From assembly GCF_004362245.1 (NCBI RefSeq), contig NZ_SNWM01000003.1:620001-684000 (forward strand): 64,000 nucleotides of DNA. The letters run 5' to 3'. The position numbers and the translations under genes were made by a program. Of this stretch, positions 1-64,000 are shown in pieces. Within the stretch, counting starts at the first letter, position 1; the number at the start of each line of letters is the position of its first letter. This stretch comes from Pedobacter duraquae. Lineage in GTDB: Bacteria > Bacteroidota > Bacteroidia > Sphingobacteriales > Sphingobacteriaceae. The notes below the pieces were generated by a model. That model was not told where the DNA came from. It saw only the letters and a program-made list of their open reading frames with translations, and did not search any database.

Positions 1-60
1 AAGCTTGGCTTCTGGAAAATGGGACAGGAAAAAGTAGAAATCAGTTACCATCTCGAATAG
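1..60 (+). CDS. C-terminal fragment of a gene cut by the window edge (possibly GNAT acetyltransferase)
   Basis: Frame 1 is open from the first base to a TAG at 58-60 and gives the tail KLGFWKMGQEKVEISYHLE. The opening KLGF followed by a short beta-strand ending resembles the C-terminus of many GNAT N-acetyltransferases (YxKLGF motif), but 19 residues are too few to assign a family. Only the stop codon and this tail are visible. Confidence 0.35.
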   Translation, partial: KLGFWKMGQEKVEISYHLE

Positions 61-447
61 TCTGCTGCTTTTATTGACAACTCTTTTATCCACAGTTCAA
101 TAAGTAGTAGGCCGGTATATTTATGCCTTTTTCAGTCATCCGGCTAATAGAATACCAAATATTGAGCGTAATGAATGTGTCACTTTAGCAATTGTTTGTT
201 AGTAAAAATGCACAGTTGTTAACAACTTATAGAGACAAATAAATGCCTTAGACTTTATATTTGTTTACATAAAGTTCTTTAATAAACCACACTCATTTTT
301 TCAGTTAAAGGTTTAATATTTAATTATTTAGGATGCTGATGAGTTTTTGAGCTCATTAATCTTTCAGATTAAGTATTGATCTTTTGGCGGCTGTAGTTTG
401 TAAATAAAATCCCTGTTAAATAAATACCCTTAAATAAAAATCACCCT
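61..447 (+). promoter_or_regulatory. nrdBA upstream region: promoter, palindrome and structured leader
   Basis: No gene is seen in this 387-bp stretch. It holds a consensus DnaA-box 9-mer TTATCCACA (86-94), a perfect 14-bp palindrome AGTTGTT/AACAACT (214-227), a Bacteroidota -7 box TATATTTG (256-263) without a clear -33 TTTG, and two consecutive hairpins (ATGAG/CTCAT at 339-356; TTAATCT/AGATTAA at 356-372, sharing one base). If transcription starts just after the -7 box, nrdB would carry a leader of about 180 nt. Regulation by DnaA or a repressor is inference. Confidence 0.5.
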
Positions 448-1425
448 ATGCAAGAAGAAGAAGAAGTACTACTTAGAGAAAATAAAGACCGCTTTGTTCT
501 ATTGCCTATTAAGTATCCCGAAATCTGGGATATGTATAAGAAAAGCGAAGCAAGTTTCTGGACCGCTGAAGAGATCGATCTTTCGGACGACCAGAAGCAT
601 TGGGACAATCTGAATAGCGGAGAAAGACATTTTATTTCTCATATTCTGGCTTTCTTTTCGGCAAGTGATGGTATCGTAAATGAAAATCTTGCGGTTAATT
701 TCATGAGTGAGGTACAGCTTCCTGAAGCCAGGTGTTTTTATGGTTTCCAGATCATGATGGAAAATATCCATTCTGAAACTTATGCGCTTTTGATCGATAC
801 GTATATCAAAGATCCTGAAGAAAAAGACAGACTATTCCACGCGATAGAAACAGTACCCTGCGTAAAGAGAAAAGCAGAGTGGGCTTTGCGTTGGATTGAT
901 AACGGTAACTTTGCCGAAAGATTGGTTGCCTTTGCTGCGGTAGAAGGGATTTTCTTTAGCGGCAGTTTCTGTTCTATTTTCTGGTTAAAGAAACGTGGAT
1001 TGATGCCCGGTTTAACCTTTAGCAATGAATTGATATCTAGAGACGAAGGCTCGCATTGCGAATTCGCCTGTCTGCTGTATAAAATGTTGAAAAACAGATT
1101 AAGTGAAGAAGCTGTACATGGGATCATTAGAGATGCTGTAGAAATTGAGAAAGAATTTGTTACAGATGCATTGCCGGTGGCATTAATCGGTATGAATGCA
1201 AAACTGATGTCTCAGTATATCGAATTTGTAGCCGATAGATGGTTGGATGAACTAGGTTATTCTAAGATCTATCACGCGACAAATCCGTTCGATTTTATGG
1301 AAATGATCTCCCTGCAGGGAAAAACCAACTTCTTTGAAAAACGTGTTGGTGACTATCAAAAAAGTGGTGTGTTGACCTCTGCGGAGGACAAAGCATCAGC
1401 TTTTTCACTAGATGATGACTTCTAA
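448..1425 (+). CDS. nrdB: Ribonucleoside-diphosphate reductase, beta (radical) subunit
   Basis: Small subunit of class Ia ribonucleotide reductase. It houses the dinuclear iron centre and tyrosyl radical that start reduction of ribonucleotides to deoxyribonucleotides in the cytoplasm. The expected ligands align in order: Asp74 (SASDG), Glu105 and His108 (MENIHSE), Glu166 (AAVEG), Glu200 and His203 (DEGSHCEF). Tyr112 lies at the radical position. The C-terminal tail ends SLDDDF, the peptide that docks into the alpha subunit. The 325-residue protein resembles eukaryotic R2 more than E. coli NrdB. nrdA follows 100 nt downstream on the same strand, so the two are probably co-transcribed from the promoter region at 61-447. 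Confidence 0.97.
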
Positions 1426-1525
1426 ACCAGCTTTAAACAGCGCAATTAAAATAATTATTAACCGGTTCGTCTGATACCTGGTACGTGTACCCAACCACCA
1501 GCGAATCCATAAATACCTGAAAAAT

Positions 1526-3904
1526 ATGTTTGTAGAAAAAAGAGACGGCCGCAAAGAAGCAGTGCGGTTTGATAAGATCACTGCCAGGATCGAAAAATTA
1601 TGTTATGGCTTCAACGCCGAATTGGTTGATCCCATAGATGTAGCTAAAAAGGTGATCGAAGGTTTGTATGATGGTGTAACTACCTCTGAACTGGATAGCC
1701 TTGCAGCAGAAACGGCAGCATCTCTAACAACAAAACATCCGGATTATGCACTTCTGGCTTCCAGAATAGCGGTGTCCAACCTCCATAAAAATACAGTAAA
1801 GTCTTTTTCAAAAACAATGGAGAAGTTATATCTGTATGTTGATCCTAAAACAGGAAAATCTGCATCATTGATCGCTGAAGACGTTTGGGCTGTTATTGAA
1901 GAGCATGCTGATTTATTAGATAGTACAATTATTTACGACAGAGATTTTGGATTTGACTATTTCGGTTTCAAAACACTGGAAAAATCTTATTTGTTAAAAG
2001 TAAACGGTGAGATCGTAGAACGCCCACAGCATTTATACATGCGTGTTGCCGTTGGGATCCACAAAAATGATATTGATAGTGTAATTGCTTCTTATAACCT
2101 GATGAGCGAGCGTTGGTTTACACACGGTACACCAACGTTATTTAACGCTGGTACCCCAAAACCACAAATGTCGTCATGCTTCCTGCTGACTATGCAGGAT
2201 GATAGTATCGAAGGTATTTATGATACGTTGAAGCAAACTGCTAAAATCTCACAAAGTGCTGGTGGCATCGGATTGAGTATTCACAATGTAAGAGCTACAG
2301 GTGCTTATATTAGTGGTACAAATGGTACCAGTAACGGGATAGTGCCAATGCTAAAAGTGTTTAACGATACTGCCCGTTATGTCGATCAGGGTGGAGGTAA
2401 ACGTAAAGGTGCTTTTGCTATCTATCTGGAGCCTTGGCATGCTGATGTATTTGCTTTCCTTGATTTGCGCAAGAATCACGGTAAGGAAGAAATGCGTGCA
2501 CGTGATTTGTTCTATGCTTTATGGATCTGCGATCTGTTTATGCAACGTGTAGAAGATAACGGTGATTGGAGTTTGTTCAGTCCTGATGAAGCACCTGGAC
2601 TAGCTGATTGCTGGGGACCTGAATTCAATGCCCTATATGAGCGTTACGAAAAAGAAGGCCGCGCGCGTAAAACCATCAAAGCTCAGGAGTTATGGTTTGC
2701 CATTCTGGATTCACAAATCGAAACAGGAACGCCTTATTTGTTATATAAAGATGCAGCAAACGGTAAGTCAAACCAACAAAACTTAGGCACAATTAAAAGC
2801 TCTAACCTATGTACTGAGATCATGGAGTATTCATCTAAGGATGAGGTGGCTGTATGTAACTTAGCTTCACTGGCTCTTCCAAGGTTTGTTGTTAACGGAG
2901 AATTTGATCACCAGAAATTATATGAGGTAACGTATCAGGCTACCTTAAATCTGAATAAGGTAATTGATTATAACTATTATCCTATTGAAGAAGCAAGGTA
3001 TTCAAACATGCGTCACAGACCAGTAGGATTGGGTGTACAAGGGTTGGCTGATGCCTTCATACTGATGCGTCTTCCTTTTGAAAGTGAAGGTGCAAAAGAG
3101 TTGAACAAAGAGATTTTTGAAACGATCTACTTTGCTGCAATGACTGCTTCACACGATTTAGCAGTTAAGGATGGGGCTTACGAAACTTTTAAAGGTTCGC
3201 CACTTTCTGAAGGTAAATTCCAGTTTGACCTGTGGAATGTTACACCGTCAAGCAACCGTTGGGATTGGGAAACTTTACGTGCAAAAGTAGTCAAAGATGG
3301 CGTACGTAACTCTTTATTGGTTGCGCCTATGCCTACGGCTTCTACGTCGCAGATTCTTGGTAATAATGAATGCTTTGAGCCATATACTTCTAATATCTAT
3401 ACAAGAAGGGTATTAAGTGGTGAGTTTGTAGTTGTTAACAAACATCTGTTGAAAGATCTTGTTGCCTTGGGTCTATGGACTCCGGCTATGAAAGACAGAA
3501 TTATTCTGGCCAACGGATCTGTTCAGGATATTGCTGAGATCCCGGATTTCATCAAAGAATTATACAAAACAGTGTGGGAAATTAAAATGCGCAGCATCAT
3601 TGATATGGCAGCGGATAGGGGTGCCTATATCTGCCAATCGCAGTCGCTCAACCTGTTTATCAACGCGCCTAATACTTCTAAACTAACATCAATGCATTTC
3701 TATGCATGGAAAAAAGGTTTAAAAACCGGTATGTATTACCTGCGTACACAAGCCGCTTCTCAGGCTGTTAAATTTACAGTAGAGAATCAGGCAGGTAAAA
3801 ATATGGAGCCAGTTATCCCGGCACATATTGAGCAGAGTGCAGAGGAAATTGTAGAAGGTCCGGTATGCAGCATGGAAGAAGGTTGCATTAGCTGTTCTGG
3901 CTAA
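1526..3904 (+). CDS. nrdA: Ribonucleoside-diphosphate reductase, alpha (catalytic) subunit
   Basis: Catalytic subunit of class Ia ribonucleotide reductase. An N-terminal ATP-cone (about residues 1-90) is the allosteric activity site. Cys218 and Cys444 form the reducible pair and Cys429 (SSNLCTEI) is the thiyl-radical residue. The C-terminus carries a Cys-rich tail ([10 protein letters not shown]) that relays electrons from thioredoxin or glutaredoxin. The 792-residue length and cysteine numbering match eukaryotic R1 as I know it, which places it in the eukaryote-like subgroup also known from Bacteroidota. It ends just before a strong terminator, closing the nrdBA unit. Confidence 0.97.
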
Positions 3905-3928
3905 TAAACCGCTCCACCTAAAAGATAC

Positions 3929-3962
3929 AGCCGTCTCATAGCAAATATGAGACGGCTTTTTT
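3929..3962 (+). terminator. Rho-independent terminator of nrdBA
   Basis: Perfect 12-bp stem AGCCGTCTCATA / TATGAGACGGCT with a 5-nt loop, followed by a short T run, 25 nt after the nrdA stop. Confidence 0.92.
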
Positions 3963-4022
3963 GTTATTGGTACCCTTTTGTCATATTTATTGACCGATAT
4001 TATTCGTTAATTATACATGACG

Positions 4023-4030
4023 TATCTTTG
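4023..4030 (+). promoter_or_regulatory. Bacteroidota -7 box, leaderless arrangement
   Basis: TATCTTTG matches TAnnTTTG exactly. It ends 5 nt before the ATG at 4036, so the transcript probably has almost no 5' leader. No convincing -33 TTTG is visible. Confidence 0.6.
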
Positions 4031-4035
4031 TAGAA

Positions 4036-4248
4036 ATGACTAAACACGAAGTTATACCTTGTGAGCGCTGCAACACACGCATAGAATGTAAGGCCAATGC
4101 CTATACCAAGTGCCAATGTAGTGTTGTGCAGCTAAGTATTAACGAAGTGCAATACATCAGTGAACTTTACGATGGCTGTTTGTGTGCCAAATGTCTATTC
4201 GAACTACAGCACGAATACCAGGATCAGCTGGCAAGCACATCGATTTAA
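4036..4248 (+). CDS. Small cysteine-rich CWC-type protein
   Basis: A 70-residue protein with seven cysteines arranged as CERCNTRIEC, CQC and CLCAKC, a likely zinc-binding layout matching the Cys-rich CWC family (recognition by pattern). No signal peptide or membrane segment is seen, so it is probably cytoplasmic. Function is unknown. It lies 58 nt before aguB, which has its own -7 box, so it may be monocistronic. The start is set by the promoter box only 5 nt upstream and by the absence of another in-frame ATG. Confidence 0.75.
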   Translation: MTKHEVIPCERCNTRIECKANAYTKCQCSVVQLSINEVQYISELYDGCLCAKCLFELQHEYQDQLASTSI

Positions 4249-4279
4249 CTAAAAAGCAGGTACAGATATTTTTTTCTGT

Positions 4280-4287
4280 TAACTTTG
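4280..4287 (+). promoter_or_regulatory. Bacteroidota -7 box upstream of aguB
   Basis: TAACTTTG matches TAnnTTTG, 19 nt before the aguB ATG. No clear -33 element is seen. Confidence 0.55.
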
Positions 4288-4306
4288 TAACTCAAAATTT
4301 TATTGG

Positions 4307-5182
4307 ATGACTAAAGTACAAGTAGGATTGGTACAGATGAGCTGTACAAACAATAAACAGGAAAATCTGGACAAAGCCATTGGAAAGATCCGGGAAATTG
4401 CAGCCCAGGGTGCTCAAGTGGTGTGTCTTCAGGAATTGTTTACCTCTCTTTATTTTTGTGATGAAGAAAACTACGAGAATTTTAAGCTTGCAGAAGCAAT
4501 TCCCGGTCCTTCAACCGATGCTTTATCGGCAGTAGCAGCAGAACTTAATGTCGTTATTGTCGCTTCTCTCTTTGAGAAACGAGCCGAGGGTTTGTATCAC
4601 AATACAACTGCCGTGCTGGATGCCGACGGATCGTACCTTGGTAAATACCGTAAGATGCACATTCCTGATGATCCAGGTTTTTATGAGAAATTTTACTTTA
4701 CACCCGGAGATTTGGGCTATAAAGTGTTCAAAACAAAATATGCTAAAATTGGCGTACTGATTTGCTGGGATCAATGGTATCCTGAAGCGGCAAGACTTAC
4801 TGCGTTAATGGGCGCTGATTTCCTGGTTTATCCAACAGCAATAGGTTGGGCTACCACCCAGGACGAAGGAACCAATAAAGAACAATATAACGCCTGGCAA
4901 ACTATACAGCGCTCGCACGCTATTGCCAATGGTGTGCCAGTGGTGAGTATTAACCGTGTAGGAGAAGAGGCGGGTGTGGAATTCTGGGGCGGATCTTTTG
5001 TGTCCAATCCATTCGGATCGCTGCTTTATCAGGCGTCACATCATGAAGAGGAACTCAAAGTTGTAGAACTTGATCTGGCAAAATCTGACAGTTATCGTAC
5101 GCATTGGCCTTTCCTGCGCGATAGACGTATCGACAGTTATGCTCAGATCACTAAAAGATATATAGATGATGAATCTATTTAA
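4307..5182 (+). CDS. aguB: N-carbamoylputrescine amidase
   Basis: Nitrilase-superfamily hydrolase that converts N-carbamoylputrescine to putrescine, CO2 and ammonia. The catalytic triad is visible: Glu43 (LQELF), Lys116 (KYRKMH) and Cys153 (LICWDQWYPE). The 291-residue length is normal for the family. The downstream gene overlaps by 17 nt and encodes agmatine deiminase, the preceding step, which fixes the substrate among the many nitrilase-family options. Together they make putrescine from arginine-derived agmatine in the cytoplasm. Confidence 0.94.
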   Translation: MTKVQVGLVQMSCTNNKQENLDKAIGKIREIAAQGAQVVCLQELFTSLYFCDEENYENFKLAEAIPGPSTDALSAVAAELNVVIVASLFEKRAEGLYHNTTAVLDADGSYLGKYRKMHIPDDPGFYEKFYFTPGDLGYKVFKTKYAKIGVLICWDQWYPEAARLTALMGADFLVYPTAIGWATTQDEGTNKEQYNAWQTIQRSHAIANGVPVVSINRVGEEAGVEFWGGSFVSNPFGSLLYQASHHEEELKVVELDLAKSDSYRTHWPFLRDRRIDSYAQITKRYIDDESI

Positions 5183-6221
5183 CGACAGCCCGAAAAGATC
5201 CGGCTATGCTTTTCCACCAGAATGGGCACAGCATGAGGCAACATGGTTGAGCTGGCCGCACAAAGAAGCATCGTGGCCGGGAAAACTGGAAACAATATAT
5301 ACTCCCTATTGCCAGTTTATTAAAGCTGTAGCCGAAGGGGAGAAAGTTAGGATTAACATTAACAACGAGGAAACCCGTGCATTTGCCGTTTCGGAATTGG
5401 AAAAGGTTGGTGCCGATCTCTCTAATATTGAGTTTTATTTTAATGCTACAAATGATGCCTGGTGCAGGGATCATGGGCCTGCATTTTTACTAAGTGCAGA
5501 TGGCAAAGATAAAGCAGTTGTTGATTGGGGTTATAATGCCTGGGGTGGTAAATATCCGCCTTTTGATCTGGATGATGTAGTGCCAACAAAAATAGCCAGT
5601 CATTTTAACCTGCAATTATACACTCCTGATATTGTGATGGAAGGCGGTTCGGTAGAATTTAACGGTGCAGGTACAATACTGACGACCACTGCCTGTTTGC
5701 TCAATGAAAACAGAAACCCACATCTTTCCAAATCAGAGATTGAGCAGTACTTGCTGGAGTATTATGGCGCAGAGCAGGTACTTTGGTTAGGAGATGGCAT
5801 TGTTGGAGACGATACCGATGGCCATATCGATGATATTACCCGTTTTGTTAACGAAAATACCGTGCTTACAGTTGTTGAGAGCAATCCGCTCGACGAAAAC
5901 TATATCCTGCTTCAGGAAAATCTGAATGCCTTAAAGGAGATGCGTTTGCCAAATGGAGAAGCACTGAATATTATTAAACTGCCTATGCCTTCTCCGGTAA
6001 TTCATGAGGATACCAGGCTGCCGGCATCGTATGCTAATTTTTATATCGCCAATAAGGTGGTTGTAGTGCCTACATTCAGAGATGTGAATGATAGCATAGC
6101 CTTAGAGATTATCCAGCAGGCATTTCCTGACAGGGCGGTTATCGGAATTGATTCAACAGATATCATCTGGGGACTTGGAAGTTTCCACTGCCTGAGTCAG
6201 CAAGAACCCGCTATACAATAA
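5166..6221 (+). CDS. aguA: Agmatine deiminase
   Basis: Peptidylarginine-deiminase-type enzyme that hydrolyses agmatine to N-carbamoylputrescine and ammonia. Family marks are the N-terminal PEWAQHEATWLSWP block, the GDDTDGHIDD segment and the catalytic Cys342 in GLGSFHCLSQQ near the C-terminus. At 351 residues it is of usual length. The start overlaps the end of aguB by 17 nt, which suggests translational coupling; the second codon is also ATG (5169). fabG follows after 29 nt on the same strand and may be read through. Confidence 0.95.
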   Translation: MMNLFNDSPKRSGYAFPPEWAQHEATWLSWPHKEASWPGKLETIYTPYCQFIKAVAEGEKVRININNEETRAFAVSELEKVGADLSNIEFYFNATNDAWCRDHGPAFLLSADGKDKAVVDWGYNAWGGKYPPFDLDDVVPTKIASHFNLQLYTPDIVMEGGSVEFNGAGTILTTTACLLNENRNPHLSKSEIEQYLLEYYGAEQVLWLGDGIVGDDTDGHIDDITRFVNENTVLTVVESNPLDENYILLQENLNALKEMRLPNGEALNIIKLPMPSPVIHEDTRLPASYANFYIANKVVVVPTFRDVNDSIALEIIQQAFPDRAVIGIDSTDIIWGLGSFHCLSQQEPAIQ

Positions 6222-6250
6222 ATACAATAGAAATAATTTAACCAGATATA

Positions 6251-6994
6251 ATGAAATTATTAGCCGGAAAAACAGCACTGATTACGGGTGCTTCCAAAGG
6301 AATAGGCCGCAAGATAGCGGAAGAATTTGCTAAACAGGGTGCAAATGTTGCATTTACCTATTTGTCGTCAGTAGAAAAAGGAGAGGCACTGGAGCAGGAG
6401 CTCCAGGCATTTGGAACACAAGTTAAAGGTTACCGCTCTGATGCGTCTAAATTTGCTGAGGCAGAACAACTGATTACTTCAATTGTTGCAGATTTCGGGG
6501 CGCTAGACGTTGTTGTCAATAATGCAGGAATTACGAAAGACGGATTGCTGATGCGCATGAGCGAAGAGAATTGGGACGATGTAATCAACGTCAACCTGAA
6601 GTCTGTATTTAACGTTACAAAGGCTGCTTCGAAGATCATGATGAAAGCGCGTAAAGGTGTATTTATCAACATGAGTTCTGTAGTAGGTGTGCAAGGTAAT
6701 GCTGGTCAGGCAAACTATGCTGCTTCAAAAGCAGGAATTATTGGGTTCTCTAAGTCGGTTGCTAAAGAACTGGGATCAAGGAACATCAGGTCGAATGTTG
6801 TTGCTCCAGGATTTATCCGGACGGAAATGACGGATGTACTGGATCCTAAAGTTGTAGAAGGCTGGACTCAGGATATCCCGCTTAAGCGTGCAGGAGAAGC
6901 GGAGGATGTTGCGAACGTTTGTGTGTTCCTCGCTTCTGATATGAGTGCGTATGTGACCGGACAAGTACTGTCTGTGTGTGGCGGTATGCTATAA
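6251..6994 (+). CDS. fabG: 3-oxoacyl-ACP reductase family SDR
   Basis: Short-chain dehydrogenase/reductase that most likely reduces 3-oxoacyl-ACP with NADPH in fatty-acid elongation. It shows the Rossmann motif TGASKGIG (13-20), NNAG (90-93), catalytic Ser142/143, Tyr156 and Lys160 (YAASK) and the FabG-like ending YVTGQVLSVCGGML. SDR specificity is hard to read from sequence, so another hydroxyacyl substrate is possible, but length (247) and motifs fit FabG best. Its transcript ends at a terminator lying inside the 3' coding end of the convergent gene. Confidence 0.85.
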   Translation: MKLLAGKTALITGASKGIGRKIAEEFAKQGANVAFTYLSSVEKGEALEQELQAFGTQVKGYRSDASKFAEAEQLITSIVADFGALDVVVNNAGITKDGLLMRMSEENWDDVINVNLKSVFNVTKAASKIMMKARKGVFINMSSVVGVQGNAGQANYAASKAGIIGFSKSVAKELGSRNIRSNVVAPGFIRTEMTDVLDPKVVEGWTQDIPLKRAGEAEDVANVCVFLASDMSAYVTGQVLSVCGGML

Positions 6995-6996
6995 CA

Positions 6997-7731
6997 TTAC
7001 TGAATTTGATACTTTCCCGAACCTTCCAGGATAACTGGAAGGTTCTTTTTTTTGCTGAACCAGGTATATACGGACTGTAGGTTCTGCCAGAATTGTTTTT
7101 GCTCAGGGCAAAACTTTACTTCTGCATTCAGGTTCTGGTCAGACATCCTGAAAGGGAAGATATGCACTGGTATTGCATCCTGACCTGCTGCTTTTGCTTC
7201 CACAGCCAGTGCGTACACTTCTTTGATCTTCTCATCGGTAAGTGGAATGCAGCCTACCGTTTCACATTTTCCATGGATATAAATATCTCCCCCGGGATTT
7301 TCGTTACCACTTCTAAACAAGTCTACACTGTTTGGATAATTAATACCCAGTGAAAGGAAAAACTTACTTTCAGGATTAAAGACATTGATGTGATAGAATC
7401 CTTCGGGGGTCTGCTTGTCACCTTCCTTTAACTTCGGCCCCAAAATGCCTGAACTGGCACAGAACGCATATGTCCGGAATAAACGATACTCCAATGCTCC
7501 CGCACCCTTTATCCAAAGTTCCAGTTGCTTTTCTTTCTTGAAGGCTGCCAGATAAATTTGAAAAGGTGCATGCATTCCCGCCGCAATTAATTGTTTGTCG
7601 ATATTTTCCCATTGGTCTGCATACGCCGTTTTAACGCGCTCAAATGCCAATTGATCAGTTTTAAAACTGCTTTGCGCATGTGCCATAGTAGTAAAAAGAA
7701 ATGCCGTTATCAGAACCAGTAATTTATGCAT
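6997..7731 (-). CDS. Secreted L,D-transpeptidase (YkuD family)
   Basis: Periplasmic YkuD-fold enzyme, probably forming or trimming peptidoglycan cross-links. The start at 7731 gives a clear signal peptide (MHKLLVLITAFLF...AHAQ). Longer readings to 7791 would put 20 non-hydrophobic residues before it. The catalytic signature is HGKCETVGCIPLTD, with the nucleophilic second Cys. The arrangement resembles the YafK-type branch rather than classical ErfK. Its last 57 coding bases also encode, on the other strand, the fabG terminator; the two stops are only 2 nt apart. Confidence 0.85.
   Translation of the reverse strand: MHKLLVLITAFLFTTMAHAQSSFKTDQLAFERVKTAYADQWENIDKQLIAAGMHAPFQIYLAAFKKEKQLELWIKGAGALEYRLFRTYAFCASSGILGPKLKEGDKQTPEGFYHINVFNPESKFFLSLGINYPNSVDLFRSGNENPGGDIYIHGKCETVGCIPLTDEKIKEVYALAVEAKAAGQDAIPVHIFPFRMSDQNLNAEVKFCPEQKQFWQNLQSVYTWFSKKKNLPVILEGSGKYQIQ
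7019..7053 (+). terminator. fabG terminator embedded in the opposite gene
   Basis: Stem GAACCTTCCAG / CTGGAAGGTTC (11 bp, perfect) with loop GATAA and a run of eight T on the + strand. It lies within the last codons of the minus-strand L,D-transpeptidase. On the minus strand no T run follows, so it acts on fabG only. Confidence 0.88.
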
Positions 7732-7836
7732 AGCTATTTCCCTATTCAGACCGGAGTGGTGACGATAGCCGACTGAAATTTGTGAGAACAAGTTACGCGC
7801 AATTTTTCAAAATTTTAGCATCTTTACTTCAAGCCT

Positions 7837-9912
7837 ATGAGTAATAACCTGAGTGCCTATTTTTTTCTATGCCTTGTGGGCTGTCTGTTGCTTGGTGCGT
7901 TATTTGCCTGGGTGCTTTATCGCAATAGCGGGATATTGAAGGGTAAATGGGCAGTTGGCCTGGCCGTGTTGCGTGCCACCGTTATAGCAGCCTTGGCCTG
8001 GCTAATAGTTGCGCCTCTGTTTCAACATATCGCCTATACGCTGGAAAAGCCAATTGTCGTCATTGCTCAGGATAATTCCTTATCCATAGATCATGAACCT
8101 TCGGGTTTCAACCGCGATCTGTATGTTGAACATATGAAACAGCTCAAGGCGGCGCTCGAAAAAGATTATGACGTTAAAACTTATCATTTTAGCGACAGTG
8201 TCAAACCAGGGTTTGACTTTAAAAATCTTGGTAAACTTACAAACGCAGCACAACTGGTAAGCCAACTTAATGAAGAGTTTCAGAACAGAAACCTCGGGGC
8301 AGTTATTGTTGCAACAGATGGATTGTTCAATAGCGGTGGAAATCCAATCAGCATGTTAAATACACTTAGTGCCCCGGTGTACACCGTTGCCATGGGTGAT
8401 ACCATACCTCAAAAGGATTTGCTGATCGCCAACCTGAATTATAACCAACTCGTATACCTGGACAACGATTTTCCGCTAGAAGTAGAGGTACAAGCCTACC
8501 GTGCAAAGGGAGAAACAGCATTGCTTTCAGTATTTCAAGGTGCTAACCTTGTTGCGCGTCAAGCAGTAAACATTAATCTGGACGAATTTGATAAAACGAT
8601 CTCCCTCAAACTTCATGCGGCAAAGCCAGGTTTACAGCAATATACAATCAGGCTGTCTGAGCTTAAAAACGAAATCACCCTTAAAAACAATGAGCAAAAG
8701 ATATTAGTCGACGTGATTGACGACAGGCAGAAGGTGCTCATAGCTGCCGCAGGACCACATCCGGATATCTCTGCGCTCAAACAAGCCATAGAGCTCAATA
8801 AACATCTGGAGGTGAAAGTTGCTTTGGCAGAGGAGTTAAATAAGCTGAACCTTACCGATTATGGTCTGATCATATTATACCAGCTGCCTTCATCTAGTTT
8901 AAACACTGCAGCATTTGATGCCAGGCTTAAACAAGTCAAAGCTTCTGTATTTTACATCCTGGGCGCGCAGACCGATCTGAACGAATTTAACAGGGTTCAG
9001 GCTCAGGTCAGAGTGAGCTTGTTGAATAATGCACTTGAAGAATCTTATAGCAAGCTGAGCGGTGATTTTAGCTTGTTTCAGCTGACAGATTACGCTCAGA
9101 AGCAGATAGGTCTCTTCGAGCCGCTATTGGTACCCGGACTAAAAACCACCATAAATGGGGATGCTAAAATACTGTTAACACAGCGAAAAGAACGACAAGC
9201 AGATCCACAATTGTTTTTTATTGAACAAGGGACTGAAAAAGCCGGTTTTCTGATAGGGGAGGGCTTATGGCGCTGGAGACTTGAAGAAACTAAAGCAGGT
9301 AAGGAGCCACTGGCTTTTAATGAACTTATAGCGCAAACGATGCAGTATCTATCTGCGAAAGCCGACAAACGGAAATTCAGGGTATATACAGATAAGACAG
9401 ATTTTGACGAAAACGAACGGATTCAGCTCAATGCCCTACTCTATAATGATGCCTACCAACCAATTAATACACCTGATGTAAGTTTACAGCTTAAAGATGA
9501 GCAAGGTAAAGTCTTTAACTTTGTATTTGCCAGGCAGGCTTCGGTTTATCAACTCGATGCCGGGCTATTACCTCCTGGAAGTTACACCTATCAAGGCACC
9601 ACAACGCTTGGAAAACAGAAATTTACTGCGAACGGTGCATTTTTCGTCAATCCTTTAACGGCAGAATTCCAGCAAACCGTTGCAGACCATCAGCTGCTCT
9701 ATACGATGTCTGCGCAAACGAATGGTAAAATGGTGATGCCGGCGCAGGTGATGGAAATTGTTCAGTTGATTAAGGTTAACGACCAGGTTAAAACGCTTAG
9801 TTTAGAAGACCGAAAATATGAAGAACTCATTAACTTTAAGTGGATTTTTCTGTTGATATTGATGTTGCTGACTGTAGAATGGTTTATCAGAAAGAGAAAT
9901 GGGGTACTTTAA
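7837..9912 (+). CDS. Membrane protein with VWA-like MIDAS domain
   Basis: A 691-residue protein with two N-terminal membrane helices (about 6-28 and 38-62), a long extracytoplasmic domain and a C-terminal helix (about 667-683). A von Willebrand A-type metal site is suggested by Asp79-x-Ser81-x-Ser83 (DNSLS) and Thr160-Asp161-Gly162 (VATDG). Similar proteins occur widely in Bacteroidota without an assigned function, and I infer a cell-envelope role only. The ATG of the next gene directly abuts its stop codon, so the two are probably co-expressed. Confidence 0.75.
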   Translation: MSNNLSAYFFLCLVGCLLLGALFAWVLYRNSGILKGKWAVGLAVLRATVIAALAWLIVAPLFQHIAYTLEKPIVVIAQDNSLSIDHEPSGFNRDLYVEHMKQLKAALEKDYDVKTYHFSDSVKPGFDFKNLGKLTNAAQLVSQLNEEFQNRNLGAVIVATDGLFNSGGNPISMLNTLSAPVYTVAMGDTIPQKDLLIANLNYNQLVYLDNDFPLEVEVQAYRAKGETALLSVFQGANLVARQAVNINLDEFDKTISLKLHAAKPGLQQYTIRLSELKNEITLKNNEQKILVDVIDDRQKVLIAAAGPHPDISALKQAIELNKHLEVKVALAEELNKLNLTDYGLIILYQLPSSSLNTAAFDARLKQVKASVFYILGAQTDLNEFNRVQAQVRVSLLNNALEESYSKLSGDFSLFQLTDYAQKQIGLFEPLLVPGLKTTINGDAKILLTQRKERQADPQLFFIEQGTEKAGFLIGEGLWRWRLEETKAGKEPLAFNELIAQTMQYLSAKADKRKFRVYTDKTDFDENERIQLNALLYNDAYQPINTPDVSLQLKDEQGKVFNFVFARQASVYQLDAGLLPPGSYTYQGTTTLGKQKFTANGAFFVNPLTAEFQQTVADHQLLYTMSAQTNGKMVMPAQVMEIVQLIKVNDQVKTLSLEDRKYEELINFKWIFLLILMLLTVEWFIRKRNGVL

Positions 9913-10533
9913 ATGCAAGTTATGACAATCGGAACCTCTGAAGCCATCGAGATCCTGGGTACAATATCATTCGCGATATCTGGGTCTTTTGCAGCTATGC
10001 AAAAAAGGCTTGATCCTTTTGGAGTACTCATCATTGCCTTCGTCACGTCTATCGGTGGCGGAACTGTGCGGGATCTTTTGCTTGGAGATACACCTGTAGC
10101 CTGGATGAGAGACGTTAATTACTGCCTGCTGATCTTGCTGACCTCTATTGCTACTATCTTCTTTAAAAGACATATTAAGAAGTTTAAGGTTACACTATTC
10201 CTGTTTGATTCACTCGGACTAGGTTTGTTCACTATGCTGGGGTTACAGAAAGGAATTGTTTTCGGTTTGAGTCCAGGGATTTGCGTGGCACTGGGTACGA
10301 TTACAGGATGTTTTGGTGGAATTATCCGCGATACGTTGCTGAACACCATCCCGCTTATTTTTAGGAAAGAAGTGTATGCAACGGCATGCATTATGGGAGG
10401 CATATTGTATTTCTCTCTGGTTCATTTCCAAATGAAATCAGATTTGGCCAAAGTAGCTGTAATTGCTTTTATATTTACCTTGAGGGTGATTGTGGTGCGC
10501 TATAAACTAAGCCTTCCGAAATTTGGATATTAG
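9913..10533 (+). CDS. TRIC-type cation channel family protein (UPF0126/YicG-like)
   Basis: A 206-residue polytopic membrane protein with about seven hydrophobic segments and two related halves. Each half has a Gly-rich GGxxRDxLL motif (GGGTVRDLLLGD near 50; GGIIRDTLLN near 137), the hallmark of the UPF0126 family now linked to trimeric intracellular cation channels. Transport specificity in bacteria is unclear. It begins at the base following the upstream stop, and its own stop overlaps the convergent divIC-like gene by 4 nt. Confidence 0.85.
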   Translation: MQVMTIGTSEAIEILGTISFAISGSFAAMQKRLDPFGVLIIAFVTSIGGGTVRDLLLGDTPVAWMRDVNYCLLILLTSIATIFFKRHIKKFKVTLFLFDSLGLGLFTMLGLQKGIVFGLSPGICVALGTITGCFGGIIRDTLLNTIPLIFRKEVYATACIMGGILYFSLVHFQMKSDLAKVAVIAFIFTLRVIVVRYKLSLPKFGY

Positions 10534-10829
10534 TCTTTTGCAGGAGCTTTAACGATCACGAAGACATCTTCGTTGTCTTTTTTCATGAAATACTTTTCAC
10601 GCGCAAATTTTTCTGCAGTATTCAAATCTGTTGTCAACTCGTCCAAATCTTTCTTGACATGCGTAATTTCCTTTTCATAGAAGTCTTTCTCCACTTGCAA
10701 CTTATTAACTTCAGTGCGGTATTCATATTGAGAAAGCATATCATTCTTATCAAAAAACAGCATCCAAACTACAAATGCCACTGCTGATAGAAAATACTTA
10801 TTCTGGAAAAGTGTTAATAAACGCTTCAT
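10530..10829 (-). CDS. Septum-formation initiator, FtsB/DivIC family
   Basis: A 99-residue bitopic protein: short cytoplasmic N-terminus, one membrane helix (about 12-24) and a periplasmic coiled coil (about 30-75) ending in the family-typical AREKYFMKKDNEDVFVI. FtsB/DivIC proteins link early and late division proteins by pairing with FtsL. A -7 box ends 5 nt before the ATG, implying a near-leaderless transcript. In Bacteroidota this gene is often beside eno, as here (downstream of eno, same strand, separated by a terminator). Confidence 0.88.
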   Translation of the reverse strand: MKRLLTLFQNKYFLSAVAFVVWMLFFDKNDMLSQYEYRTEVNKLQVEKDFYEKEITHVKKDLDELTTDLNTAEKFAREKYFMKKDNEDVFVIVKAPAKD

Positions 10830-10834
10830 TGCAA

Positions 10835-10842
10835 CAAATATA
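10835..10842 (-). promoter_or_regulatory. -7 box of the divIC-like gene
   Basis: On the minus strand TATATTTG matches TAnnTTTG, with 5 nt between it and the start codon at 10829. Confidence 0.55.
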
Positions 10843-10907
10843 TATATTTCTACTAAGCTTCGGTTTATTTATCAGATTTACAAATCTGCTTTGTTAACAT
10901 ATTAACA

Positions 10908-10967
10908 TAAAAAAGCCCGGATCAGATAGTATGCTTACGCTAAGTAAGAAAACTACCGATCCGGGCT
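10908..10967 (-). terminator. Terminator of eno
   Basis: Arms AGCCCGGATC / GATCCGGGCT enclose a 34-nt loop that can fold further (CTTAC/GTAAG). On the minus strand a T run follows. It lies 19 nt after the eno stop. Confidence 0.85.
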
Positions 10968-10985
10968 CCTGCTTAAAAAGCAGAA

Positions 10986-12392
<1,407 letters not shown>

Positions 12393-12405
12393 CTAAGTCG
12401 CTAAA

Positions 12406-13497
12406 TTACTCCCATTTGAATACTTTTACGGCCACTGCGTAAATGCCAAAACCCCAGATCACCATAATCAGAATTTGTTGTTTAACATCCCATAAACCAG
12501 CACCCTCAAATGCTACCTTTCTCATTGCGTCATTCAGGTAAGTTAATGGAAGTGCTCTGCTGATTGGCTGCAGCCAGCTAGGGAATGCCTCAATGGAGAA
12601 AAAAGTGCCTGACAACAGGAATTGTGGAAGGGTGATGATATTAGAGATTGGCGGAATAGTACTTTCGCTTTTTGCCAGTCCGGAAACCACAAATCCAAAG
12701 CCCATAAAAACGATGACACCGATAGTTGCCAGAAGTAACATGTTGATTACCGTAACTGCGCCATGAATTAACGTGAAGCTAAAAAAGAAGTGTCCGATCA
12801 GAATAATGAATAAAGCTCCGATCAGCGCAAATCCAATCCTTGCAATTCCTTCGCCCAAAACGATGCTGGATCGTTTTACAGGCGTAGCAAAAAACCGCTT
12901 GATAACCAGTGTTTGACGCAGGCTAAAGAATACAAAAGCGGTGCCGAATACTCCTGTGCTTAACAATGAGAACCCCAATTGTCCGGGAAGAATAAAATCT
13001 ATCGTGCGGTAAACTCTGCCGGTTACGGTGCTTTCATTTAGTTGTGCTACACTGGGTTGAACGTCTTTGGTATTGATGGTGTATAAAACGTTATTCAATA
13101 TGGATTTTAGAATGTTTGCCTTGTCTCTGGAGGCACCGGCATACTTTACGTCTGCACGGTAAGCAGGAATTCCAGCGGGGTTTTTTCTTACATCTATTAC
13201 GGCGTCAATGCTGCCCTTTTCCAAACCGATTTGCAGCTCTTTCTGTTCTTTACCCTTGATCAGGTTTACGACAGCCACTTTTTCCAACGCACCAATTACG
13301 GGGTTTGTTACATCAGAGCCCGGTGCTATAGCCAGATCTACACGTACACCACCACCGCCAAGAAATCCGAAAACAAGAATAAAAATGAGTGGGAAGGCCA
13401 GGGTAAAGACTACTGCAGAAGGACTGCGCATAATGGATCTGAAGCTGGCTTTGGCCAGTGCCAGGGTTGCTTTGGTATTATTATAAGGTTTGTTCAT
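12406..13497 (-). CDS. ABC-2 type transporter permease
   Basis: Membrane subunit of an ABC exporter, 363 residues from the ATG at 13497, which lies 10 nt after the ATPase stop. The frame stays open to 13590, but that would overlap the ATPase by 83 nt. One helix follows the N-terminus (about 30-50), then comes an extracytoplasmic domain and a C-terminal cluster of about five helices, including a PQFLLSGTFF-type segment typical of ABC-2 permeases with drug or nodulation-factor-type exporters. Substrate unknown. It forms a two-gene unit with the upstream ATPase. Confidence 0.88.
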   Translation of the reverse strand: MNKPYNNTKATLALAKASFRSIMRSPSAVVFTLAFPLIFILVFGFLGGGGVRVDLAIAPGSDVTNPVIGALEKVAVVNLIKGKEQKELQIGLEKGSIDAVIDVRKNPAGIPAYRADVKYAGASRDKANILKSILNNVLYTINTKDVQPSVAQLNESTVTGRVYRTIDFILPGQLGFSLLSTGVFGTAFVFFSLRQTLVIKRFFATPVKRSSIVLGEGIARIGFALIGALFIILIGHFFFSFTLIHGAVTVINMLLLATIGVIVFMGFGFVVSGLAKSESTIPPISNIITLPQFLLSGTFFSIEAFPSWLQPISRALPLTYLNDAMRKVAFEGAGLWDVKQQILIMVIWGFGIYAVAVKVFKWE

Positions 13498-13507
13498 GGC
13501 GCTTAAA

Positions 13508-14275
13508 TTATCCCTCACGCCATTCCTGGCCAGTAAGGTTGATGAATACATCCTCCAGATTTGCTTTTTTGACTTCTTTTTTACGCTCAAAACCGCTGTT
13601 GATCAGATTGTCGATTAACTGGTCGGGGGTATCTAAGGCAATGATCTCTCCGCGCTCAACAAAAGCAACGCGGTCACAAAGTTGTTCAGCCTCGTCCATA
13701 TAATGGGTGGTAAGAACAACGGTAGTGCCATTGCTGCGGATTTCGGAAATGAGATCCCAAAGGTTACGCCTTGCCTGTGGATCCAGGCCTGTAGTAGGCT
13801 CGTCCAGGAAGATAATCTTTGGTGAGTTGATTAACGTGGTCGCAATTGAGAAGCGTTGTTTTTGTCCTCCGGAAAGGGCTTTGTATTTAGCTTTCGCTTT
13901 ATCCTGCAGGTTTACTTTTTCCAGCATATCCATGGGCTTGATATCAACCCCATATAATCCGGAAAAAAGTTCCATCAGTTCCACAAGGTTCAGGTTTGGA
14001 TAATAACCAGCTGCCTGCAGCTGAACACCAATAATCTGCTTGATAGCCCCAGCGTCGTGATCTACAGAAAATCCATCTACAGTAATTTCCCCCGATGTCT
14101 TTGCCCGCAGGGTTTCAATGATTTCAAGTGTAGTGGTTTTTCCAGCACCATTAGGGCCAAGTAACCCAAAGATTTCATTCTCGTAAACATCAAAGCTGAT
14201 GCCTTTTACAGCGGTAAAATCATCATAGGTCTTTACGAGATTTTTGACGCTGATGATGGCTTTTGATCTATCCAT
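13508..14275 (-). CDS. ABC transporter ATP-binding protein
   Basis: Nucleotide-binding subunit of the exporter, 255 residues. Walker A is GPNGAGKTT (about 38-46), the signature is LSGGQKQR, Walker B is IIFLDEPTTGLDP and the switch histidine is in LTTHYMDEA. The domain order and the C-terminal tail match the CcmA/daunorubicin-resistance-type family that pairs with ABC-2 permeases. It is first in the pair, with a large inverted repeat in the intergenic DNA upstream. Confidence 0.92.
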   Translation of the reverse strand: MDRSKAIISVKNLVKTYDDFTAVKGISFDVYENEIFGLLGPNGAGKTTTLEIIETLRAKTSGEITVDGFSVDHDAGAIKQIIGVQLQAAGYYPNLNLVELMELFSGLYGVDIKPMDMLEKVNLQDKAKAKYKALSGGQKQRFSIATTLINSPKIIFLDEPTTGLDPQARRNLWDLISEIRSNGTTVVLTTHYMDEAEQLCDRVAFVERGEIIALDTPDQLIDNLINSGFERKKEVKKANLEDVFINLTGQEWREG

Positions 14276-14287
14276 GTTATAAATGTA

Positions 14288-14331
14288 AGAAGCTTTAGAA
14301 AAATAGGAAATGATATTTTTCTAAAGCTTCT
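14288..14331. repeat. Perfect 18-bp inverted repeat between carA and the ABC ATPase gene
   Basis: Arms AGAAGCTTTAGAAAAATA and its exact complement are separated by 8 nt. The repeat lies 37 nt after the carA stop and 12 nt before the ATPase start on the minus strand. No T run follows on either strand, so it is not a typical intrinsic terminator. It may be a 3'-end stem or an operator. Confidence 0.7.
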
Positions 14332-14368
14332 AATATGTCGGTAAAATGATGGTTTACACCGGTAAATA

Positions 14369-15481
14369 TTACCAGCTCAGCTCTCCTTTGATCAGGTTTA
14401 CGAAATCATCAAACAAATAGCGTGAATCATGCGGGCCTGGAGAAGACTCCGGGTGGTACTGTACAGAAAAGGCTTTCTTGCCTTTCACACGGATACCTTC
14501 GATAGACTGGTCGTTCAAATTGATATGTGTAATTTCAACTTTATCAGAGTTTCTTACCTCGTCAGGAACAACACCGAAACCGTGATTCTGAGAAGTAATT
14601 TCACAGTGATTTTTGATGATGTTTTTTACGGGGTGATTTAAACCGCGGTGACCGTTAAACATTTTCATAGTATTGATGCCGTTGGCTTGTGCCAGTAACT
14701 GATGACCTAAGCAAATACCGAACAATGGTTTGTCGGTTGCCAGGATTGACTTTACAGTCTCGATAGCATAAGGCATCGCCGATGGATCACCAGGACCATT
14801 AGAAATAAAATAAGCATCTGCACCCCAGGCTTCCATTTCCTCAAATGTAGTTTTAGCAGGAAATACCTGTACATACAGGTCTCTCTCGTCAAAATTGCGA
14901 AGGGTATTCTTTTTGATGCCGAAATCCAGGGCTGCAACTTTATAGGTCGCATCTGGAGAACCGTAGAAATAAGGTTCTTTAGTAGATACCTGAGAAGACA
15001 ATTCCAAACCATCCATTTCAGGCACTGAGGCTAGCTTGAGTTTCAGTTCTTCAATGTCGGTAATTTCAGATGAAATGATCGCATTCATCGCACCTTTCTC
15101 ACGGATATGTCTTACCAGTAAACGGGTGTCGATATCTGAGATGCCGACGATATTTTCATTCTGGAAATAGTCCTGGATAGACTCTGAAGCTTCCTTGCGA
15201 CTGTAGCCAATATTAAAATTCTTACAAACCAATCCGGCAATCTTAATGCTGTCGGACTCGATCTCATCTTTATGGATACCGTAGTTTCCGATATGGGCAT
15301 TTGTGGTAACCATGATCTGCCCGAAATAGGAAGGATCCGTAAAGATTTCCTGGTAGCCTGTCATACCTGTATTGAAACAGATTTCTCCAGTTGTAGTGCC
15401 AATTTTTCCGGCTGCTCTTCCGTAAAATACGGTACCGTCGGCCAGTAACAAGATAGCAGGTAACTTGGTGTAATTAGTCAT
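14369..15481 (-). CDS. carA: Carbamoyl-phosphate synthase small (glutaminase) subunit
   Basis: Glutamine amidotransferase subunit that supplies ammonia to CarB for carbamoyl phosphate, used in arginine and pyrimidine synthesis. The N-terminal CarA domain (about 1-150) precedes a class I glutaminase domain with nucleophile Cys257 (FGICLGHQ) and His343/Glu345 (YHPES). At 370 residues it is full length. carB is not adjacent within the window, so the large subunit must be encoded elsewhere. Confidence 0.97.
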   Translation of the reverse strand: MTNYTKLPAILLLADGTVFYGRAAGKIGTTTGEICFNTGMTGYQEIFTDPSYFGQIMVTTNAHIGNYGIHKDEIESDSIKIAGLVCKNFNIGYSRKEASESIQDYFQNENIVGISDIDTRLLVRHIREKGAMNAIISSEITDIEELKLKLASVPEMDGLELSSQVSTKEPYFYGSPDATYKVAALDFGIKKNTLRNFDERDLYVQVFPAKTTFEEMEAWGADAYFISNGPGDPSAMPYAIETVKSILATDKPLFGICLGHQLLAQANGINTMKMFNGHRGLNHPVKNIIKNHCEITSQNHGFGVVPDEVRNSDKVEITHINLNDQSIEGIRVKGKKAFSVQYHPESSPGPHDSRYLFDDFVNLIKGELSW

Positions 15482-15626
15482 GATAATAATCAGAAGTTAG
15501 GGTAAGAAAAGGAAAGAAAAAAGAGGGAATTGCGACAAGATTGCCGCCTATGTAATCAACCAAAATACTGTGATCCAACCCGTTCATTTTCGGGATACAA
15601 AGATAGGTTTTATGGGGAATTAAACC

Positions 15627-15634
15627 TAATTTTG
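15627..15634 (+). promoter_or_regulatory. -7 box of panB
   Basis: TAATTTTG matches TAnnTTTG, 19 nt before the panB ATG, the same spacing as at aguB. Confidence 0.5.
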
Positions 15635-15653
15635 TTCGATAAAACTATAAAAC

Positions 15654-16469
15654 ATGTCTCAGCATAAAGAAGTAAAACGCATCACGACCCATATTCTGCA
15701 GGAAATGAAACAAAGCGGCGAGAAAATTGCCATGCTTACCGCCTATGATTATTCTATGGCGACTATCCTTGATGATGCCGGTCTCGATGTTTTACTGGTT
15801 GGTGATTCTGCTTCAAATGTGATGGCAGGGCATGAGACCACATTGCCTATTACACTGGATCAAATGATCTATCATGCACAGAGTGTGGTGAGGGGCGCGA
15901 GTCGCGCATTTGTGGTTGTCGACCTTCCTTTCGGTAGCTATCAGGGAAACTCAAAAGAGGCCCTGAACTCTGCAATACGTATTATGAAAGAATCCGGTGC
16001 CCATGGTGTTAAACTTGAAGGCGGAACAGAAGTTGTTGATTCTATAGAGCGTATTATTACGGCTGGAATTCCAGTAATGGGCCACCTTGGGCTTACTCCG
16101 CAATCTATTTATAAATTCGGTACTTATACAGTAAGAGCTAAAGACGAAGCAGAGGCTGAAAAACTGAAAACTGATGCGCTGGCATTACAGCAGGCGGGAT
16201 GTTTTGGCGTTGTGCTTGAGAAAATCCCTGCAAAGCTTGCTAAAACGGTGAGCGAAAGCCTGCATATCCCTACTATTGGTATTGGCGCCGGACCAGATTG
16301 CGACGGACAGGTACTTGTTGTTAATGATATGATTGGCCTGACTAAAGGCTTTAAGCCGCGTTTCTTAAGACAATATCTGAACTTGTATGAAGGAATCATG
16401 GGTGCTGCGCAATCTTACATCAAAGATGTTAAAGCAAATGACTTCCCTAACGAAAAGGAACAATATTAA
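15654..16469 (+). CDS. panB: 3-methyl-2-oxobutanoate hydroxymethyltransferase
   Basis: First committed step of pantothenate synthesis: transfers a hydroxymethyl group from methylenetetrahydrofolate to 2-oxoisovalerate to give ketopantoate. The TIM-barrel signatures [36 protein letters not shown] and GHLGLTPQ are all present. At 271 residues it is full length. Its stop codon overlaps the start of the pseudouridine synthase gene by 1 nt (TAATG), so the two are translationally coupled. Confidence 0.97.
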
Positions 16470-17155
16470 TGGCGGTTACCCCATCGGATATACTTTATGA
16501 AGATAACCACCTGATAGCGATCAATAAGCGCGCGGGTGACATTGTGCAGGTTGATGAGACTGGCGACAAGCCCCTGGATGAAATGGTAAAGAGTTACCTT
16601 GTCGCTACCTATAACAAACCAAATACTGCTTTTCTGGGCGTTGTACATCGGCTAGATAGGCCCGTTAGTGGTGTCATCCTGTTTGCTAAAACAAGCAAGG
16701 CGCTCGAACGTATGAACGCTGCATTCAAGAATAGGGAAGTTAAAAAAACGTATTGGGCAGTAGTGAGGAACAGGCCTGCAAAACCCTCCGGAACACTGGT
16801 GCATTGGTTGGTGAAAAACCCGCAGAAAAATGTGGTTACACCACATCTCAGTGAGGTTCCCGGCAGTCAGCGTGCAGAATTAAGTTACAAGCTTATTGGC
16901 GAACTTGGTGGCTATTACCTGATGGAAATTGATCCTTTAACAGGGCGTTCGCATCAAATCAGGGTACAGCTTTCAACTTTGGGCTGTCCAATAGTGGGTG
17001 ATAATAAATATGGATACCCGAGGGGTAGCAGAAAGGGCAGTATCTGCCTGCATGCACGCCGACTTCAGTTTACGCATCCCGTTAAAAAAGAACCTGTAAA
17101 TATTTTCGCGAAGTTGCCTGTTGACGGCTTTTGGGAAAGGTTCGAAAACTTCTAA
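16469..17155 (+). CDS. RluA-family pseudouridine synthase
   Basis: Isomerises uridine to pseudouridine in RNA. The catalytic Asp is in the HRLDRPVSGV motif near residue 59, and RSHQIRVQL near 159 is also characteristic. At 228 residues it consists of the catalytic domain only, without an N-terminal S4 RNA-binding domain, so it is of the small RluA/TruC-like kind; the target RNA position cannot be read from sequence. Coupled to panB by a 1-nt overlap and followed by a bidirectional terminator. Confidence 0.9.
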   Translation: MAVTPSDILYEDNHLIAINKRAGDIVQVDETGDKPLDEMVKSYLVATYNKPNTAFLGVVHRLDRPVSGVILFAKTSKALERMNAAFKNREVKKTYWAVVRNRPAKPSGTLVHWLVKNPQKNVVTPHLSEVPGSQRAELSYKLIGELGGYYLMEIDPLTGRSHQIRVQLSTLGCPIVGDNKYGYPRGSRKGSICLHARRLQFTHPVKKEPVNIFAKLPVDGFWERFENF

Positions 17156-17159
17156 AGCA

Positions 17160-17192
17160 TAAAAAAACCTGGGCTTAACCCAGGTCTTTTGT
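17160..17192. terminator. Bidirectional terminator between rluA-like and GH30 genes
   Basis: Stem ACCTGGG / CCCAGGT with loop CTTAA. T-rich runs follow on both strands (CTTTTGTTT on +, seven T on -), between convergent stops at 17155 and 17193. Confidence 0.88.
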
Positions 17193-18647
17193 TTACCAGA
17201 TATAGGTGCCGACGGCGCCTGCTGCCAGGTTGGTATTGATAGACTTTCCTGCAATCCGGACATTGAAGAATTGCGTTGCCGTATTATTATTAACCACAAT
17301 TAATACCTTTTTGCCTTCGGGAGTTTTAAAAGCAACATTATTCAGGTTGTTGGTAACTGTGGATGCAATACGTACAGAACCAGCCTTTACAAACTTGGAG
17401 GCATGGCCTACAGTATAATAAGCAACATTTCTTACTACGCCAGGGTTAATGGTTAAAGCACCCAGGCAGGTAGTACAGCCACCTACTGTATGTGGGCCAT
17501 AGGATGGATCTGCTGCCAGGTTCCACTCCAACACATTTCTGCTCCAATTCCGCGTAGCACCAATGATCAGGTTAGTAACGTGCCATTTCAAATCTTCAGC
17601 AAAGTTGCCAGGTCCGCCAACCCATTGCTCAGTGAAGTAAATGTTCTTGTTTGGATAAGCATCATGTACAGGAGTTAATGCTGTAATACTCCCCCCATAT
17701 AAGTGAAATGCTGACCCATCTACAAATTCGCGCGCTGCAGGATCCGCTAAAATAGTAAGCGGGTATTCTGGTCTGTCAGCATTATGATCGTAGGTGATAA
17801 TTTTGGTTGTTAATCCAGCAGTTTTAAACGCAGGACCCAATGCCGATTTAATAAATACGGTCTGTGCTGTAGCATCCATATACATGCTAGGGGTATTGTC
17901 TGGATTTAGTGGCTCGTTCTGAACGGTAATGGCATCGATGGTGATGCCCTGCGCTTTCATTGCCTGAATATATTTTACAAAGTATGTTGCATAAGACTGA
18001 TAATATTCTGGTTTAAGACTTCCACCTTTGAAAGAGTTTTTATCCTTCATCCATAAAGGGGCAGTCCATGGAGAACCTAGAATTTTAATTGCAGGATTGA
18101 TAGCGATGATCTTTTTAAGGATCGGAACAAGATCCGTCATCTCCTTACTGATGGAGAACTTGTCTTGAGGAACGTCGGTAGCTCCCGAGCTCAGGTCATT
18201 ATATGTAAAAGTATCAGCACTTAAATCTGAAGCACCAATACTTATCCTCAGATAGTTTACACCGATTGCATTATCATCGTTTGAGAAAAGTTCTTTTAAT
18301 AGGGCATCTTTTTCTGTTGCACCCATGGTGTTGATCAACGTTGCACTTCCGCCGGTCAGCGTATATCCAAAGCCGTCGATAGTCTGAAAAACCTGACTTT
18401 CATCTACGTCGATCACGGGATCGGTATTCATGCTGGAAGAGAAATTGAGGGCGATATTTTGCTTTTGTAACTTAACACTTTGATCACCTCTTGTTATCCA
18501 CAGTGCAACTTCACTGGTCACGGGTACTACTGGTGGAACAACTGGAGGGTCTACGGGCGTAACTGCGGCGTTCTTTTTGGAACAGGATAATGCAGTTATA
18601 AAAATCAGGCATGCGAACACCTGTGCTGACATTCTTTTCATAATCAT
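17193..18647 (-). CDS. Glycoside hydrolase family 30 lipoprotein
   Basis: A TIM-barrel glycosidase of the GH30 glucosylceramidase/endo-1,6-beta-glucanase type, with a C-terminal beta-sandwich typical of the family. The acid/base is Glu245 (VQNEP) and the nucleophile Glu340 (YFTEQW). The N-terminus has a lipoprotein signal with lipobox Cys22 (ITALSC), followed by a Pro/Val-rich linker (about 31-44), so it is probably anchored at the outer membrane. Substrate is likely a beta-linked glucan but cannot be fixed. Several ATGs (18647, 18641, 18632) are possible starts. No SusCD pair is adjacent. Confidence 0.9.
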   Translation of the reverse strand: MIMKRMSAQVFACLIFITALSCSKKNAAVTPVDPPVVPPVVPVTSEVALWITRGDQSVKLQKQNIALNFSSSMNTDPVIDVDESQVFQTIDGFGYTLTGGSATLINTMGATEKDALLKELFSNDDNAIGVNYLRISIGASDLSADTFTYNDLSSGATDVPQDKFSISKEMTDLVPILKKIIAINPAIKILGSPWTAPLWMKDKNSFKGGSLKPEYYQSYATYFVKYIQAMKAQGITIDAITVQNEPLNPDNTPSMYMDATAQTVFIKSALGPAFKTAGLTTKIITYDHNADRPEYPLTILADPAAREFVDGSAFHLYGGSITALTPVHDAYPNKNIYFTEQWVGGPGNFAEDLKWHVTNLIIGATRNWSRNVLEWNLAADPSYGPHTVGGCTTCLGALTINPGVVRNVAYYTVGHASKFVKAGSVRIASTVTNNLNNVAFKTPEGKKVLIVVNNNTATQFFNVRIAGKSINTNLAAGAVGTYIW

Positions 18648-18681
18648 ATTTGGTTATGATAAAGATATGTTTTTTTAAATG

Positions 18682-19728
18682 CTATTTAAAATCAAAATAG
18701 GCAAGCGTGGTTACCTGCTTGTCACTTCTGTTGGCATCACTTATTACTAAAGCTCCTTTTCTAAAAAGCACCATGCCTTCCCAATTATTTTTGTCGGAAG
18801 GGAAGGAGCGGACGGCTTCCCATTGTTTTTTCCCAGTTGCGGAAAGCCGTACAATCCGGGAATAACTCGTCGTTTTTTTCTTTAGATAGTCCCCGTTTTG
18901 AGTCAGCTCTGCTTTCAGGTCCGGGATAGTTTTGCTAATTTCTTTTTCAGCATTCCTGAACATTTCGTTATCGAGGTAGGCCTTATAATCGCCATTCCAG
19001 AAGTAATTAATACCATAAATGGTCCCTTGGGCATCAATCTGGATATCCGTTATCCTGAAAGGTAAAAAGGGGATGTCGATTTTTTCAGGTGCTTTTTTAA
19101 ACGATGGATCGATCAGATAACCGATACCTCCATTGTGCATGGCATTGTATTCATATATCGCTAAAAGCTTCTTTTTTTCTGGTAGATAAGTCAGCGCCTC
19201 GTAGCCAGCATTTTCAACATAAGGATATCTCGCTAACCTCATGAAGTTGACGGCGTCTATCTCAATTGTGCCTAATTTGGTGTTTAAAATTCCTTTGATC
19301 AGGTAACAATAATCTTTGTCATCGTGTGTTTCAATCGATAGATAAACTTCATCGCCGATAAATGTAATTGCCTCGAAACCTTCATAACCTGATTTAATTT
19401 CATCTGGAAGTAGAGCGAGATTTTTTACCTTGATGGTTTTAAACGCGGTAAGTTGCTTATCCTTTCCTTCGATCACACGGGTAATACTATCCGTCAGGAT
19501 GCTATAGATATTAAAAATGCCCTCCAGTTTAGTTTCTTTGTAACTGCCATATTGTGGAATCAAATACAGTCGCCCTTTGTGGCTGCTGAGTCCGGAAAAT
19601 TCTTCATTTACTGAAGCAATCTCCAGGGGAAGTGGGATTGTTTGATACGAACGCTGTGCAAATGCTGCCAGTTGAGGGGATAAAAACCCCAGGCAGAAGA
19701 TAAAAGTTGATATTAGGGCTTTTTTCAC
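18682..19728 (-). CDS. Secreted beta-propeller-like protein, possibly phytase-like esterase family
   Basis: A 348-residue protein with an N-terminal signal peptide (FIFCLGFLSPQLAAFAQ), starting with GTG at 19728. Repeated motifs of the form EFSGLSS, GYEGFEAITF and GYEALTYLPEKKKLLAIYE, about 70 residues apart, suggest propeller blades. They resemble the esterase-like-activity-of-phytase or SdiA-regulated families, but I cannot confirm this. It lies 34 nt upstream of the GH30 gene on the same strand and may be co-transcribed with it. Confidence 0.55.
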   Translation of the reverse strand: MKKALISTFIFCLGFLSPQLAAFAQRSYQTIPLPLEIASVNEEFSGLSSHKGRLYLIPQYGSYKETKLEGIFNIYSILTDSITRVIEGKDKQLTAFKTIKVKNLALLPDEIKSGYEGFEAITFIGDEVYLSIETHDDKDYCYLIKGILNTKLGTIEIDAVNFMRLARYPYVENAGYEALTYLPEKKKLLAIYEYNAMHNGGIGYLIDPSFKKAPEKIDIPFLPFRITDIQIDAQGTIYGINYFWNGDYKAYLDNEMFRNAEKEISKTIPDLKAELTQNGDYLKKKTTSYSRIVRLSATGKKQWEAVRSFPSDKNNWEGMVLFRKGALVISDANRSDKQVTTLAYFDFK

Positions 19729-19823
19729 GGATTAAATATACAAACTGACGTTAAAATACCAATCCTGAAAATGCAGATTAAACCAAACCGCATGTTTTTT
19801 ATCTTAGTTATAAATAACCTTAT

Positions 19824-20228
19824 ATGATGCGCTTTAAAACCATTTCTATCCTTTCTGTTTTGCTGTTAACTGTCGTTGCCATGAGTGCCTTTATGCCTCA
19901 GCAAAAACAGCCTTCGGATTCAAATCTTAAAGTGTTGGCTAAGGATATCAGTCCGGATGATTTATATGATATGATGGAGGGTTTTAATACATCCTTAGGC
20001 GTAAAATGTAATTTCTGCCATTCCGCTAAAAAAGATGATCCAAACAAACTGGATTATGCGCTGGATGGGAAACCAGAAAAGGAAACCACCAGGGCTATGA
20101 TCAAAATGACAATGGAAATAAATGAGAAATATTTCCATAACGCAAGTGCCTACAGTACTAAAGCTGTATTGGCAGTCAACTGTATTACCTGTCACAATGG
20201 GAAGGCACATCCTGAAGCCAAATTTTAA
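19824..20228 (+). CDS. Secreted diheme c-type cytochrome
   Basis: A 134-residue protein with a signal peptide or anchor (about 7-23) and two haem-binding motifs, CNFCH (62-66) and CITCH (120-124). The layout resembles the C-terminal part of photosynthetic reaction-centre cytochrome subunits, a family label often given to small non-photosynthetic Bacteroidota cytochromes. The role is probably periplasmic electron transfer; the partner is unknown. Codons from Met92 onward are contained in the 246-bp repeat that is copied again at 23112. Confidence 0.85.
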   Translation: MMRFKTISILSVLLLTVVAMSAFMPQQKQPSDSNLKVLAKDISPDDLYDMMEGFNTSLGVKCNFCHSAKKDDPNKLDYALDGKPEKETTRAMIKMTMEINEKYFHNASAYSTKAVLAVNCITCHNGKAHPEAKF

Positions 20229-20342
20229 TTTCAAAAACACTTTGTGAATGGGGATTGTTCCAATGAAAACTATCCTTATGAAATTTAGCAAAGTAGAACC
20301 AAAAATGCCTGTCGTAGCCCTGCTTGTGGATATTGCTGTAGG
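20097..20342 (+). repeat. Direct repeat copy 1 (246 bp)
   Basis: This segment is identical to 23112-23357 except for one base (A at 20330, G at 23345), an exact offset of 3015. It spans the last 43 codons of the cytochrome gene, the 19-nt spacer and the first 31 codons of the YtxH-like gene. Confidence 0.97.
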
Positions 20343-20379
20343 TTTTTCTCATTTTTTGCTAATTTTATTCCTACTATAG
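20248..20379 (+). pseudogene. 5' fragment of the YtxH-like gene fused to insert sequence
   Basis: Begins like the intact gene at 23263 (MGIVPMKTILMKF...) but leaves homology after 32 codons, reads FSHFLLILFLL from insert DNA and stops at 20379. One substitution (Gly to Asp at codon 28) distinguishes it from the intact copy. Probably a by-product of the insertion. Confidence 0.8.
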
Positions 20380-23111
20380 TAATCTTCTTTGCTCTCTAAT
20401 GTCTTACATATTTTGATAAGCTAAAAAACAGTAGTAAATGGGACGCTAGTTTCATCTCGACTGCTCACCGTTTGAATTAAAACGCCTCTGTCTGCAATAA
20501 AGATGAATAGGACGAGAAATCTATTGGAAATTATGCTAAAGCTAGGGATATTCTAATTAATTTACGGTCATCATTTTTTAATACATGCAATGGAAAGTAA
20601 CAATGACCCAGTAATTTATCAATATTTAAAAATTGAAGAAGAATTAAATATTCCGATCGGTGATAGCTTTTCGGCGAATGAACCAGCTAGTCTAAAAAAG
20701 AAATTAAACGGACGACTTGCGTTAGATGGCGAAGAAATGCAGGGTATAAATGAAAAAAACCAATATGGTGGCTATCCGGGTTTCGATTCTAGCTCGGCAA
20801 CTAGTTATTTTCAGAATACAGTAGGCGATATAACCTTTAACGTGATAAATGAAGCAACAGGCGAATCCCTTAGTTATAAAACGGTTTTCGGAGTAACAGA
20901 TTTTGATGTAGATGGAGTTTACATAAAAAAAGAAACGACCGGATCTAATGCGGGAAGATACTTGAAATTGGATTTAAAAAATGGGTTTTTAAAAGCTAAA
21001 TATTATGGAGTCAAGGGCGATGGAATAAGCGATGATACCGAAAGCTTAAGGAATGCTTTGATTTCTCATAGCAAATATAAGGTGCCTCTCTTTTTTGATG
21101 AGGGATTATATATCATAAATCACAACAATTGGACGTCTTCACTTGAACTTAACTATGTAAATGTTATAGGTGTTGGAAACGATTTTTCAAAAATTAAAGT
21201 GGACAGCCGTGTGTTTCAAAATTTCATAAAACTAACTGATAACTCAATTTGCATCCTCCATAAGATAGCTATCGGAGGATTTTTAAATGTTATTTTTTCA
21301 GAAGATAAAGTTTGTCATCTTTCGATTTCAAAGTGCAAGTTCTTTAATAATAGAGAATTTAGCGTTTATGTTAAAGAAAGAACTATGGCAGCAAATTCTG
21401 AAGTAGTATTTGCTAATTTGTCGGACAATTTGATAGAAAATAGCTCTGGATTTGCTTTGCAAGGACTGATATCAAAAAGTGCAATAGCTACTGGAAATCA
21501 AATGTACAATGTACAAAGAGACCTAACTTTATGGGATATTTCCAATGGTTATAGAGTTCAGGGGATTTGTATTGGCGATCTGAGTAATGCAGAGCCAGAT
21601 TATGGTCAAAATTTAACTACGCAAATTATTATTTCAAATAACACTATCGAAAAGTTGACTAATCAATCACCTGTTGGCTCAAGCAATTATTATTCTACTA
21701 ATGCGATCGCGGCTTCCGGCAGAAACGTTATAATATCGAACAATGCTATAAAGGCACTTATATCAAGTAGAAACGATGATGTAGAGGCAATTTACACAAA
21801 AATGGTGGAAGGCGTTGTTGGCTTTAACACAATAGAAGACGGAACCATGGGAAATTCTATATCTACTGCTTCAATTGCAATTAAAGGCGTCAGGATTGAC
21901 AATCCAACCAATCTTCCTGCGTGTAATAATATCCAAGTTATTGGAAATGTTTTGCTAAACAAAACTGGTAATACCGGATGCGTTGGAATACAAATATATG
22001 GCGGAAGCAATATTGAGGTATCAAATAACACGGCTGATGGATTTCTTTATGCTGGAATGAGAGTTTTAGGCGGTAAAAACATCTCGCTTACAAGAAATAA
22101 CATATTAAATATGGATGCTTCGCAAGCTATTACTTCTGAGTTGTCTTCCATAGATGGGTATTTAAGAATCGAAAATAATAATATATCAGATATTCGAGGT
22201 ACTAATTCCACAACGGCATTACAACTTATTAAGGTCACTGCCAGTGTTACATCTATCACCGATTTAAAAGTTATTGGAAATCATATATATATATCTTTAG
22301 ATAATACTAAATATAACACCGCGTCTCTAATAGCAGTGGATGCAGTAACTGGGATCAACAGATTAAGCTGCCATGATAACGAGTACATTATCTTGTCATC
22401 TAACAGTTCTACAAATGTAAATTTAAATGGCCTCAATATTAGGGTAGTTAACTCTACAGGTTTTGCTAAAAATATTTCTGTTTCTAATAATAGGTTTAAA
22501 ACAGATGTGCCTTTGGTTAATATGAGGCATTTCACTATTAATGGATCAGCCAATATTGCGGATAACTCTTCTTTAGTACCTAATCTTCAATTAGGAATTA
22601 ATTACAATAACGGAGTTGAGTACAATAATCCATTTAAAAGAATAGCTCCGGATGCCTCATTTACTGTCACTCAAGTAGATAAATATATCACGCTCTCTTC
22701 AATTGCAGCAAGTAGAATTGTTACATTACCCAGCGCTAATAGCTGTCTCCTTAGAACGATTATACTACATAATATAAATACATCATCGTTTGCCTGGGGA
22801 GTTACTCCCGGTATAAGAGACTATTCCGGCAATCTATATTCGTTATTAGACAATAAAACAATTTATATGATTCAGAGTGATGGGACAGCGTGGTATATAA
22901 TGTCGAAACAGGGGCCAGTCTAAGTCTTCTTTTTATTTGATGAAATTGTTAAAGAGGTGAAATTTTAAGATTTTTACTTTTGAACAGAGAAAAAGGAAAT
23001 ATCGTTACGCAATTTATCGCACAGAAATTAGGTGTTCCAATAAAAGGTGAAAAATGCCAACAACATCTCGTGCACTAAAAAAGCATGAGTAACAGAACAT
23101 TTCAACATTTG
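20343..23111 (+). mobile_element. AT-rich insert flanked by 246-bp direct repeats
   Basis: About 2.77 kb between two direct repeats of host sequence, visibly more AT-rich than the flanks. It holds one long gene (beta-helix protein) and two non-coding stretches, 20380-20589 and 22924-23111, in which I see no gene, terminal inverted repeats, integrase or transposase. The repeat layout lets both host genes stay intact, as expected for single-crossover integration of a circular molecule carrying the same locus, or for site-specific integration with an unusually long shared segment. A tandem duplication or assembly error cannot be excluded. Confidence 0.7.
20590..22923 (+). CDS. Right-handed beta-helix protein, phage-tailspike-like
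   Basis: A 777-residue protein without a signal peptide. An N-terminal domain (about 1-135) is followed by a pectate-lyase-3-type opening (YYGVKGDGISDDTESLRNAL, about 137-157) and then many NN/SNN-containing parallel beta-helix rungs (about 170-670). The C-terminal domain (about 690-777) resembles those of phage tail proteins and includes VTLPSANSC. The order head-binding-like domain, beta-helix, small C-terminal domain is typical of tailspikes that bind or cleave surface polysaccharides. No catalytic residues can be assigned. It is the only gene of the insert. Confidence 0.75.
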   Translation: MESNNDPVIYQYLKIEEELNIPIGDSFSANEPASLKKKLNGRLALDGEEMQGINEKNQYGGYPGFDSSSATSYFQNTVGDITFNVINEATGESLSYKTVFGVTDFDVDGVYIKKETTGSNAGRYLKLDLKNGFLKAKYYGVKGDGISDDTESLRNALISHSKYKVPLFFDEGLYIINHNNWTSSLELNYVNVIGVGNDFSKIKVDSRVFQNFIKLTDNSICILHKIAIGGFLNVIFSEDKVCHLSISKCKFFNNREFSVYVKERTMAANSEVVFANLSDNLIENSSGFALQGLISKSAIATGNQMYNVQRDLTLWDISNGYRVQGICIGDLSNAEPDYGQNLTTQIIISNNTIEKLTNQSPVGSSNYYSTNAIAASGRNVIISNNAIKALISSRNDDVEAIYTKMVEGVVGFNTIEDGTMGNSISTASIAIKGVRIDNPTNLPACNNIQVIGNVLLNKTGNTGCVGIQIYGGSNIEVSNNTADGFLYAGMRVLGGKNISLTRNNILNMDASQAITSELSSIDGYLRIENNNISDIRGTNSTTALQLIKVTASVTSITDLKVIGNHIYISLDNTKYNTASLIAVDAVTGINRLSCHDNEYIILSSNSSTNVNLNGLNIRVVNSTGFAKNISVSNNRFKTDVPLVNMRHFTINGSANIADNSSLVPNLQLGINYNNGVEYNNPFKRIAPDASFTVTQVDKYITLSSIAASRIVTLPSANSCLLRTIILHNINTSSFAWGVTPGIRDYSGNLYSLLDNKTIYMIQSDGTAWYIMSKQGPV

Positions 23112-23242
23112 ATGATCAAAATGACAATGGAAATAAATGAGAAATATTTCCATAACGCAAGTGCCTACAGTACTAAAGCTGTATTGGCAGTCAACTGTAT
23201 TACCTGTCACAATGGGAAGGCACATCCTGAAGCCAAATTTTA
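23112..23242 (+). pseudogene. 3' fragment of the cytochrome gene
   Basis: Copies the last 43 codons and stop of the cytochrome gene, including one CITCH haem motif. It starts by chance at an ATG but lacks a signal peptide and the first haem site, so it cannot be a functional exported cytochrome. Confidence 0.85.
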
Positions 23243-23357
23243 ATTTCAAAAACACTTTGTGAATGGGGATTGTTCCAATGAAAACTATCCTTATGAAATT
23301 TAGCAAAGTAGAACCAAAAATGCCTGTCGTAGCCCTGCTTGTGGGTATTGCTGTAGG
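23112..23357 (+). repeat. Direct repeat copy 2 (246 bp)
   Basis: Second copy of 20097-20342 with one mismatch. Its right end continues into the intact YtxH-like gene, so this copy marks the right edge of the insert. Confidence 0.97.
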
Positions 23358-23562
23358 CGCCGCCTTCGGAATCCTTTTTGCTCCGAAATCGAAGTCCAGA
23401 TCAAAACATGCCACAACAACCAAACCTATACCCGATCTGCGGGCACATAGCCTTGAAGTTTCAGAGAAGCTGACGGGATCGCCTGAGCAGATTCCCGATC
23501 TTACAAAAACAACTTTAAAACAGACAGGGCCAAAATCGCGTCAGCTCCCTATAGAAGCATAG
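23263..23562 (+). CDS. YtxH-like small membrane protein
   Basis: A 99-residue protein with one hydrophobic segment containing the YtxH-type motif VGIAVGAAFGILFAPKSK (about 27-44), followed by a basic, Pro/Thr-rich tail. YtxH-family proteins are small stress-associated membrane proteins of unclear role. Several in-frame ATGs (23263, 23278, 23293) make the start uncertain. Its first 32 codons lie in the direct repeat. Before the insertion it probably followed the cytochrome gene with a 19-34 nt spacer, as an operon partner. Confidence 0.75.
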   Translation: MGIVPMKTILMKFSKVEPKMPVVALLVGIAVGAAFGILFAPKSKSRSKHATTTKPIPDLRAHSLEVSEKLTGSPEQIPDLTKTTLKQTGPKSRQLPIEA

Positions 23563-23580
23563 GAAGCTGACATCAATATG

Positions 23581-24771
23581 CTACATCCAGATTAAAGGGT
23601 GCCTGATCGGTAGATTCCTGATTACCTCCTCAACCTTGGGGTCGTGGTCAAGTTTTGCCCAGGCGGCATACCAATCTGTATTTTGATAAGCTGCGGCGCC
23701 AAAAAGTAAAAACGGTTGCGCAACCGGCCAGTTGTCCCAATACATCACATCAGCTTTCAAAGGCCAGGTGCTTTTGTCAGCGATGTATGGGTACAAATAA
23801 GCAATTCCCTTTTTAATTGACTTTCCATCAGCAGTTTCATAAGCCCACAAGTTTTGTGAGGATGAAGAAAGGATCTGACATAGGGTAACCATGGCATCGA
23901 GGTTGAAGATTGAATAACCATAGGGCTTAGTCCGCGAAAGCTCTAGCGGGAAGCTTCCATCAAGCCCCATTTGGTTAGGAAGCAGAACCTGCTTAAACCG
24001 ATTTGTACAAGAGTCAAGCATTGCTTTATTGCCACATAATTTGGCGAACGAAGCGACCTGCATTGTCCAACAGGTAGTATGGTTATTTTTAACGTTTTTC
24101 TCCTGCAGGCCTTTCTGACTGGTGTTTAGCCAGGTAGTATATGCGTTGAACCAGCTCTTTATTCCTTCGGTAGTTTTAGGATCCAGGGCTGCTGATTTTT
24201 CCATCACAATTACACCTTGCGCAACTTCCATCAGGTGAATGGTATCTATGATTCCATAATTTCTGCCAGTGAATAACCCTTTAACAGCCTGACTATATTC
24301 CAGGTTGGGGTTCATTAAGGTCTCGCGGTTGATAAACCAGGCACGTAGATGGACTACGGCTTGTTTCACATATTTGTCATCGTGTGTAATTTTATAAGCA
24401 GAAGCCAGTGCGCCAATAATTTTGCTGAACCTGATCATCGCTTTACGATGTTCTACAAAGTTATCGGGGTTGGTTAACCCGTCTCTGTTGATATAAGGTC
24501 CATCAGGATTTTTAGGATCCGGCCAGAAATAATCTGCTTCGGAGAAAAAATCATGTAACCCACCAGCACTTCTTGCAGAACTTGCAGCAGTAATTGTTAC
24601 CGGTTTTTGTTGCATTGCCCAGGCTGCTTCGGCCATAATCTGATTTTTTAATAGTGCTTCAGCTTTCTGATAAGTGTCAGAATTGGCATGTACTGGCGTC
24701 GTCGCCTTTGCAGTAAGCGTTAAACAGACAACTAACGCAACGATTGTGCAGGAAAGTTTATTCATAAACAT
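23581..24771 (-). CDS. Secreted alginate-lyase-family protein
   Basis: A 396-residue protein with a signal peptide (LSCTIVALVVCLTLTAKA) and an alpha/alpha-barrel of the alginate lyase family PF05426. Recognisable blocks are DYFWPDPKNPDGPYINRDG, the His/Asn-rich KNNHTTCWTMQ and YSIFNLDAM. It would act in the periplasm on uronate-containing polymers, although this family also includes proteins of other or unknown specificity. The DoxX-like gene lies 4 nt upstream of the ATG at 24771 on the same strand (start could be 24765), so the two form an operon. Confidence 0.8.
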   Translation of the reverse strand: MFMNKLSCTIVALVVCLTLTAKATTPVHANSDTYQKAEALLKNQIMAEAAWAMQQKPVTITAASSARSAGGLHDFFSEADYFWPDPKNPDGPYINRDGLTNPDNFVEHRKAMIRFSKIIGALASAYKITHDDKYVKQAVVHLRAWFINRETLMNPNLEYSQAVKGLFTGRNYGIIDTIHLMEVAQGVIVMEKSAALDPKTTEGIKSWFNAYTTWLNTSQKGLQEKNVKNNHTTCWTMQVASFAKLCGNKAMLDSCTNRFKQVLLPNQMGLDGSFPLELSRTKPYGYSIFNLDAMVTLCQILSSSSQNLWAYETADGKSIKKGIAYLYPYIADKSTWPLKADVMYWDNWPVAQPFLLFGAAAYQNTDWYAAWAKLDHDPKVEEVIRNLPIRHPLIWM

Positions 24772-24775
24772 GGTA

Positions 24776-25150
24776 TTAAGAGTTTAGGTTATCTTTTTTA
24801 CTGATCCACCATGCCCAGGCAATTAGTACAAACTGAAACGGCAGGCGGATATAAGCTATTGTTTTGCTGCCGATGGCAGGATGAGTACGTAGCGTGTCAA
24901 TAATATGCAGGGGCAGAAAGATAATCATCAGCCAGAATACACCGATTGCTGCGCGGTATTTAAATCGGGGCAAAAAAAGGCCAACACCCAGAATTAGTTC
25001 TGCTGCTCCGCCAAGGTAGTTAGTTAAGGAACCAGGCAGAAAGGCCGGAATAAATGGATAGTAGCTGGTAGGGTTAATGAAATGGTTAAGTCCGGCTACA
25101 ATCAGAATGATCCCGAAAACAACAGTCAGTATATATTTGGTTCTTTGCAT
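24776..25150 (-). CDS. DoxX-family membrane protein
   Basis: A 124-residue protein with four predicted membrane helices and the DoxX-like features of a buried Asn-His pair (GLNHFINPTSY) and GAAELILGVGLFLP. DoxX-type proteins are small quinone- or redox-associated membrane proteins with ill-defined roles. It is first in a pair with the alginate-lyase-family gene, 4 nt apart; no functional link is known. Confidence 0.8.
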   Translation of the reverse strand: MQRTKYILTVVFGIILIVAGLNHFINPTSYYPFIPAFLPGSLTNYLGGAAELILGVGLFLPRFKYRAAIGVFWLMIIFLPLHIIDTLRTHPAIGSKTIAYIRLPFQFVLIAWAWWISKKDNLNS

Positions 25151-25179
25151 TGTATAGTGTAAATATATTTAAATTGGTT

Positions 25180-25187
25180 TACTTTTG
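25180..25187 (+). promoter_or_regulatory. -7 box of the gene at 25208
   Basis: TACTTTTG matches TAnnTTTG, 20 nt upstream of the ATG. No clear -33 TTTG. Confidence 0.5.
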
Positions 25188-25207
25188 AATTTCCAAAAAA
25201 AAGAAAC

Positions 25208-25543
25208 ATGTCTGAAAATACCCCTAAACCCATTTACAACGATTTCCAAGAATTCTATACCCAGGCTGTACTGCCTGTAAAAGAAGCGAACCATGCATGG
25301 ATTCGCCTTGACGGAAAGTTAAAGGGAAATACAAGAATCGTGTTCGGTTCTTTTATGTATCAGGATAAAAAATGGAAAGTTGCCGGAGATACGCAATTTG
25401 AAAAGCTTGCCCTTGTGTTCGCAGAATTGCAAAAAGGAAACGATCCTTTTGTAATTAAGCATACACGCGATCATCAGGGAGAAACGTTGACCATCAAAGG
25501 ACAACCGGTTAGAGATGCTAGATTTTATGTTTATTCTGCATAA
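25208..25543 (+). CDS. Conserved hypothetical protein
   Basis: A 111-residue soluble protein with no signal peptide and no membrane segment. Alternating hydrophobic stretches (ARFYVYSA at the end, NTRIVFGSFMYQ in the middle) suggest a small beta-rich fold. I do not recognise the family. It has its own -7 box, is divergent from the DoxX-like gene and convergent with the TonB receptor gene. Confidence 0.6.
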   Translation: MSENTPKPIYNDFQEFYTQAVLPVKEANHAWIRLDGKLKGNTRIVFGSFMYQDKKWKVAGDTQFEKLALVFAELQKGNDPFVIKHTRDHQGETLTIKGQPVRDARFYVYSA

Positions 25544-25579
25544 ATTGAACCTGGAGGAACAGGAACTTTTTTGCCTGAC

Positions 25580-27652
25580 CTATATTTTAGTAAATCTGTA
25601 GGTCAGGCCTCCATAAAAACTTCTGCTAGCTGCGGGGTTAAAATATCTGTTATTAGCCGCATTCAGATCGTTACCAAGACTATATTTCTCGTTTAGCAGA
25701 TTGTCTGCACCAGCATAAAGTTCCAATCTGGTTTTTGCTATCCTGATATTTTTCCAGCCGATTCTTGCCTGTACCAGATGGTAGTGGTTGGCGTATATCG
25801 TATTACCATCATTCAATGGGATTTTAGCGGTGTAGTTGTGTTGCACAAAACCATACAGTCCTTGGGGCAGGTCGACTGAAGCACTGGTAACAAATGTGTT
25901 TTTCGGAACACCGGTTAAGGCATTGCCGTCATAATTTACTGCTCCTGCCTGGTAGTTTTTAAATTTGAAGTTGCTTAGGGTAATGGCGTTTCTCAACTGA
26001 AGACCACGAAATATGCCGCTGGTCTTTGGCCTGATGAGCCACGCCGATAAGGCTGTTTCTATTCCCAATTGCTTAGTGCCACCGGCATTGATAAAATACT
26101 CCGTATCATTGGTATTGACCCTGCGTACAATTGCGTTAGTGAGGCTGTAATAGAATCCTGTTACGTCTGCGGCAATTACGTTATTGAGATCCTGAAACTT
26201 AATCCCTATCTCTCTGTTCCATCCGGATTCTGGTTGTAAGTTTACATTGATGATCGCATCTGATGCACGGACTTCAGCTTGTGTTGGTGGAGAATATCCT
26301 TTACTGATCGAGCCACGCAACGCAAAACGTTGATCCAATAAATAGGATAGCGCTATCCTCGGCATAAATTGCGTGTCGAACTTATTAGTGCGTTCTGCTA
26401 TTGCTACTGGTGCTATACTTTCATAGTGGTATTGATAAAGATTGGCGCTTCCGGAAAGTTCTAACAACAATTTTTTATTCAAATCGACATTCATGTTGAT
26501 GAAAGCAAAATTGCTTGACGATTTTAATTTGTCGGCTGCCATAACCGCAGCTGCCGTACCGAAGTTATTCACATAGTTATCCACATCTGATGACGTGCCG
26601 GAACTTTCCAGCCCGATATCAAATTTATAGCTCAGTGTGTTAAACGATTTTTCATAATCCAGATACGTACGGGCGCCAAAAGTGGTTTCTTTCCTGTGTT
26701 CGTAATTGGTGATGAATGGATTTTTAAGGTCTGTATACGATCCAAAAACTGCCAGAACATGTCTGAATCCCTTACCCAATTGCCAGTCGTTGGAGATACC
26801 ACCGTAAAAGGTTTTACTGTAAATTCCGGCCTGTTGCTGGATGGCGCTTCTGATGGCACCGGCTGCGGGTCTCGACATACGGGGATTTAACTCCATCTGT
26901 GCAGCAGTGAGTCCGCCTGGTGTCTGATAACCCAGATCCGAGTAGAAGAATAAAGCTTTCAAACTAGCCTGTGGAATGTAGTTAAGCTGTTGCACGAGCT
27001 GTACAAAGTTACGTTTCATCGCGCTGTTATCGCGATAGCCATCACTACGCTGGTAACTTTGCGTCAATGTAGCCTGATATTTACCCCATTTGTTGCCAAG
27101 GCTGACATCTTCATGGAACGCGCCAAAAGAACCGGCCTCCAGTTTTAATGCCGCTGCGGGGGAAGCGTTTAGGGTACTCGGGTTTATCAGCACTACGCCA
27201 CCAGAATTGGCTCCGAAAATGCTGCTTTGAGGTCCTTTTAATACCTGGATTGACCCAATGGCGCTCACATCTAATGCATTGAGGTAAGTGTTTCCCCCGG
27301 CATCAGTAAGTGGGAAATCATCCAGATAAATCTTAACATTCCTGATTCCAAACGGAGAACGCAAAAGACTTCCGCGTATCGAAAGCCTGTAACTTCCAGG
27401 AGAGCGTTCCTCCATTCTGATGCCCGATATGGTATTCATCGCTGGCACCAGTGAGTTACTGTTTTGTTGTTGAATTGCATCTTGGTCGAGCACGCCAACA
27501 GCACCCGTACTCCTCAATTGAGGCAGTACGTTGAAATAAGGTTTAATAACCACCTCCCGTAAACGGGTGGTGGTATCTTTTTTTATTTGTGAAAATGCAG
27601 CGGTATGTAAACATAATAGGCAGAGCGCCGAGACTTTTAATTGTTTGATCAT
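25580..27652 (-). CDS. TonB-dependent receptor, PqqU/YncD-like
   Basis: A 690-residue outer-membrane transporter with signal peptide (LCLLCLHTAAFSQ), plug domain (about 35-150) and 22-strand barrel ending in the aromatic YGGLTYRFTKI. It lacks the SusC carboxypeptidase-like domain. Segments LSIRG..RS.FGIR, GPQSSIFGANSGGV and PGGLT recall E. coli YncD (PqqU), the reported PQQ importer, from memory. Its ATG at 27652 overlaps the stop of a PQQ-dehydrogenase-type gene (ATGA), which strengthens the idea that it imports that cofactor. The frame extends 6 codons further, but the coupled start is preferred. A siderophore substrate remains possible. Confidence 0.8.
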   Translation of the reverse strand: MIKQLKVSALCLLCLHTAAFSQIKKDTTTRLREVVIKPYFNVLPQLRSTGAVGVLDQDAIQQQNSNSLVPAMNTISGIRMEERSPGSYRLSIRGSLLRSPFGIRNVKIYLDDFPLTDAGGNTYLNALDVSAIGSIQVLKGPQSSIFGANSGGVVLINPSTLNASPAAALKLEAGSFGAFHEDVSLGNKWGKYQATLTQSYQRSDGYRDNSAMKRNFVQLVQQLNYIPQASLKALFFYSDLGYQTPGGLTAAQMELNPRMSRPAAGAIRSAIQQQAGIYSKTFYGGISNDWQLGKGFRHVLAVFGSYTDLKNPFITNYEHRKETTFGARTYLDYEKSFNTLSYKFDIGLESSGTSSDVDNYVNNFGTAAAVMAADKLKSSSNFAFINMNVDLNKKLLLELSGSANLYQYHYESIAPVAIAERTNKFDTQFMPRIALSYLLDQRFALRGSISKGYSPPTQAEVRASDAIINVNLQPESGWNREIGIKFQDLNNVIAADVTGFYYSLTNAIVRRVNTNDTEYFINAGGTKQLGIETALSAWLIRPKTSGIFRGLQLRNAITLSNFKFKNYQAGAVNYDGNALTGVPKNTFVTSASVDLPQGLYGFVQHNYTAKIPLNDGNTIYANHYHLVQARIGWKNIRIAKTRLELYAGADNLLNEKYSLGNDLNAANNRYFNPAASRSFYGGLTYRFTKI

Positions 27653-28962
27653 TTTGCCGCAACTCTCCAAATTGTATTACTTACGTCGTCTGCAACAAGC
27701 AAAGAGCCATCCTTAGCAACGGCAACGCCTACTGGCCGACCGTATACCTCACCTTTTTCCTGATCTGCGATAAAGCCGGTCAGGAAGTCTTCCAATGCTC
27801 CAGCTTTAACACCGGCTTTAAAAGGGATGAAGGCTACCTTATATCCTGATAACGACGACCTGTTCCATGATCCGTGCTGACCGATAAACATCCCACCCTG
27901 ATATTTGGCAGGGAATTTAGTGTCCTTGTAAAAAGCAAGACCTAGTGACGCTGTATGTGAGCCAACAGCAATATCAGGAACAATGGCAGATTTAACCAAT
28001 TCAGGATTTTGCCCTTTCAGTCTTGGATCTTCATGCTGTCCGTAATAAGAATATGGCCAACCATAGAAGGCACCTTGCTTAACGCTGGTTACGTAATCCG
28101 GAACCAGGTCGTCGCCTAATCCGTCGCGCTCATTAACAGCGGTCCACAGCGCGCCGGTGCCTGGAGCCCAGGCAACACCTACAGGGTTGCGCAGTCCACT
28201 TGCATAAATGACTTCACCTGTTCCATCAGGATTGATCTGCAGGATATTGGCTCTGCGTTTTTCGTTTTCTATACCATTTTCTGCAACATTACTTCCCGAT
28301 CCAACAGTAATATAGATTTTGCTATTATCCGGACTTGCAATCAGATTCCTTGTCCAGTGGTTATTGTAACCGCCTGCTGGTAATTCCAAGATCTTTGTAC
28401 CTGTTCCGGTTATTTTTGTGTCGCCCGTTTTATATGGATATTTGTATAGTCCATCTGTATTAGCAACATAAAAAGCATTACCAATGATTAAAACGCCATA
28501 AGGCTGGTTTAAACCAGAGATAAACTGTGTTTGTAGATCAGGTTTTCCGTCGTTATTCGTATCGCGGAACAAGACTACAGTATTGGCACTTTTGCCGCCT
28601 TGTTCAGATTTCGCTTTACCACTAACTGCATCCACTACTTTCTCTTTTGTTGAGCGTTCAGAGTTAGACAATACAGCCAGGATGTCACCATTAGGTGCGA
28701 TATAGATATTTCTAGGGCTTTTGATATTACCGGCAAATTTTGTTACGGTAAATCCTTCGGGTGCAGTAGGAGTTTTGCCATCAGGCCAGCCAATAACTTT
28801 ACTGAATTTGCTTTTTGCAGCCTTTTCATTAGGCGCAGGAAGTGCTACTTCCTGATCTGTTTTGGTGGTTACAGTATCAGTGGGGCCACCTGAAGTTTTG
28901 TTATTCGAATTACAGGCTATTGCAAGTGGTAAAATAGCCAGCATGGGAATGAATCTTTTCAT
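27649..28962 (-). CDS. PQQ-dependent sugar dehydrogenase-type lipoprotein (sorbosone dehydrogenase family)
   Basis: A 437-residue beta-propeller protein with a lipoprotein signal (lipobox Cys17, PLAIAC). Motifs such as FAGNIKSPRNIYIAPNGD, GSGSNVAENG, GLRNPVGVAWAPGTG, GAFYGWPYSYYG and GQHGSWNRS are those of the glucose/L-sorbosone dehydrogenase family, which uses pyrroloquinoline quinone. It would oxidise an aldose or sorbosone at the outer membrane or in the periplasm. It is translationally coupled (ATGA) to the downstream TonB receptor. PQQ use by this protein is inferred from the family. Confidence 0.85.
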   Translation of the reverse strand: MKRFIPMLAILPLAIACNSNNKTSGGPTDTVTTKTDQEVALPAPNEKAAKSKFSKVIGWPDGKTPTAPEGFTVTKFAGNIKSPRNIYIAPNGDILAVLSNSERSTKEKVVDAVSGKAKSEQGGKSANTVVLFRDTNNDGKPDLQTQFISGLNQPYGVLIIGNAFYVANTDGLYKYPYKTGDTKITGTGTKILELPAGGYNNHWTRNLIASPDNSKIYITVGSGSNVAENGIENEKRRANILQINPDGTGEVIYASGLRNPVGVAWAPGTGALWTAVNERDGLGDDLVPDYVTSVKQGAFYGWPYSYYGQHEDPRLKGQNPELVKSAIVPDIAVGSHTASLGLAFYKDTKFPAKYQGGMFIGQHGSWNRSSLSGYKVAFIPFKAGVKAGALEDFLTGFIADQEKGEVYGRPVGVAVAKDGSLLVADDVSNTIWRVAAK

Positions 28963-29067
28963 AAGCTTTATTTTGATCTCTGGATAACAACTGCGTCTAC
29001 AAGATGTTTGTAAAGCTATCGCTTAAATAGATCATTCCAGACCTTATCCGAATATAATCCGTGTTTT

Positions 29068-29129
29068 ATCCAGTGTTTTTTGGTTGATTACTGGATAGAT
29101 AGTGGATAGGATCTGGATGAATACTGGAT
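29068..29129. repeat. Clustered ATCCAGT/ACTGGAT repeats upstream of the dehydrogenase gene
   Basis: ATCCAGT (29068-29074) is followed by its complement ACTGGAT at 29090-29096 and again at 29123-29129, with TGGATA/TGGATG variants between. The cluster lies 106-167 bp upstream of the dehydrogenase start in a 262-bp intergenic region that has no gene. Possible operator array; function unknown. Confidence 0.4.
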
Positions 29130-29170
29130 GAAAGCATAAATATTGGGCGTATAAAATTGAGTATATACCA

Positions 29171-29207
29171 AAAAAAAGCGCCGTTTCTATTTCAGAAACG
29201 GCGCTTT
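29171..29207 (-). terminator. Terminator of icd
   Basis: Perfect 14-bp stem AAAGCGCCGTTTCT / AGAAACGGCGCTTT with a 5-nt loop; on the minus strand it is followed by a T run. It lies 18 nt after the icd stop. Confidence 0.93.
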
Positions 29208-29224
29208 ACCAAGAAAAATAAGTG

Positions 29225-30460
29225 TTATCCTAATTTTGACTGCAAGTTCTCGTCAATTGCGGCTAAGAATTCTTCTGTATATAAGTAATCTTTACCATGC
29301 TCCACTTTGTTTCCATGGATACAAACAGCAAGATCTTTAGTCATTTTTCCGCTTTCAACAGTTTCGATACAAACTTGCTCTAAAGCGTGGCAGAAATTGA
29401 TCAGCTCCTGGTTGTTGTCTAAAACTCCACGGAATTCAAGACCTCTTGTCCAGGCAAAGATTGAAGCGATCGGGTTGGTCGACGTAGGTTTTCCAGCCTG
29501 GTGATCACGGTAGTGACGAGTCACAGTACCATGAGCAGCTTCAGCTTCCATTGTTTTTCCGTCTGGTGTAATCAATACGGAAGTCATCAGACCCAATGAA
29601 CCAAAACCTTGTGCTACGGTGTCTGACTGAACGTCTCCATCATAGTTTTTACAAGCCCAAACAAAGTTACCATTCCATTTTAAAGCAGATGCAACCATGT
29701 CGTCAATCAGACGGTGCTCATAAGTAATTCCTGCTTCAGCAAATTTAGCCTGGAAGTCGTTCTCATAAATCTCCTGGAAGATATCTTTGAAACGACCATC
29801 ATATTTTTTAAGAATTGTATTTTTTGTAGACAAGTATAAAGGCCATTTTTTGCTTAATGCCTGGTTAAAACAAGCATTGGCAAAGCCACGGATACTTTCG
29901 TCAGTATTGTACATTGCTAAAGCAACACCATCGCCTTTGAAGTTATAAACATCAAATGACTGTACTTCTCCACCGTCTTCAGGTGTGAAAGTAAGCGTAA
30001 GTTTACCTTTTCCTTTAGTCACCAGGTCAGTAGCTCTGTATTGATCACCAAAAGCATGACGGCCGATACAGATAGGAGCAGTCCAGTTTGGAACCAAACG
30101 TGGTACATTGCTCATCACGATAGGCTCACGGAAAACAGTACCATCCAGAATGTTACGGATTGTGCCATTGGGAGACTTCCACATTTGTTTCAGGCTGAAT
30201 TCTTTAACACGTTCTTCATCAGGAGTGATGGTTGCACACTTGATACCTACACCATATTTTTTAATGGCTTCAGCGGCATCGATAGTTACCTGATCATCTG
30301 TCTGATCGCGGTACTCAATACCAAGATCATAATATTTGATGTCCAGGTCCAGATAAGGAAGGATCAGCTTGTCTTTAATGAATTTCCAGATGATTCGCGT
30401 CATTTCGTCGCCATCCAGTTCTACAACAGGTTGGGTTACTTTAATTTTTTGTACAGACAT
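29225..30460 (-). CDS. icd: NADP-dependent isocitrate dehydrogenase
   Basis: TCA-cycle enzyme that oxidatively decarboxylates isocitrate to 2-oxoglutarate. The 411-residue protein is of the eukaryote-like homodimeric family (IDH1/2 type), shown by [61 protein letters not shown] and [10 protein letters not shown], rather than the E. coli type. It is flanked by its own -7 box and terminator, so it is monocistronic. Confidence 0.96.
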
Positions 30461-30492
30461 ATTATGGGTTCAATTTTAATTGATATCGATAA

Positions 30493-30500
30493 CAAAGATA
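30493..30500 (-). promoter_or_regulatory. -7 box of icd
   Basis: Minus-strand TATCTTTG matches TAnnTTTG, 32 nt before the icd start. A properly spaced -33 TTTG is not seen. Confidence 0.5.
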
Positions 30501-30555
30501 TAAAATCAAAACAATTAATGATTTGATAAGTTTATTCAATTGTAAACTAGAATTT

Positions 30556-30978
30556 ATGAGTACGAATAAAGACATCAGCAATACAACAGGATCAGGCGAT
30601 AAATTGCACGATTCTGATCTCGGAGAAACAAAAGATTTCAATGAACTATCTTACGACGAAGAAAAGGGTAGTTATGAGTTGGATGTAAAGGGAGAGGATA
30701 AGGATTACGATCATCCGCTACCTTATGATACCGCTGCTGCAAATGGTGGCGACGACAATTCAGATTATGATGAAGCGAATCCATATATAGGTGATGAATA
30801 TGCAAAGAAAGATGATCAGATCGAAGCCGGTCTTGATGATTTAGGTATGCATGTAGACGAAGGTGAGATTGTTGAAGTAGATCCTGAGGATGAATATCTG
30901 GCGCGTACACCAGAAGATGACCGTACTGATCTTGATGAGGAAGGTTATCCCATCAATGATGCTCCGCCACTACCTTAG
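30556..30978 (+). CDS. Highly acidic hypothetical protein
   Basis: A 140-residue protein very rich in Asp and Glu, with few hydrophobic residues and a Pro-rich ending, so it is probably largely disordered. No signal peptide, domain or catalytic motif is recognised. The ATG at 30556 is preferred to an upstream start at 30523, which would add 11 residues. It is divergent from icd and its stop is 1 nt from that of the convergent dnaX. Confidence 0.6.
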   Translation: MSTNKDISNTTGSGDKLHDSDLGETKDFNELSYDEEKGSYELDVKGEDKDYDHPLPYDTAAANGGDDNSDYDEANPYIGDEYAKKDDQIEAGLDDLGMHVDEGEIVEVDPEDEYLARTPEDDRTDLDEEGYPINDAPPLP

Positions 30979-30979
30979 T

Positions 30980-32806
30980 TTAAGGATTCAGATCCAGATT
31001 AAACTTTTTACGCATATCCTCCAATTTAGGATTTTTAGATAGCAGGTACTGGTACTTTTCTATGCTGGTATACAGCCTGTTTTGAATTTTTCTTTCGGCC
31101 TTTTCCATCACCATGGAGAGGTCGAAGTTTTTTAGCTGAGACCTCAGGAAATTCAGGAAGTCTACCATCTCATCCTGAAGGATACTTTCCTGTGCACTGT
31201 TTTCTATCAGCACCTTAATTTCTGTAGGTGTATTCAGAATTGGCGGATTGCTGTTCAGAATCGTATAGAAATTGATTTTGTGTTCTGCCATGGCTTTCTG
31301 GGTATATTTTTCCCAGAGCACCATAAGCTGTTCCATCGTGAACGGCTCCTTGTCATCACCATAAATATATTTAGGCCCTTTTTCTTCCAGTGCTCCGGCG
31401 ATATTGTCTAGCGCAGTTAAGGAAGGAATCAGCGTGCTTGGTAACTTGCTTGATGGATTTAAGGCTATTTTGCCATTTGCACCGATAGGATTTACAGGGA
31501 TGCTTTTTATTTCGGGTGTTGGTTGAGGTTTGATTTCGGCAACCGGCTCAGGTATTTTTGTATAACTCACCAGGGGTTCTGCAGGTTGAGAAGGCGCTGC
31601 TTGTGCAGGTTCGGCTGCTGGAGCTTCAGTTTTTACATCAGTTTTTTTTTTAATCTGATCCTGGTCAGTTAGCTGTGTTGTTGCAGAAGCGGGTATTTGT
31701 GCCAGTTGTAGAACCGAGTTGATGTGACACATTTTGATCAATGCCAGTTCCACCTGTAACCGTTGATTTTTACTGTTTTTGTAAGTCAGGTCACATTGAT
31801 TGGCCAGGTTCAAAGCCGTCAATATAAAGGATACTGGTGTTTGCTGACTTTGGCTCAGGTATTTTTGCTTGATGTTTTCGCTTACTTCCAATAGTTTGAT
31901 CGTTTGCGGATCTTTACCTACAAGGAGGTTTCGGAGGTGACCGGATAAGCCATTGATGAAATTATTACCATCAAATCCGTTATTCAGGATCTCATCAAAT
32001 AACAGCAATGCAGCACTTACATTGGCTGAAGTAAGTGAGTCGGTCAGTTTAAAATAGTAATCATAATCCAGGATGTTCAGGTTGTCGATTACCGATTTAT
32101 AAGTCAGATTTTTATTGGTGTAGCTAACAATCTGATCAAACATGGATAGGGCATCACGCAATCCTCCATCTGCTTTTTGGGCGATGATGTGCAATCCGTC
32201 CATTTCTACTGAAATCTGCTCGCGCGAAGCGATTGTATTCAATAGGTTGGAGATGTCGTCTACCTGAATTCTGTTGAAATCAAAGATCTGACACCGGGAT
32301 AGGATGGTGGGCAGGATCTTATGCTTTTCTGTAGTAGCTAAAATAAATATGGCATAAGAAGGCGGTTCTTCCAGTGTTTTCAGAAATGCGTTGAAGGCAT
32401 TTGCTGAGAGCATGTGAACCTCATCTATAATATAGATCTTGTATTTACCAGCCTGTGGCGGGATACGCACCTGTTCGATCAGGCTGCGGATATCATCCAC
32501 CGAGTTGTTGGATGCCGCATCAAGTTCGTGGAAGTTAAAGGAATGCCCGGTCTGGAAGGATACGCAGGATTCACAAACGCCACAAGCTTCAGTATCTGCT
32601 GTCAGGTTGGTGCAATTAATTGTTTTTGCAAGGATCCGGGCACAGGTAGTTTTACCTACCCCACGTGGACCGCAAAAGAGAAAGGCCTGCGCCAGTTGGT
32701 TATTTTTGATGGCGTTTTTTAAAGTACCTGTAATATGCCCCTGTCCAACTACGGTCTCAAACGTGGCTGGGCGGTATTTTCGGGCTGATACAATGAAATT
32801 TTCCAT
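30980..32806 (-). CDS. dnaX: DNA polymerase III subunit gamma/tau
   Basis: Clamp-loader ATPase of the replicative polymerase. Residues 1-230 hold the AAA+ domain: Walker A GPRGVGKTT (46-54), zinc-binding Cys65/Cys75/Cys78/Cys81, and the Walker B-type IIDEVHML, with SRC box LSRCQIFDF. Domain III follows to about 370, then a Pro/Ala-rich linker (about 400-460) and a tau-like C-terminal domain, 608 residues in all. The start MENFIVSARKYRP at 32806 matches the family; the frame extends 11 codons further. Divergent from rpsF. Confidence 0.96.
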   Translation of the reverse strand: MENFIVSARKYRPATFETVVGQGHITGTLKNAIKNNQLAQAFLFCGPRGVGKTTCARILAKTINCTNLTADTEACGVCESCVSFQTGHSFNFHELDAASNNSVDDIRSLIEQVRIPPQAGKYKIYIIDEVHMLSANAFNAFLKTLEEPPSYAIFILATTEKHKILPTILSRCQIFDFNRIQVDDISNLLNTIASREQISVEMDGLHIIAQKADGGLRDALSMFDQIVSYTNKNLTYKSVIDNLNILDYDYYFKLTDSLTSANVSAALLLFDEILNNGFDGNNFINGLSGHLRNLLVGKDPQTIKLLEVSENIKQKYLSQSQQTPVSFILTALNLANQCDLTYKNSKNQRLQVELALIKMCHINSVLQLAQIPASATTQLTDQDQIKKKTDVKTEAPAAEPAQAAPSQPAEPLVSYTKIPEPVAEIKPQPTPEIKSIPVNPIGANGKIALNPSSKLPSTLIPSLTALDNIAGALEEKGPKYIYGDDKEPFTMEQLMVLWEKYTQKAMAEHKINFYTILNSNPPILNTPTEIKVLIENSAQESILQDEMVDFLNFLRSQLKNFDLSMVMEKAERKIQNRLYTSIEKYQYLLSKNPKLEDMRKKFNLDLNP

Positions 32807-32912
32807 CGCAACGAAATTATGAAAATTTTGGCTGTCCAAACGATTTGTTGGGAAATAATTCCGCAGGTTCTGAGAATCACGGGCTTAAGCTTTCATTAAG
32901 TTTGACTATTGA

Positions 32913-32943
32913 TTTGATTAATAGAAATTTATTACTACATTTG
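32913..32943 (+). promoter_or_regulatory. Canonical Bacteroidota promoter of the rpsF operon
   Basis: -33 TTTG (32913-32916), 19-nt spacer, -7 TACATTTG (32936-32943). Both boxes match the consensus exactly. The rpsF ATG lies 49 nt downstream of the -7 box. Confidence 0.85.
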
Positions 32944-32992
32944 CATCCCCGTATTTTGTGCGGGAAATAAACATAAAAATAATTAAATAACA

Positions 32993-33352
32993 ATGAATCA
33001 GTACGAAACTGTTATCGTTCTAACCCCGTTGTTGTCAGAAGAAGTAGCGAAGGAAGCAATAGCTAAATTCAGCAAAATCATCGCTGACAGCGGAGCCGAA
33101 ATTATCCAAGAGGATAGTTGGGGTTTGAGAAAATTAGCGTATCCGATTGAGAAAAAAGCAAGCGGACATTTTCACCTTACAGAATACAAATCTTCAGGTG
33201 AATTAATTAACAAGTTGGAGTTGGAGCTTAAACGCGATGAGCGTGTGCTACGTTTCTTGACCATTAGATTAGACCGTCATGCGGTTGCATATAATGAGAA
33301 AAAACGCAGTGGAGCTTTTAACAAAAAACCTAAACAGGAGGCTGCAGTATAA
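32993..33352 (+). CDS. rpsF: 30S ribosomal protein S6
   Basis: Small-subunit ribosomal protein that binds with S18 to 16S rRNA. The 119-residue sequence opens [16 protein letters not shown] and contains [20 protein letters not shown] and [22 protein letters not shown], all typical of S6. First gene of the rpsF-rpsR-rplI operon. Its stop overlaps the rpsR start by 1 nt (TAATG). No ssb gene lies between S6 and S18, unlike the common enterobacterial/Firmicute variant orders. Confidence 0.97.
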
Positions 33353-33615
33353 TGGCAAAGGATCAAATACAATATGTTACCGCTCCAAAAGTGGACGATA
33401 ACAGAAAAAAATATTGCCGTTTCAAAAAGAACGGTATCAAATACATTGATTACAAAGACGCAAACTTCTTATTGAAATTCATCAATGATCAGGGTAAAAT
33501 TTTACCTCGCCGTTTAACCGGTACTTCATTGAAGTTTCAACGTAAAGTGGCACAAGCGGTAAAACGCTCACGTCATATTGGCTTGTTACCTTTTGTTGCT
33601 GACCAATTAAAATAG
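33352..33615 (+). CDS. rpsR: 30S ribosomal protein S18
   Basis: An 87-residue basic protein with the S18 core [20 protein letters not shown] and [32 protein letters not shown]. It pairs with S6 on the platform of the 30S subunit. Translation is coupled to rpsF by a 1-nt overlap, and rplI follows after 10 nt. Confidence 0.97.
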
Positions 33616-33625
33616 AAGCTGAGAG

Positions 33626-34069
33626 ATGGAAATTATTTTAAAACAAGATATCAAATCCCTAGGGGAAAAAGATGATATCGTGAATGTAAAGCCAGGATAT
33701 GGTCGTAACTACTTAATCCCACAAGGATTTGCTCAGTTGGCTACTGTATCTGCTAAAAAAGTATTAGCAGAAAACCTGAAACAAGCAGCATTCAAACAAG
33801 ATAAAATCAAGAAAGACGCAGAAGGCATTGCTGAGCGTTTGGCTGATGTTAAATTATCTATCGGCGCTAAAGCTGGTGAGACTGGAAAAATCTTTGGTGC
33901 AGTAAACACCATTATGATTGCTGATGCATTGAAACAACAAGGTTTTGATGTTGACCGTCGCAGAATCACTTTTGAAACTGAACCTAAATTTGTTGGTGAC
34001 TATGTTGCTAACTTGAACTTGCACAAAGAAGTGAAAGTTAAGGTTCCTTTCGCAGTTGTTGCTGAGTAA
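33626..34069 (+). CDS. rplI: 50S ribosomal protein L9
   Basis: A 147-residue protein with the L9 N-terminal signature GYGRNYLIPQGFAQLAT (residues 24-40), a long connecting helix and the C-terminal rRNA-binding domain (KIFGAVNTIMIADALKQQG). Third gene of the operon, ended by a strong terminator. Confidence 0.97.
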   Translation: MEIILKQDIKSLGEKDDIVNVKPGYGRNYLIPQGFAQLATVSAKKVLAENLKQAAFKQDKIKKDAEGIAERLADVKLSIGAKAGETGKIFGAVNTIMIADALKQQGFDVDRRRITFETEPKFVGDYVANLNLHKEVKVKVPFAVVAE

Positions 34070-34087
34070 GTTTAACTGAATGATATA

Positions 34088-34121
34088 GAAAAGGCGTTCC
34101 GGATTCCGGAACGCCTTTTTT
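34088..34121 (+). terminator. Terminator of the rpsF-rpsR-rplI operon
   Basis: Stem AAGGCGTTCCGG / CCGGAACGCCTT with a 3-nt loop and a six-T tail, 19 nt after the rplI stop. Confidence 0.93.
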
Positions 34122-34139
34122 CGTTTATACTGTTTGGCC

Positions 34140-34430
34140 TTAGCGTTTATTCCTGCTTCTGCCTTCATCGATCAGCTTTCTGATCTCCTTAACATCGGCT
34201 TTTGTAAAGCCATGAATTTCTATCTTGTTTCCATTGTGGAATAAGCGCAGGGTAGAGAACCCGATCATTGGGGTGTCTACTTCGATAGCTGTAATATCCT
34301 GATAATTCAGGTATTTTGAGTCGCCGCTAAACAGGCCGGGAATTCTGACTTCAACTGAGTTTTCCTCCAGGTTGATCTCTGCCGGAAAAACTTTATTGCC
34401 TTCCGACAGTCTTGATGTTTTAAACTTCAT
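34140..34430 (-). CDS. Small PH-like hypothetical protein
   Basis: A 96-residue soluble protein of alternating beta-strands followed by a C-terminal helix (ADVKEIRKLIDEGR), resembling a bacterial pleckstrin-homology-like fold (LNYQDITAIEVDTPMIGFSTLRLF). Function unknown. It is convergent with rplI and divergent from mtgA. Confidence 0.6.
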   Translation of the reverse strand: MKFKTSRLSEGNKVFPAEINLEENSVEVRIPGLFSGDSKYLNYQDITAIEVDTPMIGFSTLRLFHNGNKIEIHGFTKADVKEIRKLIDEGRSRNKR

Positions 34431-34498
34431 TTAAATGATTTGATTAATGTTCAATACGCTATACGAAAGTAAACATTTTACGGCATAATGTTTTTATT

Positions 34499-34506
34499 TA
34501 CCTTTG
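34499..34506 (+). promoter_or_regulatory. -7 box of mtgA, leaderless arrangement
   Basis: TACCTTTG matches TAnnTTTG and ends 4 nt before the mtgA ATG. Confidence 0.55.
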
Positions 34507-34510
34507 AGCA

Positions 34511-35233
34511 ATGGCAAAAAGAAAAGCAGGTAAAAACCCCGGCAAATCCACTCTGGTTAGAAAGATAACGCGCATCGCATCCAAAGTATTACTTTGGTTT
34601 CTTTTGGTGAGTGTCCTTTGGGTTCTGGCCTATAGGTTTATCAATCCGCCGATCACCTTGTTAATGATTGAAAGGAACATTGAGCGTAAGGCCGATGGAA
34701 AAACTTTTAAGACAGATAAGAAATGGGTTGATTTTGAAAACATCTCTGATAACATGAAGCGCGCAGCGGTATCTGCCGAGGATCAGTTGTTTTTGAAGCA
34801 CATGGGTTTTGATATCAAAGCCATTGAGAAGGCTTATGCAAGTAATGCAAAGGGAAAGAAAGTAAAAGGGGGGAGCACCATTTCACAACAAACGGCCAAG
34901 AATGTGTTTTTGTGGCCTGGACGTTCCTGGATCAGGAAGGGTTTTGAAGCTTACTTTACGCTGTTAATCGAATTGCTCTGGAGTAAAGAGCGCATTCTGG
35001 AAGTTTACCTGAATGTAATTGAGATGGGTGATGGCATTTATGGTGCCGAAGCAGCAGCTCAGGAATATTATGGGAAGTCTTGCGGTTCGTTAACGCGTGC
35101 TGAGGCTGCGCTGATTGCCGCCTGTTTTCCTAACCCACTGCGCTGGACACCTGTAAAACCTACGCGCTATATCAGACACAGACAGTTTGTAATTACAAGG
35201 GTAATGCGCCGCCTGGGGCCACTCGATTTCTAA
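34511..35233 (+). CDS. mtgA: Monofunctional biosynthetic peptidoglycan glycosyltransferase
   Basis: GT51 enzyme that polymerises lipid II into glycan strands. A cytoplasmic basic tail and one membrane anchor (about 25-44) precede the catalytic domain, with the conserved Glu in SAEDQLFLKHMGFD (near 92) and the family blocks GGSTISQQTAKNVFLWPGRSW and ERILEVYLNVIEMG. At 240 residues it has no transpeptidase domain. The start lies 4 nt after a consensus -7 box. Confidence 0.95.
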   Translation: MAKRKAGKNPGKSTLVRKITRIASKVLLWFLLVSVLWVLAYRFINPPITLLMIERNIERKADGKTFKTDKKWVDFENISDNMKRAAVSAEDQLFLKHMGFDIKAIEKAYASNAKGKKVKGGSTISQQTAKNVFLWPGRSWIRKGFEAYFTLLIELLWSKERILEVYLNVIEMGDGIYGAEAAAQEYYGKSCGSLTRAEAALIAACFPNPLRWTPVKPTRYIRHRQFVITRVMRRLGPLDF

Positions 35234-35265
35234 ACTCCTAGTTACACTCGTGATTAATCCTTATC

Positions 35266-35829
35266 TTGAGCACTGATATGCAATTGGAGGGTGACGATCG
35301 TACGTATTGGGAACAGATGCGGCTTGGTGATAAGCAAGCCCTTTTTGAATTGTATAATTCCATGTATTTCCATCTGATCAGATTTGGCCTCAAAATTAAT
35401 GCGGATGATGAGCTCGTAAAAGACTGCGTTAACCAAGTGTTTTTGAATTTGTGGGACAAGCGATCCCGGCTTGCTGCGGTAGACAATGTAAAAGCATATT
35501 TAATGACCTCATTGAAGCGTTGCATGCTCGACCAATTGTCTTATTTAGATAAAATGAGTGTTGCTGTTAGCAAAATGGGCATAGAAGAAGATCAAAGCGA
35601 GCTTTCTTATGAAGAGATCATCATTAGGCTGCAAGACAATGATGAGTTACGGGATAAATTGCGTTTAGCCATAGGAAAATTAACGCCAAGGCAGATGGAA
35701 TTAATCCAGCTTCGATTTTTTGATGGTTTAAGTTATGAAGAAATTGCAGACAAAACCTCGCAAACTGTAAAAACGGCTTATAATACGATTTATGATGCCA
35801 TTAAAACTCTGAGAAAACTCCTCAAATGA
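35266..35829 (+). CDS. ECF-type RNA polymerase sigma factor (FecI-like)
   Basis: A 187-residue sigma-70 family protein: region 2 at about 22-90 (NSMYFHLIRFGLKI, VFLNLWDKR) and region 4 at about 125-185 with the helix-turn-helix YEEIADKTSQTVKTAYNTIYDAI. It starts with TTG at 35266 or ATG at 35278. A FecR-type anti-sigma gene follows 73 nt downstream, then a SusC with a signalling STN domain, so it probably switches on the operon at 37044-44800 when substrate is sensed. Confidence 0.88.
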   Translation: MSTDMQLEGDDRTYWEQMRLGDKQALFELYNSMYFHLIRFGLKINADDELVKDCVNQVFLNLWDKRSRLAAVDNVKAYLMTSLKRCMLDQLSYLDKMSVAVSKMGIEEDQSELSYEEIIIRLQDNDELRDKLRLAIGKLTPRQMELIQLRFFDGLSYEEIADKTSQTVKTAYNTIYDAIKTLRKLLK

Positions 35830-35902
35830 TATTTTTATTTAAAAATATTAAATATCCTTAGGAAAAACTTCTTGTTTTTGCGTCTGTGTTGTAAAAGCTT
35901 TT

Positions 35903-37015
35903 ATGCAAAAACCTTTTACTCACTTTTCTATTGAAGATTTTGTTTGCGATACTTCGTTTCAGCAATACTGCTTAGGTAATAGTCTGGAGAATCAACTCGT
36001 ATGGCAGGAGTGGATTGCAGCTAATCCGAATAAACGGCAGGATGTTGAAGAAGCCAAAAGAATTATTTTAATATTAAGTGCAAAGCAAGGAAGCCGCTTG
36101 CAGCAGCTTAAAGCACTTAGAAGCGGAATGCAGCAGCGCGATGCCCTGGAGCAAAAACTATTTCAAACGGAAATTGATGCTGTGCGAGTTGTAACTTTAA
36201 CCCCTCGCACTAACCGGTATCGTTGGCCGTTGATCGGCGCAGCAGCAGTGGTATTCTTGTGCTTTGCCGGATACTTTGCCTTTTATCAACCCGCTGCTAT
36301 TCCCGGTTTTAATTTCAAAAGTACGGATGCGTTAACGATCAGATCGGCAAAGAGCCCCCGCAAAACTGTTATTTTATCAGATGGCACGATAATTACACTT
36401 GCTGTGAACAGTACTATAAGAATGTCACCAGATTTTGTTTCGGGTCAGCGGGAGCTCTGGCTTAACGGCGAAGCTTTTTTTAATGTGAAGCACGACCGGG
36501 CCCATCCATTTGTGGTACATACTGCTTTTAACGATATCAAAGTGCTGGGCACAACATTTAATGTCAGGGCTTATTCTGTAGACAAGACTATGGAGACAGC
36601 ATTGATTCATGGAAGTGTGCGTATAGATTCCAGAAAATTTCCTGGTTATTATGTGGTATTGAAACCGAATGAAAAGGTGATCACCAATAATTACGCTGAT
36701 GCACCTGTTGCGGACAGCGGTAAGAAAATGTTTCATGTATCGGCATTGAACACCGAGCGTACTAAAGAAACACCGGCCGAGATCAGGTGGGTCAAGAAAC
36801 GTTTGACCATAGAAAATCAATCGCTGGAAAACATCGCCCAACAATTACAGACCTGGTACGGCATCGACATCGTTATTGCTGATGATAAAGTTAAGGCCTA
36901 CCATTATTCTGGCGTTTTCGAGAACGAGACAATTGTAAAAACATTGGAAGCGTTGCAATTATCCTATCCTTTCAATTTCCAGGTAACACATAATCAGATT
37001 ATCATCAGTAAATAA
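35903..37015 (+). CDS. FecR-family anti-sigma factor
   Basis: A 370-residue bitopic regulator: cytoplasmic N-terminal domain (about 1-105) to hold the sigma factor, one membrane helix (108-128), a periplasmic FecR domain (about 140-240, LSDGTIITLAVNSTIRMS, LNGEAFFNVKHDRAHPFVV, VLGTTFNVRAY) and a C-terminal DUF4974-type domain similar to STN (about 290-360). In this family the periplasmic part contacts the STN domain of the cognate outer-membrane receptor, here the gene immediately downstream. Confidence 0.92.
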   Translation: MQKPFTHFSIEDFVCDTSFQQYCLGNSLENQLVWQEWIAANPNKRQDVEEAKRIILILSAKQGSRLQQLKALRSGMQQRDALEQKLFQTEIDAVRVVTLTPRTNRYRWPLIGAAAVVFLCFAGYFAFYQPAAIPGFNFKSTDALTIRSAKSPRKTVILSDGTIITLAVNSTIRMSPDFVSGQRELWLNGEAFFNVKHDRAHPFVVHTAFNDIKVLGTTFNVRAYSVDKTMETALIHGSVRIDSRKFPGYYVVLKPNEKVITNNYADAPVADSGKKMFHVSALNTERTKETPAEIRWVKKRLTIENQSLENIAQQLQTWYGIDIVIADDKVKAYHYSGVFENETIVKTLEALQLSYPFNFQVTHNQIIISK

Positions 37016-37043
37016 ACCTTAAACAACACCTAAAACAATAAAT

Positions 37044-40000
37044 ATGAAAAAAAATGTACTCTTAAAACATGCCGGTTATGCTTCGGGCGGTAAAGTCTAT
37101 TTAACCATGAGACTTGCCTGCCTGTTCATGCTTATCATGTGCATGCAATTATCAGCATCAGGCTTTGCGCAGCAAAAGATTAGCCTGAATGTTAAGGATA
37201 TGAGCATCAGGAACCTACTTAAATCTATAGAAAAGCAAACAGCATACCGGTTTGTGTATAGTAACAACACGCTGAAGAACGATGACAAGGCGTCACTGAT
37301 TTTACATGATGTTACGCTTGACGAGGCGATGCAATCAGTATTGCAGGGCACAGGATTAACGTATGCATTAAAAGAAAGTGACCTGGTGGTCATTTATCCA
37401 GCAGGAACAAAAGATAAGAAAGATGCAGTAGTTACCGGAAAGGTATCTGATGCATCGGGGGCTCCGGTTCCAGGAGTTTCGGTTCGTGTAACAGGCACTT
37501 CGGTAGCAACCACTACTGACGCCAGTGGCGCTTATATGATCAGGGTTCCCGATCAGGCTACCACATTGGAGTTTTCTTCTATCGGATTTGACAGACAAGT
37601 TATCGCTTTAGCCGGAAAAACCAGTATTAGCATTACACTTCGTGCAAACACACAGGATTTGCAGGAAGTGGTTGTAACGGGATATACCAGTTATAAGAAA
37701 GTACAGTCAGCAAGTGCCTCTAGTCAGGTTTCGGCAGATAAGATCAATGATGTTGCCGGATTAACATTTGACCAGATCCTGCAAGGACGGGTGCCGGGTA
37801 TGAGCGTGATCTCAAGCTCAGGCCAACCGGGTCAGAGTGCTGCTGTTGTTATCCGTGGTATAGGAAGTGTAAATGGATCTTCAGCTCCATTATATGTATT
37901 AGACGGTACACCGATTGAAGCAGGTTATTTTCAAACGATCAATCCAGAAGATATAGAATCTGCAACGGTACTTAAAGATGCTTCGGCGAAAGCGCTTTAC
38001 GGTTCGAGAGGATCGAATGGTGTGATTGTCATTACGAGTAAAAAAGGTAAAGCGGGCAGAATTGCAGTTCAGTATACTTCGCAATATGGTTTTTCTAACC
38101 TGACTGAGGCTAAAACAACGATGATGAATACTGCGCAGAGACTTCAGTTTGAAGAGGGGGTGGGAGTTGATTTTGGCAGGAATATTGGTCCGGGCTGGAC
38201 CTACTCTCCAAAAAATCCTGCATATACTTCAGGAACGGCAGCTTTTAGACAACGTGCAGATCGTATTCTGGACAGTTTAAAGGGAATTAATATCGACTGG
38301 AGAGACCAGATTTATCAGAATAGTAAATTCCAGGAGCAACAGGTTAGTGTTAGTGGAGGAAATGAAAACCTACGTTTCTATAATTCATTGAATTATTACC
38401 ACCAGGACGGGATTGCGAAGCGTACAGGTTTGGAAAGATATTCCTTGAAAAGTAATGTTGACTTTAAGGACAATAAATTTTCGGGAAATGTGAATTTAAC
38501 GTTAGGATACTCAAACTCAAGTTTCACAGAGGGTGAAGGGGGTACTGGCGCAGGAACAGCAATGTCTGCAGCTTATTACGCACTTCCTTATGAAAATCCA
38601 TATGCGCCGGATGGTACTTTAATCCATCAGGGTAATAAAGCCAACTACTTTATCCTGGATCAGCGCGAGGGCAGTCAGGCATTAGAACGTTTGTTTAACT
38701 CAACAAACAAAACAGATCAGTTGAAGAGCATCATTGGAACTTCACTGGCTTACCAGATCCTTCCTGAATTAAAGATTACCACACGTGCGGGTATCGATTA
38801 CAGAAATTCTACCGATCAGGCTTATATCAATCCAGACTCTTATTACGGATCAAGAAGCGTGGCAAACACATTAGGTGGTAAGGGAAGATTTGATGAAGGA
38901 ACAAGAAGAAACTTTAACATCATCTCGACTACTGGTTTAACCTATGCGAAGACCTTTGCTGAGAAACATGATTTTGAAGCTTCAGCCTATTACGAGTACG
39001 TATATAACAACTACAATTCTTTTAGCGCAACAGGTTTTGGTTTAGATGGTCGTTTACCTGAAACACCAGCAAGCATAACTAACGGTAGTGCAACTTACCT
39101 GCCGGTATTTACAGGTGGTAAAACCAGTAGTGCATTGGCCTCATTTATGGGAGTTGCGAGATATACTTACGATAATAAATATACATTGACAGGAAGTTAC
39201 CGTTATGATGGTTCTACTAAAGTTGCTCCACAGAATAAGTGGCATGGCTTTTATTCTGCCGGCGCAAACTGGAATGTTAAAAAGGAAAGCTTCCTTGAGA
39301 ACTCAAGCCTGATTGCTGACCTGAGCTTGCGCGCGAGTTATGGTACTTCGGCGAGTCCATTTGGTGGAGATTACTTGTACCTTGCTACTTATTCTGCAAA
39401 TACATCATACGGTGGTGCTACGGCGATTCGTCCAACAGCAGTTGGTAATGCCAATTTTGACTGGGAGTATGTAAACGAGTTTAATACAGGTTTCGACCTA
39501 ACTTTATTAAGCAGTCGCAGGTTACGTTTATCAGCAGATTACTATAATAAGATCACTAGTAATATGTTTATTGACCAACCTCTTTCTGCGACTTCAGGAT
39601 TTGCCAATGCTAATTTAAGCAGTGGTAAAATGAGAAACAGAGGGGTAGAATTCGATATCAGTGGAGATGTGATTAAAACTGCTGATTTTGTATGGACATT
39701 GGGTGCAAACGCAGGATATAACAAAAATGTTATTTTGCATGTAACAGACATCACAGATTCTTACCCTGATGGGGACACCAGAATTCTTCAGGTGGGCTTG
39801 CCATACGGATCATACTATGCTCCGCAATGGGCAGGTGTTAATCCACAGACCGGCGAAGCTCAATATTACAACCTGGATGGCAGTATCACGACCACTTACA
39901 ACGTAAATACACAAAGCGTAGCTAATTCTGGAAGCTTGTACCCTAAACTTACTGGCGGATTTAATACCTCATTAAGTTACAAAGGGCTGAGCGCATCTGC

Positions 40001-40412
40001 CTTATTCTCTTTTGTATCTGGAGTTAAAAGGTGGAACAATGAAGATTTCTACAATGAAAACCAACGTTATGCTACCAGCAATCAATCGTTAAGGATGCTT
40101 GAGGATCGCTGGATGAAGCCTGGTGATGTGAAAACCTTGCAGCGTTTCGATATCCCTAGGAACTTTACATCCAGAGATATTGAGGATGCTTCATTTCTTC
40201 GCCTTAGAAATGTGAATATCAGCTATTCGTTCCCTAAAGCGATGATGGAGAAAATCCACGTGTTTAAAGCAGTAAAAGTATTTGTACAGGGACAGAATCT
40301 GGTTACTTGGACAAAATGGAGAGGATTGGATCCTGAGAACAATAGTGTTTACGGACGCTTCCAGTATCCTAACGCCAGAACTTATACAGCCGGACTTAGT
40401 GCTAACTTCTAA
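37044..40412 (+). CDS. SusC/RagA-type TonB-linked outer-membrane transporter with STN domain
   Basis: An 1122-residue TonB-dependent importer. A signal peptide (LFMLIMCMQLSASGFAQ) is followed by an STN signalling domain (about 46-118), a carboxypeptidase-D-like beta-sandwich (about 128-198), the plug with the Bacteroidota SusC signatures QEVVVTGY and YVLDGTPI and the block GSRGSNGVIVITSKKG, then the barrel ending AGLSANF. The STN domain fits control by the upstream FecI/FecR pair. SusD follows 10 nt later and then three beta-aspartyl hydrolase-type genes, so the cargo is probably a peptide derived from cyanophycin, not a glycan. Confidence 0.95.
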   Translation: MKKNVLLKHAGYASGGKVYLTMRLACLFMLIMCMQLSASGFAQQKISLNVKDMSIRNLLKSIEKQTAYRFVYSNNTLKNDDKASLILHDVTLDEAMQSVLQGTGLTYALKESDLVVIYPAGTKDKKDAVVTGKVSDASGAPVPGVSVRVTGTSVATTTDASGAYMIRVPDQATTLEFSSIGFDRQVIALAGKTSISITLRANTQDLQEVVVTGYTSYKKVQSASASSQVSADKINDVAGLTFDQILQGRVPGMSVISSSGQPGQSAAVVIRGIGSVNGSSAPLYVLDGTPIEAGYFQTINPEDIESATVLKDASAKALYGSRGSNGVIVITSKKGKAGRIAVQYTSQYGFSNLTEAKTTMMNTAQRLQFEEGVGVDFGRNIGPGWTYSPKNPAYTSGTAAFRQRADRILDSLKGINIDWRDQIYQNSKFQEQQVSVSGGNENLRFYNSLNYYHQDGIAKRTGLERYSLKSNVDFKDNKFSGNVNLTLGYSNSSFTEGEGGTGAGTAMSAAYYALPYENPYAPDGTLIHQGNKANYFILDQREGSQALERLFNSTNKTDQLKSIIGTSLAYQILPELKITTRAGIDYRNSTDQAYINPDSYYGSRSVANTLGGKGRFDEGTRRNFNIISTTGLTYAKTFAEKHDFEASAYYEYVYNNYNSFSATGFGLDGRLPETPASITNGSATYLPVFTGGKTSSALASFMGVARYTYDNKYTLTGSYRYDGSTKVAPQNKWHGFYSAGANWNVKKESFLENSSLIADLSLRASYGTSASPFGGDYLYLATYSANTSYGGATAIRPTAVGNANFDWEYVNEFNTGFDLTLLSSRRLRLSADYYNKITSNMFIDQPLSATSGFANANLSSGKMRNRGVEFDISGDVIKTADFVWTLGANAGYNKNVILHVTDITDSYPDGDTRILQVGLPYGSYYAPQWAGVNPQTGEAQYYNLDGSITTTYNVNTQSVANSGSLYPKLTGGFNTSLSYKGLSASALFSFVSGVKRWNNEDFYNENQRYATSNQSLRMLEDRWMKPGDVKTLQRFDIPRNFTSRDIEDASFLRLRNVNISYSFPKAMMEKIHVFKAVKVFVQGQNLVTWTKWRGLDPENNSVYGRFQYPNARTYTAGLSANF

Positions 40413-40422
40413 TTTTAAAGAC

Positions 40423-41808
40423 ATGATCAAAAGATATATCAAATTTACATTACTGTTTGCTGTGCTATCAGGAACATTTTCCTGCACCAAACTGGATCTT
40501 AAGCCTACGGACACGATCGATGCAACCAAGGCTTATAGAAATTTAAATGACGTAAACCTGGGGTTACTGGGCGCTTATGCAGTGCTTGACAACACCCTTA
40601 TTGGTTTGAACGCTATCGCCTCTGATGAGGTTATGCTACCTACAGAAAACACAGTAAGTAATACGGATGCCCACCGTTGGTTATATACCGCAGGAAGTGG
40701 ATCTGTGACCACATCGTATGGTGACTATTATCGTGCTATTGACCGGATCAACAGAGTTCTGGCAGGCATTGATGGAATTACTTTTACTACTTCTGAACAG
40801 GCGCTGAGAGACCGTTATCAGGGTGAATTACTTGCTTTGAGGGCATTCTGTCACTTTGAGTTGCTCAGGGCATATGGATCGGCTTATCAGGCTGGTGCGC
40901 TTGGTGTTCCTTATATGAAAGTTTCTGAAATTGGTTATCCTGCGAGAGATCCATTTGAAGTGGTTGTTGCTAATGCTAAAGCAGATTTGCAAGCTGCAAA
41001 GACATTTATCCCTGCTAGTTTTACTGATAAAACCAGAATCACTAAACTTGCGGTTGCAGCGGTTCAGGCAAGACTGGCATTATATGAAAAAAACTGGGCT
41101 GATGCGATTACGTATTCGACAGAGGTCATTGCAGCAGCACCTCTGGCTACAAAAGCTCAGTTTCCGGGTATCTGGACAGATGTTGCGGAAAATGAAGTAA
41201 TCTGGAAACTTAAAAGGATTGCTACCGATACACGTACCGGAGACTTGTTTTACCGTCAAACTGGTGGGATCGTATTGTATGCACCTTCATCGAAATTGAT
41301 CAATACCTTTGATAAAGTGAACGACGTTCGGTATGCAGCATACATAAAATTTGATGCGACAAGGACAGGAACTAAATCTCAGTACCTGGTAAATAAATAT
41401 ATCGGTGGTACTGCGAGTGCTCCAGGGCAGGCTGACATCAAAATGTTCAGGACAGGCGAGATGTATCTAATCAGGGCAGAAGCTGAGGCAGAATCTACTG
41501 GTGATGCTGCGGGCGACTTAAATACATTAAGGGCAGCAAGGATTACTGGGTATACTAACGCTGCTTTTGCGGATAAAGGTACTCTTATCGAGGCCATCAA
41601 CACAGAACGTTTTAAAGAACTTGCGTTTGAGGGCCACCGCTTCTTTGATTTACGAAGAAGGAACCTACCGGTACAACGTTTGGCAGCTGATGCCATTAAT
41701 ACTTCTGGTGCGGTAACACTATTGCCAACACAGGCTCAATATGCGTTTCCTTTGCCGGCACTGGAACTGTCAGTGAATAAGAATACCGTACAAAATCCAA
41801 AATATTAA
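40423..41808 (+). CDS. SusD/RagB-type outer-membrane lipoprotein
   Basis: A 461-residue substrate-binding lid for the SusC transporter. From the ATG at 40423 the lipoprotein signal is normal (LSGTFSC, Cys21), followed by KLDLKPTD and the SusD TPR-like fold, including LLALRAFCHFELLRAYG and the C-terminal block INTERFKELAFEGHRFFDLRR. A longer reading from 40282 would overlap susC and is rejected. Ligand type cannot be read from sequence; context suggests Asp/Arg-rich peptides. Confidence 0.94.
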   Translation: MIKRYIKFTLLFAVLSGTFSCTKLDLKPTDTIDATKAYRNLNDVNLGLLGAYAVLDNTLIGLNAIASDEVMLPTENTVSNTDAHRWLYTAGSGSVTTSYGDYYRAIDRINRVLAGIDGITFTTSEQALRDRYQGELLALRAFCHFELLRAYGSAYQAGALGVPYMKVSEIGYPARDPFEVVVANAKADLQAAKTFIPASFTDKTRITKLAVAAVQARLALYEKNWADAITYSTEVIAAAPLATKAQFPGIWTDVAENEVIWKLKRIATDTRTGDLFYRQTGGIVLYAPSSKLINTFDKVNDVRYAAYIKFDATRTGTKSQYLVNKYIGGTASAPGQADIKMFRTGEMYLIRAEAEAESTGDAAGDLNTLRAARITGYTNAAFADKGTLIEAINTERFKELAFEGHRFFDLRRRNLPVQRLAADAINTSGAVTLLPTQAQYAFPLPALELSVNKNTVQNPKY

Positions 41809-41819
41809 ATCTGATTACC

Positions 41820-42896
41820 ATGTATAACAAAAGGCCCACTTTATTAATAGCTTTCATTTTTGGTTGTATCAGTGTAATTGGTTGCAGCAAATCTGTTGAC
41901 GGTGCTACGCCAGGATCTGGCGGTACCGGTGGAGGTGCTGTAGTTAAAAGGCGCCCGGCTTCGATCGGATTGTTGGGTGACTCTGCCAATGTTAACACTC
42001 CCGTTAATGGCGGGATGGTGCTTATGGGCGGTGGTACGGATGTGGAGGCTGCTTTTAAATGGATGATAGACAGGAGCGGGGGCGGTGACGTAGTCATCAT
42101 CCGCGTATCCGGAACAGACGCATATAATACTTTTGTGAATAAGATTGGACAGGTAAATTCTGTGGAGACGTTAAAAATCGACACCAAAGAGCTTGCAGAT
42201 AATGATACGGTAGCGAATATTATCCGGAACGCGGAAATGTTGTTTATCGCAGGGGGTGATCAGTCAGACTATATGAATCTCTGGAGGGGAACAAAAACAG
42301 GTAAAGCACTAAATTATCTTCTTCAGGAGAAGAAGGTTCCCTTTGGTGGAACCAGCGCAGGCTGTGCGATACTGAGTGGCTTTTACTTTAGCGGCGAACA
42401 GGGTAGTGTGGTTTCTCCGGATGCACTCGCCAACCCTTATATTCCTGGTGTTACATTGTATAACAATGATTTTCTGCATGCACCTTATCTTGCAAATGTA
42501 CTGACAGATCAACATTACCTGACCCGTGGTCGTGAAGGCAGGCAGGTGGCTTTTTTAAGCAGAATCTATAAAGACTGGAACATCCTGGCAAAAGGTATTG
42601 CTGCAGATGAAAAGACTGCGGTATGTATTGATAAAGACGGTAAAGCCCAGGTGTTTGGTAGCAGTAAAGCCTATTTTATTATCCCTGATGGAACAAAGAC
42701 ACCTGAACAGGTAGTGGCTGGAAAACCCCTGATCTGGAACAGAAATGGGCAAGCATTATCGGTTTATGAAATTTCGGGATCTGCCACAGGAAATGGTAAC
42801 TTTAATGTAGCTACCTTTAATCAGTCGGAAGCCTCAGGAGGTACCTGGTACTGGTGGAGCGCTAATAACAACGAATTAACAAAGACTTTAAAATAA
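41820..42896 (+). CDS. Cyanophycinase-like lipoprotein (peptidase family S51)
   Basis: A 358-residue exported hydrolase with lipobox Cys22 (ISVIGC) and a short Gly-rich linker, so it is likely outer-membrane anchored and possibly surface exposed. S51 features are visible: MGGGTDVE (69-76), FIAGGDQSD (142-150), nucleophile Ser179 in GGTSAGC, and TDQHYLTRGREGR (229-241), the DQH..R.R..R signature I associate with cyanophycinases rather than dipeptidase E. Cyanophycinase cuts multi-L-arginyl-poly-L-aspartate into beta-Asp-Arg dipeptides. It lies 11 nt after susD. Another beta-aspartyl polymer or peptide is an alternative substrate. Confidence 0.87.
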   Translation: MYNKRPTLLIAFIFGCISVIGCSKSVDGATPGSGGTGGGAVVKRRPASIGLLGDSANVNTPVNGGMVLMGGGTDVEAAFKWMIDRSGGGDVVIIRVSGTDAYNTFVNKIGQVNSVETLKIDTKELADNDTVANIIRNAEMLFIAGGDQSDYMNLWRGTKTGKALNYLLQEKKVPFGGTSAGCAILSGFYFSGEQGSVVSPDALANPYIPGVTLYNNDFLHAPYLANVLTDQHYLTRGREGRQVAFLSRIYKDWNILAKGIAADEKTAVCIDKDGKAQVFGSSKAYFIIPDGTKTPEQVVAGKPLIWNRNGQALSVYEISGSATGNGNFNVATFNQSEASGGTWYWWSANNNELTKTLK

Positions 42897-42901
42897 TACA
42901 A

Positions 42902-43930
42902 ATGATTAAGCATTTAAAAAAAATCATCATCCTGTTCCTGTGCTTGCTTTCGGTGAGCGCTTTTGCACAAAAAACTAAATATGTATTAGTGATACATGGT
43001 GGCGCGGGCACCATCCTTAAGAAAAATATGTCGCCAGAAAAGGAGGTTGCTTACCGTGCAGCATTAACACTTGCTTTGCAAACTGGATATGATGCTATCA
43101 AAGCTGGGAAAACCAGCCTTGATGCTGTAGAGGCAACAATCCATGTTTTAGAAGACTCGCCATTGTTCAATGCTGGAAAGGGTGCTGTTTTTACCCATGA
43201 CGGTAAAAACGAAATGGACGCGGCTATTATGGACGGTAAGACATTGATGGCAGGAGCTGTTGCCGGAGTAACGGTAATCCGTAACCCAATCAGCGCCGCA
43301 AGAGCAGTGATGGAAAAATCTGAACATGTACTGATGGCCGGTGCCGGAGCAGAGCAATTTGCAAAACAAGCGGGTATCACCCTCGTAGATCCAAGCTATT
43401 TCTTTACACAGGAACGTTGGGACGGTTTGCAGAGTGCAATCAAAGAAGACTCGGTAAAGGCTGTTCTTGATCACGGAAGTAAAAAGTCAATGCGTTTGGG
43501 AACCATCAACCCTGACTATAAATTTGGTACGGTAGGGGCCGTGGCACTGGACAATAGTGGTAATCTTGCTGCCGGGACATCTACAGGTGGTATGACTAAT
43601 AAGCGTTACGGACGTATCGGTGACGCGCCATTGATTGGAGCCGGTACTTATGCTAATAATGAAACCGCAGCTATCTCTTGTACTGGCTGGGGTGAGTTTT
43701 ATATCAGAACTGTAGTTGCACATGATATTTCTGCAATGATGGAATATAAGAAGATGTCTGTAGCTGATGCTTCTAAAGCCGTGTTAGATAAAATGGGGAA
43801 GCTGGGTGGTGATGGAGGACTGATTGCGTTAGATCGCAAGGGCAATATGTCTATGCCTTTTAACACCGAAGGTATGTACAGAGGCTCTGTTACTGCTGAT
43901 GGTAAAATCGAGGTTTTGATCTATAAATAG
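42902..43930 (+). CDS. Secreted isoaspartyl peptidase / L-asparaginase (IaaA type)
   Basis: A 342-residue N-terminal-nucleophile hydrolase that self-cleaves before Thr210 (KFGTVGAVALD) and uses that Thr to split beta-aspartyl dipeptides such as beta-Asp-Arg. Other family marks are VIHGGAG (29-35), NAGKGAVFT (90-98), and ATSTGG-like GTSTGGMTNKRYGRIGD. It has a signal peptide (LFLCLLSVSAFAQ), so it works in the periplasm rather than the cytoplasm. Only 5 and 3 nt separate it from the two cyanophycinase-like genes, exactly the enzyme expected to finish their product. Confidence 0.93.
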   Translation: MIKHLKKIIILFLCLLSVSAFAQKTKYVLVIHGGAGTILKKNMSPEKEVAYRAALTLALQTGYDAIKAGKTSLDAVEATIHVLEDSPLFNAGKGAVFTHDGKNEMDAAIMDGKTLMAGAVAGVTVIRNPISAARAVMEKSEHVLMAGAGAEQFAKQAGITLVDPSYFFTQERWDGLQSAIKEDSVKAVLDHGSKKSMRLGTINPDYKFGTVGAVALDNSGNLAAGTSTGGMTNKRYGRIGDAPLIGAGTYANNETAAISCTGWGEFYIRTVVAHDISAMMEYKKMSVADASKAVLDKMGKLGGDGGLIALDRKGNMSMPFNTEGMYRGSVTADGKIEVLIYK

Positions 43931-43933
43931 GTT

Positions 43934-44800
43934 ATGAGATTAATTTCTGAGCTATCATTTAGGTTAAAGCTGCTGGTTGGACTACTAATTATAGGATATG
44001 GTTCATTGTGCGCTGCACAAACGAACCCACCTAAAGGAAGTCTGTTTATTATTGGTGGAGGAGATCGCTCTCCTGAGCTGATTGAGACGCTGGTAAGGAC
44101 AGCAAAACTTGGTGCAAAGGACTACGTTGTAGTATTACCCATGTCGAGCGTAGAACCTGAAGCTTCTTTTAAGGCTATTGAGGTTCAAATTGCTCGTGCT
44201 ACCAAAAGTAAAATTGGAAACTTAAACTTTGACGCCTCTAAAGTTCAGGATAAAAAATGGCTTGACTCTCTTAGGGGAGCCAGGCTGATTTTTATAACCG
44301 GGGGCGATCAGAACAGATTCATGAAAATCGTTAGAAATACTCCGGTGTATGAGGCTATCCATGCAGCCTACACTAACGGTGCTACCGTAGCTGGCACGAG
44401 TGCTGGTGCGGCTGTAATGAGTAAGTTTATGATTACGGGTAAACAGCTTCAGGATACTGTCTATAAAGATACATTTGACCGGTTAAGGGCTGGGAATATT
44501 GAATTTGAGCCCGGGATGGGATTGGTTACCTCTGTGATTATAGACCAGCATTTTCTAAAACGTAGCAGATATAACAGGTTAATTTCGGCACTTGCGGCAC
44601 ATCCGTCGTTTGATTGCATTGGTATCGACGAAGGAACAGCAATAATTATCCAGGGTAAACACGTTACTGTTGCTGGCGTAAGTCAGGTTGTCAGGATCAC
44701 TGATCCTAAAAACCTGAAAATAACCGCAAAACATTTATTGAAAATGGACGGCATGCAATTTAGATTATACACAGCCGGAGACCAGTTTAATCTGAAATAA
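43934..44800 (+). CDS. Secreted cyanophycinase-like protein (peptidase family S51)
   Basis: A 288-residue S51 hydrolase with a signal peptide ending near CAAQ and no good lipobox, so probably periplasmic. Features are FIIGGGDRSPE (38-48), FITGGDQNRF (120-129), nucleophile Ser156 in AGTSAGAAVMS, and IDQHFLKRSRYNRL (203-216), matching canonical cyanophycinase closely. It is last in the operon, and its stop is 1 nt from that of a convergent gene. Paired with the lipoprotein homologue, it suggests degradation in two compartments. Confidence 0.9.
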   Translation: MRLISELSFRLKLLVGLLIIGYGSLCAAQTNPPKGSLFIIGGGDRSPELIETLVRTAKLGAKDYVVVLPMSSVEPEASFKAIEVQIARATKSKIGNLNFDASKVQDKKWLDSLRGARLIFITGGDQNRFMKIVRNTPVYEAIHAAYTNGATVAGTSAGAAVMSKFMITGKQLQDTVYKDTFDRLRAGNIEFEPGMGLVTSVIIDQHFLKRSRYNRLISALAAHPSFDCIGIDEGTAIIIQGKHVTVAGVSQVVRITDPKNLKITAKHLLKMDGMQFRLYTAGDQFNLK

Positions 44801-44801
44801 A

Positions 44802-45284
44802 TTAGGCAAGCAGGTGCGCGAAGATGGTATTATGCCAGCTTTTTTCAAAAGGGACTTCCCATTTGGTTTGGAAATCAGCCAGAGTTTGAACCAGGTTATT
44901 GAAAACGATAGTTTCAGGAGTAACCTTCTTAATGCTGATAAGCGTTTCGAAGTCTTCTTTGTTGAGCACAACTACTTTTCCATCCTGTTTATAGGCCATA
45001 TTGAAGCGGTTGAACAAATCCAGGTGATAGGTTTGTTCAATCTCTTTAATGATACGCACAGAGGCATCAATTGAACAGCCTGTGGCCCCAGCAGAAGTTT
45101 CGTCAACGGTGAACACAATAAAGAAATTGTAGATGATCTCTGCTTTAGCGGCAAGTTGATGCCCATGTGCTTTCCATTGCGTGGTGAAAGCATCCAATTT
45201 TAACTGAATCTCAGCTACTTCTGTAGCAGTAAATTCGCGGTTACTTTGGTAAATCCAAATTTTAGATTGTGGAGAAAAACTCAT
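44802..45284 (-). CDS. Conserved Bacteroidota protein of unknown function
   Basis: A 160-residue soluble protein without signal peptide. It opens SFSPQSKIWIYQSNREFT and has a Cys-containing AGATGCSIDASVRIIKEIE block. Homologues I recall in this phylum are often labelled ABC transporter ATPase, but there is no Walker motif, so that label is unsupported. The ATG at 45284 is preferred because a -7 box ends 3 nt upstream; the in-frame ATG at 45299 would lie before the promoter. Confidence 0.7.
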   Translation of the reverse strand: MSFSPQSKIWIYQSNREFTATEVAEIQLKLDAFTTQWKAHGHQLAAKAEIIYNFFIVFTVDETSAGATGCSIDASVRIIKEIEQTYHLDLFNRFNMAYKQDGKVVVLNKEDFETLISIKKVTPETIVFNNLVQTLADFQTKWEVPFEKSWHNTIFAHLLA

Positions 45285-45287
45285 ACA

Positions 45288-45295
45288 CAAATTTA
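45288..45295 (-). promoter_or_regulatory. -7 box, leaderless arrangement
   Basis: Minus-strand TAAATTTG matches TAnnTTTG, with 3 nt between it and the ATG at 45284. Confidence 0.5.
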
Positions 45296-45333
45296 ACATT
45301 TTATTTAAATTAGAGTTTTAAAATCTGAGAACG

Positions 45334-45807
45334 ATGAGAAAGTTTACATTTAGCTTGAAAATGGGTGTAATAATGCCTTTATTCATCGTTTTTACTGCGT
45401 TTTCTGCCGCTGGCTTACTTGAAGAGCAATCTATTTATATCCAAAAAAAGCTGCTTGAGCATTATGATGCGGATCAGGAAATCCTCAAGATCAAAAAGAC
45501 AGAACTCAATGTTACCAACACTGGATTTTGCAGATATAAAAGACATTTTGAGAATGGGAAAGTAGAGTATTTTTCCTTCAACCTGATCAAGTTCAAAGAT
45601 CTGGATTACGTCGGTACAGTTAAAAGCGGCCGTCTGATTATCAGAACATTGGGAGAGGATGTGATTGTGCAGACTTACAACGATAAAAAGGGAGATATTG
45701 ACAGCATGGCTGCTGCGGTGTCTATACCTCTAAAGCAAGTTGAAGCGGAAGACCTGAATGATTTCGCCGAGAAATTCCAGCAGATGCATCAGGATCTGAA
45801 GAAATAA
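45334..45807 (+). CDS. Exported or membrane-anchored hypothetical protein
   Basis: A 157-residue protein with an N-terminal hydrophobic segment (MGVIMPLFIVFTAFSAAG, about 10-28) that may be a signal peptide or anchor, then a beta-rich region (TGFCRYKRHFENGKVEYFSFNLIKF) and a C-terminal helix. Family not recognised. Its 3' end overlaps the convergent MBL hydrolase gene by 86 bp, an unusually long convergent overlap, yet both frames read well. Confidence 0.65.
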   Translation: MRKFTFSLKMGVIMPLFIVFTAFSAAGLLEEQSIYIQKKLLEHYDADQEILKIKKTELNVTNTGFCRYKRHFENGKVEYFSFNLIKFKDLDYVGTVKSGRLIIRTLGEDVIVQTYNDKKGDIDSMAAAVSIPLKQVEAEDLNDFAEKFQQMHQDLKK

Positions 45808-46570
45808 CATAGAGTTCAGTTTCCTGATACCGGGAAGCGACGATAATTTTCGTATTGCCAGCATGCGTATTGAACATGTTTTCTACCAGTTCCGGACTGT
45901 TATTGTCTTTTGAGAGGTGTGAAAGAAGGAGGTGGCTCAATCTTTCATTCCTATGGTTGCAAAAAAGGGTTAATGCTTCGGCATTGGATAAGTGACCAGA
46001 TCCACCACTAATTCTCTTCTTCAGGAAATATGGATACCTGCCATTATTCAGCATATCTGAGTCGTAGTTGGCTTCCAGGAATGCAGCGTGACATTGTTTG
46101 AAATGCGCGGTAAGTTCTGTGCAAACGGCTCCAAGGTCTGTGAAAACTCCCACACGGGTATCACCGCAGGATACCATAAAGCTATGTGGGTCTCTGGCAT
46201 CATGAATCTTACGGAAAGCAGTAACTGATAAACTTCCGATCTCTACGGTATTATTGGTATCCCAGTTAAATACCAGGTCTTGATGAAGGTCAAATCCGCA
46301 GCCAGCATGTGTTTTGGGGCTCAGATAAACTGGCAGCTTGTATTTTCTTGCCAACACACATACCCCTTTGATGTGGTCCGAATGTTCGTGTGAGATGAAC
46401 AGTGCTTTTACCTTACCCATGGGGAGGTTGAGACGTGCCATTCTTTTCTCAATTTCCTTACAGGAGATCCCAGCATCAATCAGGACGGCTTCCTGGCTAT
46501 TACCAACGTAGTAGCAGTTGCCGTTACTTCCCGAATTTAGGGAGCTGATGTATAGTGTATTACAATCCAT
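45722..46570 (-). CDS. MBL-fold metallo-hydrolase (YycJ/WalJ-like)
   Basis: A 282-residue metallo-beta-lactamase-fold protein with the metal motif ISHEHSDHIKG (HxHxDH near 59-64), a FTDLG Asp strand, and further His residues (GGSGHLSNAEA, LSHLSKDNN). The opening LYISSLNSGSNGNCYYVG is typical of the YycJ branch, thought to act on nucleic acid. The start at 46570 is chosen because the family begins near there; it overlaps the upstream Fe-S gene by 11 nt. The 3' end overlaps a convergent gene by 86 bp. Confidence 0.87.
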   Translation of the reverse strand: MDCNTLYISSLNSGSNGNCYYVGNSQEAVLIDAGISCKEIEKRMARLNLPMGKVKALFISHEHSDHIKGVCVLARKYKLPVYLSPKTHAGCGFDLHQDLVFNWDTNNTVEIGSLSVTAFRKIHDARDPHSFMVSCGDTRVGVFTDLGAVCTELTAHFKQCHAAFLEANYDSDMLNNGRYPYFLKKRISGGSGHLSNAEALTLFCNHRNERLSHLLLSHLSKDNNSPELVENMFNTHAGNTKIIVASRYQETELYVISSDPDASAGISRRNHSGLPLQLALEV

Positions 46571-47360
46571 TTGCCCTTGCCGTGATTTCAGCAATATCCA
46601 ATACCTGGACATTTTGATCCTGGTCTTTTAATTTAACCCCGTCGCGCAGCATGGTCATACAAAAGGGACAAGATGCGGCAACAATTTGCGGCTTCAATTC
46701 AAGTGCTTCTTCAATACGCTCCATGTTGATATCTTTATTGCCTTTTTCGGGTTCCTTAAACATTTGTGCTCCACCGGCTCCACAGCATAGTCCGTTAGAT
46801 TTACAGCGTTTCATTTCTACCAGTTGTGCGTCCAGCATTTCTAAAGCTTTACGTGGCGCTTCATAGATGCCGTTTCCACGACCTAAATAGCACGGGTCAT
46901 GGTAGGTGATCTTTTTCCCTTTGAAGCTCTCTCCGCCTTCTGCTTTGAGTTTTCCGTCAGTAATTAAGTCCTGTATTAGTTGCGTATGGTGGATCACATC
47001 ATAGGTTCCACCCAATCCCGGGTATTCATTTTTTATTGTATTAAAACAGTGCGGGCATCCAGTCACGATTTTTTTGATGTTGTAGGCATTCAACACCTCA
47101 ATGTTTGTCATAGCCTGCATCTGGAAAAGAAATTCATTTCCTGCGCGTTTTGCCGGATCTCCCGTACAACTTTCTTCAGTGCCTAACACGGCATATTTGA
47201 TGCCTACATGGTGCAGGATTTTACAGATATCACGTGTGGTTTTTTGTGCACGTTCGTCATAACTTCCAGCGCAGCCTACCCAAAACAGAATTTCAGGTTC
47301 TTCTCCTCTAGCGACCATTTCTGCCATTGTTGGCACTTCAAAATTTAATTGCTCACTCAT
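46560..47360 (-). CDS. (Fe-S)-binding protein with two CCG domains
   Basis: A 266-residue cytoplasmic protein with two cysteine-rich CCG-type modules (FWVGCAGSYD...DPCYLGR and LCCGAGGAQMF...AASCPFC), as in HdrB, GlpC and LutA subunits that bind Fe-S clusters and pass electrons. The start at 47360 (MSEQLNFEVP) is preferred; an upstream reading would overlap the previous gene. It follows the membrane Fe-S gene by 28 nt and probably forms a complex with it. The electron donor is unknown. Confidence 0.85.
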   Translation of the reverse strand: MSEQLNFEVPTMAEMVARGEEPEILFWVGCAGSYDERAQKTTRDICKILHHVGIKYAVLGTEESCTGDPAKRAGNEFLFQMQAMTNIEVLNAYNIKKIVTGCPHCFNTIKNEYPGLGGTYDVIHHTQLIQDLITDGKLKAEGGESFKGKKITYHDPCYLGRGNGIYEAPRKALEMLDAQLVEMKRCKSNGLCCGAGGAQMFKEPEKGNKDINMERIEEALELKPQIVAASCPFCMTMLRDGVKLKDQDQNVQVLDIAEITARANGL

Positions 47361-47388
47361 TTTCAGTGTATATGGATTGCGATTTTGA

Positions 47389-48684
47389 TTAATTTTCTTT
47401 TGCCCAATTGAGCCTGTCGGCCGGAGCATACTTCCAAGGAGCACCATTGTTTTCGATGTTTCCGAGCATGGCATTGATACTTGCAGGCGCTTGCGACTCT
47501 TCCATCACAGCGAATCTGCGAAGTTCCACAATAATAGCCAGTGGATCGATATTTATAGGGCAAGCTTCAGTACATGCGTTGCAGCTTGTGCAAGCCCAGA
47601 TCTCTTCACGACTAATATAGGTGTCGATCAGGGATTTGCCATCATCGAATCCATTTCCTGACTTGTCAATGTTTTTTCCAACTTCTGTAAGCCTGTCGCG
47701 GGTATCCATCATGATCTTACGTGGAGAAAGCAGTTTGCCAGTCATGTTTGCCGGGCATACGGAAGTACAGCGGCCGCATTCTGTGCATGTATAAGCATTC
47801 ATCAGGTTTACCCAGCTGAGGTCGTTTACATCTTTGGCCCCAAATCTTCCTGCTTCCGCTTCTTCCGGGGTGAATGAAGGATCAAGCATTGCTTTTACCT
47901 CGTTGGTTACGCTTTTCATATTGGTGAACTCACCTTTAGGCTCCAGATTGGAAAAATAGGTGTTAGGAAAAGCAAAGAGGATATGGAAATGTTTAGAATA
48001 GGGCAGGTAGTTTAAAAAGGCCAGGATGCCGATGATATGGAACCACCAACAGCCTCTTTCTAACACAACTAACGATGTTTCTGAGTTGGGTAATAGGTTT
48101 TGAAGTAAATTACTGACAGGAAATGCTCCAGCAGTAATATAGTGTCCCACACCCATGGTTTGCAATTTGGCGTCTGCAGCATTCATCAATAGAAAGGCAG
48201 ACATGAGCAGGATTTCGGTGATCAGAATATAATTGGCGTCAGATTTTGGCCATTTCGTCATTTCTATGCCCTTAAATCTTTTCAGGTTGAGGATATTTCT
48301 GCGAATCAAGAATACGGCACAACTCAGCCATACACCTAACGCAAGAATCTCGAAAGACCCTATCAGGAAGTTGTAGAGGCTGCCAAGACCACCAAAAATG
48401 CGATGGGTACCGAAGATACCATCGATCATGATTTCCAGTACTTCAATATTGATGATTACAAAGCCAATGTAAACAATGAAATGTAGGAATGCTGGAATAG
48501 GTCTAACTACCATTTTGGTTTGACCCAAGGCAACCTTAATCATGGTAAGAAGCCTTTTTTGTGGTTGGTCGAAGCGATCGGCAGGTTTGCCAATTTTAAT
48601 ATTACGGATTACTTTTTTAACGTTTAGGCTAAAAAAAGCAATTGCAGCAATAGTAAGGGCTATAAATAGAATTTGTGATACCAT
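47389..48684 (-). CDS. Membrane (Fe-S)-binding oxidoreductase subunit
   Basis: A 431-residue protein with about five to six membrane helices in the first 240 residues (NarI/HdrE-like) and a C-terminal ferredoxin domain with two 4Fe-4S motifs, CTECGRCTSVCP and CTSCNACTEACP. It likely transfers electrons between the quinone pool and the soluble CCG-domain partner encoded downstream. Such two-gene units are common in Bacteroidota and are of uncertain physiological role. Confidence 0.85.
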   Translation of the reverse strand: MVSQILFIALTIAAIAFFSLNVKKVIRNIKIGKPADRFDQPQKRLLTMIKVALGQTKMVVRPIPAFLHFIVYIGFVIINIEVLEIMIDGIFGTHRIFGGLGSLYNFLIGSFEILALGVWLSCAVFLIRRNILNLKRFKGIEMTKWPKSDANYILITEILLMSAFLLMNAADAKLQTMGVGHYITAGAFPVSNLLQNLLPNSETSLVVLERGCWWFHIIGILAFLNYLPYSKHFHILFAFPNTYFSNLEPKGEFTNMKSVTNEVKAMLDPSFTPEEAEAGRFGAKDVNDLSWVNLMNAYTCTECGRCTSVCPANMTGKLLSPRKIMMDTRDRLTEVGKNIDKSGNGFDDGKSLIDTYISREEIWACTSCNACTEACPINIDPLAIIVELRRFAVMEESQAPASINAMLGNIENNGAPWKYAPADRLNWAKEN

Positions 48685-49016
48685 TGGTTAGATTATCTTT
48701 ATAGTATTGCTAAGTTAAAACAAATCTTACAAAAGAATTTGTTATGCATGCATATTATTTTGAATTTAGAAGGGTTTTAAATAGAAATGTCTGTAAAAAT
48801 ACAGCCTAACCAGAATATTCTGGTATGTTACGAGGTTGTGATCGATGAGCAAGCGATAAGCCACCAATAATCGAGAATGCTTGTTTAATTCTATCTTATT
48901 TATAGTTCTCAGCTAGGCTTCCAGATAATATAGAAAGGTAATTGGAAATAATGGAATCCAACACAAGTTCAACTCGAGTAATGGGGATGGCGACAGTATT
49001 CGATGCTGATGTCTTG
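48685..49016. other. Intergenic stretch without a recognised gene
   Basis: 332 bp between two minus-strand genes. It is AT-rich and I see only a small palindrome CTGTA-AAAA-TACAG at 48791-48804. No consensus -7 box and no strong terminator were found by eye. Confidence 0.5.
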
Positions 49017-50840
49017 CTAATATTCCATCCAAATAGGCGTATTCTGGAATACATTTGTTTTGCCATTTGCGCTATATGTGACCAAGATCTTATTTGTTTT
49101 GTCGAAATCGGCAAAATGTATCATGTTTCCTACAGCTGTTTCAAATAATTTAGTTCCAAATTTATCTACAATTCGGAGATAGCCGTCTGCATCTGTAAAA
49201 TAGATTATATCTTCTGCGCCGATAAAAACTGATGTAATACTTGCTGTGTTCGGGATGGTTCGGATTAGACCGCCGATTGGATTCCAAAGCCTTATTGTTT
49301 TATCTTCGCTCTCGTAACTGCCGCTTACTAATATGGATGAGTTTGAGTTAAGGTCAACACTTCCGATGTGACCATTGTGACCTGTCAATGTGGTTTCTAC
49401 TGTTGAAGCATTGAGATTCCAAATTTGAATTTTATTGTCATTTCCAGATGAGATGAGCTTTGAGTCGTTGTCATAGAATAAAAGATCACGTACATTATGA
49501 TTGTCGGTAGTCAAAGTGTATTTTACCGTCATTGATGGGAAGCTATAGACTAAGATCTTGCTGCCTCCTGTTCCACCTACTGCTAGTAGGGTACCAGTTT
49601 TATTGAAGTTAAGGCTATAAATTGCCGACATTCCCGTCGGTATGGACTTATTTAATGTAAGTGTGCTTGTGTTATAGATTTCTATGTTACCCTCTTTAGC
49701 GCCGCTGACAAGCAAAAAAGCATTATCAGAAGAAAATTTGACGCTGTAACCGCCTTCTTTATGCCCCGTAACGAGGCGATTAGTGGTGCGATTTGACCGG
49801 TTGCTTATTATAACATTTTCTGAAAAGTAGCTTGTCGTAGCTATAAGATTTCCGGATGGGGACAGTGCTACTTGTCCGTCTGCGGCATTCTCACCCATGT
49901 AAGATTCGCTGCTCACATATCTTTTATCATTGTAAAAAGTTTGCTTTGTATTAGAATAAGGGCTATAATTTTTTGCAGAATATGCTTTTATTTTAAAAGC
50001 ATATTTCTTTGTTGTTTGAAGGTTTTCGACGATGTATGAAGTGGTTTGGGGATTGACTCTGTCCAATTCCTTAAACTCTCCCCCGTTGACCGACTGCTCA
50101 ATTACATACCCTGACTCGAATTGCGAATTATCAACCCACGAAAGATTGAGCGTGGTGCCATCATTCAATGCAAAGTTTAACAGGGGTGCTTGGAAGTTTA
50201 TCTTTGCTGCTACCACGTTCGAATAATCAGTTATCGTAGACTTGCTTCTAGCCCTTATTCTGTAGCTATAGTTAGTATTAATAGCAGTAGTTTTATCTGA
50301 ATATGACTGAATATTTTTGCTGGGTTCTGCAATGGTTATGAATGGCTGACCATTAGTGCTACGTTCCAAGACGAATCCTGATTCGAGTGAGGAGTTGTCG
50401 GTCCAGGTCAATCGTACCTCAGTATCATCAACAACAGTTGCGGTTAGGCTTGGTATAGGAAGATCAAGTTTAACTGAAACTTCATCAGAAAAAGATGTTT
50501 CTGCAACCTTCCCGATAGCGCGCACACGGTAGGTGTAAAGCATGTTGGGTGCGACAGCAGAATCAAGAAAGGTAGTGTCATTCGGGCGGGTTTCTTTTAT
50601 GAGTTTGAATGCTTCAGTACCAAATTTACGTTGAATTTGAAAAGACGTCTCTACATTGCTATTGTCCTTCCAGCTAACCCTAATTATTGAGTCGGTAAAG
50701 ACAATTGCTTTAAGATTAGAAGGGGAAAAAAAGCGCGGTTCTTCCGCAGGAATTTCGTTGTCTTTTTGGCATGCATAGCAGTTGAGTATGAGGATTACTG
50801 CGCAAATGCATTTGACAAGTGTAATTTTTGTTGAGAACAT
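49017..50840 (-). CDS. Lipoprotein with three FN3 domains and a WD40-type propeller
   Basis: A 607-residue exported protein with lipobox Cys24 (LNCYAC). Three fibronectin-III-like modules (about 37-125, 128-212, 215-305) each contain a (V/L)(S/T)W.DNS..E(S/T) motif. A C-terminal seven-bladed propeller (about 315-600) has WD40-like repeats (IQIWNLNASTVETTLTGHNGHIGSVDLN). The order suggests a surface binding or adhesion protein; no enzymatic motif is seen. It is the last chromosomal gene before the prophage junction. Confidence 0.8.
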   Translation of the reverse strand: MFSTKITLVKCICAVILILNCYACQKDNEIPAEEPRFFSPSNLKAIVFTDSIIRVSWKDNSNVETSFQIQRKFGTEAFKLIKETRPNDTTFLDSAVAPNMLYTYRVRAIGKVAETSFSDEVSVKLDLPIPSLTATVVDDTEVRLTWTDNSSLESGFVLERSTNGQPFITIAEPSKNIQSYSDKTTAINTNYSYRIRARSKSTITDYSNVVAAKINFQAPLLNFALNDGTTLNLSWVDNSQFESGYVIEQSVNGGEFKELDRVNPQTTSYIVENLQTTKKYAFKIKAYSAKNYSPYSNTKQTFYNDKRYVSSESYMGENAADGQVALSPSGNLIATTSYFSENVIISNRSNRTTNRLVTGHKEGGYSVKFSSDNAFLLVSGAKEGNIEIYNTSTLTLNKSIPTGMSAIYSLNFNKTGTLLAVGGTGGSKILVYSFPSMTVKYTLTTDNHNVRDLLFYDNDSKLISSGNDNKIQIWNLNASTVETTLTGHNGHIGSVDLNSNSSILVSGSYESEDKTIRLWNPIGGLIRTIPNTASITSVFIGAEDIIYFTDADGYLRIVDKFGTKLFETAVGNMIHFADFDKTNKILVTYSANGKTNVFQNTPIWMEY

Positions 50841-51007
50841 TAATTTAGGTATTAAAAGGATTTATAACATTTTCCTAAACAGGACGTCTTAAAATTAGGT
50901 TTTTTAAAGGAAGGAACAAAATGTTTTGGAATTTGACACTTTGTGAAGGAGTCCGGGTTTCATATCGACCCACTGCCTTGGGGTCAAGATGAGTCTGTTT
51001 GAAAAAT

Positions 51008-51038
51008 AAAAAAGGGAAAACTTGATTAAGCCTTCCCT
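51008..51038 (-). terminator. Terminator downstream of the tRNA-Phe 3' remnant
   Basis: On the minus strand AGGGAA...TTCCCT, with inner CTT/AAG pairing, is followed by a T run. It lies about 10 nt after the tRNA 3' end and is probably the original tRNA-Phe terminator left by integration. Confidence 0.7.
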
Positions 51039-51046
51039 CTTTACTG

Positions 51047-51094
51047 TGGTGCGGGACGGGATCGAACCGCCGACACAAGGATTTTCAATCCTTT
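51047..51094 (-). other. Attachment site: 3' half of tRNA-Phe(GAA)
   Basis: Read on the minus strand, this has an anticodon stem AAGGA/TCCTT with loop TTGAAAA (anticodon GAA), variable GTGTC, T-arm GGCGG-TTCGATC-CCGTC and 3' acceptor strand CCGCACC plus discriminator A; CCA is not encoded. The D-arm and 5' acceptor strand (expected GGTGCGG) are missing and replaced by AT-rich phage DNA. It is therefore the core of an att site, and the intact tRNA should be at the far prophage end, outside the window. Confidence 0.88.
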
Positions 51095-51159
51095 ATAATA
51101 TATCATTAAATCAGTAGGTTAACTAAATATTGGTATGTTTTTATAAAGCTTTTATAAAG

Positions 51160-51750
51160 CTAATTTTTAATAAAGTTATTTTTCAACAAATTTGCCCAGC
51201 TCCGGCCGAACATCAAAAACACAAATAAAAGCACCAAAACAACCACAATGATAACTACAGTGTAGTCGGGCTTTCTCTCTACTATGACATCGGCCTTTTT
51301 CTGTTCTGTCTTGGCGGAGCCTTTATTTTCTGAACCTATTTTAGCGGACGATTTTTTATCGTTATCTATTTCGGTTCGTCTAGTTTTTGGAACTAGCACG
51401 TTAGCAGGCTTAATCGTGTAACTTGTTTTGAGTGTCGAATCGACTGGATTGTAGATTTGATTCAGCGTTATAAACTCATCATCGTAAATCTGGAGTCCTA
51501 ATTGCAGCGCCGCTAAATCTAACTTTGCCTTAACCGCACCTTTGCGTTCTGGCGTAGTGATCGTGGTGTCCAGGGTTTCTGTAATAACAATTTTTGAACG
51601 ATCCGAATTAAAGACGGCGCTATCTTTTTTTTCCGAATAGTTCGACTCCTCTAAAATACTTTCGCTGGTCTTGTGTTTAAACACTTTGCTAAATATGCCG
51701 CAGCTACTGAACATAGTAACCGCAGCAAAAAGTAATATTACCCTTCTCAT
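51160..51750 (-). CDS. Lipoprotein with C-terminal membrane helix, candidate unimolecular spanin
   Basis: A 196-residue protein with an N-terminal lipoprotein signal (VTMFSSC, Cys17), a charged and partly extended middle (about 25-160) and a single C-terminal membrane helix (163-180) followed by a basic tail. Outer-membrane lipid anchor plus inner-membrane helix is the u-spanin topology, which bridges the envelope and fuses the two membranes at lysis. It is last in the lysis cassette and overlaps the previous gene by 4 nt (ATGA). The role is inferred from topology and position only. Confidence 0.6.
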   Translation of the reverse strand: MRRVILLFAAVTMFSSCGIFSKVFKHKTSESILEESNYSEKKDSAVFNSDRSKIVITETLDTTITTPERKGAVKAKLDLAALQLGLQIYDDEFITLNQIYNPVDSTLKTSYTIKPANVLVPKTRRTEIDNDKKSSAKIGSENKGSAKTEQKKADVIVERKPDYTVVIIVVVLVLLFVFLMFGRSWANLLKNNFIKN

Positions 51751-51956
51751 GGATTGACAGATTTATTTAATAATCCTAAGACGGAATCAGAAGCCAGTTC
51801 CGTAGCGACTAAGTTTAAACTGTCATAAGCTTTCTTGTCTTCTTTGGACTTTACAATAAAATCGTCTCTTGAAATAGACCGCTTAGGTTCTATCGAAAAT
51901 GGAACAGCAGAGCTAAACAGCAGCATAGCCGGTAAGATTAAAAGTAGTTTTTTCAT
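51747..51956 (-). CDS. Small exported phage protein
   Basis: A 69-residue protein starting at the ATG at 51956 (MKKLLLILPAMLLFSSAVPF), with a signal peptide or N-terminal anchor followed by a charged helix (SKEDKKAYDSLNLVATELASD). Its position between a membrane protein and the spanin candidate suggests a lysis accessory function, but no family is recognised. Its stop overlaps the next start (ATGA). Confidence 0.6.
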   Translation of the reverse strand: MKKLLLILPAMLLFSSAVPFSIEPKRSISRDDFIVKSKEDKKAYDSLNLVATELASDSVLGLLNKSVNP

Positions 51957-51957
51957 G

Positions 51958-52293
51958 TTACTTGGTTTTGAAGTGGTTAATAATGATGTTAGTTGCTTTC
52001 TGGACTCCGCTGGTAGCGTTTTTAACATCTACCCTGGAGCTGTCACTTGTTAGCTTGATCGTATCGACCTGTCTTTTGATTTCGTCAATAGCGGGCGCCG
52101 TTCTTGCTTCTACCTGTTTTGTAACGGTAGCGATAATCCTGTCTCTCAGAACATCGTTTTCTATAGCCTTTTGATCGGCCTTTCGCATAAAATATACAGT
52201 TGATAAAGTCAGCAGTACCAGGCCTGTTGTTTTTACGTCTTTACTGAACCAGTTGAATAATCTGTCCGCCCAGCCTGCTTTTGTTTCTTCCAT
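51958..52293 (-). CDS. Phage membrane protein, candidate holin
   Basis: A 111-residue protein with one membrane helix (about 21-37, VKTTGLVLLTLSTVYFM) and a long C-terminal amphipathic or coiled segment. It follows the endolysin gene by 4 nt. Position and topology allow a holin or an inner-membrane spanin part; sequence does not decide. Confidence 0.5.
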   Translation of the reverse strand: MEETKAGWADRLFNWFSKDVKTTGLVLLTLSTVYFMRKADQKAIENDVLRDRIIATVTKQVEARTAPAIDEIKRQVDTIKLTSDSSRVDVKNATSGVQKATNIIINHFKTK

Positions 52294-52297
52294 TGGC

Positions 52298-52840
52298 TTA
52301 TTGCTCGTTTTTTGATAATTCCCCGGTTTCTGTTAAATAGATCTTCTTTACGGAATCCGGTTTTCCGATTTTCCAAATAGGCTCACGACAACCTATCAAT
52401 CTGGCTTTATCTATCCAGGCAAATCCCATTTTGTTAGATTGATTACCACCATAGCAGAGAAACGCATGTTCGTTTTCTCCTACGTACCAGCAAACGTGAT
52501 TTCCTCCTGGTCTGGCAAAAATTAGGATGTGGCCGTAACACTCTAAACCCTTTTCGATTTTCTTACCGAATGTTAAAAAGCTTTTAGCCGCCAGTATTGC
52601 GCCAGGTGACGGAACCGCATAACCGTCTTTCTTCAGGAAAAAACCGGGGGGTATTGCACACCAAGGAATATCGTCGTCGGTATACCATTCGATAACCCCG
52701 ATGTATTTGGCCATTGCCATTATTGTGGAATTACTGCCTTTGCCGACAATCTCGGTCATGCCGTAATATTTGAATGCTTCTACTAGGTATCTAGGCGAAC
52801 CCACCGAAAGCATCCATTTGTATTTTTCTGGAAACTCCAT
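52298..52840 (-). CDS. Endolysin-like cysteine hydrolase (TIGR02594-type)
   Basis: A 180-residue protein resembling the TIGR02594 CHAP/NlpC-like family: catalytic Cys61 in PWCAIPPGFFLKK, PSPGAILAAKSFLTFGKK, the His115 segment GGNHVCWYVG, CYGGNQSN and a C-terminal RLIGCREP block. It would cleave peptidoglycan peptides during lysis. No signal peptide, so release needs a holin. Start ATG at 52840 lies behind a GAGAGGG sequence; a GTG at 52858 is the alternative. Confidence 0.78.
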   Translation of the reverse strand: MEFPEKYKWMLSVGSPRYLVEAFKYYGMTEIVGKGSNSTIMAMAKYIGVIEWYTDDDIPWCAIPPGFFLKKDGYAVPSPGAILAAKSFLTFGKKIEKGLECYGHILIFARPGGNHVCWYVGENEHAFLCYGGNQSNKMGFAWIDKARLIGCREPIWKIGKPDSVKKIYLTETGELSKNEQ

Positions 52841-52861
52841 CTCACTAATCCCTCTCACTTA

Positions 52862-52886
52862 ATTATGTAAGCCCTTCTTACATAAT
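52862..52886. repeat. Perfect 10-bp inverted repeat upstream of the endolysin gene
   Basis: ATTATGTAAG and its exact complement are separated by 5 nt. It lies between the stop of the gene at 52919 and the endolysin start. No T run follows, so it may be a leader stem or operator rather than a terminator. Confidence 0.7.
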
Positions 52887-52908
52887 GACAATTTTAATTA
52901 TTATAATC

Positions 52909-52920
52909 GGTATATTGATT
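52909..52920 (-). promoter_or_regulatory. Phage box, copy C
   Basis: Minus-strand AATCAATATACC, followed by GATTAT, resembles boxes at 57611-57623 and 62372-62383. It overlaps the stop codon of the upstream gene and precedes the endolysin gene. A TTG lies 17 nt further on, but the -7 region matches poorly. Confidence 0.4.
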
Positions 52921-53191
52921 ATTTTGTTTCAGAAAACGAGGCTTTTATTGCGTCAAACTCCGTTTTAATATTTTCGATAAGCGCCGTATCAAGATCTGCG
53001 CCCCCGCCTAAGTTAATCGACATGCTGTCGCTAATCTTTGAAACATAAACGCTACCAGCTCCCTTAGTGGCGACTACTTTAATTTCGATGGGTTGTGTAT
53101 TGTTTTGACTCTCGTATTCGTAAGAGAGTGCCCAGCCGTTAAAGGTGTCTGTGTCGTAGTTTTTAACTACCTGTTTGTTCGTTGTCCTCAT
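52919..53191 (-). CDS. Small phage protein of unknown function
   Basis: A 90-residue soluble protein (MRTTNKQVVKNYDTDTFNGW...) starting at the ATG at 53191. It overlaps the end of the preceding gene by 29 nt. No family recognised. Its place between tail fibre and lysis genes suggests a tail-tip or assembly accessory. Confidence 0.55.
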   Translation of the reverse strand: MRTTNKQVVKNYDTDTFNGWALSYEYESQNNTQPIEIKVVATKGAGSVYVSKISDSMSINLGGGADLDTALIENIKTEFDAIKASFSETK

Positions 53192-53504
53192 TTTCTCTGT
53201 TTTCAAGTGCTTTTAATTCGATTAATTTATCAATGAAATATTGATCTATCTGCCTTTTAGCAAAAGGCTTGTAATACATGTGTTGCGACACTATGTGTGC
53301 GATCTCTGAAAGTTCCTGTTCCGACACCGTGGCCGCTTCGCCTTTGTGTAGGATTCTGGATATATCATTTACCTCAATGGTATTAGCGTTGGTAAAAATC
53401 CAGTTTCCGACTTTTGTATTTAAATCGTCTATCTGATAGACCACCTCTTCTAAGTCTTTTACTTCAATCTCCTGGAGACTGATTTGTATTTTTTGTTGAT
53501 TCAT
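53163..53504 (-). CDS. Small phage protein of unknown function
   Basis: A 113-residue acidic, helix-rich soluble protein (LEEVVYQIDDLNTKVGNWIF), 18 nt after the tail-fibre gene stop on the same strand. No signal peptide, membrane segment or known motif. Perhaps a tail-fibre assembly helper by position. Confidence 0.55.
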   Translation of the reverse strand: MNQQKIQISLQEIEVKDLEEVVYQIDDLNTKVGNWIFTNANTIEVNDISRILHKGEAATVSEQELSEIAHIVSQHMYYKPFAKRQIDQYFIDKLIELKALENRENEDNEQTGS

Positions 53505-53522
53505 GCTCTTTGTTTATTTACA

Positions 53523-56500
53523 TTAAGGGTAATAAAATGGGGTAATGTCGGCGAAGACTATATATTCTAATCCTTCGTAATTCTGCCATGCTAACTGAAC
53601 ATTTCTAAAGTAACGGGCGTCGTTAGGGTAATCCCGGTTTGGTAAGTTGAATATTTGAGTTTTACCGATTAGTCTAGCGGCAATCGACGAGGGTGGAGCT
53701 TCCGCAAGCAAAGCAATACGACCGTCGTTGTTCATTTGCCTAAAGGTGGCCACTTCATAATTATCAGATTTAACGTTGATTCCTTTCGGATTGATAACAG
53801 ACGCGATTAGTTGACCATTAAAGGGATCGGAAACCCAAGTCCCGGTGTTATAATCATACTTATATCCATACGAATAAGCAGACATATTAATTTCTCCATC
53901 TTTGTTTAGTACTATTTGCTTAAACTGCGTTAAATCTCCGTAGTAATTAGATGATATTCCGGCCGCGCTAATTGACCAGCCGCCAAGATTGGCAATTTGA
54001 GATTCAATATACCCGGCGTTGATTACATTGGCTCTTAAGTATGCTACATCTACTGTAAACGCCACAACAGACCCGTTGTCAATTGTAACTATTCCCCCGG
54101 CCGCAGCAACATCACGATACGCCATTCCTCTTAACTGGGATGTTAGATTATTATACGCTGTATTTGCAGCACCAACGGCGTTACTATACGCTGCATTCGC
54201 TTTATTGCTAGCATCCGCAGCCGCAGCAATCTGGGCAGCGCTGGAGGCGGAGTTGGCTACCGTAACGGCATAAGCGTTTGAAGCGGCTACAGCATTACCG
54301 TAGGCGGCGTTTGCTTTAGCCTGTGCGTCACTAGAAGCGGTAGCGACTGCATTAGTCTGCGCTGCATCTGCTTTACTCTGCGCTATAGAAGCGGCATAAG
54401 CGTTGGCAGAGGTAATAGCTGTAGACTGCGCGTTATTAGCCGCTGTAGAGGCGAATGAGTTCGAGGAGGATATTGCGTTCGATTGAGCGTTATTCGCTTT
54501 ATTCTGCGCATCGGTAGATGCCGTAGCGATAGCGGCGCTTTGTGCTGCATTAGCTTTTGCCTGGGATCCGGCTAGCGTTTCAGCGTTGCCGCCGGTTACA
54601 ACTATCTTACCTTTTATGAATGCCCGTTCTGCATAAATACCGTATCCGTCCAATGTTCCCAAATCAGCGTCAGTAATTCCACTAAGTTTGCCTAGACGAA
54701 CTTTTGTTTTACCGGTTAGACTTTCGGAGGTAACACCATCCAGGATATCAATGTACGGCGCCCCCTCGTCACTATTTGTTAAATATATTAACCCTTGTCT
54801 GGCTGTATCAGTAGTATTGCCGAACTGGAACACACTGTCACCGGCCGACGGGATACCGGATCCGGTTTTTGATGACTTAGTTAAATTGAACGATCCTGTG
54901 GTAATTGAGCTTACCGCAGCAGTATAATATTTCAATCCTTTGCCGTCCCAGCGCTGGCACCTAACGATATCATTAGCGCGGAGCTGTACGGCTATAGTTC
55001 CATCGTCCGTATTGATCTCGCATTTCCAGTAAGATCCCATATCGGTAACTTTGAAAAGCTTTGCAACATTTGTAATTGCGACGCTTCCGCCGTTGCCGGT
55101 AATCTCTCTAACATTGAGGACATTTATATTTAAATCCTTTCGCACTGTCAAGCTGTCAAACTCCGCAGATCCGTCAGCGTTGATTTTATAACCGGATCCG
55201 GTAAAGCCACTAACATAGTTTTTACTGATAGAATTAAATACTACATCATCTGTTGTCCGTAATGCCTGGTTGATGTAATCAGCAAATAAATGATTAGCCC
55301 ATTTAACACTATCGTCAGCGCTGCCAGCTTTTAGCTTGCTTCCTGAGATCTTTACGTACCCGTCCGCTCCGTCCAGATAAATTTGTCTGGCGCTTGGAGT
55401 TACGCTAGCCGCTCCGGGAATTGTTAAGGCGTCGTTAAACTGTCCTGTAGCAATATTTAGTTGGGCTCCCTCCTGGACTACGGATTGATTTTTAATAAAG
55501 CTATTTGGATCTACAGCTCCGCCGCCGGTTCCGTTTCCGTTACTTGGTGGTACAGTGATTCCAGAAGAAGAGCCTAGTGCATTCCCTTCTTTATCTTTAA
55601 AGTCTCCGAAATCCTCGAAAGATCTGGAGGTAATTTCTGAATCCGTTAATTCCGTAGTGAATAGTTGAGCTAGTTTTACTATTGCCGTTGCTGCTTTTGC
55701 CCGGAACGTTCCGCCAATCATAAAGAACTTAGCGTCTATCATTTGGATATTTATGGTATCCATAGGGCTAAATACCCCCATTATACTACCCTCGAATAGG
55801 ATAGAGGTCTTTTGATGCTGGTTAAGCTTGTTTTTTGCTGCAATAAACTGAAGCTTTAACGCTTCTGTTTTACCGAATCTATACCAAAGCTGGGTAGGGG
55901 ATCCGTCAGACAAACGCATCCAGCTGGTGCGCTCTCTGTTTATGTCGTCTCCAAAAAGCAAAACAGTTGGATCCGGTATAGAGGAGTATGCGCCGGACTG
56001 GGTAAGCTCCGTTACGTTTCCTATTGGCGACTTGTAATATTTGTTTTCGTCTGCCTGTATATTGACATTATCAAAGTACATCGGTATTATAGGATACCCA
56101 AAAGTAGCTTCAGCAACGTACGCACCAATAATACTGAAAACTATAGATCCATCATGTGGCGTTTGCGCTACACTGAAATTTATGGTTTTATTAACATCTG
56201 TTCCTTTGCTCCATTGATTTCTACTATAGAATGTTAAATCTTCAGTTGTCCAGCTACTTCCGTTCCAGGTGTGTTTAGGTTTGCCGTCGGCATAAAGCTC
56301 CAAGGCGAAAATGTTATCAACAGGCAGACCGCTCTTAGGCACATTTAGATCCCCTACAAGTACTAAATCTATAGATACACCAAAGGTGTTTGTTTTAAGA
56401 ATGGATATTGGCTCTGAAACCAATCTTTTAGAAAGATCTTTGTTTGCGATTTTCGCGTAGTAATCGTCAATCAGAATAGTTCCTGTTGGAAGGGTAACGC

Positions 56501-57524
56501 TTTTTTGACCTCTGCCTACCGCCAGACCATTAGAAACAGTCCAGTGCTTAAAAGGACTTGCATGAACGCTATCCGTCCAAATTTCGTCGAAGGATCCATT
56601 AGCCAGTTTGTTGCTTAAATAGCCGTATTGGTAATAGGTGGTTACAGATTTTAAAGCTAAAATATTATAGGTGTTATGATCCCTACCTACTAATTCCAGC
56701 TCCTTACCTAATCCGGCTAATTTATTATTGGCTATTGTGGCTCTTGACACATACTCACCCGCAGCATTATAGCGGCGTGCATTGTAGTTAGCTTTAGATA
56801 ACTGCGTAATATCTACGAACCACCACGCTCCGTTAGACTGTTTGAGGTTTGCGGAGAAATTATTGCAAATATCCTGTAAAACATCAAAACAGCTGTACGG
56901 CTTGCCGTTGGTGTCGATATATCTATTTGTGTCGATGAAAGTAAGCGCCAGCGGATCGTCAGCTAACCCGCTAGGCATATTGGTTTCGTACGTGTTTACT
57001 CCGGTCCAGAAATCAAGATCCAATCCTGTTTTACCCAGGCAAAAGGCTAAGATGTTTTTAAGGCTGTCAACTTTTTGGATTAATATTCCTCCGATTCCAG
57101 CAAATGGGACAGTTTTAAGAGTTCCGAGAACGTCTTTGGCCTGCAAAGTAGACTCAAACGGCGCAACCATAAACGGTTCATTAGCGCTATCCGGTAATAG
57201 GTATCCAGCCCACCGCAGCGAATCAGTATAAGCATCGGTATCTAACTTTAAAGTATAATACCGTACTTGGTGTGCTTGTTCGTCTTCTGAATAAAAGCTT
57301 TGTAAAGAAAACGTATCAGATGTTAAGATTGATATTTTAGCCTCGCTGCCGGTAATTTGAGTGAACTTTTCGTCAGCCTCATTAACTACTGTAATTTCGA
57401 GCGGCTCCGCTCCGGCTGAATAAGGAATGATCTGTCCGATATAATCCTTTTTAAGGATATCAATGCGGCATTTGTTCCCGTAAAAATTGCAAAAATCTAA
57501 CCTGTATTTAACGTTATACCCCAC
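53523..57524 (-). CDS. Large phage tail fibre / tail-tip protein
   Basis: A 1333-residue structural protein starting with GTG at 57524 behind the strong Shine-Dalgarno GGGAGGAG. The N-terminal part (about 1-650, YRLDFCNFYGNKCRIDILKK) resembles central tail-tip proteins of Bacteroidota siphophages. A Gly/Ser linker (about 652-676) leads to beta-rich segments, an Ala/Asn/Ser-rich repeat (about 981-1130), and a C-terminal tip (about 1165-1333) likely to bind the receptor. It follows the tape measure in order, as expected for a tail-tip protein. Confidence 0.82.
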   Translation of the reverse strand: MGYNVKYRLDFCNFYGNKCRIDILKKDYIGQIIPYSAGAEPLEITVVNEADEKFTQITGSEAKISILTSDTFSLQSFYSEDEQAHQVRYYTLKLDTDAYTDSLRWAGYLLPDSANEPFMVAPFESTLQAKDVLGTLKTVPFAGIGGILIQKVDSLKNILAFCLGKTGLDLDFWTGVNTYETNMPSGLADDPLALTFIDTNRYIDTNGKPYSCFDVLQDICNNFSANLKQSNGAWWFVDITQLSKANYNARRYNAAGEYVSRATIANNKLAGLGKELELVGRDHNTYNILALKSVTTYYQYGYLSNKLANGSFDEIWTDSVHASPFKHWTVSNGLAVGRGQKSVTLPTGTILIDDYYAKIANKDLSKRLVSEPISILKTNTFGVSIDLVLVGDLNVPKSGLPVDNIFALELYADGKPKHTWNGSSWTTEDLTFYSRNQWSKGTDVNKTINFSVAQTPHDGSIVFSIIGAYVAEATFGYPIIPMYFDNVNIQADENKYYKSPIGNVTELTQSGAYSSIPDPTVLLFGDDINRERTSWMRLSDGSPTQLWYRFGKTEALKLQFIAAKNKLNQHQKTSILFEGSIMGVFSPMDTINIQMIDAKFFMIGGTFRAKAATAIVKLAQLFTTELTDSEITSRSFEDFGDFKDKEGNALGSSSGITVPPSNGNGTGGGAVDPNSFIKNQSVVQEGAQLNIATGQFNDALTIPGAASVTPSARQIYLDGADGYVKISGSKLKAGSADDSVKWANHLFADYINQALRTTDDVVFNSISKNYVSGFTGSGYKINADGSAEFDSLTVRKDLNINVLNVREITGNGGSVAITNVAKLFKVTDMGSYWKCEINTDDGTIAVQLRANDIVRCQRWDGKGLKYYTAAVSSITTGSFNLTKSSKTGSGIPSAGDSVFQFGNTTDTARQGLIYLTNSDEGAPYIDILDGVTSESLTGKTKVRLGKLSGITDADLGTLDGYGIYAERAFIKGKIVVTGGNAETLAGSQAKANAAQSAAIATASTDAQNKANNAQSNAISSSNSFASTAANNAQSTAITSANAYAASIAQSKADAAQTNAVATASSDAQAKANAAYGNAVAASNAYAVTVANSASSAAQIAAAADASNKANAAYSNAVGAANTAYNNLTSQLRGMAYRDVAAAGGIVTIDNGSVVAFTVDVAYLRANVINAGYIESQIANLGGWSISAAGISSNYYGDLTQFKQIVLNKDGEINMSAYSYGYKYDYNTGTWVSDPFNGQLIASVINPKGINVKSDNYEVATFRQMNNDGRIALLAEAPPSSIAARLIGKTQIFNLPNRDYPNDARYFRNVQLAWQNYEGLEYIVFADITPFYYP
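54135..54580 (-). repeat. Ala/Asn/Ser-rich repeat region in the tail fibre
   Basis: About 150 residues built from degenerate units such as AQNKANNAQSNAIS, AQSKADAAQTNAVA and AQAKANAAYGNAVA, about 14-30 residues apart. This is compatible with a trimeric coiled-coil shaft. Low-complexity DNA like this favours unequal recombination and length variation. Confidence 0.75.
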
Positions 57525-57553
57525 TTATTAGCTCCTCCCTCACTTATCAGTGA

Positions 57554-57623
57554 TAAAGGTATTTACTTACCTACGAAGCAAAAAAAATAATTTCGATAAG
57601 TAAATAATTAGGTATGTTTGATT
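57554..57623 (-). promoter_or_regulatory. Candidate phage promoter and box (copy B) for the tail-fibre gene
   Basis: On the minus strand: box AATCAAACATACC (57611-57623), AT-rich stretch with eight T, -33 TTTG (57579-57582), 17-nt spacer and -7-like TACCTTTA (57554-57561, one mismatch). A palindrome TTATC-AGT-GATAA (57544-57556) overlaps it. The GTG start at 57524 lies 29 nt after the -7 box. Confidence 0.5.
57613..57620 (+). promoter_or_regulatory. -7 box of the moron-like gene
   Basis: TATGTTTG matches TAnnTTTG and ends 3 nt before the ATG at 57624; a TTTCG sits 17 nt upstream. It overlaps phage box B on the other strand. Confidence 0.5.
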
Positions 57624-58076
57624 ATGAAAACTTTAATGCTACTCCTATTGTCGCTTTTGCCCATTTTTTCGAAATCTCAACAGCCAGAGGCTAAGCCAGT
57701 GAAAGGAACAAATGTTATTTATATTAAAAACGACAAGAGTGCGGCAGAGAATTACGAGGTCGCCGCGAAAACGTTACTAGATAATGGATTTTACATTGAG
57801 CAGAAGGACGCAGATTTTAAGACTCTAAAAACGCAACCCAGAAAAATAAACAAATCAACATATCTTTATTTTTTAAATATTAGGGCTACAGATCACCAAA
57901 TCGTGATACAGGGTCAATTTAAAACCGGGATAGAACTTTCTATCGGAGGGGTAAAGGATCCAGACAATTACGAACAGATAAAATTTAGAAATATTTCTGG
58001 ATATAAGTTAGCGTTTAAAAGCATGGAAAACGCAGCGCTTTTATTTTCCATGCCTTTAGTATTCGGAGAGATCTAA
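57624..58076 (+). CDS. Exported moron-like prophage protein
   Basis: A 150-residue protein with a signal peptide (MKTLMLLLLSLLPIFSKSQQ), the only prophage gene here on the + strand. The mature part is basic and mixed alpha/beta (AAKTLLDNGFYIEQKDADFKTL...LYFLNIRATDHQIVIQGQF). Family not recognised. It has its own host-style -7 box and overlaps the convergent tape-measure stop by 4 nt. Such inserted, independently promoted genes are typical of morons expressed in the lysogen; an envelope-modifying or exclusion role would be inference. Confidence 0.7.
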   Translation: MKTLMLLLLSLLPIFSKSQQPEAKPVKGTNVIYIKNDKSAAENYEVAAKTLLDNGFYIEQKDADFKTLKTQPRKINKSTYLYFLNIRATDHQIVIQGQFKTGIELSIGGVKDPDNYEQIKFRNISGYKLAFKSMENAALLFSMPLVFGEI

Positions 58077-61000
58077 GTCCTATTGTTGTTTCTTTTTTGT
58101 CTTTCGATAGCAATAACTAGCTCTCCCATTGAAATTTTGTTTGACACAACATAGGTGTCGCCTCCAGATCTATCACCTATCATGCTTTTTAGTTTGCTAA
58201 GTGGGCTTATGACCTCCGGATCATGTTTAGCGTTTGAATATTCACCAACCATAGCCAGGGTAGGAGCGGAAACAATACCGCCGTTTGCGAAATGGGGTAC
58301 CCCAAACTTGCTGCCGGAATCTGCAACTCCAGCAGCATCCCCGCCAGTCATTTTTGATACAGTGCCTTTTATGTACCCTCCTAATGCAAGAAGCGCAGCT
58401 CCGGCAGCTATTGCGGTAAATGGATTGGTAAATGCGCTTTTTATTCCCAACATAGCCACTCCAATCCCTATAGCGGCCTTACCTAATTGAGACGCTATAT
58501 TCCCGATAGCACCAAGCAACATAGAACCGAAGTCCTCGACGCCTGAAACGCCAGATATTAGCCCGCCCAACAAATCCGCCGTGCCGCTTATCATGTCGCC
58601 GACCCCTTGATTTAAAAGGTCTACAGCTTGTTTGTTGAAATTGTCAAGAGCATGCAGTACATCACCGTTTTTTACAAGTCCGGCCATCTGATCTTGATAA
58701 TTCTTATAGTCAACCTGTTTGTTTTTGTACTGTTCCTTTAGCTTTTTAATCGCTATCTCGTTCGCGTCAATTTCCGCAGCCAGCGGACTACCCATTTTGG
58801 TGTTCATGAAAATATCCGCCTGATGTTCTCGGTATTCTCTGGCTACTTCTGCAAGTTGAGCAGCAATTACATTAACGTCGTTAGCGGCTTGTGCTGCCGT
58901 CACTTTAGCTACTTCTACGCCTTGTTGTTGCCTAATTAGCGCGATTGCCGCAGCGTTACCCTGTGCTAGCCTAACTTGTTCGTCATACCCCGCGGTAATG
59001 GTTGCGATTTCCTTAGCGGATCCTGCAAGTTCAAGGCTAGATATTTCAGTTTGACGTTTGTTGATCGCTTCTTTAATCTTTGCGGTATTCGCGTCGAGAA
59101 TAGCCGTAGATCCTTCAGTATAATTGGTTTGAAGTGTTTGTGTAGCCTGTGTTTTTTTATCTCCAGCAGGCAGCTTGTCAATTACCGCCTTGATTTTATT
59201 ATACTGATCGTCCCACGCCTGTAGATCTTTTGCTAAACCCTCTTTTGTTACAATATTGGCTTTATTGTGGAACTCGGTTAATTGTTTGGCGACTGATTCA
59301 AATTGCGTTTCATAGCTTTTATCTTTTTTCGGCGCGCCCAGTAAATCCTTTAGCTGTGCTTTGAGCGCCATTATTTTATTATAGACGTCGCTACCTTTTA
59401 TCGCAGATCCAGATTGTTTAGATAGTTCAGTGATTTCCTTTCTGATCGCAGCAATAGAGTCCAGCACTTTAGCGGGAACTACAGCGGCGTTATAGGTTTT
59501 ATCATACTGAGTTTTCAAGTTTTTAACCAGGAGTATTTGAAACTGTAACATCGTCTCTGTCTCCTGTAATTTTTGGGTGTCCGCCAGACTTCGATCTCCT
59601 ACGCGCTTTTCGGCATAAGCAGCCGTCGCGGCTTTGTACCTTGCTTCCAGATTGGTCATTAGATCTATCTCGTGATTGATCTGTTTAGCTACGTCGCTTT
59701 GTTCTGGGTTATTTTTGAAGATTGATCCCGCAGATTGAGCGGCGTTCTTTTTTACCTTCTCGTAGCCCTCAGATCTGGATTGTCTGGCGCTGTCTCCAAT
59801 TAGCTTTTTTGGATCCGTCGCCAGCTCATAGAATATTCCCAAGGCTTTACTCAATAGCCCTACAGATTCAACAGCTTTAGCAGCTCCGTCAACAACAACG
59901 GTAAAGAAAGCGCTAATAGCGCCTTTAGTTTCTACCATTTCGGTAAAAGCGTTTTTAACTCGGTTAACTGATCCGCCTAAAGACTCTACAATCTCGTTTT
60001 GATCATTTCCGAAAGTCTTATCTAGTTCGTCCGCTAACTTTGGCAGTAAATCAGATGCAAGAACTTTCCCGTCCTGAAGGAGCTTTCCTAATTCCTGTTG
60101 AGTTACACCCATAGCACGGGCAGCGATAGCAAACGCACCAGGTAAACGCTCACCTAATTGGCCTCTCAGCTCTTCCGCTTGTACATTACCTTTGGAAATC
60201 ATTTGCTGTAATGCAGTCAGCGCGCCAGAAACCTGTTCATTGGAAAGCTTTAGTTTTGCTCCAGCGTTAGCTACAGCATTAAAAACTCTATCCGTCTCTT
60301 TTAATGAAAAGTTTGAAGCAATAGCAGCGCCCGCAAATGATCTGTAAGCGTCAGCAAGTCCAATGTACTCCAATCCTAAGCGATTGGCTGTTTTATGGAG
60401 CCCGTCCATTTTCTCCTTTGCAACATCTACACTCTGGAATGTAAACTCCAGGGATGTTTTGATCCCGTCGGTTTTTAATGCCGTATCAAATGCCGCTTGT
60501 AGTAATGCGCTAGCAGATAAATACCCCGCAGCCATTCCCGCCAATGTTCTTGCAGCCCCACCTAAAGCGCCAGCGTAATCACCAACGTTTCGCTGGTGAT
60601 TGCCCATTGTAGCGTCAACCTGTTTGAGTTTGTCGTTTAATTCGTTGTATTCCCGAATCATTGACTCAATAGCTGGATTTGTCGCATTCATTACTCCACC
60701 AGCCGCACGTATCTCCCTGCCTAACGCAGCCATTCTGATCCGCGCCTCATCGTAGCTGTCGGACGCAGCCTTTATGGTAGTTCTATTTTGAGCGGTAGCA
60801 ACTCTGTGCGCCGCTAGCTCGGTTCTGCTAGCCGCTAAAGCAGCCCTCTGTCTTTCTGTAGCCGATCTAGCCTTTTCGGTTTCCGTTTTCTGACGCTCGG
60901 TCTCTAAACGTTGGCTTTTAAGATCTAATGTCGCTTGCCTGGTATCGGCGGACATTTGTTTCGACGCGGCGCTTAGCGCTTTTGTGCTCTTGGTGTCGGA

Positions 61001-61159
61001 CATTGTAATTCCGAGACGCTTAAATGTTTCTTCCAGATCCTTAAGGCCGGTATTACTGGCGTTTACGAAATGGGTAATATCACTTTCTCCCTTTTTCAGT
61101 CCGACTGCAAGGGAATCCATTTTTGCCTGGACTTCCAGCGTTAATAAAGCATCACTCAC
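58073..61159 (-). CDS. Phage tail tape measure protein
   Basis: A 1028-residue protein that sets tail length and fills the tail tube. It starts with GTG at 61159 behind GGGGGAG. It has N-terminal coiled coils (about 65-190), the tape-measure N-terminal-domain signature (about 300-360, MISKGNVQAEELRGQLGERL), long helical stretches and hydrophobic segments (about 905-960, including LGGLISGVSGVEDFGSMLLG) that may insert in the host membrane. It lies directly after the tail-chaperone frame, as in most siphophages. Confidence 0.93.
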   Translation of the reverse strand: MSDALLTLEVQAKMDSLAVGLKKGESDITHFVNASNTGLKDLEETFKRLGITMSDTKSTKALSAASKQMSADTRQATLDLKSQRLETERQKTETEKARSATERQRAALAASRTELAAHRVATAQNRTTIKAASDSYDEARIRMAALGREIRAAGGVMNATNPAIESMIREYNELNDKLKQVDATMGNHQRNVGDYAGALGGAARTLAGMAAGYLSASALLQAAFDTALKTDGIKTSLEFTFQSVDVAKEKMDGLHKTANRLGLEYIGLADAYRSFAGAAIASNFSLKETDRVFNAVANAGAKLKLSNEQVSGALTALQQMISKGNVQAEELRGQLGERLPGAFAIAARAMGVTQQELGKLLQDGKVLASDLLPKLADELDKTFGNDQNEIVESLGGSVNRVKNAFTEMVETKGAISAFFTVVVDGAAKAVESVGLLSKALGIFYELATDPKKLIGDSARQSRSEGYEKVKKNAAQSAGSIFKNNPEQSDVAKQINHEIDLMTNLEARYKAATAAYAEKRVGDRSLADTQKLQETETMLQFQILLVKNLKTQYDKTYNAAVVPAKVLDSIAAIRKEITELSKQSGSAIKGSDVYNKIMALKAQLKDLLGAPKKDKSYETQFESVAKQLTEFHNKANIVTKEGLAKDLQAWDDQYNKIKAVIDKLPAGDKKTQATQTLQTNYTEGSTAILDANTAKIKEAINKRQTEISSLELAGSAKEIATITAGYDEQVRLAQGNAAAIALIRQQQGVEVAKVTAAQAANDVNVIAAQLAEVAREYREHQADIFMNTKMGSPLAAEIDANEIAIKKLKEQYKNKQVDYKNYQDQMAGLVKNGDVLHALDNFNKQAVDLLNQGVGDMISGTADLLGGLISGVSGVEDFGSMLLGAIGNIASQLGKAAIGIGVAMLGIKSAFTNPFTAIAAGAALLALGGYIKGTVSKMTGGDAAGVADSGSKFGVPHFANGGIVSAPTLAMVGEYSNAKHDPEVISPLSKLKSMIGDRSGGDTYVVSNKISMGELVIAIERQKRNNNRT

Positions 61160-61836
61160 TTATCTCCCCCTCTCTAATTCAGCGGCAATAGCTTTTGCAA
61201 GTACGGCCGCTCTCTTTTTCGTAATTCTTTTTGATTCTGGTTTAGGCTTAACATCACCCTCCATTGGCCACCAATCAAGCATGCTTTCGGGTGCTTTTTG
61301 AGGATCTGCGTATCCGCAAAGGATCACCCATCCTAATGACCGAATGCGTTTCCATTCGCGCGCATCCTTACTAAAAAAGCCCTCACACATCAAGTTATAT
61401 TCCTTGTGCGTCAGGGCATAATATTCCTTTGGTTTTAGGTTTAGCTCTCCAAAGGCGAATCTTTTAACGTCGTCCCAGTTCGTTTCTTTTTCTGTTTTGG
61501 TTTTTCTGGCTGTACCTCTACCTTTTTTTTTACAATGGATACTAATTGCTCTCCCGCCTTACTTTCTTCAAAGCATTTATAGACGTCACCCAGAACAGAG
61601 CTTCTCACGGAGATTAGTTCGCCTACGCTTTCGGCTATTTCGCGGTAAGATTTGCGCGGGTTGTATCCTTCTACAATTTCATCATTGCAGTATCCAGAAT
61701 AAATAAGGTCTGTTATAAGCTTGCTCCAGCCAATACCGCCGTTAGCCTGCCTGTTTCCAAACTCTTCAATAGCAAGCATTCCGAAAGTAAGAGGGGTTAA
61801 TACCCCTCCTAATTCGATTGTAATTCTACCGTTCAT
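61160..61836 (-). CDS. Tail assembly chaperone GT fusion made by -1 frameshift
   Basis: The short frame ending at 61160 has no convincing start or ribosome site of its own, but its reading frame is open without a stop back to a slippery run of nine A in the upstream chaperone gene. A -1 shift at A-AAA-AAG (61522-61528) would join 105 residues of the first frame to 120 residues of the second (225 in all), including NWDDVKRFAFGELNLKPKEYYALT. This is the classic gpG/gpGT layout, located exactly between tail tube and tape measure. Efficiency cannot be judged. Confidence 0.85.
61441..61836 (-). CDS. Tail assembly chaperone (gpG-like), zero-frame product
   Basis: A 131-residue protein (MNGRITIELGGVLTPLTFGMLAIEEFG...) lying 4 nt after the tail-tube gene. 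It ends in a Lys/Glu-rich tail just past the slippery A run, as gpG-type proteins do. In siphophages such proteins bind the tape measure during tail assembly and are absent from the finished virion. Family assignment relies mainly on position and the frameshift. Confidence 0.8.
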   Translation of the reverse strand: MNGRITIELGGVLTPLTFGMLAIEEFGNRQANGGIGWSKLITDLIYSGYCNDEIVEGYNPRKSYREIAESVGELISVRSSVLGDVYKCFEESKAGEQLVSIVKKKVEVQPEKPKQKKKRTGTTLKDSPLES

Positions 61837-61840
61837 ACAA

Positions 61841-62281
61841 TTACGCTTCTACAGTGAATAACACACCACCGGTTACCTGGAATGTAGCACTAAAAGTCAC
61901 CGCCGTATTGTGGTCGGCTCCTTTACTTAGCGCGCTGATCCAAACGTCACCACGAACGATATCAGTAGCATCATTTACGCCTACCATCTTCATAGGAAAC
62001 GTTGTTCCTAATTGCCACAACCCGGACAGGGTTTTGAATGATGCTTGTGTAGGTGTTCCGGTTTCGTTGATAGCATTCCCATCCCCTTTGAAACTTGAAC
62101 TTTTTGATCCGGCCATAGATGTGTCCTCTTTGCCTGAACATTTAGTAGTAGTGTCAATAGAAGCGGTAGAGCCGTCCCATGAGTTTGTTTTTAAACAAGC
62201 TAACGGCACCCAGGCGGGTGTAGTACCGATTTTCGCGAACAGAATAACATCTGTACCGTTTTTAAAAGCTTCTCCAGCCAT
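61841..62281 (-). CDS. Major tail tube protein
   Basis: A 146-residue protein whose opening MAGEAFKNGTDVILFAK, middle DTTTKCSGKEDTSMAGSKSSSF and ending FSATFQVTGGVLFTVEA fit TP901-1-type major tail proteins. It starts 4 nt after GGAGGAGAAGG, one of the strongest ribosome-binding sites in the window, consistent with a highly expressed structural protein. A candidate promoter and phage box lie in the 107-bp gap upstream. Confidence 0.87.
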   Translation of the reverse strand: MAGEAFKNGTDVILFAKIGTTPAWVPLACLKTNSWDGSTASIDTTTKCSGKEDTSMAGSKSSSFKGDGNAINETGTPTQASFKTLSGLWQLGTTFPMKMVGVNDATDIVRGDVWISALSKGADHNTAVTFSATFQVTGGVLFTVEA

Positions 62282-62323
62282 AATTCCTTCTCCTCCTTTA
62301 TCTTTTACTTTTAAACTTGACTG

Positions 62324-62383
62324 CTAAATTAGATATACTGCTTTGTAGGCAAAAAAATAATTTAAATAATTGATATGTTGATT
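62324..62383 (-). promoter_or_regulatory. Candidate phage promoter and box (copy A) for the tail-tube gene
   Basis: On the minus strand: box AATCAACATATC (62372-62383) starting a few bases after the upstream stop, an AT-rich stretch with seven T, -33 TTTG (62350-62353), 18-nt spacer and -7-like TAATTTAG (62324-62331, one mismatch). The layout repeats that at 57554-57623. Confidence 0.5.
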
Positions 62384-62388
62384 AATCT

Positions 62389-62835
62389 TTACGTAAGCTG
62401 TTGTATTTCGTGCTTGTAGATGTTGACCTTTCTAAATATGTTTTTGACTTTGCTTTCCTCTGTAATTGGCCTGGAAAGGGTGCGTACTGCGTTCATTATA
62501 TTGAAATCTGGTAGCAGGCTGATTCTATTAGCTGGATCTCCAGCAACAATGATGCTGTTTAGCTGGTTAGACACGCTATCAACAGGAGCAGAGCTACCAG
62601 TCCCAGGCGGAAACCTTGAAACAATATCGAATGTGATATGCACGTCGGTATTGAATCCCTGCTTTGTGCTGTTGTCTGCTTCGTTATGATCCTTAATTAC
62701 CACAAAATAGGACGGAGCATCATTCGGAACAAACGTATCATAGACTGGAACCAGTTTTGAGTCAACAACTAGCACGTTATCTAATTTTGCCATGTAGGCG
62801 GCTCTCAGTGCGAAAGCAATATCTTTTAAATCCAT
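62389..62835 (-). CDS. Tail terminator / completion protein (DUF3168-like)
   Basis: A 148-residue protein with the pattern of siphophage tail terminators (DUF3168 type): APSYFVVIKDHNEADNSTK, VHITFDIVSRFPPG. It would cap the tail tube at the head-proximal end. The start at 62835 overlaps the upstream stop by 1 nt (TAATG), with GGAGA nearby. Placement immediately before the tail tube supports the call. Confidence 0.75.
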   Translation of the reverse strand: MDLKDIAFALRAAYMAKLDNVLVVDSKLVPVYDTFVPNDAPSYFVVIKDHNEADNSTKQGFNTDVHITFDIVSRFPPGTGSSAPVDSVSNQLNSIIVAGDPANRISLLPDFNIMNAVRTLSRPITEESKVKNIFRKVNIYKHEIQQLT

Positions 62836-63281
62836 TAGTAAGGTCTCCTCATTCTTTTTCTAAGCCGATCCATTAGACCGGTTGTATTTTTTACCCAGGC
62901 GGGGTACATATACGGCCGCGCTGGTAGCTTTCCCTCTCCATTGATAAAAAACTCATAAGCCATATCCCGCCACTCTTTATTGTAGGCCGATAATGTCTCT
63001 TTAGCATACTCTCCAGTGCCAAACTCAATATAAGCGCCCATTTTACCGGCGTCTACCCAAATACGGTAGCCGTCACCACCTTGAATACCCATACCTTTAA
63101 TATCTCCATTAAGCTCTACCCAATTTCCGTAGGAATCAAAGAAACCAATAGCGGAGGCGTTACGAGCGGCGTCTCTTCTTATAGCTTCGCCGGTATCCAA
63201 TATTTCAGAGGAGATAGCATTCTCTATCCTTACAAACTTAGTTGTCAGGCTGGAGATACATTTGTCTAGGCCGGTTATCAT
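62835..63281 (-). CDS. HK97 gp10-like head-tail joining protein
   Basis: A 148-residue protein with features of the HK97-gp10 family: DTGEAIRRDAARNASAIG, WVDAGKMGAYIEFGTGEYA and a PARPYMYPAW ending typical of this family. The ATG at 63281 overlaps the preceding stop (ATGA) and is preferred to a TTG at 63296. It forms part of the neck between head and tail. Confidence 0.82.
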   Translation of the reverse strand: MITGLDKCISSLTTKFVRIENAISSEILDTGEAIRRDAARNASAIGFFDSYGNWVELNGDIKGMGIQGGDGYRIWVDAGKMGAYIEFGTGEYAKETLSAYNKEWRDMAYEFFINGEGKLPARPYMYPAWVKNTTGLMDRLRKRMRRPY

Positions 63282-63604
63282 TTCAGCGTTAAGCAAACTA
63301 AAACTAACTCACGATTCCGGTCATCCGTATTGGTTATGCTTTGGATTGTGTACTCAGTATTTAGATATTTAACAATCATATTCTTTTGGACAGTCTTATC
63401 CGGCCTGTATCGCATAACAAACTCTTTAGGCTCCTCCAGATTGGTGGTGTAGCTTTCTGCGTCCCTTTTGTTTTTAATGGTATATACACGAACGGATGTA
63501 GCCCAATACAAAGCTTGTCCGCCTGGCATCTGTCCGCCTCCAGCATCTTTTATTGATGTCTGGTACATGATTTCTATATGTCCAGTGTTTCCGCCAGCCC
63601 TCAT
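63278..63604 (-). CDS. Phage head closure / head-tail adaptor protein
   Basis: A 108-residue beta-rich protein resembling SPP1 gp16-type head closure proteins (WATSVRVYTIKNKRDAESYTT, EFVMRYRPDKTVQKNMIVKYLNTEYTIQSI). It starts at 63604 behind GGAGG and overlaps the connector stop by 4 nt (ATGA). Confidence 0.82.
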   Translation of the reverse strand: MRAGGNTGHIEIMYQTSIKDAGGGQMPGGQALYWATSVRVYTIKNKRDAESYTTNLEEPKEFVMRYRPDKTVQKNMIVKYLNTEYTIQSITNTDDRNRELVLVCLTLK

Positions 63605-64000
63605 ATAAATAATCCTCCAGATCTGCTATAAGGACGCATTAGATCCGTAGCCCCGGTTGGCAACTGGATTAATGAGTCGCCACGAGAAGCGATCACAAAG
63701 TTTTCCCGGTTCTCGTACATTGTTGCCATTGTCATCTTTACGGCTGTTCTTAAATCTTCCGGTAGGTTGTTGCCGTAACCAGCTACATAAGTTATTACTT
63801 TATCCTCACAACTACCGAAATAGAGAGTAGGATGTTGGAATCCTTTTCGTTGATAGGTTACATTGTTTCCAGATAGATCCTTAATGCTTGTGATATCGAA
63901 AACGGGCGTACCGGTCATTTCATATACTGACTTATCCGTATATGCTCTAAGGGATTTCAAGCCAAAGGTTAAGCCTGTGTATTTCTCGCATTGCCTAACC
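63601..64000 (-). CDS. Head-tail connector protein (gp6-like), cut by window end
   Basis: The frame is open to the window edge. The region before 63960 reads VRQCEKYTGLTFGLKSL, and the EKYTG element near the N-terminus followed by DLRTAVKMTMATMYENRENF matches HK97 gp6-type connectors (phage QLRG/DUF3199-like). The N-terminal start is therefore beyond 64000 and the TTG at 63960 is not the start. At least 132 residues are visible. Confidence 0.8.
   Translation of the reverse strand, partial: VRQCEKYTGLTFGLKSLRAYTDKSVYEMTGTPVFDITSIKDLSGNNVTYQRKGFQHPTLYFGSCEDKVITYVAGYGNNLPEDLRTAVKMTMATMYENRENFVIASRGDSLIQLPTGATDLMRPYSRSGGLFI

Follow-up and report, generated by a model that had tools for sequence, protein, structure and literature searches.

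The window, a 64-kb stretch of the Pedobacter duraquae genome, contains an AT-rich insert of 2,769 bp (20343-23111) between two direct copies of a 246-bp host segment, here termed R. The best explanation of this arrangement, to which we give about an even chance, is a one-off insertion-duplication in which a circle carrying R entered the chromosome by a RecA-mediated single crossover. The left copy of R (20097-20342, + strand) comprises the 3' end of a cytochrome gene, a short gap and the 5' end of a YtxH-like gene; the right copy (23112-23357, + strand) follows in the same direction, 3,015 bp from start to start. Repeat search and alignment located both copies exactly where the original prediction had placed them and, as it had claimed, with a difference of a single base: 245 of the 246 bases agree and the sole mismatch is an A at 20330 against a G at 23345, 12 bp from the neighbouring sequence, which is different for (not shared between) the two copies. 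The mismatch shows only that two distinct copies exist.

The R pair stands alone in its surroundings. An ungapped search for other direct repeats of at least 40 bp found none in the window. A same-strand megablast comparison over 510 kb of the contig returned this pair and no further direct repeat of 60 bp or longer at a minimum of 85% identity, so that the pattern of insertion-duplication was found in this one case within the 510 kb. The whole 3.26-kb region of R, insert and R is single-copy in the genome, the assembly of which consists of 13 contigs. The GC content of the insert is 0.32-0.36 (500-bp windows wholly within the insert), compared with 0.40-0.47 at 16000-18999 and 0.42-0.46 at 23250-24999; the immediate left neighbourhood (19000-20249) is already low at 0.36-0.39. 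Neither a recombinase-like ORF of at least 50 aa nor a transposase-like ORF was seen when the ORF list of the insert was read by eye, and the 2.77-kb AT-rich insert without a recombinase that had been predicted is therefore present. The ends of the insert show no more structure than shuffled sequences, and the best inverted pair that touches its left end (among the best 25 of 27 pairs) extends over 25 nt at 76%. Comparison of the insert ends with 99 relatives yielded only short, noise-level matches at a loose cut-off (E up to 10), and Rfam gave no match in the 64-kb window.

Both host genes have remained complete, one at each side of the insert. The cytochrome gene (19824-20228, + strand, 134 aa; CytoC_RC profile, E 8.3e-11) ends inside the left R and is followed by a truncated YtxH-like frame of 43 aa, read from the sequence, that runs from R into the insert (20248-20379, + strand) and carries the A at 20330. 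At the right junction the ORF list has a small frame of 52 aa (23085-23243, + strand), which takes its ATG from the insert, continues into the C-terminal 43 residues of the cytochrome and is probably fortuitous. It is followed by the complete YtxH-like gene (23263-23562, + strand, 99 aa), where the G at 23345 results in a glycine codon; its profile match (E 5e-5, 24.1 bits) lies under the Pfam cut-off of 37.5. Each copy of R leaves a dead fragment of the other host gene, with the complete cytochrome on the left and the complete YtxH-like gene on the right. ORFs and profile matches hence bear out the prediction that the repeats duplicate the cytochrome/YtxH junction and that neither gene is lost.

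Since R holds the cytochrome and YtxH sequences side by side, the uncut order must once have existed. The DNA of the cytochrome-R region was compared with 145 genomes of the genus, of which 41 matched, the own genome included. At the locus, 299 bp of the best-scoring other genome align with 73% DNA identity; pieces of higher identity are all shorter than 80 bp. Gene order was read at 15 loci, namely 14 of the genus matches and one locus of a named Pedobacter (53% protein identity). A YtxH-like ORF directly follows the cytochrome, in the same direction and with no insert, at one of the 15 (genome G363). The check for relatives with an uncut junction, as originally proposed, was therefore positive for the adjacency of the two genes in G363 and negative for the other 14 loci. 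What is expected of an insertion-duplication, two direct and nearly identical copies of a target that is uncut in the empty site, is seen here in the order R-insert-R, in the near identity of the copies and in the gene order of G363. At the mismatch, the left fragment has an aspartate codon, whereas the intact right gene encodes glycine, as does G363 when read by eye; on this comparison the truncated left copy probably carries the derived base. This base sits in a fragment under no evident constraint, a position that suits a young duplication.

We assume that a non-replicating fragment, in which the spike-like gene of the insert was joined to a short piece of the species' own cytochrome-YtxH region, was closed by ligation into a circle of 3,015 bp. 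A RecA single crossover between the 246-bp arm of this circle and the chromosome would have added the insert and one R, and both host genes would have stayed whole. If the two copies recombined with each other, the same circle would be set free again and the site left empty; because the event would be reversible in this way, the arrangement as found is expected to be of recent origin, unstable or under selection. The form of the locus, the lack of a second such pair in 510 kb, the single copy and the uncut order in G363 support this model, as do the lack of a recombinase-like ORF, the unstructured ends and the derived base in the dead left fragment. Against it stand the uncut order at just one of 15 loci and a best-scoring relative of only 73% over 299 bp. 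The model also needs an earlier illegitimate join of the spike gene to exactly this segment, which would have left no trace, and a RecA crossover over 246 bp is inefficient. A circular donor of insert plus one R was found neither in plasmids nor in phages.

Precedents for such an event are known from laboratory systems. In a study in E. coli (PMC3240628), linear DNA that does not replicate and has homology at one end was either degraded or ligated to a circle, which was then integrated by RecA-dependent single crossing-over. The test for a duplication was positive in 56 of 60 Lac- clones, and 14 sequenced duplications measured 109-950 bp, a range that includes the 246 bp of R. As at the present locus, foreign DNA came to lie between direct repeats of a part of the homologous locus with no site-specific recombinase involved, but the E. 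coli case was a designed suicide plasmid under selection, whereas here the event is natural and donor and route are putative. Among the three routes named in the original prediction, the single-crossover integration of a circle that had captured a host segment fits best, given this precedent. Homology-facilitated illegitimate recombination, as described in two reports (PMC3240628, PMC5361080), likewise brings in foreign DNA through one homologous anchor and one illegitimate join; it predicts a deletion at the target (PMC3240628), whereas here a duplication flanks the insert. In a study on merodiploids from transformation of Streptococcus pneumoniae (PMC3784515), incoming DNA also leads to tandem duplication and one clone, R3022, has a very small duplication with an added cassette; the main products, unlike the present case, are duplications of ~100 kb or larger between pre-existing repeats. 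The best reading of the locus is that of a natural case of insertion-duplication, a known kind of event for which no new mechanism is required. It would represent a clear example from nature of a process known chiefly from the laboratory, in which foreign DNA was gained via a short homologous arm, no enzyme of a mobile element took part and the genes at the site stayed intact. Solitary phage genes in the midst of housekeeping genes could in part be accounted for in this way if such events are common; a literature phrase search on lone tailspike genes gave no match.

The same picture would result from end joining in one step, in which break ends 246 bp out of register were closed with a foreign fragment and no circle was formed. 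This non-homologous end joining might have acted on long staggered nicks after fill-in, or on two sister copies that were both broken. We consider such a course somewhat unlikely. Ku is encoded in the genome (170.4 bits), two joins suffice and no homologous donor is needed, and the 20 bases beyond R at either end have no evident sequence in common. For end joining, a fill-in duplication of 246 bp is long. The data do not distinguish between this course and the circle model. That the arrangement is an assembly artefact, as the original prediction also allowed, or that a real 3,015-bp circle of insert and R exists beside an empty chromosomal site and was threaded into the contig, we regard as unlikely. 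A repeat longer than short reads would give the same assembly graph for both states, and the genome is in 13 contigs. However, the copies of R differ at one base near different neighbours, which a free circle would explain as well; a free circle is in turn disfavoured by its sequence, in which no replication gene is recognisable, and by an insert with no DNA match in plasmids and with phage matches of only 23-28 bp, a size expected by chance.

Several kinds of mobile element were considered for the insert. A transposon or insertion sequence was rejected because of the lack of a transposase-like ORF, the poor inverted pair at the left end (at most 25 nt at 76%), the single copy and a duplication as long as 246 bp. 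A site-specific integrative element or satellite is not supported either, as no recombinase-like ORF was seen and none of the eight longest repeats shared by the two ends of a nearby prophage occurs in R. A genuine element of this type is located about 28 kb from the insert: a prophage (C3:671046-710091) with integrase, terminase, tape-measure and tail-fibre genes is bounded by a 49-bp repeat, one copy of which is at C3:671046 and the other, within a tRNA-Phe gene, at 710043. Elements integrated at tRNA genes, this prophage among them, resemble the insert in being flanked by direct repeats of host sequence; the prophage differs in that it encodes an integrase and has its 49-bp repeat in the tRNA-Phe gene. 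This repeat, the att core, is absent from R. That the insert is a displaced piece of the prophage was discounted, since the similarity between the two is limited to one match of 28 bases and one weak match by tblastx.

The only long ORF of the insert (20590-22923, + strand) encodes 777 aa with a GDG-DDT motif. It matches the tail spike family phrog_2234 weakly (E 0.013) and the pectate-lyase-like profile PF12708 with 29.2 bits at a cut-off of 27, the latter match not being listed by hmmscan; on this weak evidence, together with an N-terminal similarity to provirus spike genes, we call the ORF tailspike-like. Its C-terminal stretch has weak matches in large unnamed frames of 3741, 2006 and 661 aa. 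The single-sequence structure model of the protein reached a mean pLDDT of 32.7, too low to use, and a promoter scan returned 14 sites against 16.5 expected. The GC content of the ORF is 34.4%, compared with 39.8-45.0% in 19 host ORFs chosen from the window, and its codon-usage score is inside the range of the same 19 ORFs, so that base composition alone marks it as foreign-looking. Relatives of the whole spike were confirmed neither by tblastn in 50,697 phage and 72,556 plasmid records nor by a six-peptide pattern search of GTDB and IMG/VR contigs. Matches were obtained in eight of 301 genomes of the family and in five of 395 of the class, the ORF itself being counted in each and the others representing short domain matches.

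The N-terminal part of the spike has a wider, though distant, relationship. Its alignment against IMG/VR yielded 23 weak matches of 27-42% identity, mostly around the GDG motif, and in a three-row alignment it resembles a lone gene in genome G263 and one in G221 (26 and 35% identity). A model built from these three rows found spike genes in small proviruses with phage integrases in three genomes of another genus (L090, L091 and L094); the first and the last of these proviruses lie beside hscB. The lone spike gene of G263 is near hscB too, one small gene away, and has no other provirus genes around it. Judged from these resemblances, the spike gene of the window is probably a passenger of phage or small-provirus origin. 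The integrase-bearing relatives and the solitary gene of G263 could also be taken to mean that the insert is what remains of a larger integrated phage or provirus, which used the homology at R for its entry and then lost all but the spike gene. We hold this to be distinctly unlikely, as the non-coding sequence at either end of the insert, inspected by eye, has no recognisable piece of a further phage gene and no such provirus was found at this locus.

Whether flanking repeats belong to spike genes or to the event was assessed with same-strand repeats of at least 150 bp between the 3-kb flanks of spike-type ORFs. Of 37 such ORFs listed, 34 were tested and three had too little flank; the loci had been picked for their spike matches, not at random, and cover part of the matches of the profile search. 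Flanking repeats were present at nine of the 34: the window, six situated within repeat arrays in genus g16 and two cases between tandem spikes. Other N-terminal relatives of the window spike had none (0 of 7 tested), which indicates that the R repeats record one event and are not characteristic of the gene. At the same loci, control ORFs had repeats in 17 of 231 cases, of which three were artefacts of slicing at locus ends and nine lay in the same arrays. Repeats were hence commoner at spike genes than at controls (9/34 versus 14/228 after the artefacts were dropped); we put the excess down to one array family, yet it is a hint against the one-event reading. As a general feature of spike genes, flanking repeats were discarded, for beyond the window and the tandem spikes they were seen in the one array family only.

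These results bear on two further proposals. The insert may be a mobile cassette that depends on a recombinase provided in trans, a satellite of this kind having been one of the predicted routes. It is a single gene without a recombinase of its own in a clean occupied site, and spike genes recur as cargo between the repeats of genus g16. We nevertheless find this route highly improbable, and the prediction is not supported: the region is single-copy, its ends are unstructured, all seven other N-terminal relatives tested lack repeats, and R is far longer than the 49-bp repeat of the real element nearby. Alternatively, R-cargo-R may act as a self-homing cassette free of any recombinase. Host sequence present once in every conspecific lies on both sides of the cargo, so that RecA might suffice to release the circle and to insert it at any empty conspecific site. 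This proposal, too, we rate as distinctly improbable; if true, the window would show the founding stage with one cassette and the g16 arrays the grown stage.

The one-off insertion-duplication remains our preferred reading, and for it the arrays of g16, a genus of the same family, are an analogy only: they show the order repeat-cargo-repeat at a larger scale, but neither their repeat nor their spikes are close relatives of those in the window. No account of such arrays was found among the matches listed in the literature search. Note that in g16 a gene of 148 aa, lumazine-binding-like by a match of 22.0 bits against a cut-off of 22.1, recurs as a bounded repeat of ~645 bp that consists of the gene, 135 bp upstream and ~60 bp downstream. 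The repeat is present in 36 of 93 genomes, 27 of which have at least six copies (E up to 1e-20). Twelve stretches from 10 genomes contain 92 copies, in a single orientation per stretch, and the alignment of 65 full-length copies has abrupt ends. Conservation in the 5' non-coding part is similar to that in the coding part (bins of 0.74-0.98 versus 0.70-0.93), with lower values in the 3' part (0.53-0.73). The cargo between copies, which includes spike genes, is varied (256 ORFs in 173 clusters), and three genomes share a block of 12,040 bp that lies between copies and has at least one neighbour that differs.

Small proviruses whose spike genes are related in their N-terminal part to the spike-like gene of the window were observed in genus g18 (loci L090, L091 and L094), where they combine a phage integrase, a weak terminase-like ATPase and the spike gene. 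Inspection by eye revealed no tail genes in these three proviruses, and two proteins of the L091 provirus had no match in 50,697 phage records (tblastn). The lysozyme family was confirmed for the L090 provirus. The hscB gene adjoins the proviruses of L090 and L094 but not that of L091, and the same neighbourhood, with hscB nearby, harbours a lone spike-like gene in genome G263 (L049:8660-10201), possibly a spike-only remnant.

The right end of the window itself enters a prophage that encodes a tape measure protein, a terminase, a tail fibre and an integrase (contig positions 671046-710091, i.e. from window position 51046 to past the window end), bounded by a 49-bp direct repeat of which the right copy lies within a tRNA-Phe gene.

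In genus g16, of the same family as the host, lone tandem spike genes are present at L100, L107 and L104. They have ≈135-375 bp of upstream sequence and N-terminal codons in common, while their downstream parts differ, an arrangement like a bank of alternative spikes. Other loci of this genus (L096, L099, L105 and L173-L192) feature arrays of a bounded repeat of ≈645 bp, comprising a 135-bp conserved leader, a gene for a lumazine-binding-like protein of 148 amino acids and a short 3' part resembling a terminator on visual inspection. Rfam gave no match for one repeat copy at E-values up to 0.5. Within each of 12 stretches all copies (92/92) share a single orientation, separated by variable cargo of 0.4-23 kb, and 27 of 93 g16 genomes contain at least six copies of the lumazine-binding-like gene. 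Neither this repeat nor the spike genes among its cargo are close relatives of those in the window, to which they are linked by analogy only.

A candidate for a further repeat-cargo-repeat case is a 0.9-kb direct repeat in genome G253 (L102:5881-6790 and 15316-16226; 96.7% identity), which covers part of a 432/436-aa gene and encloses several genes between its copies.
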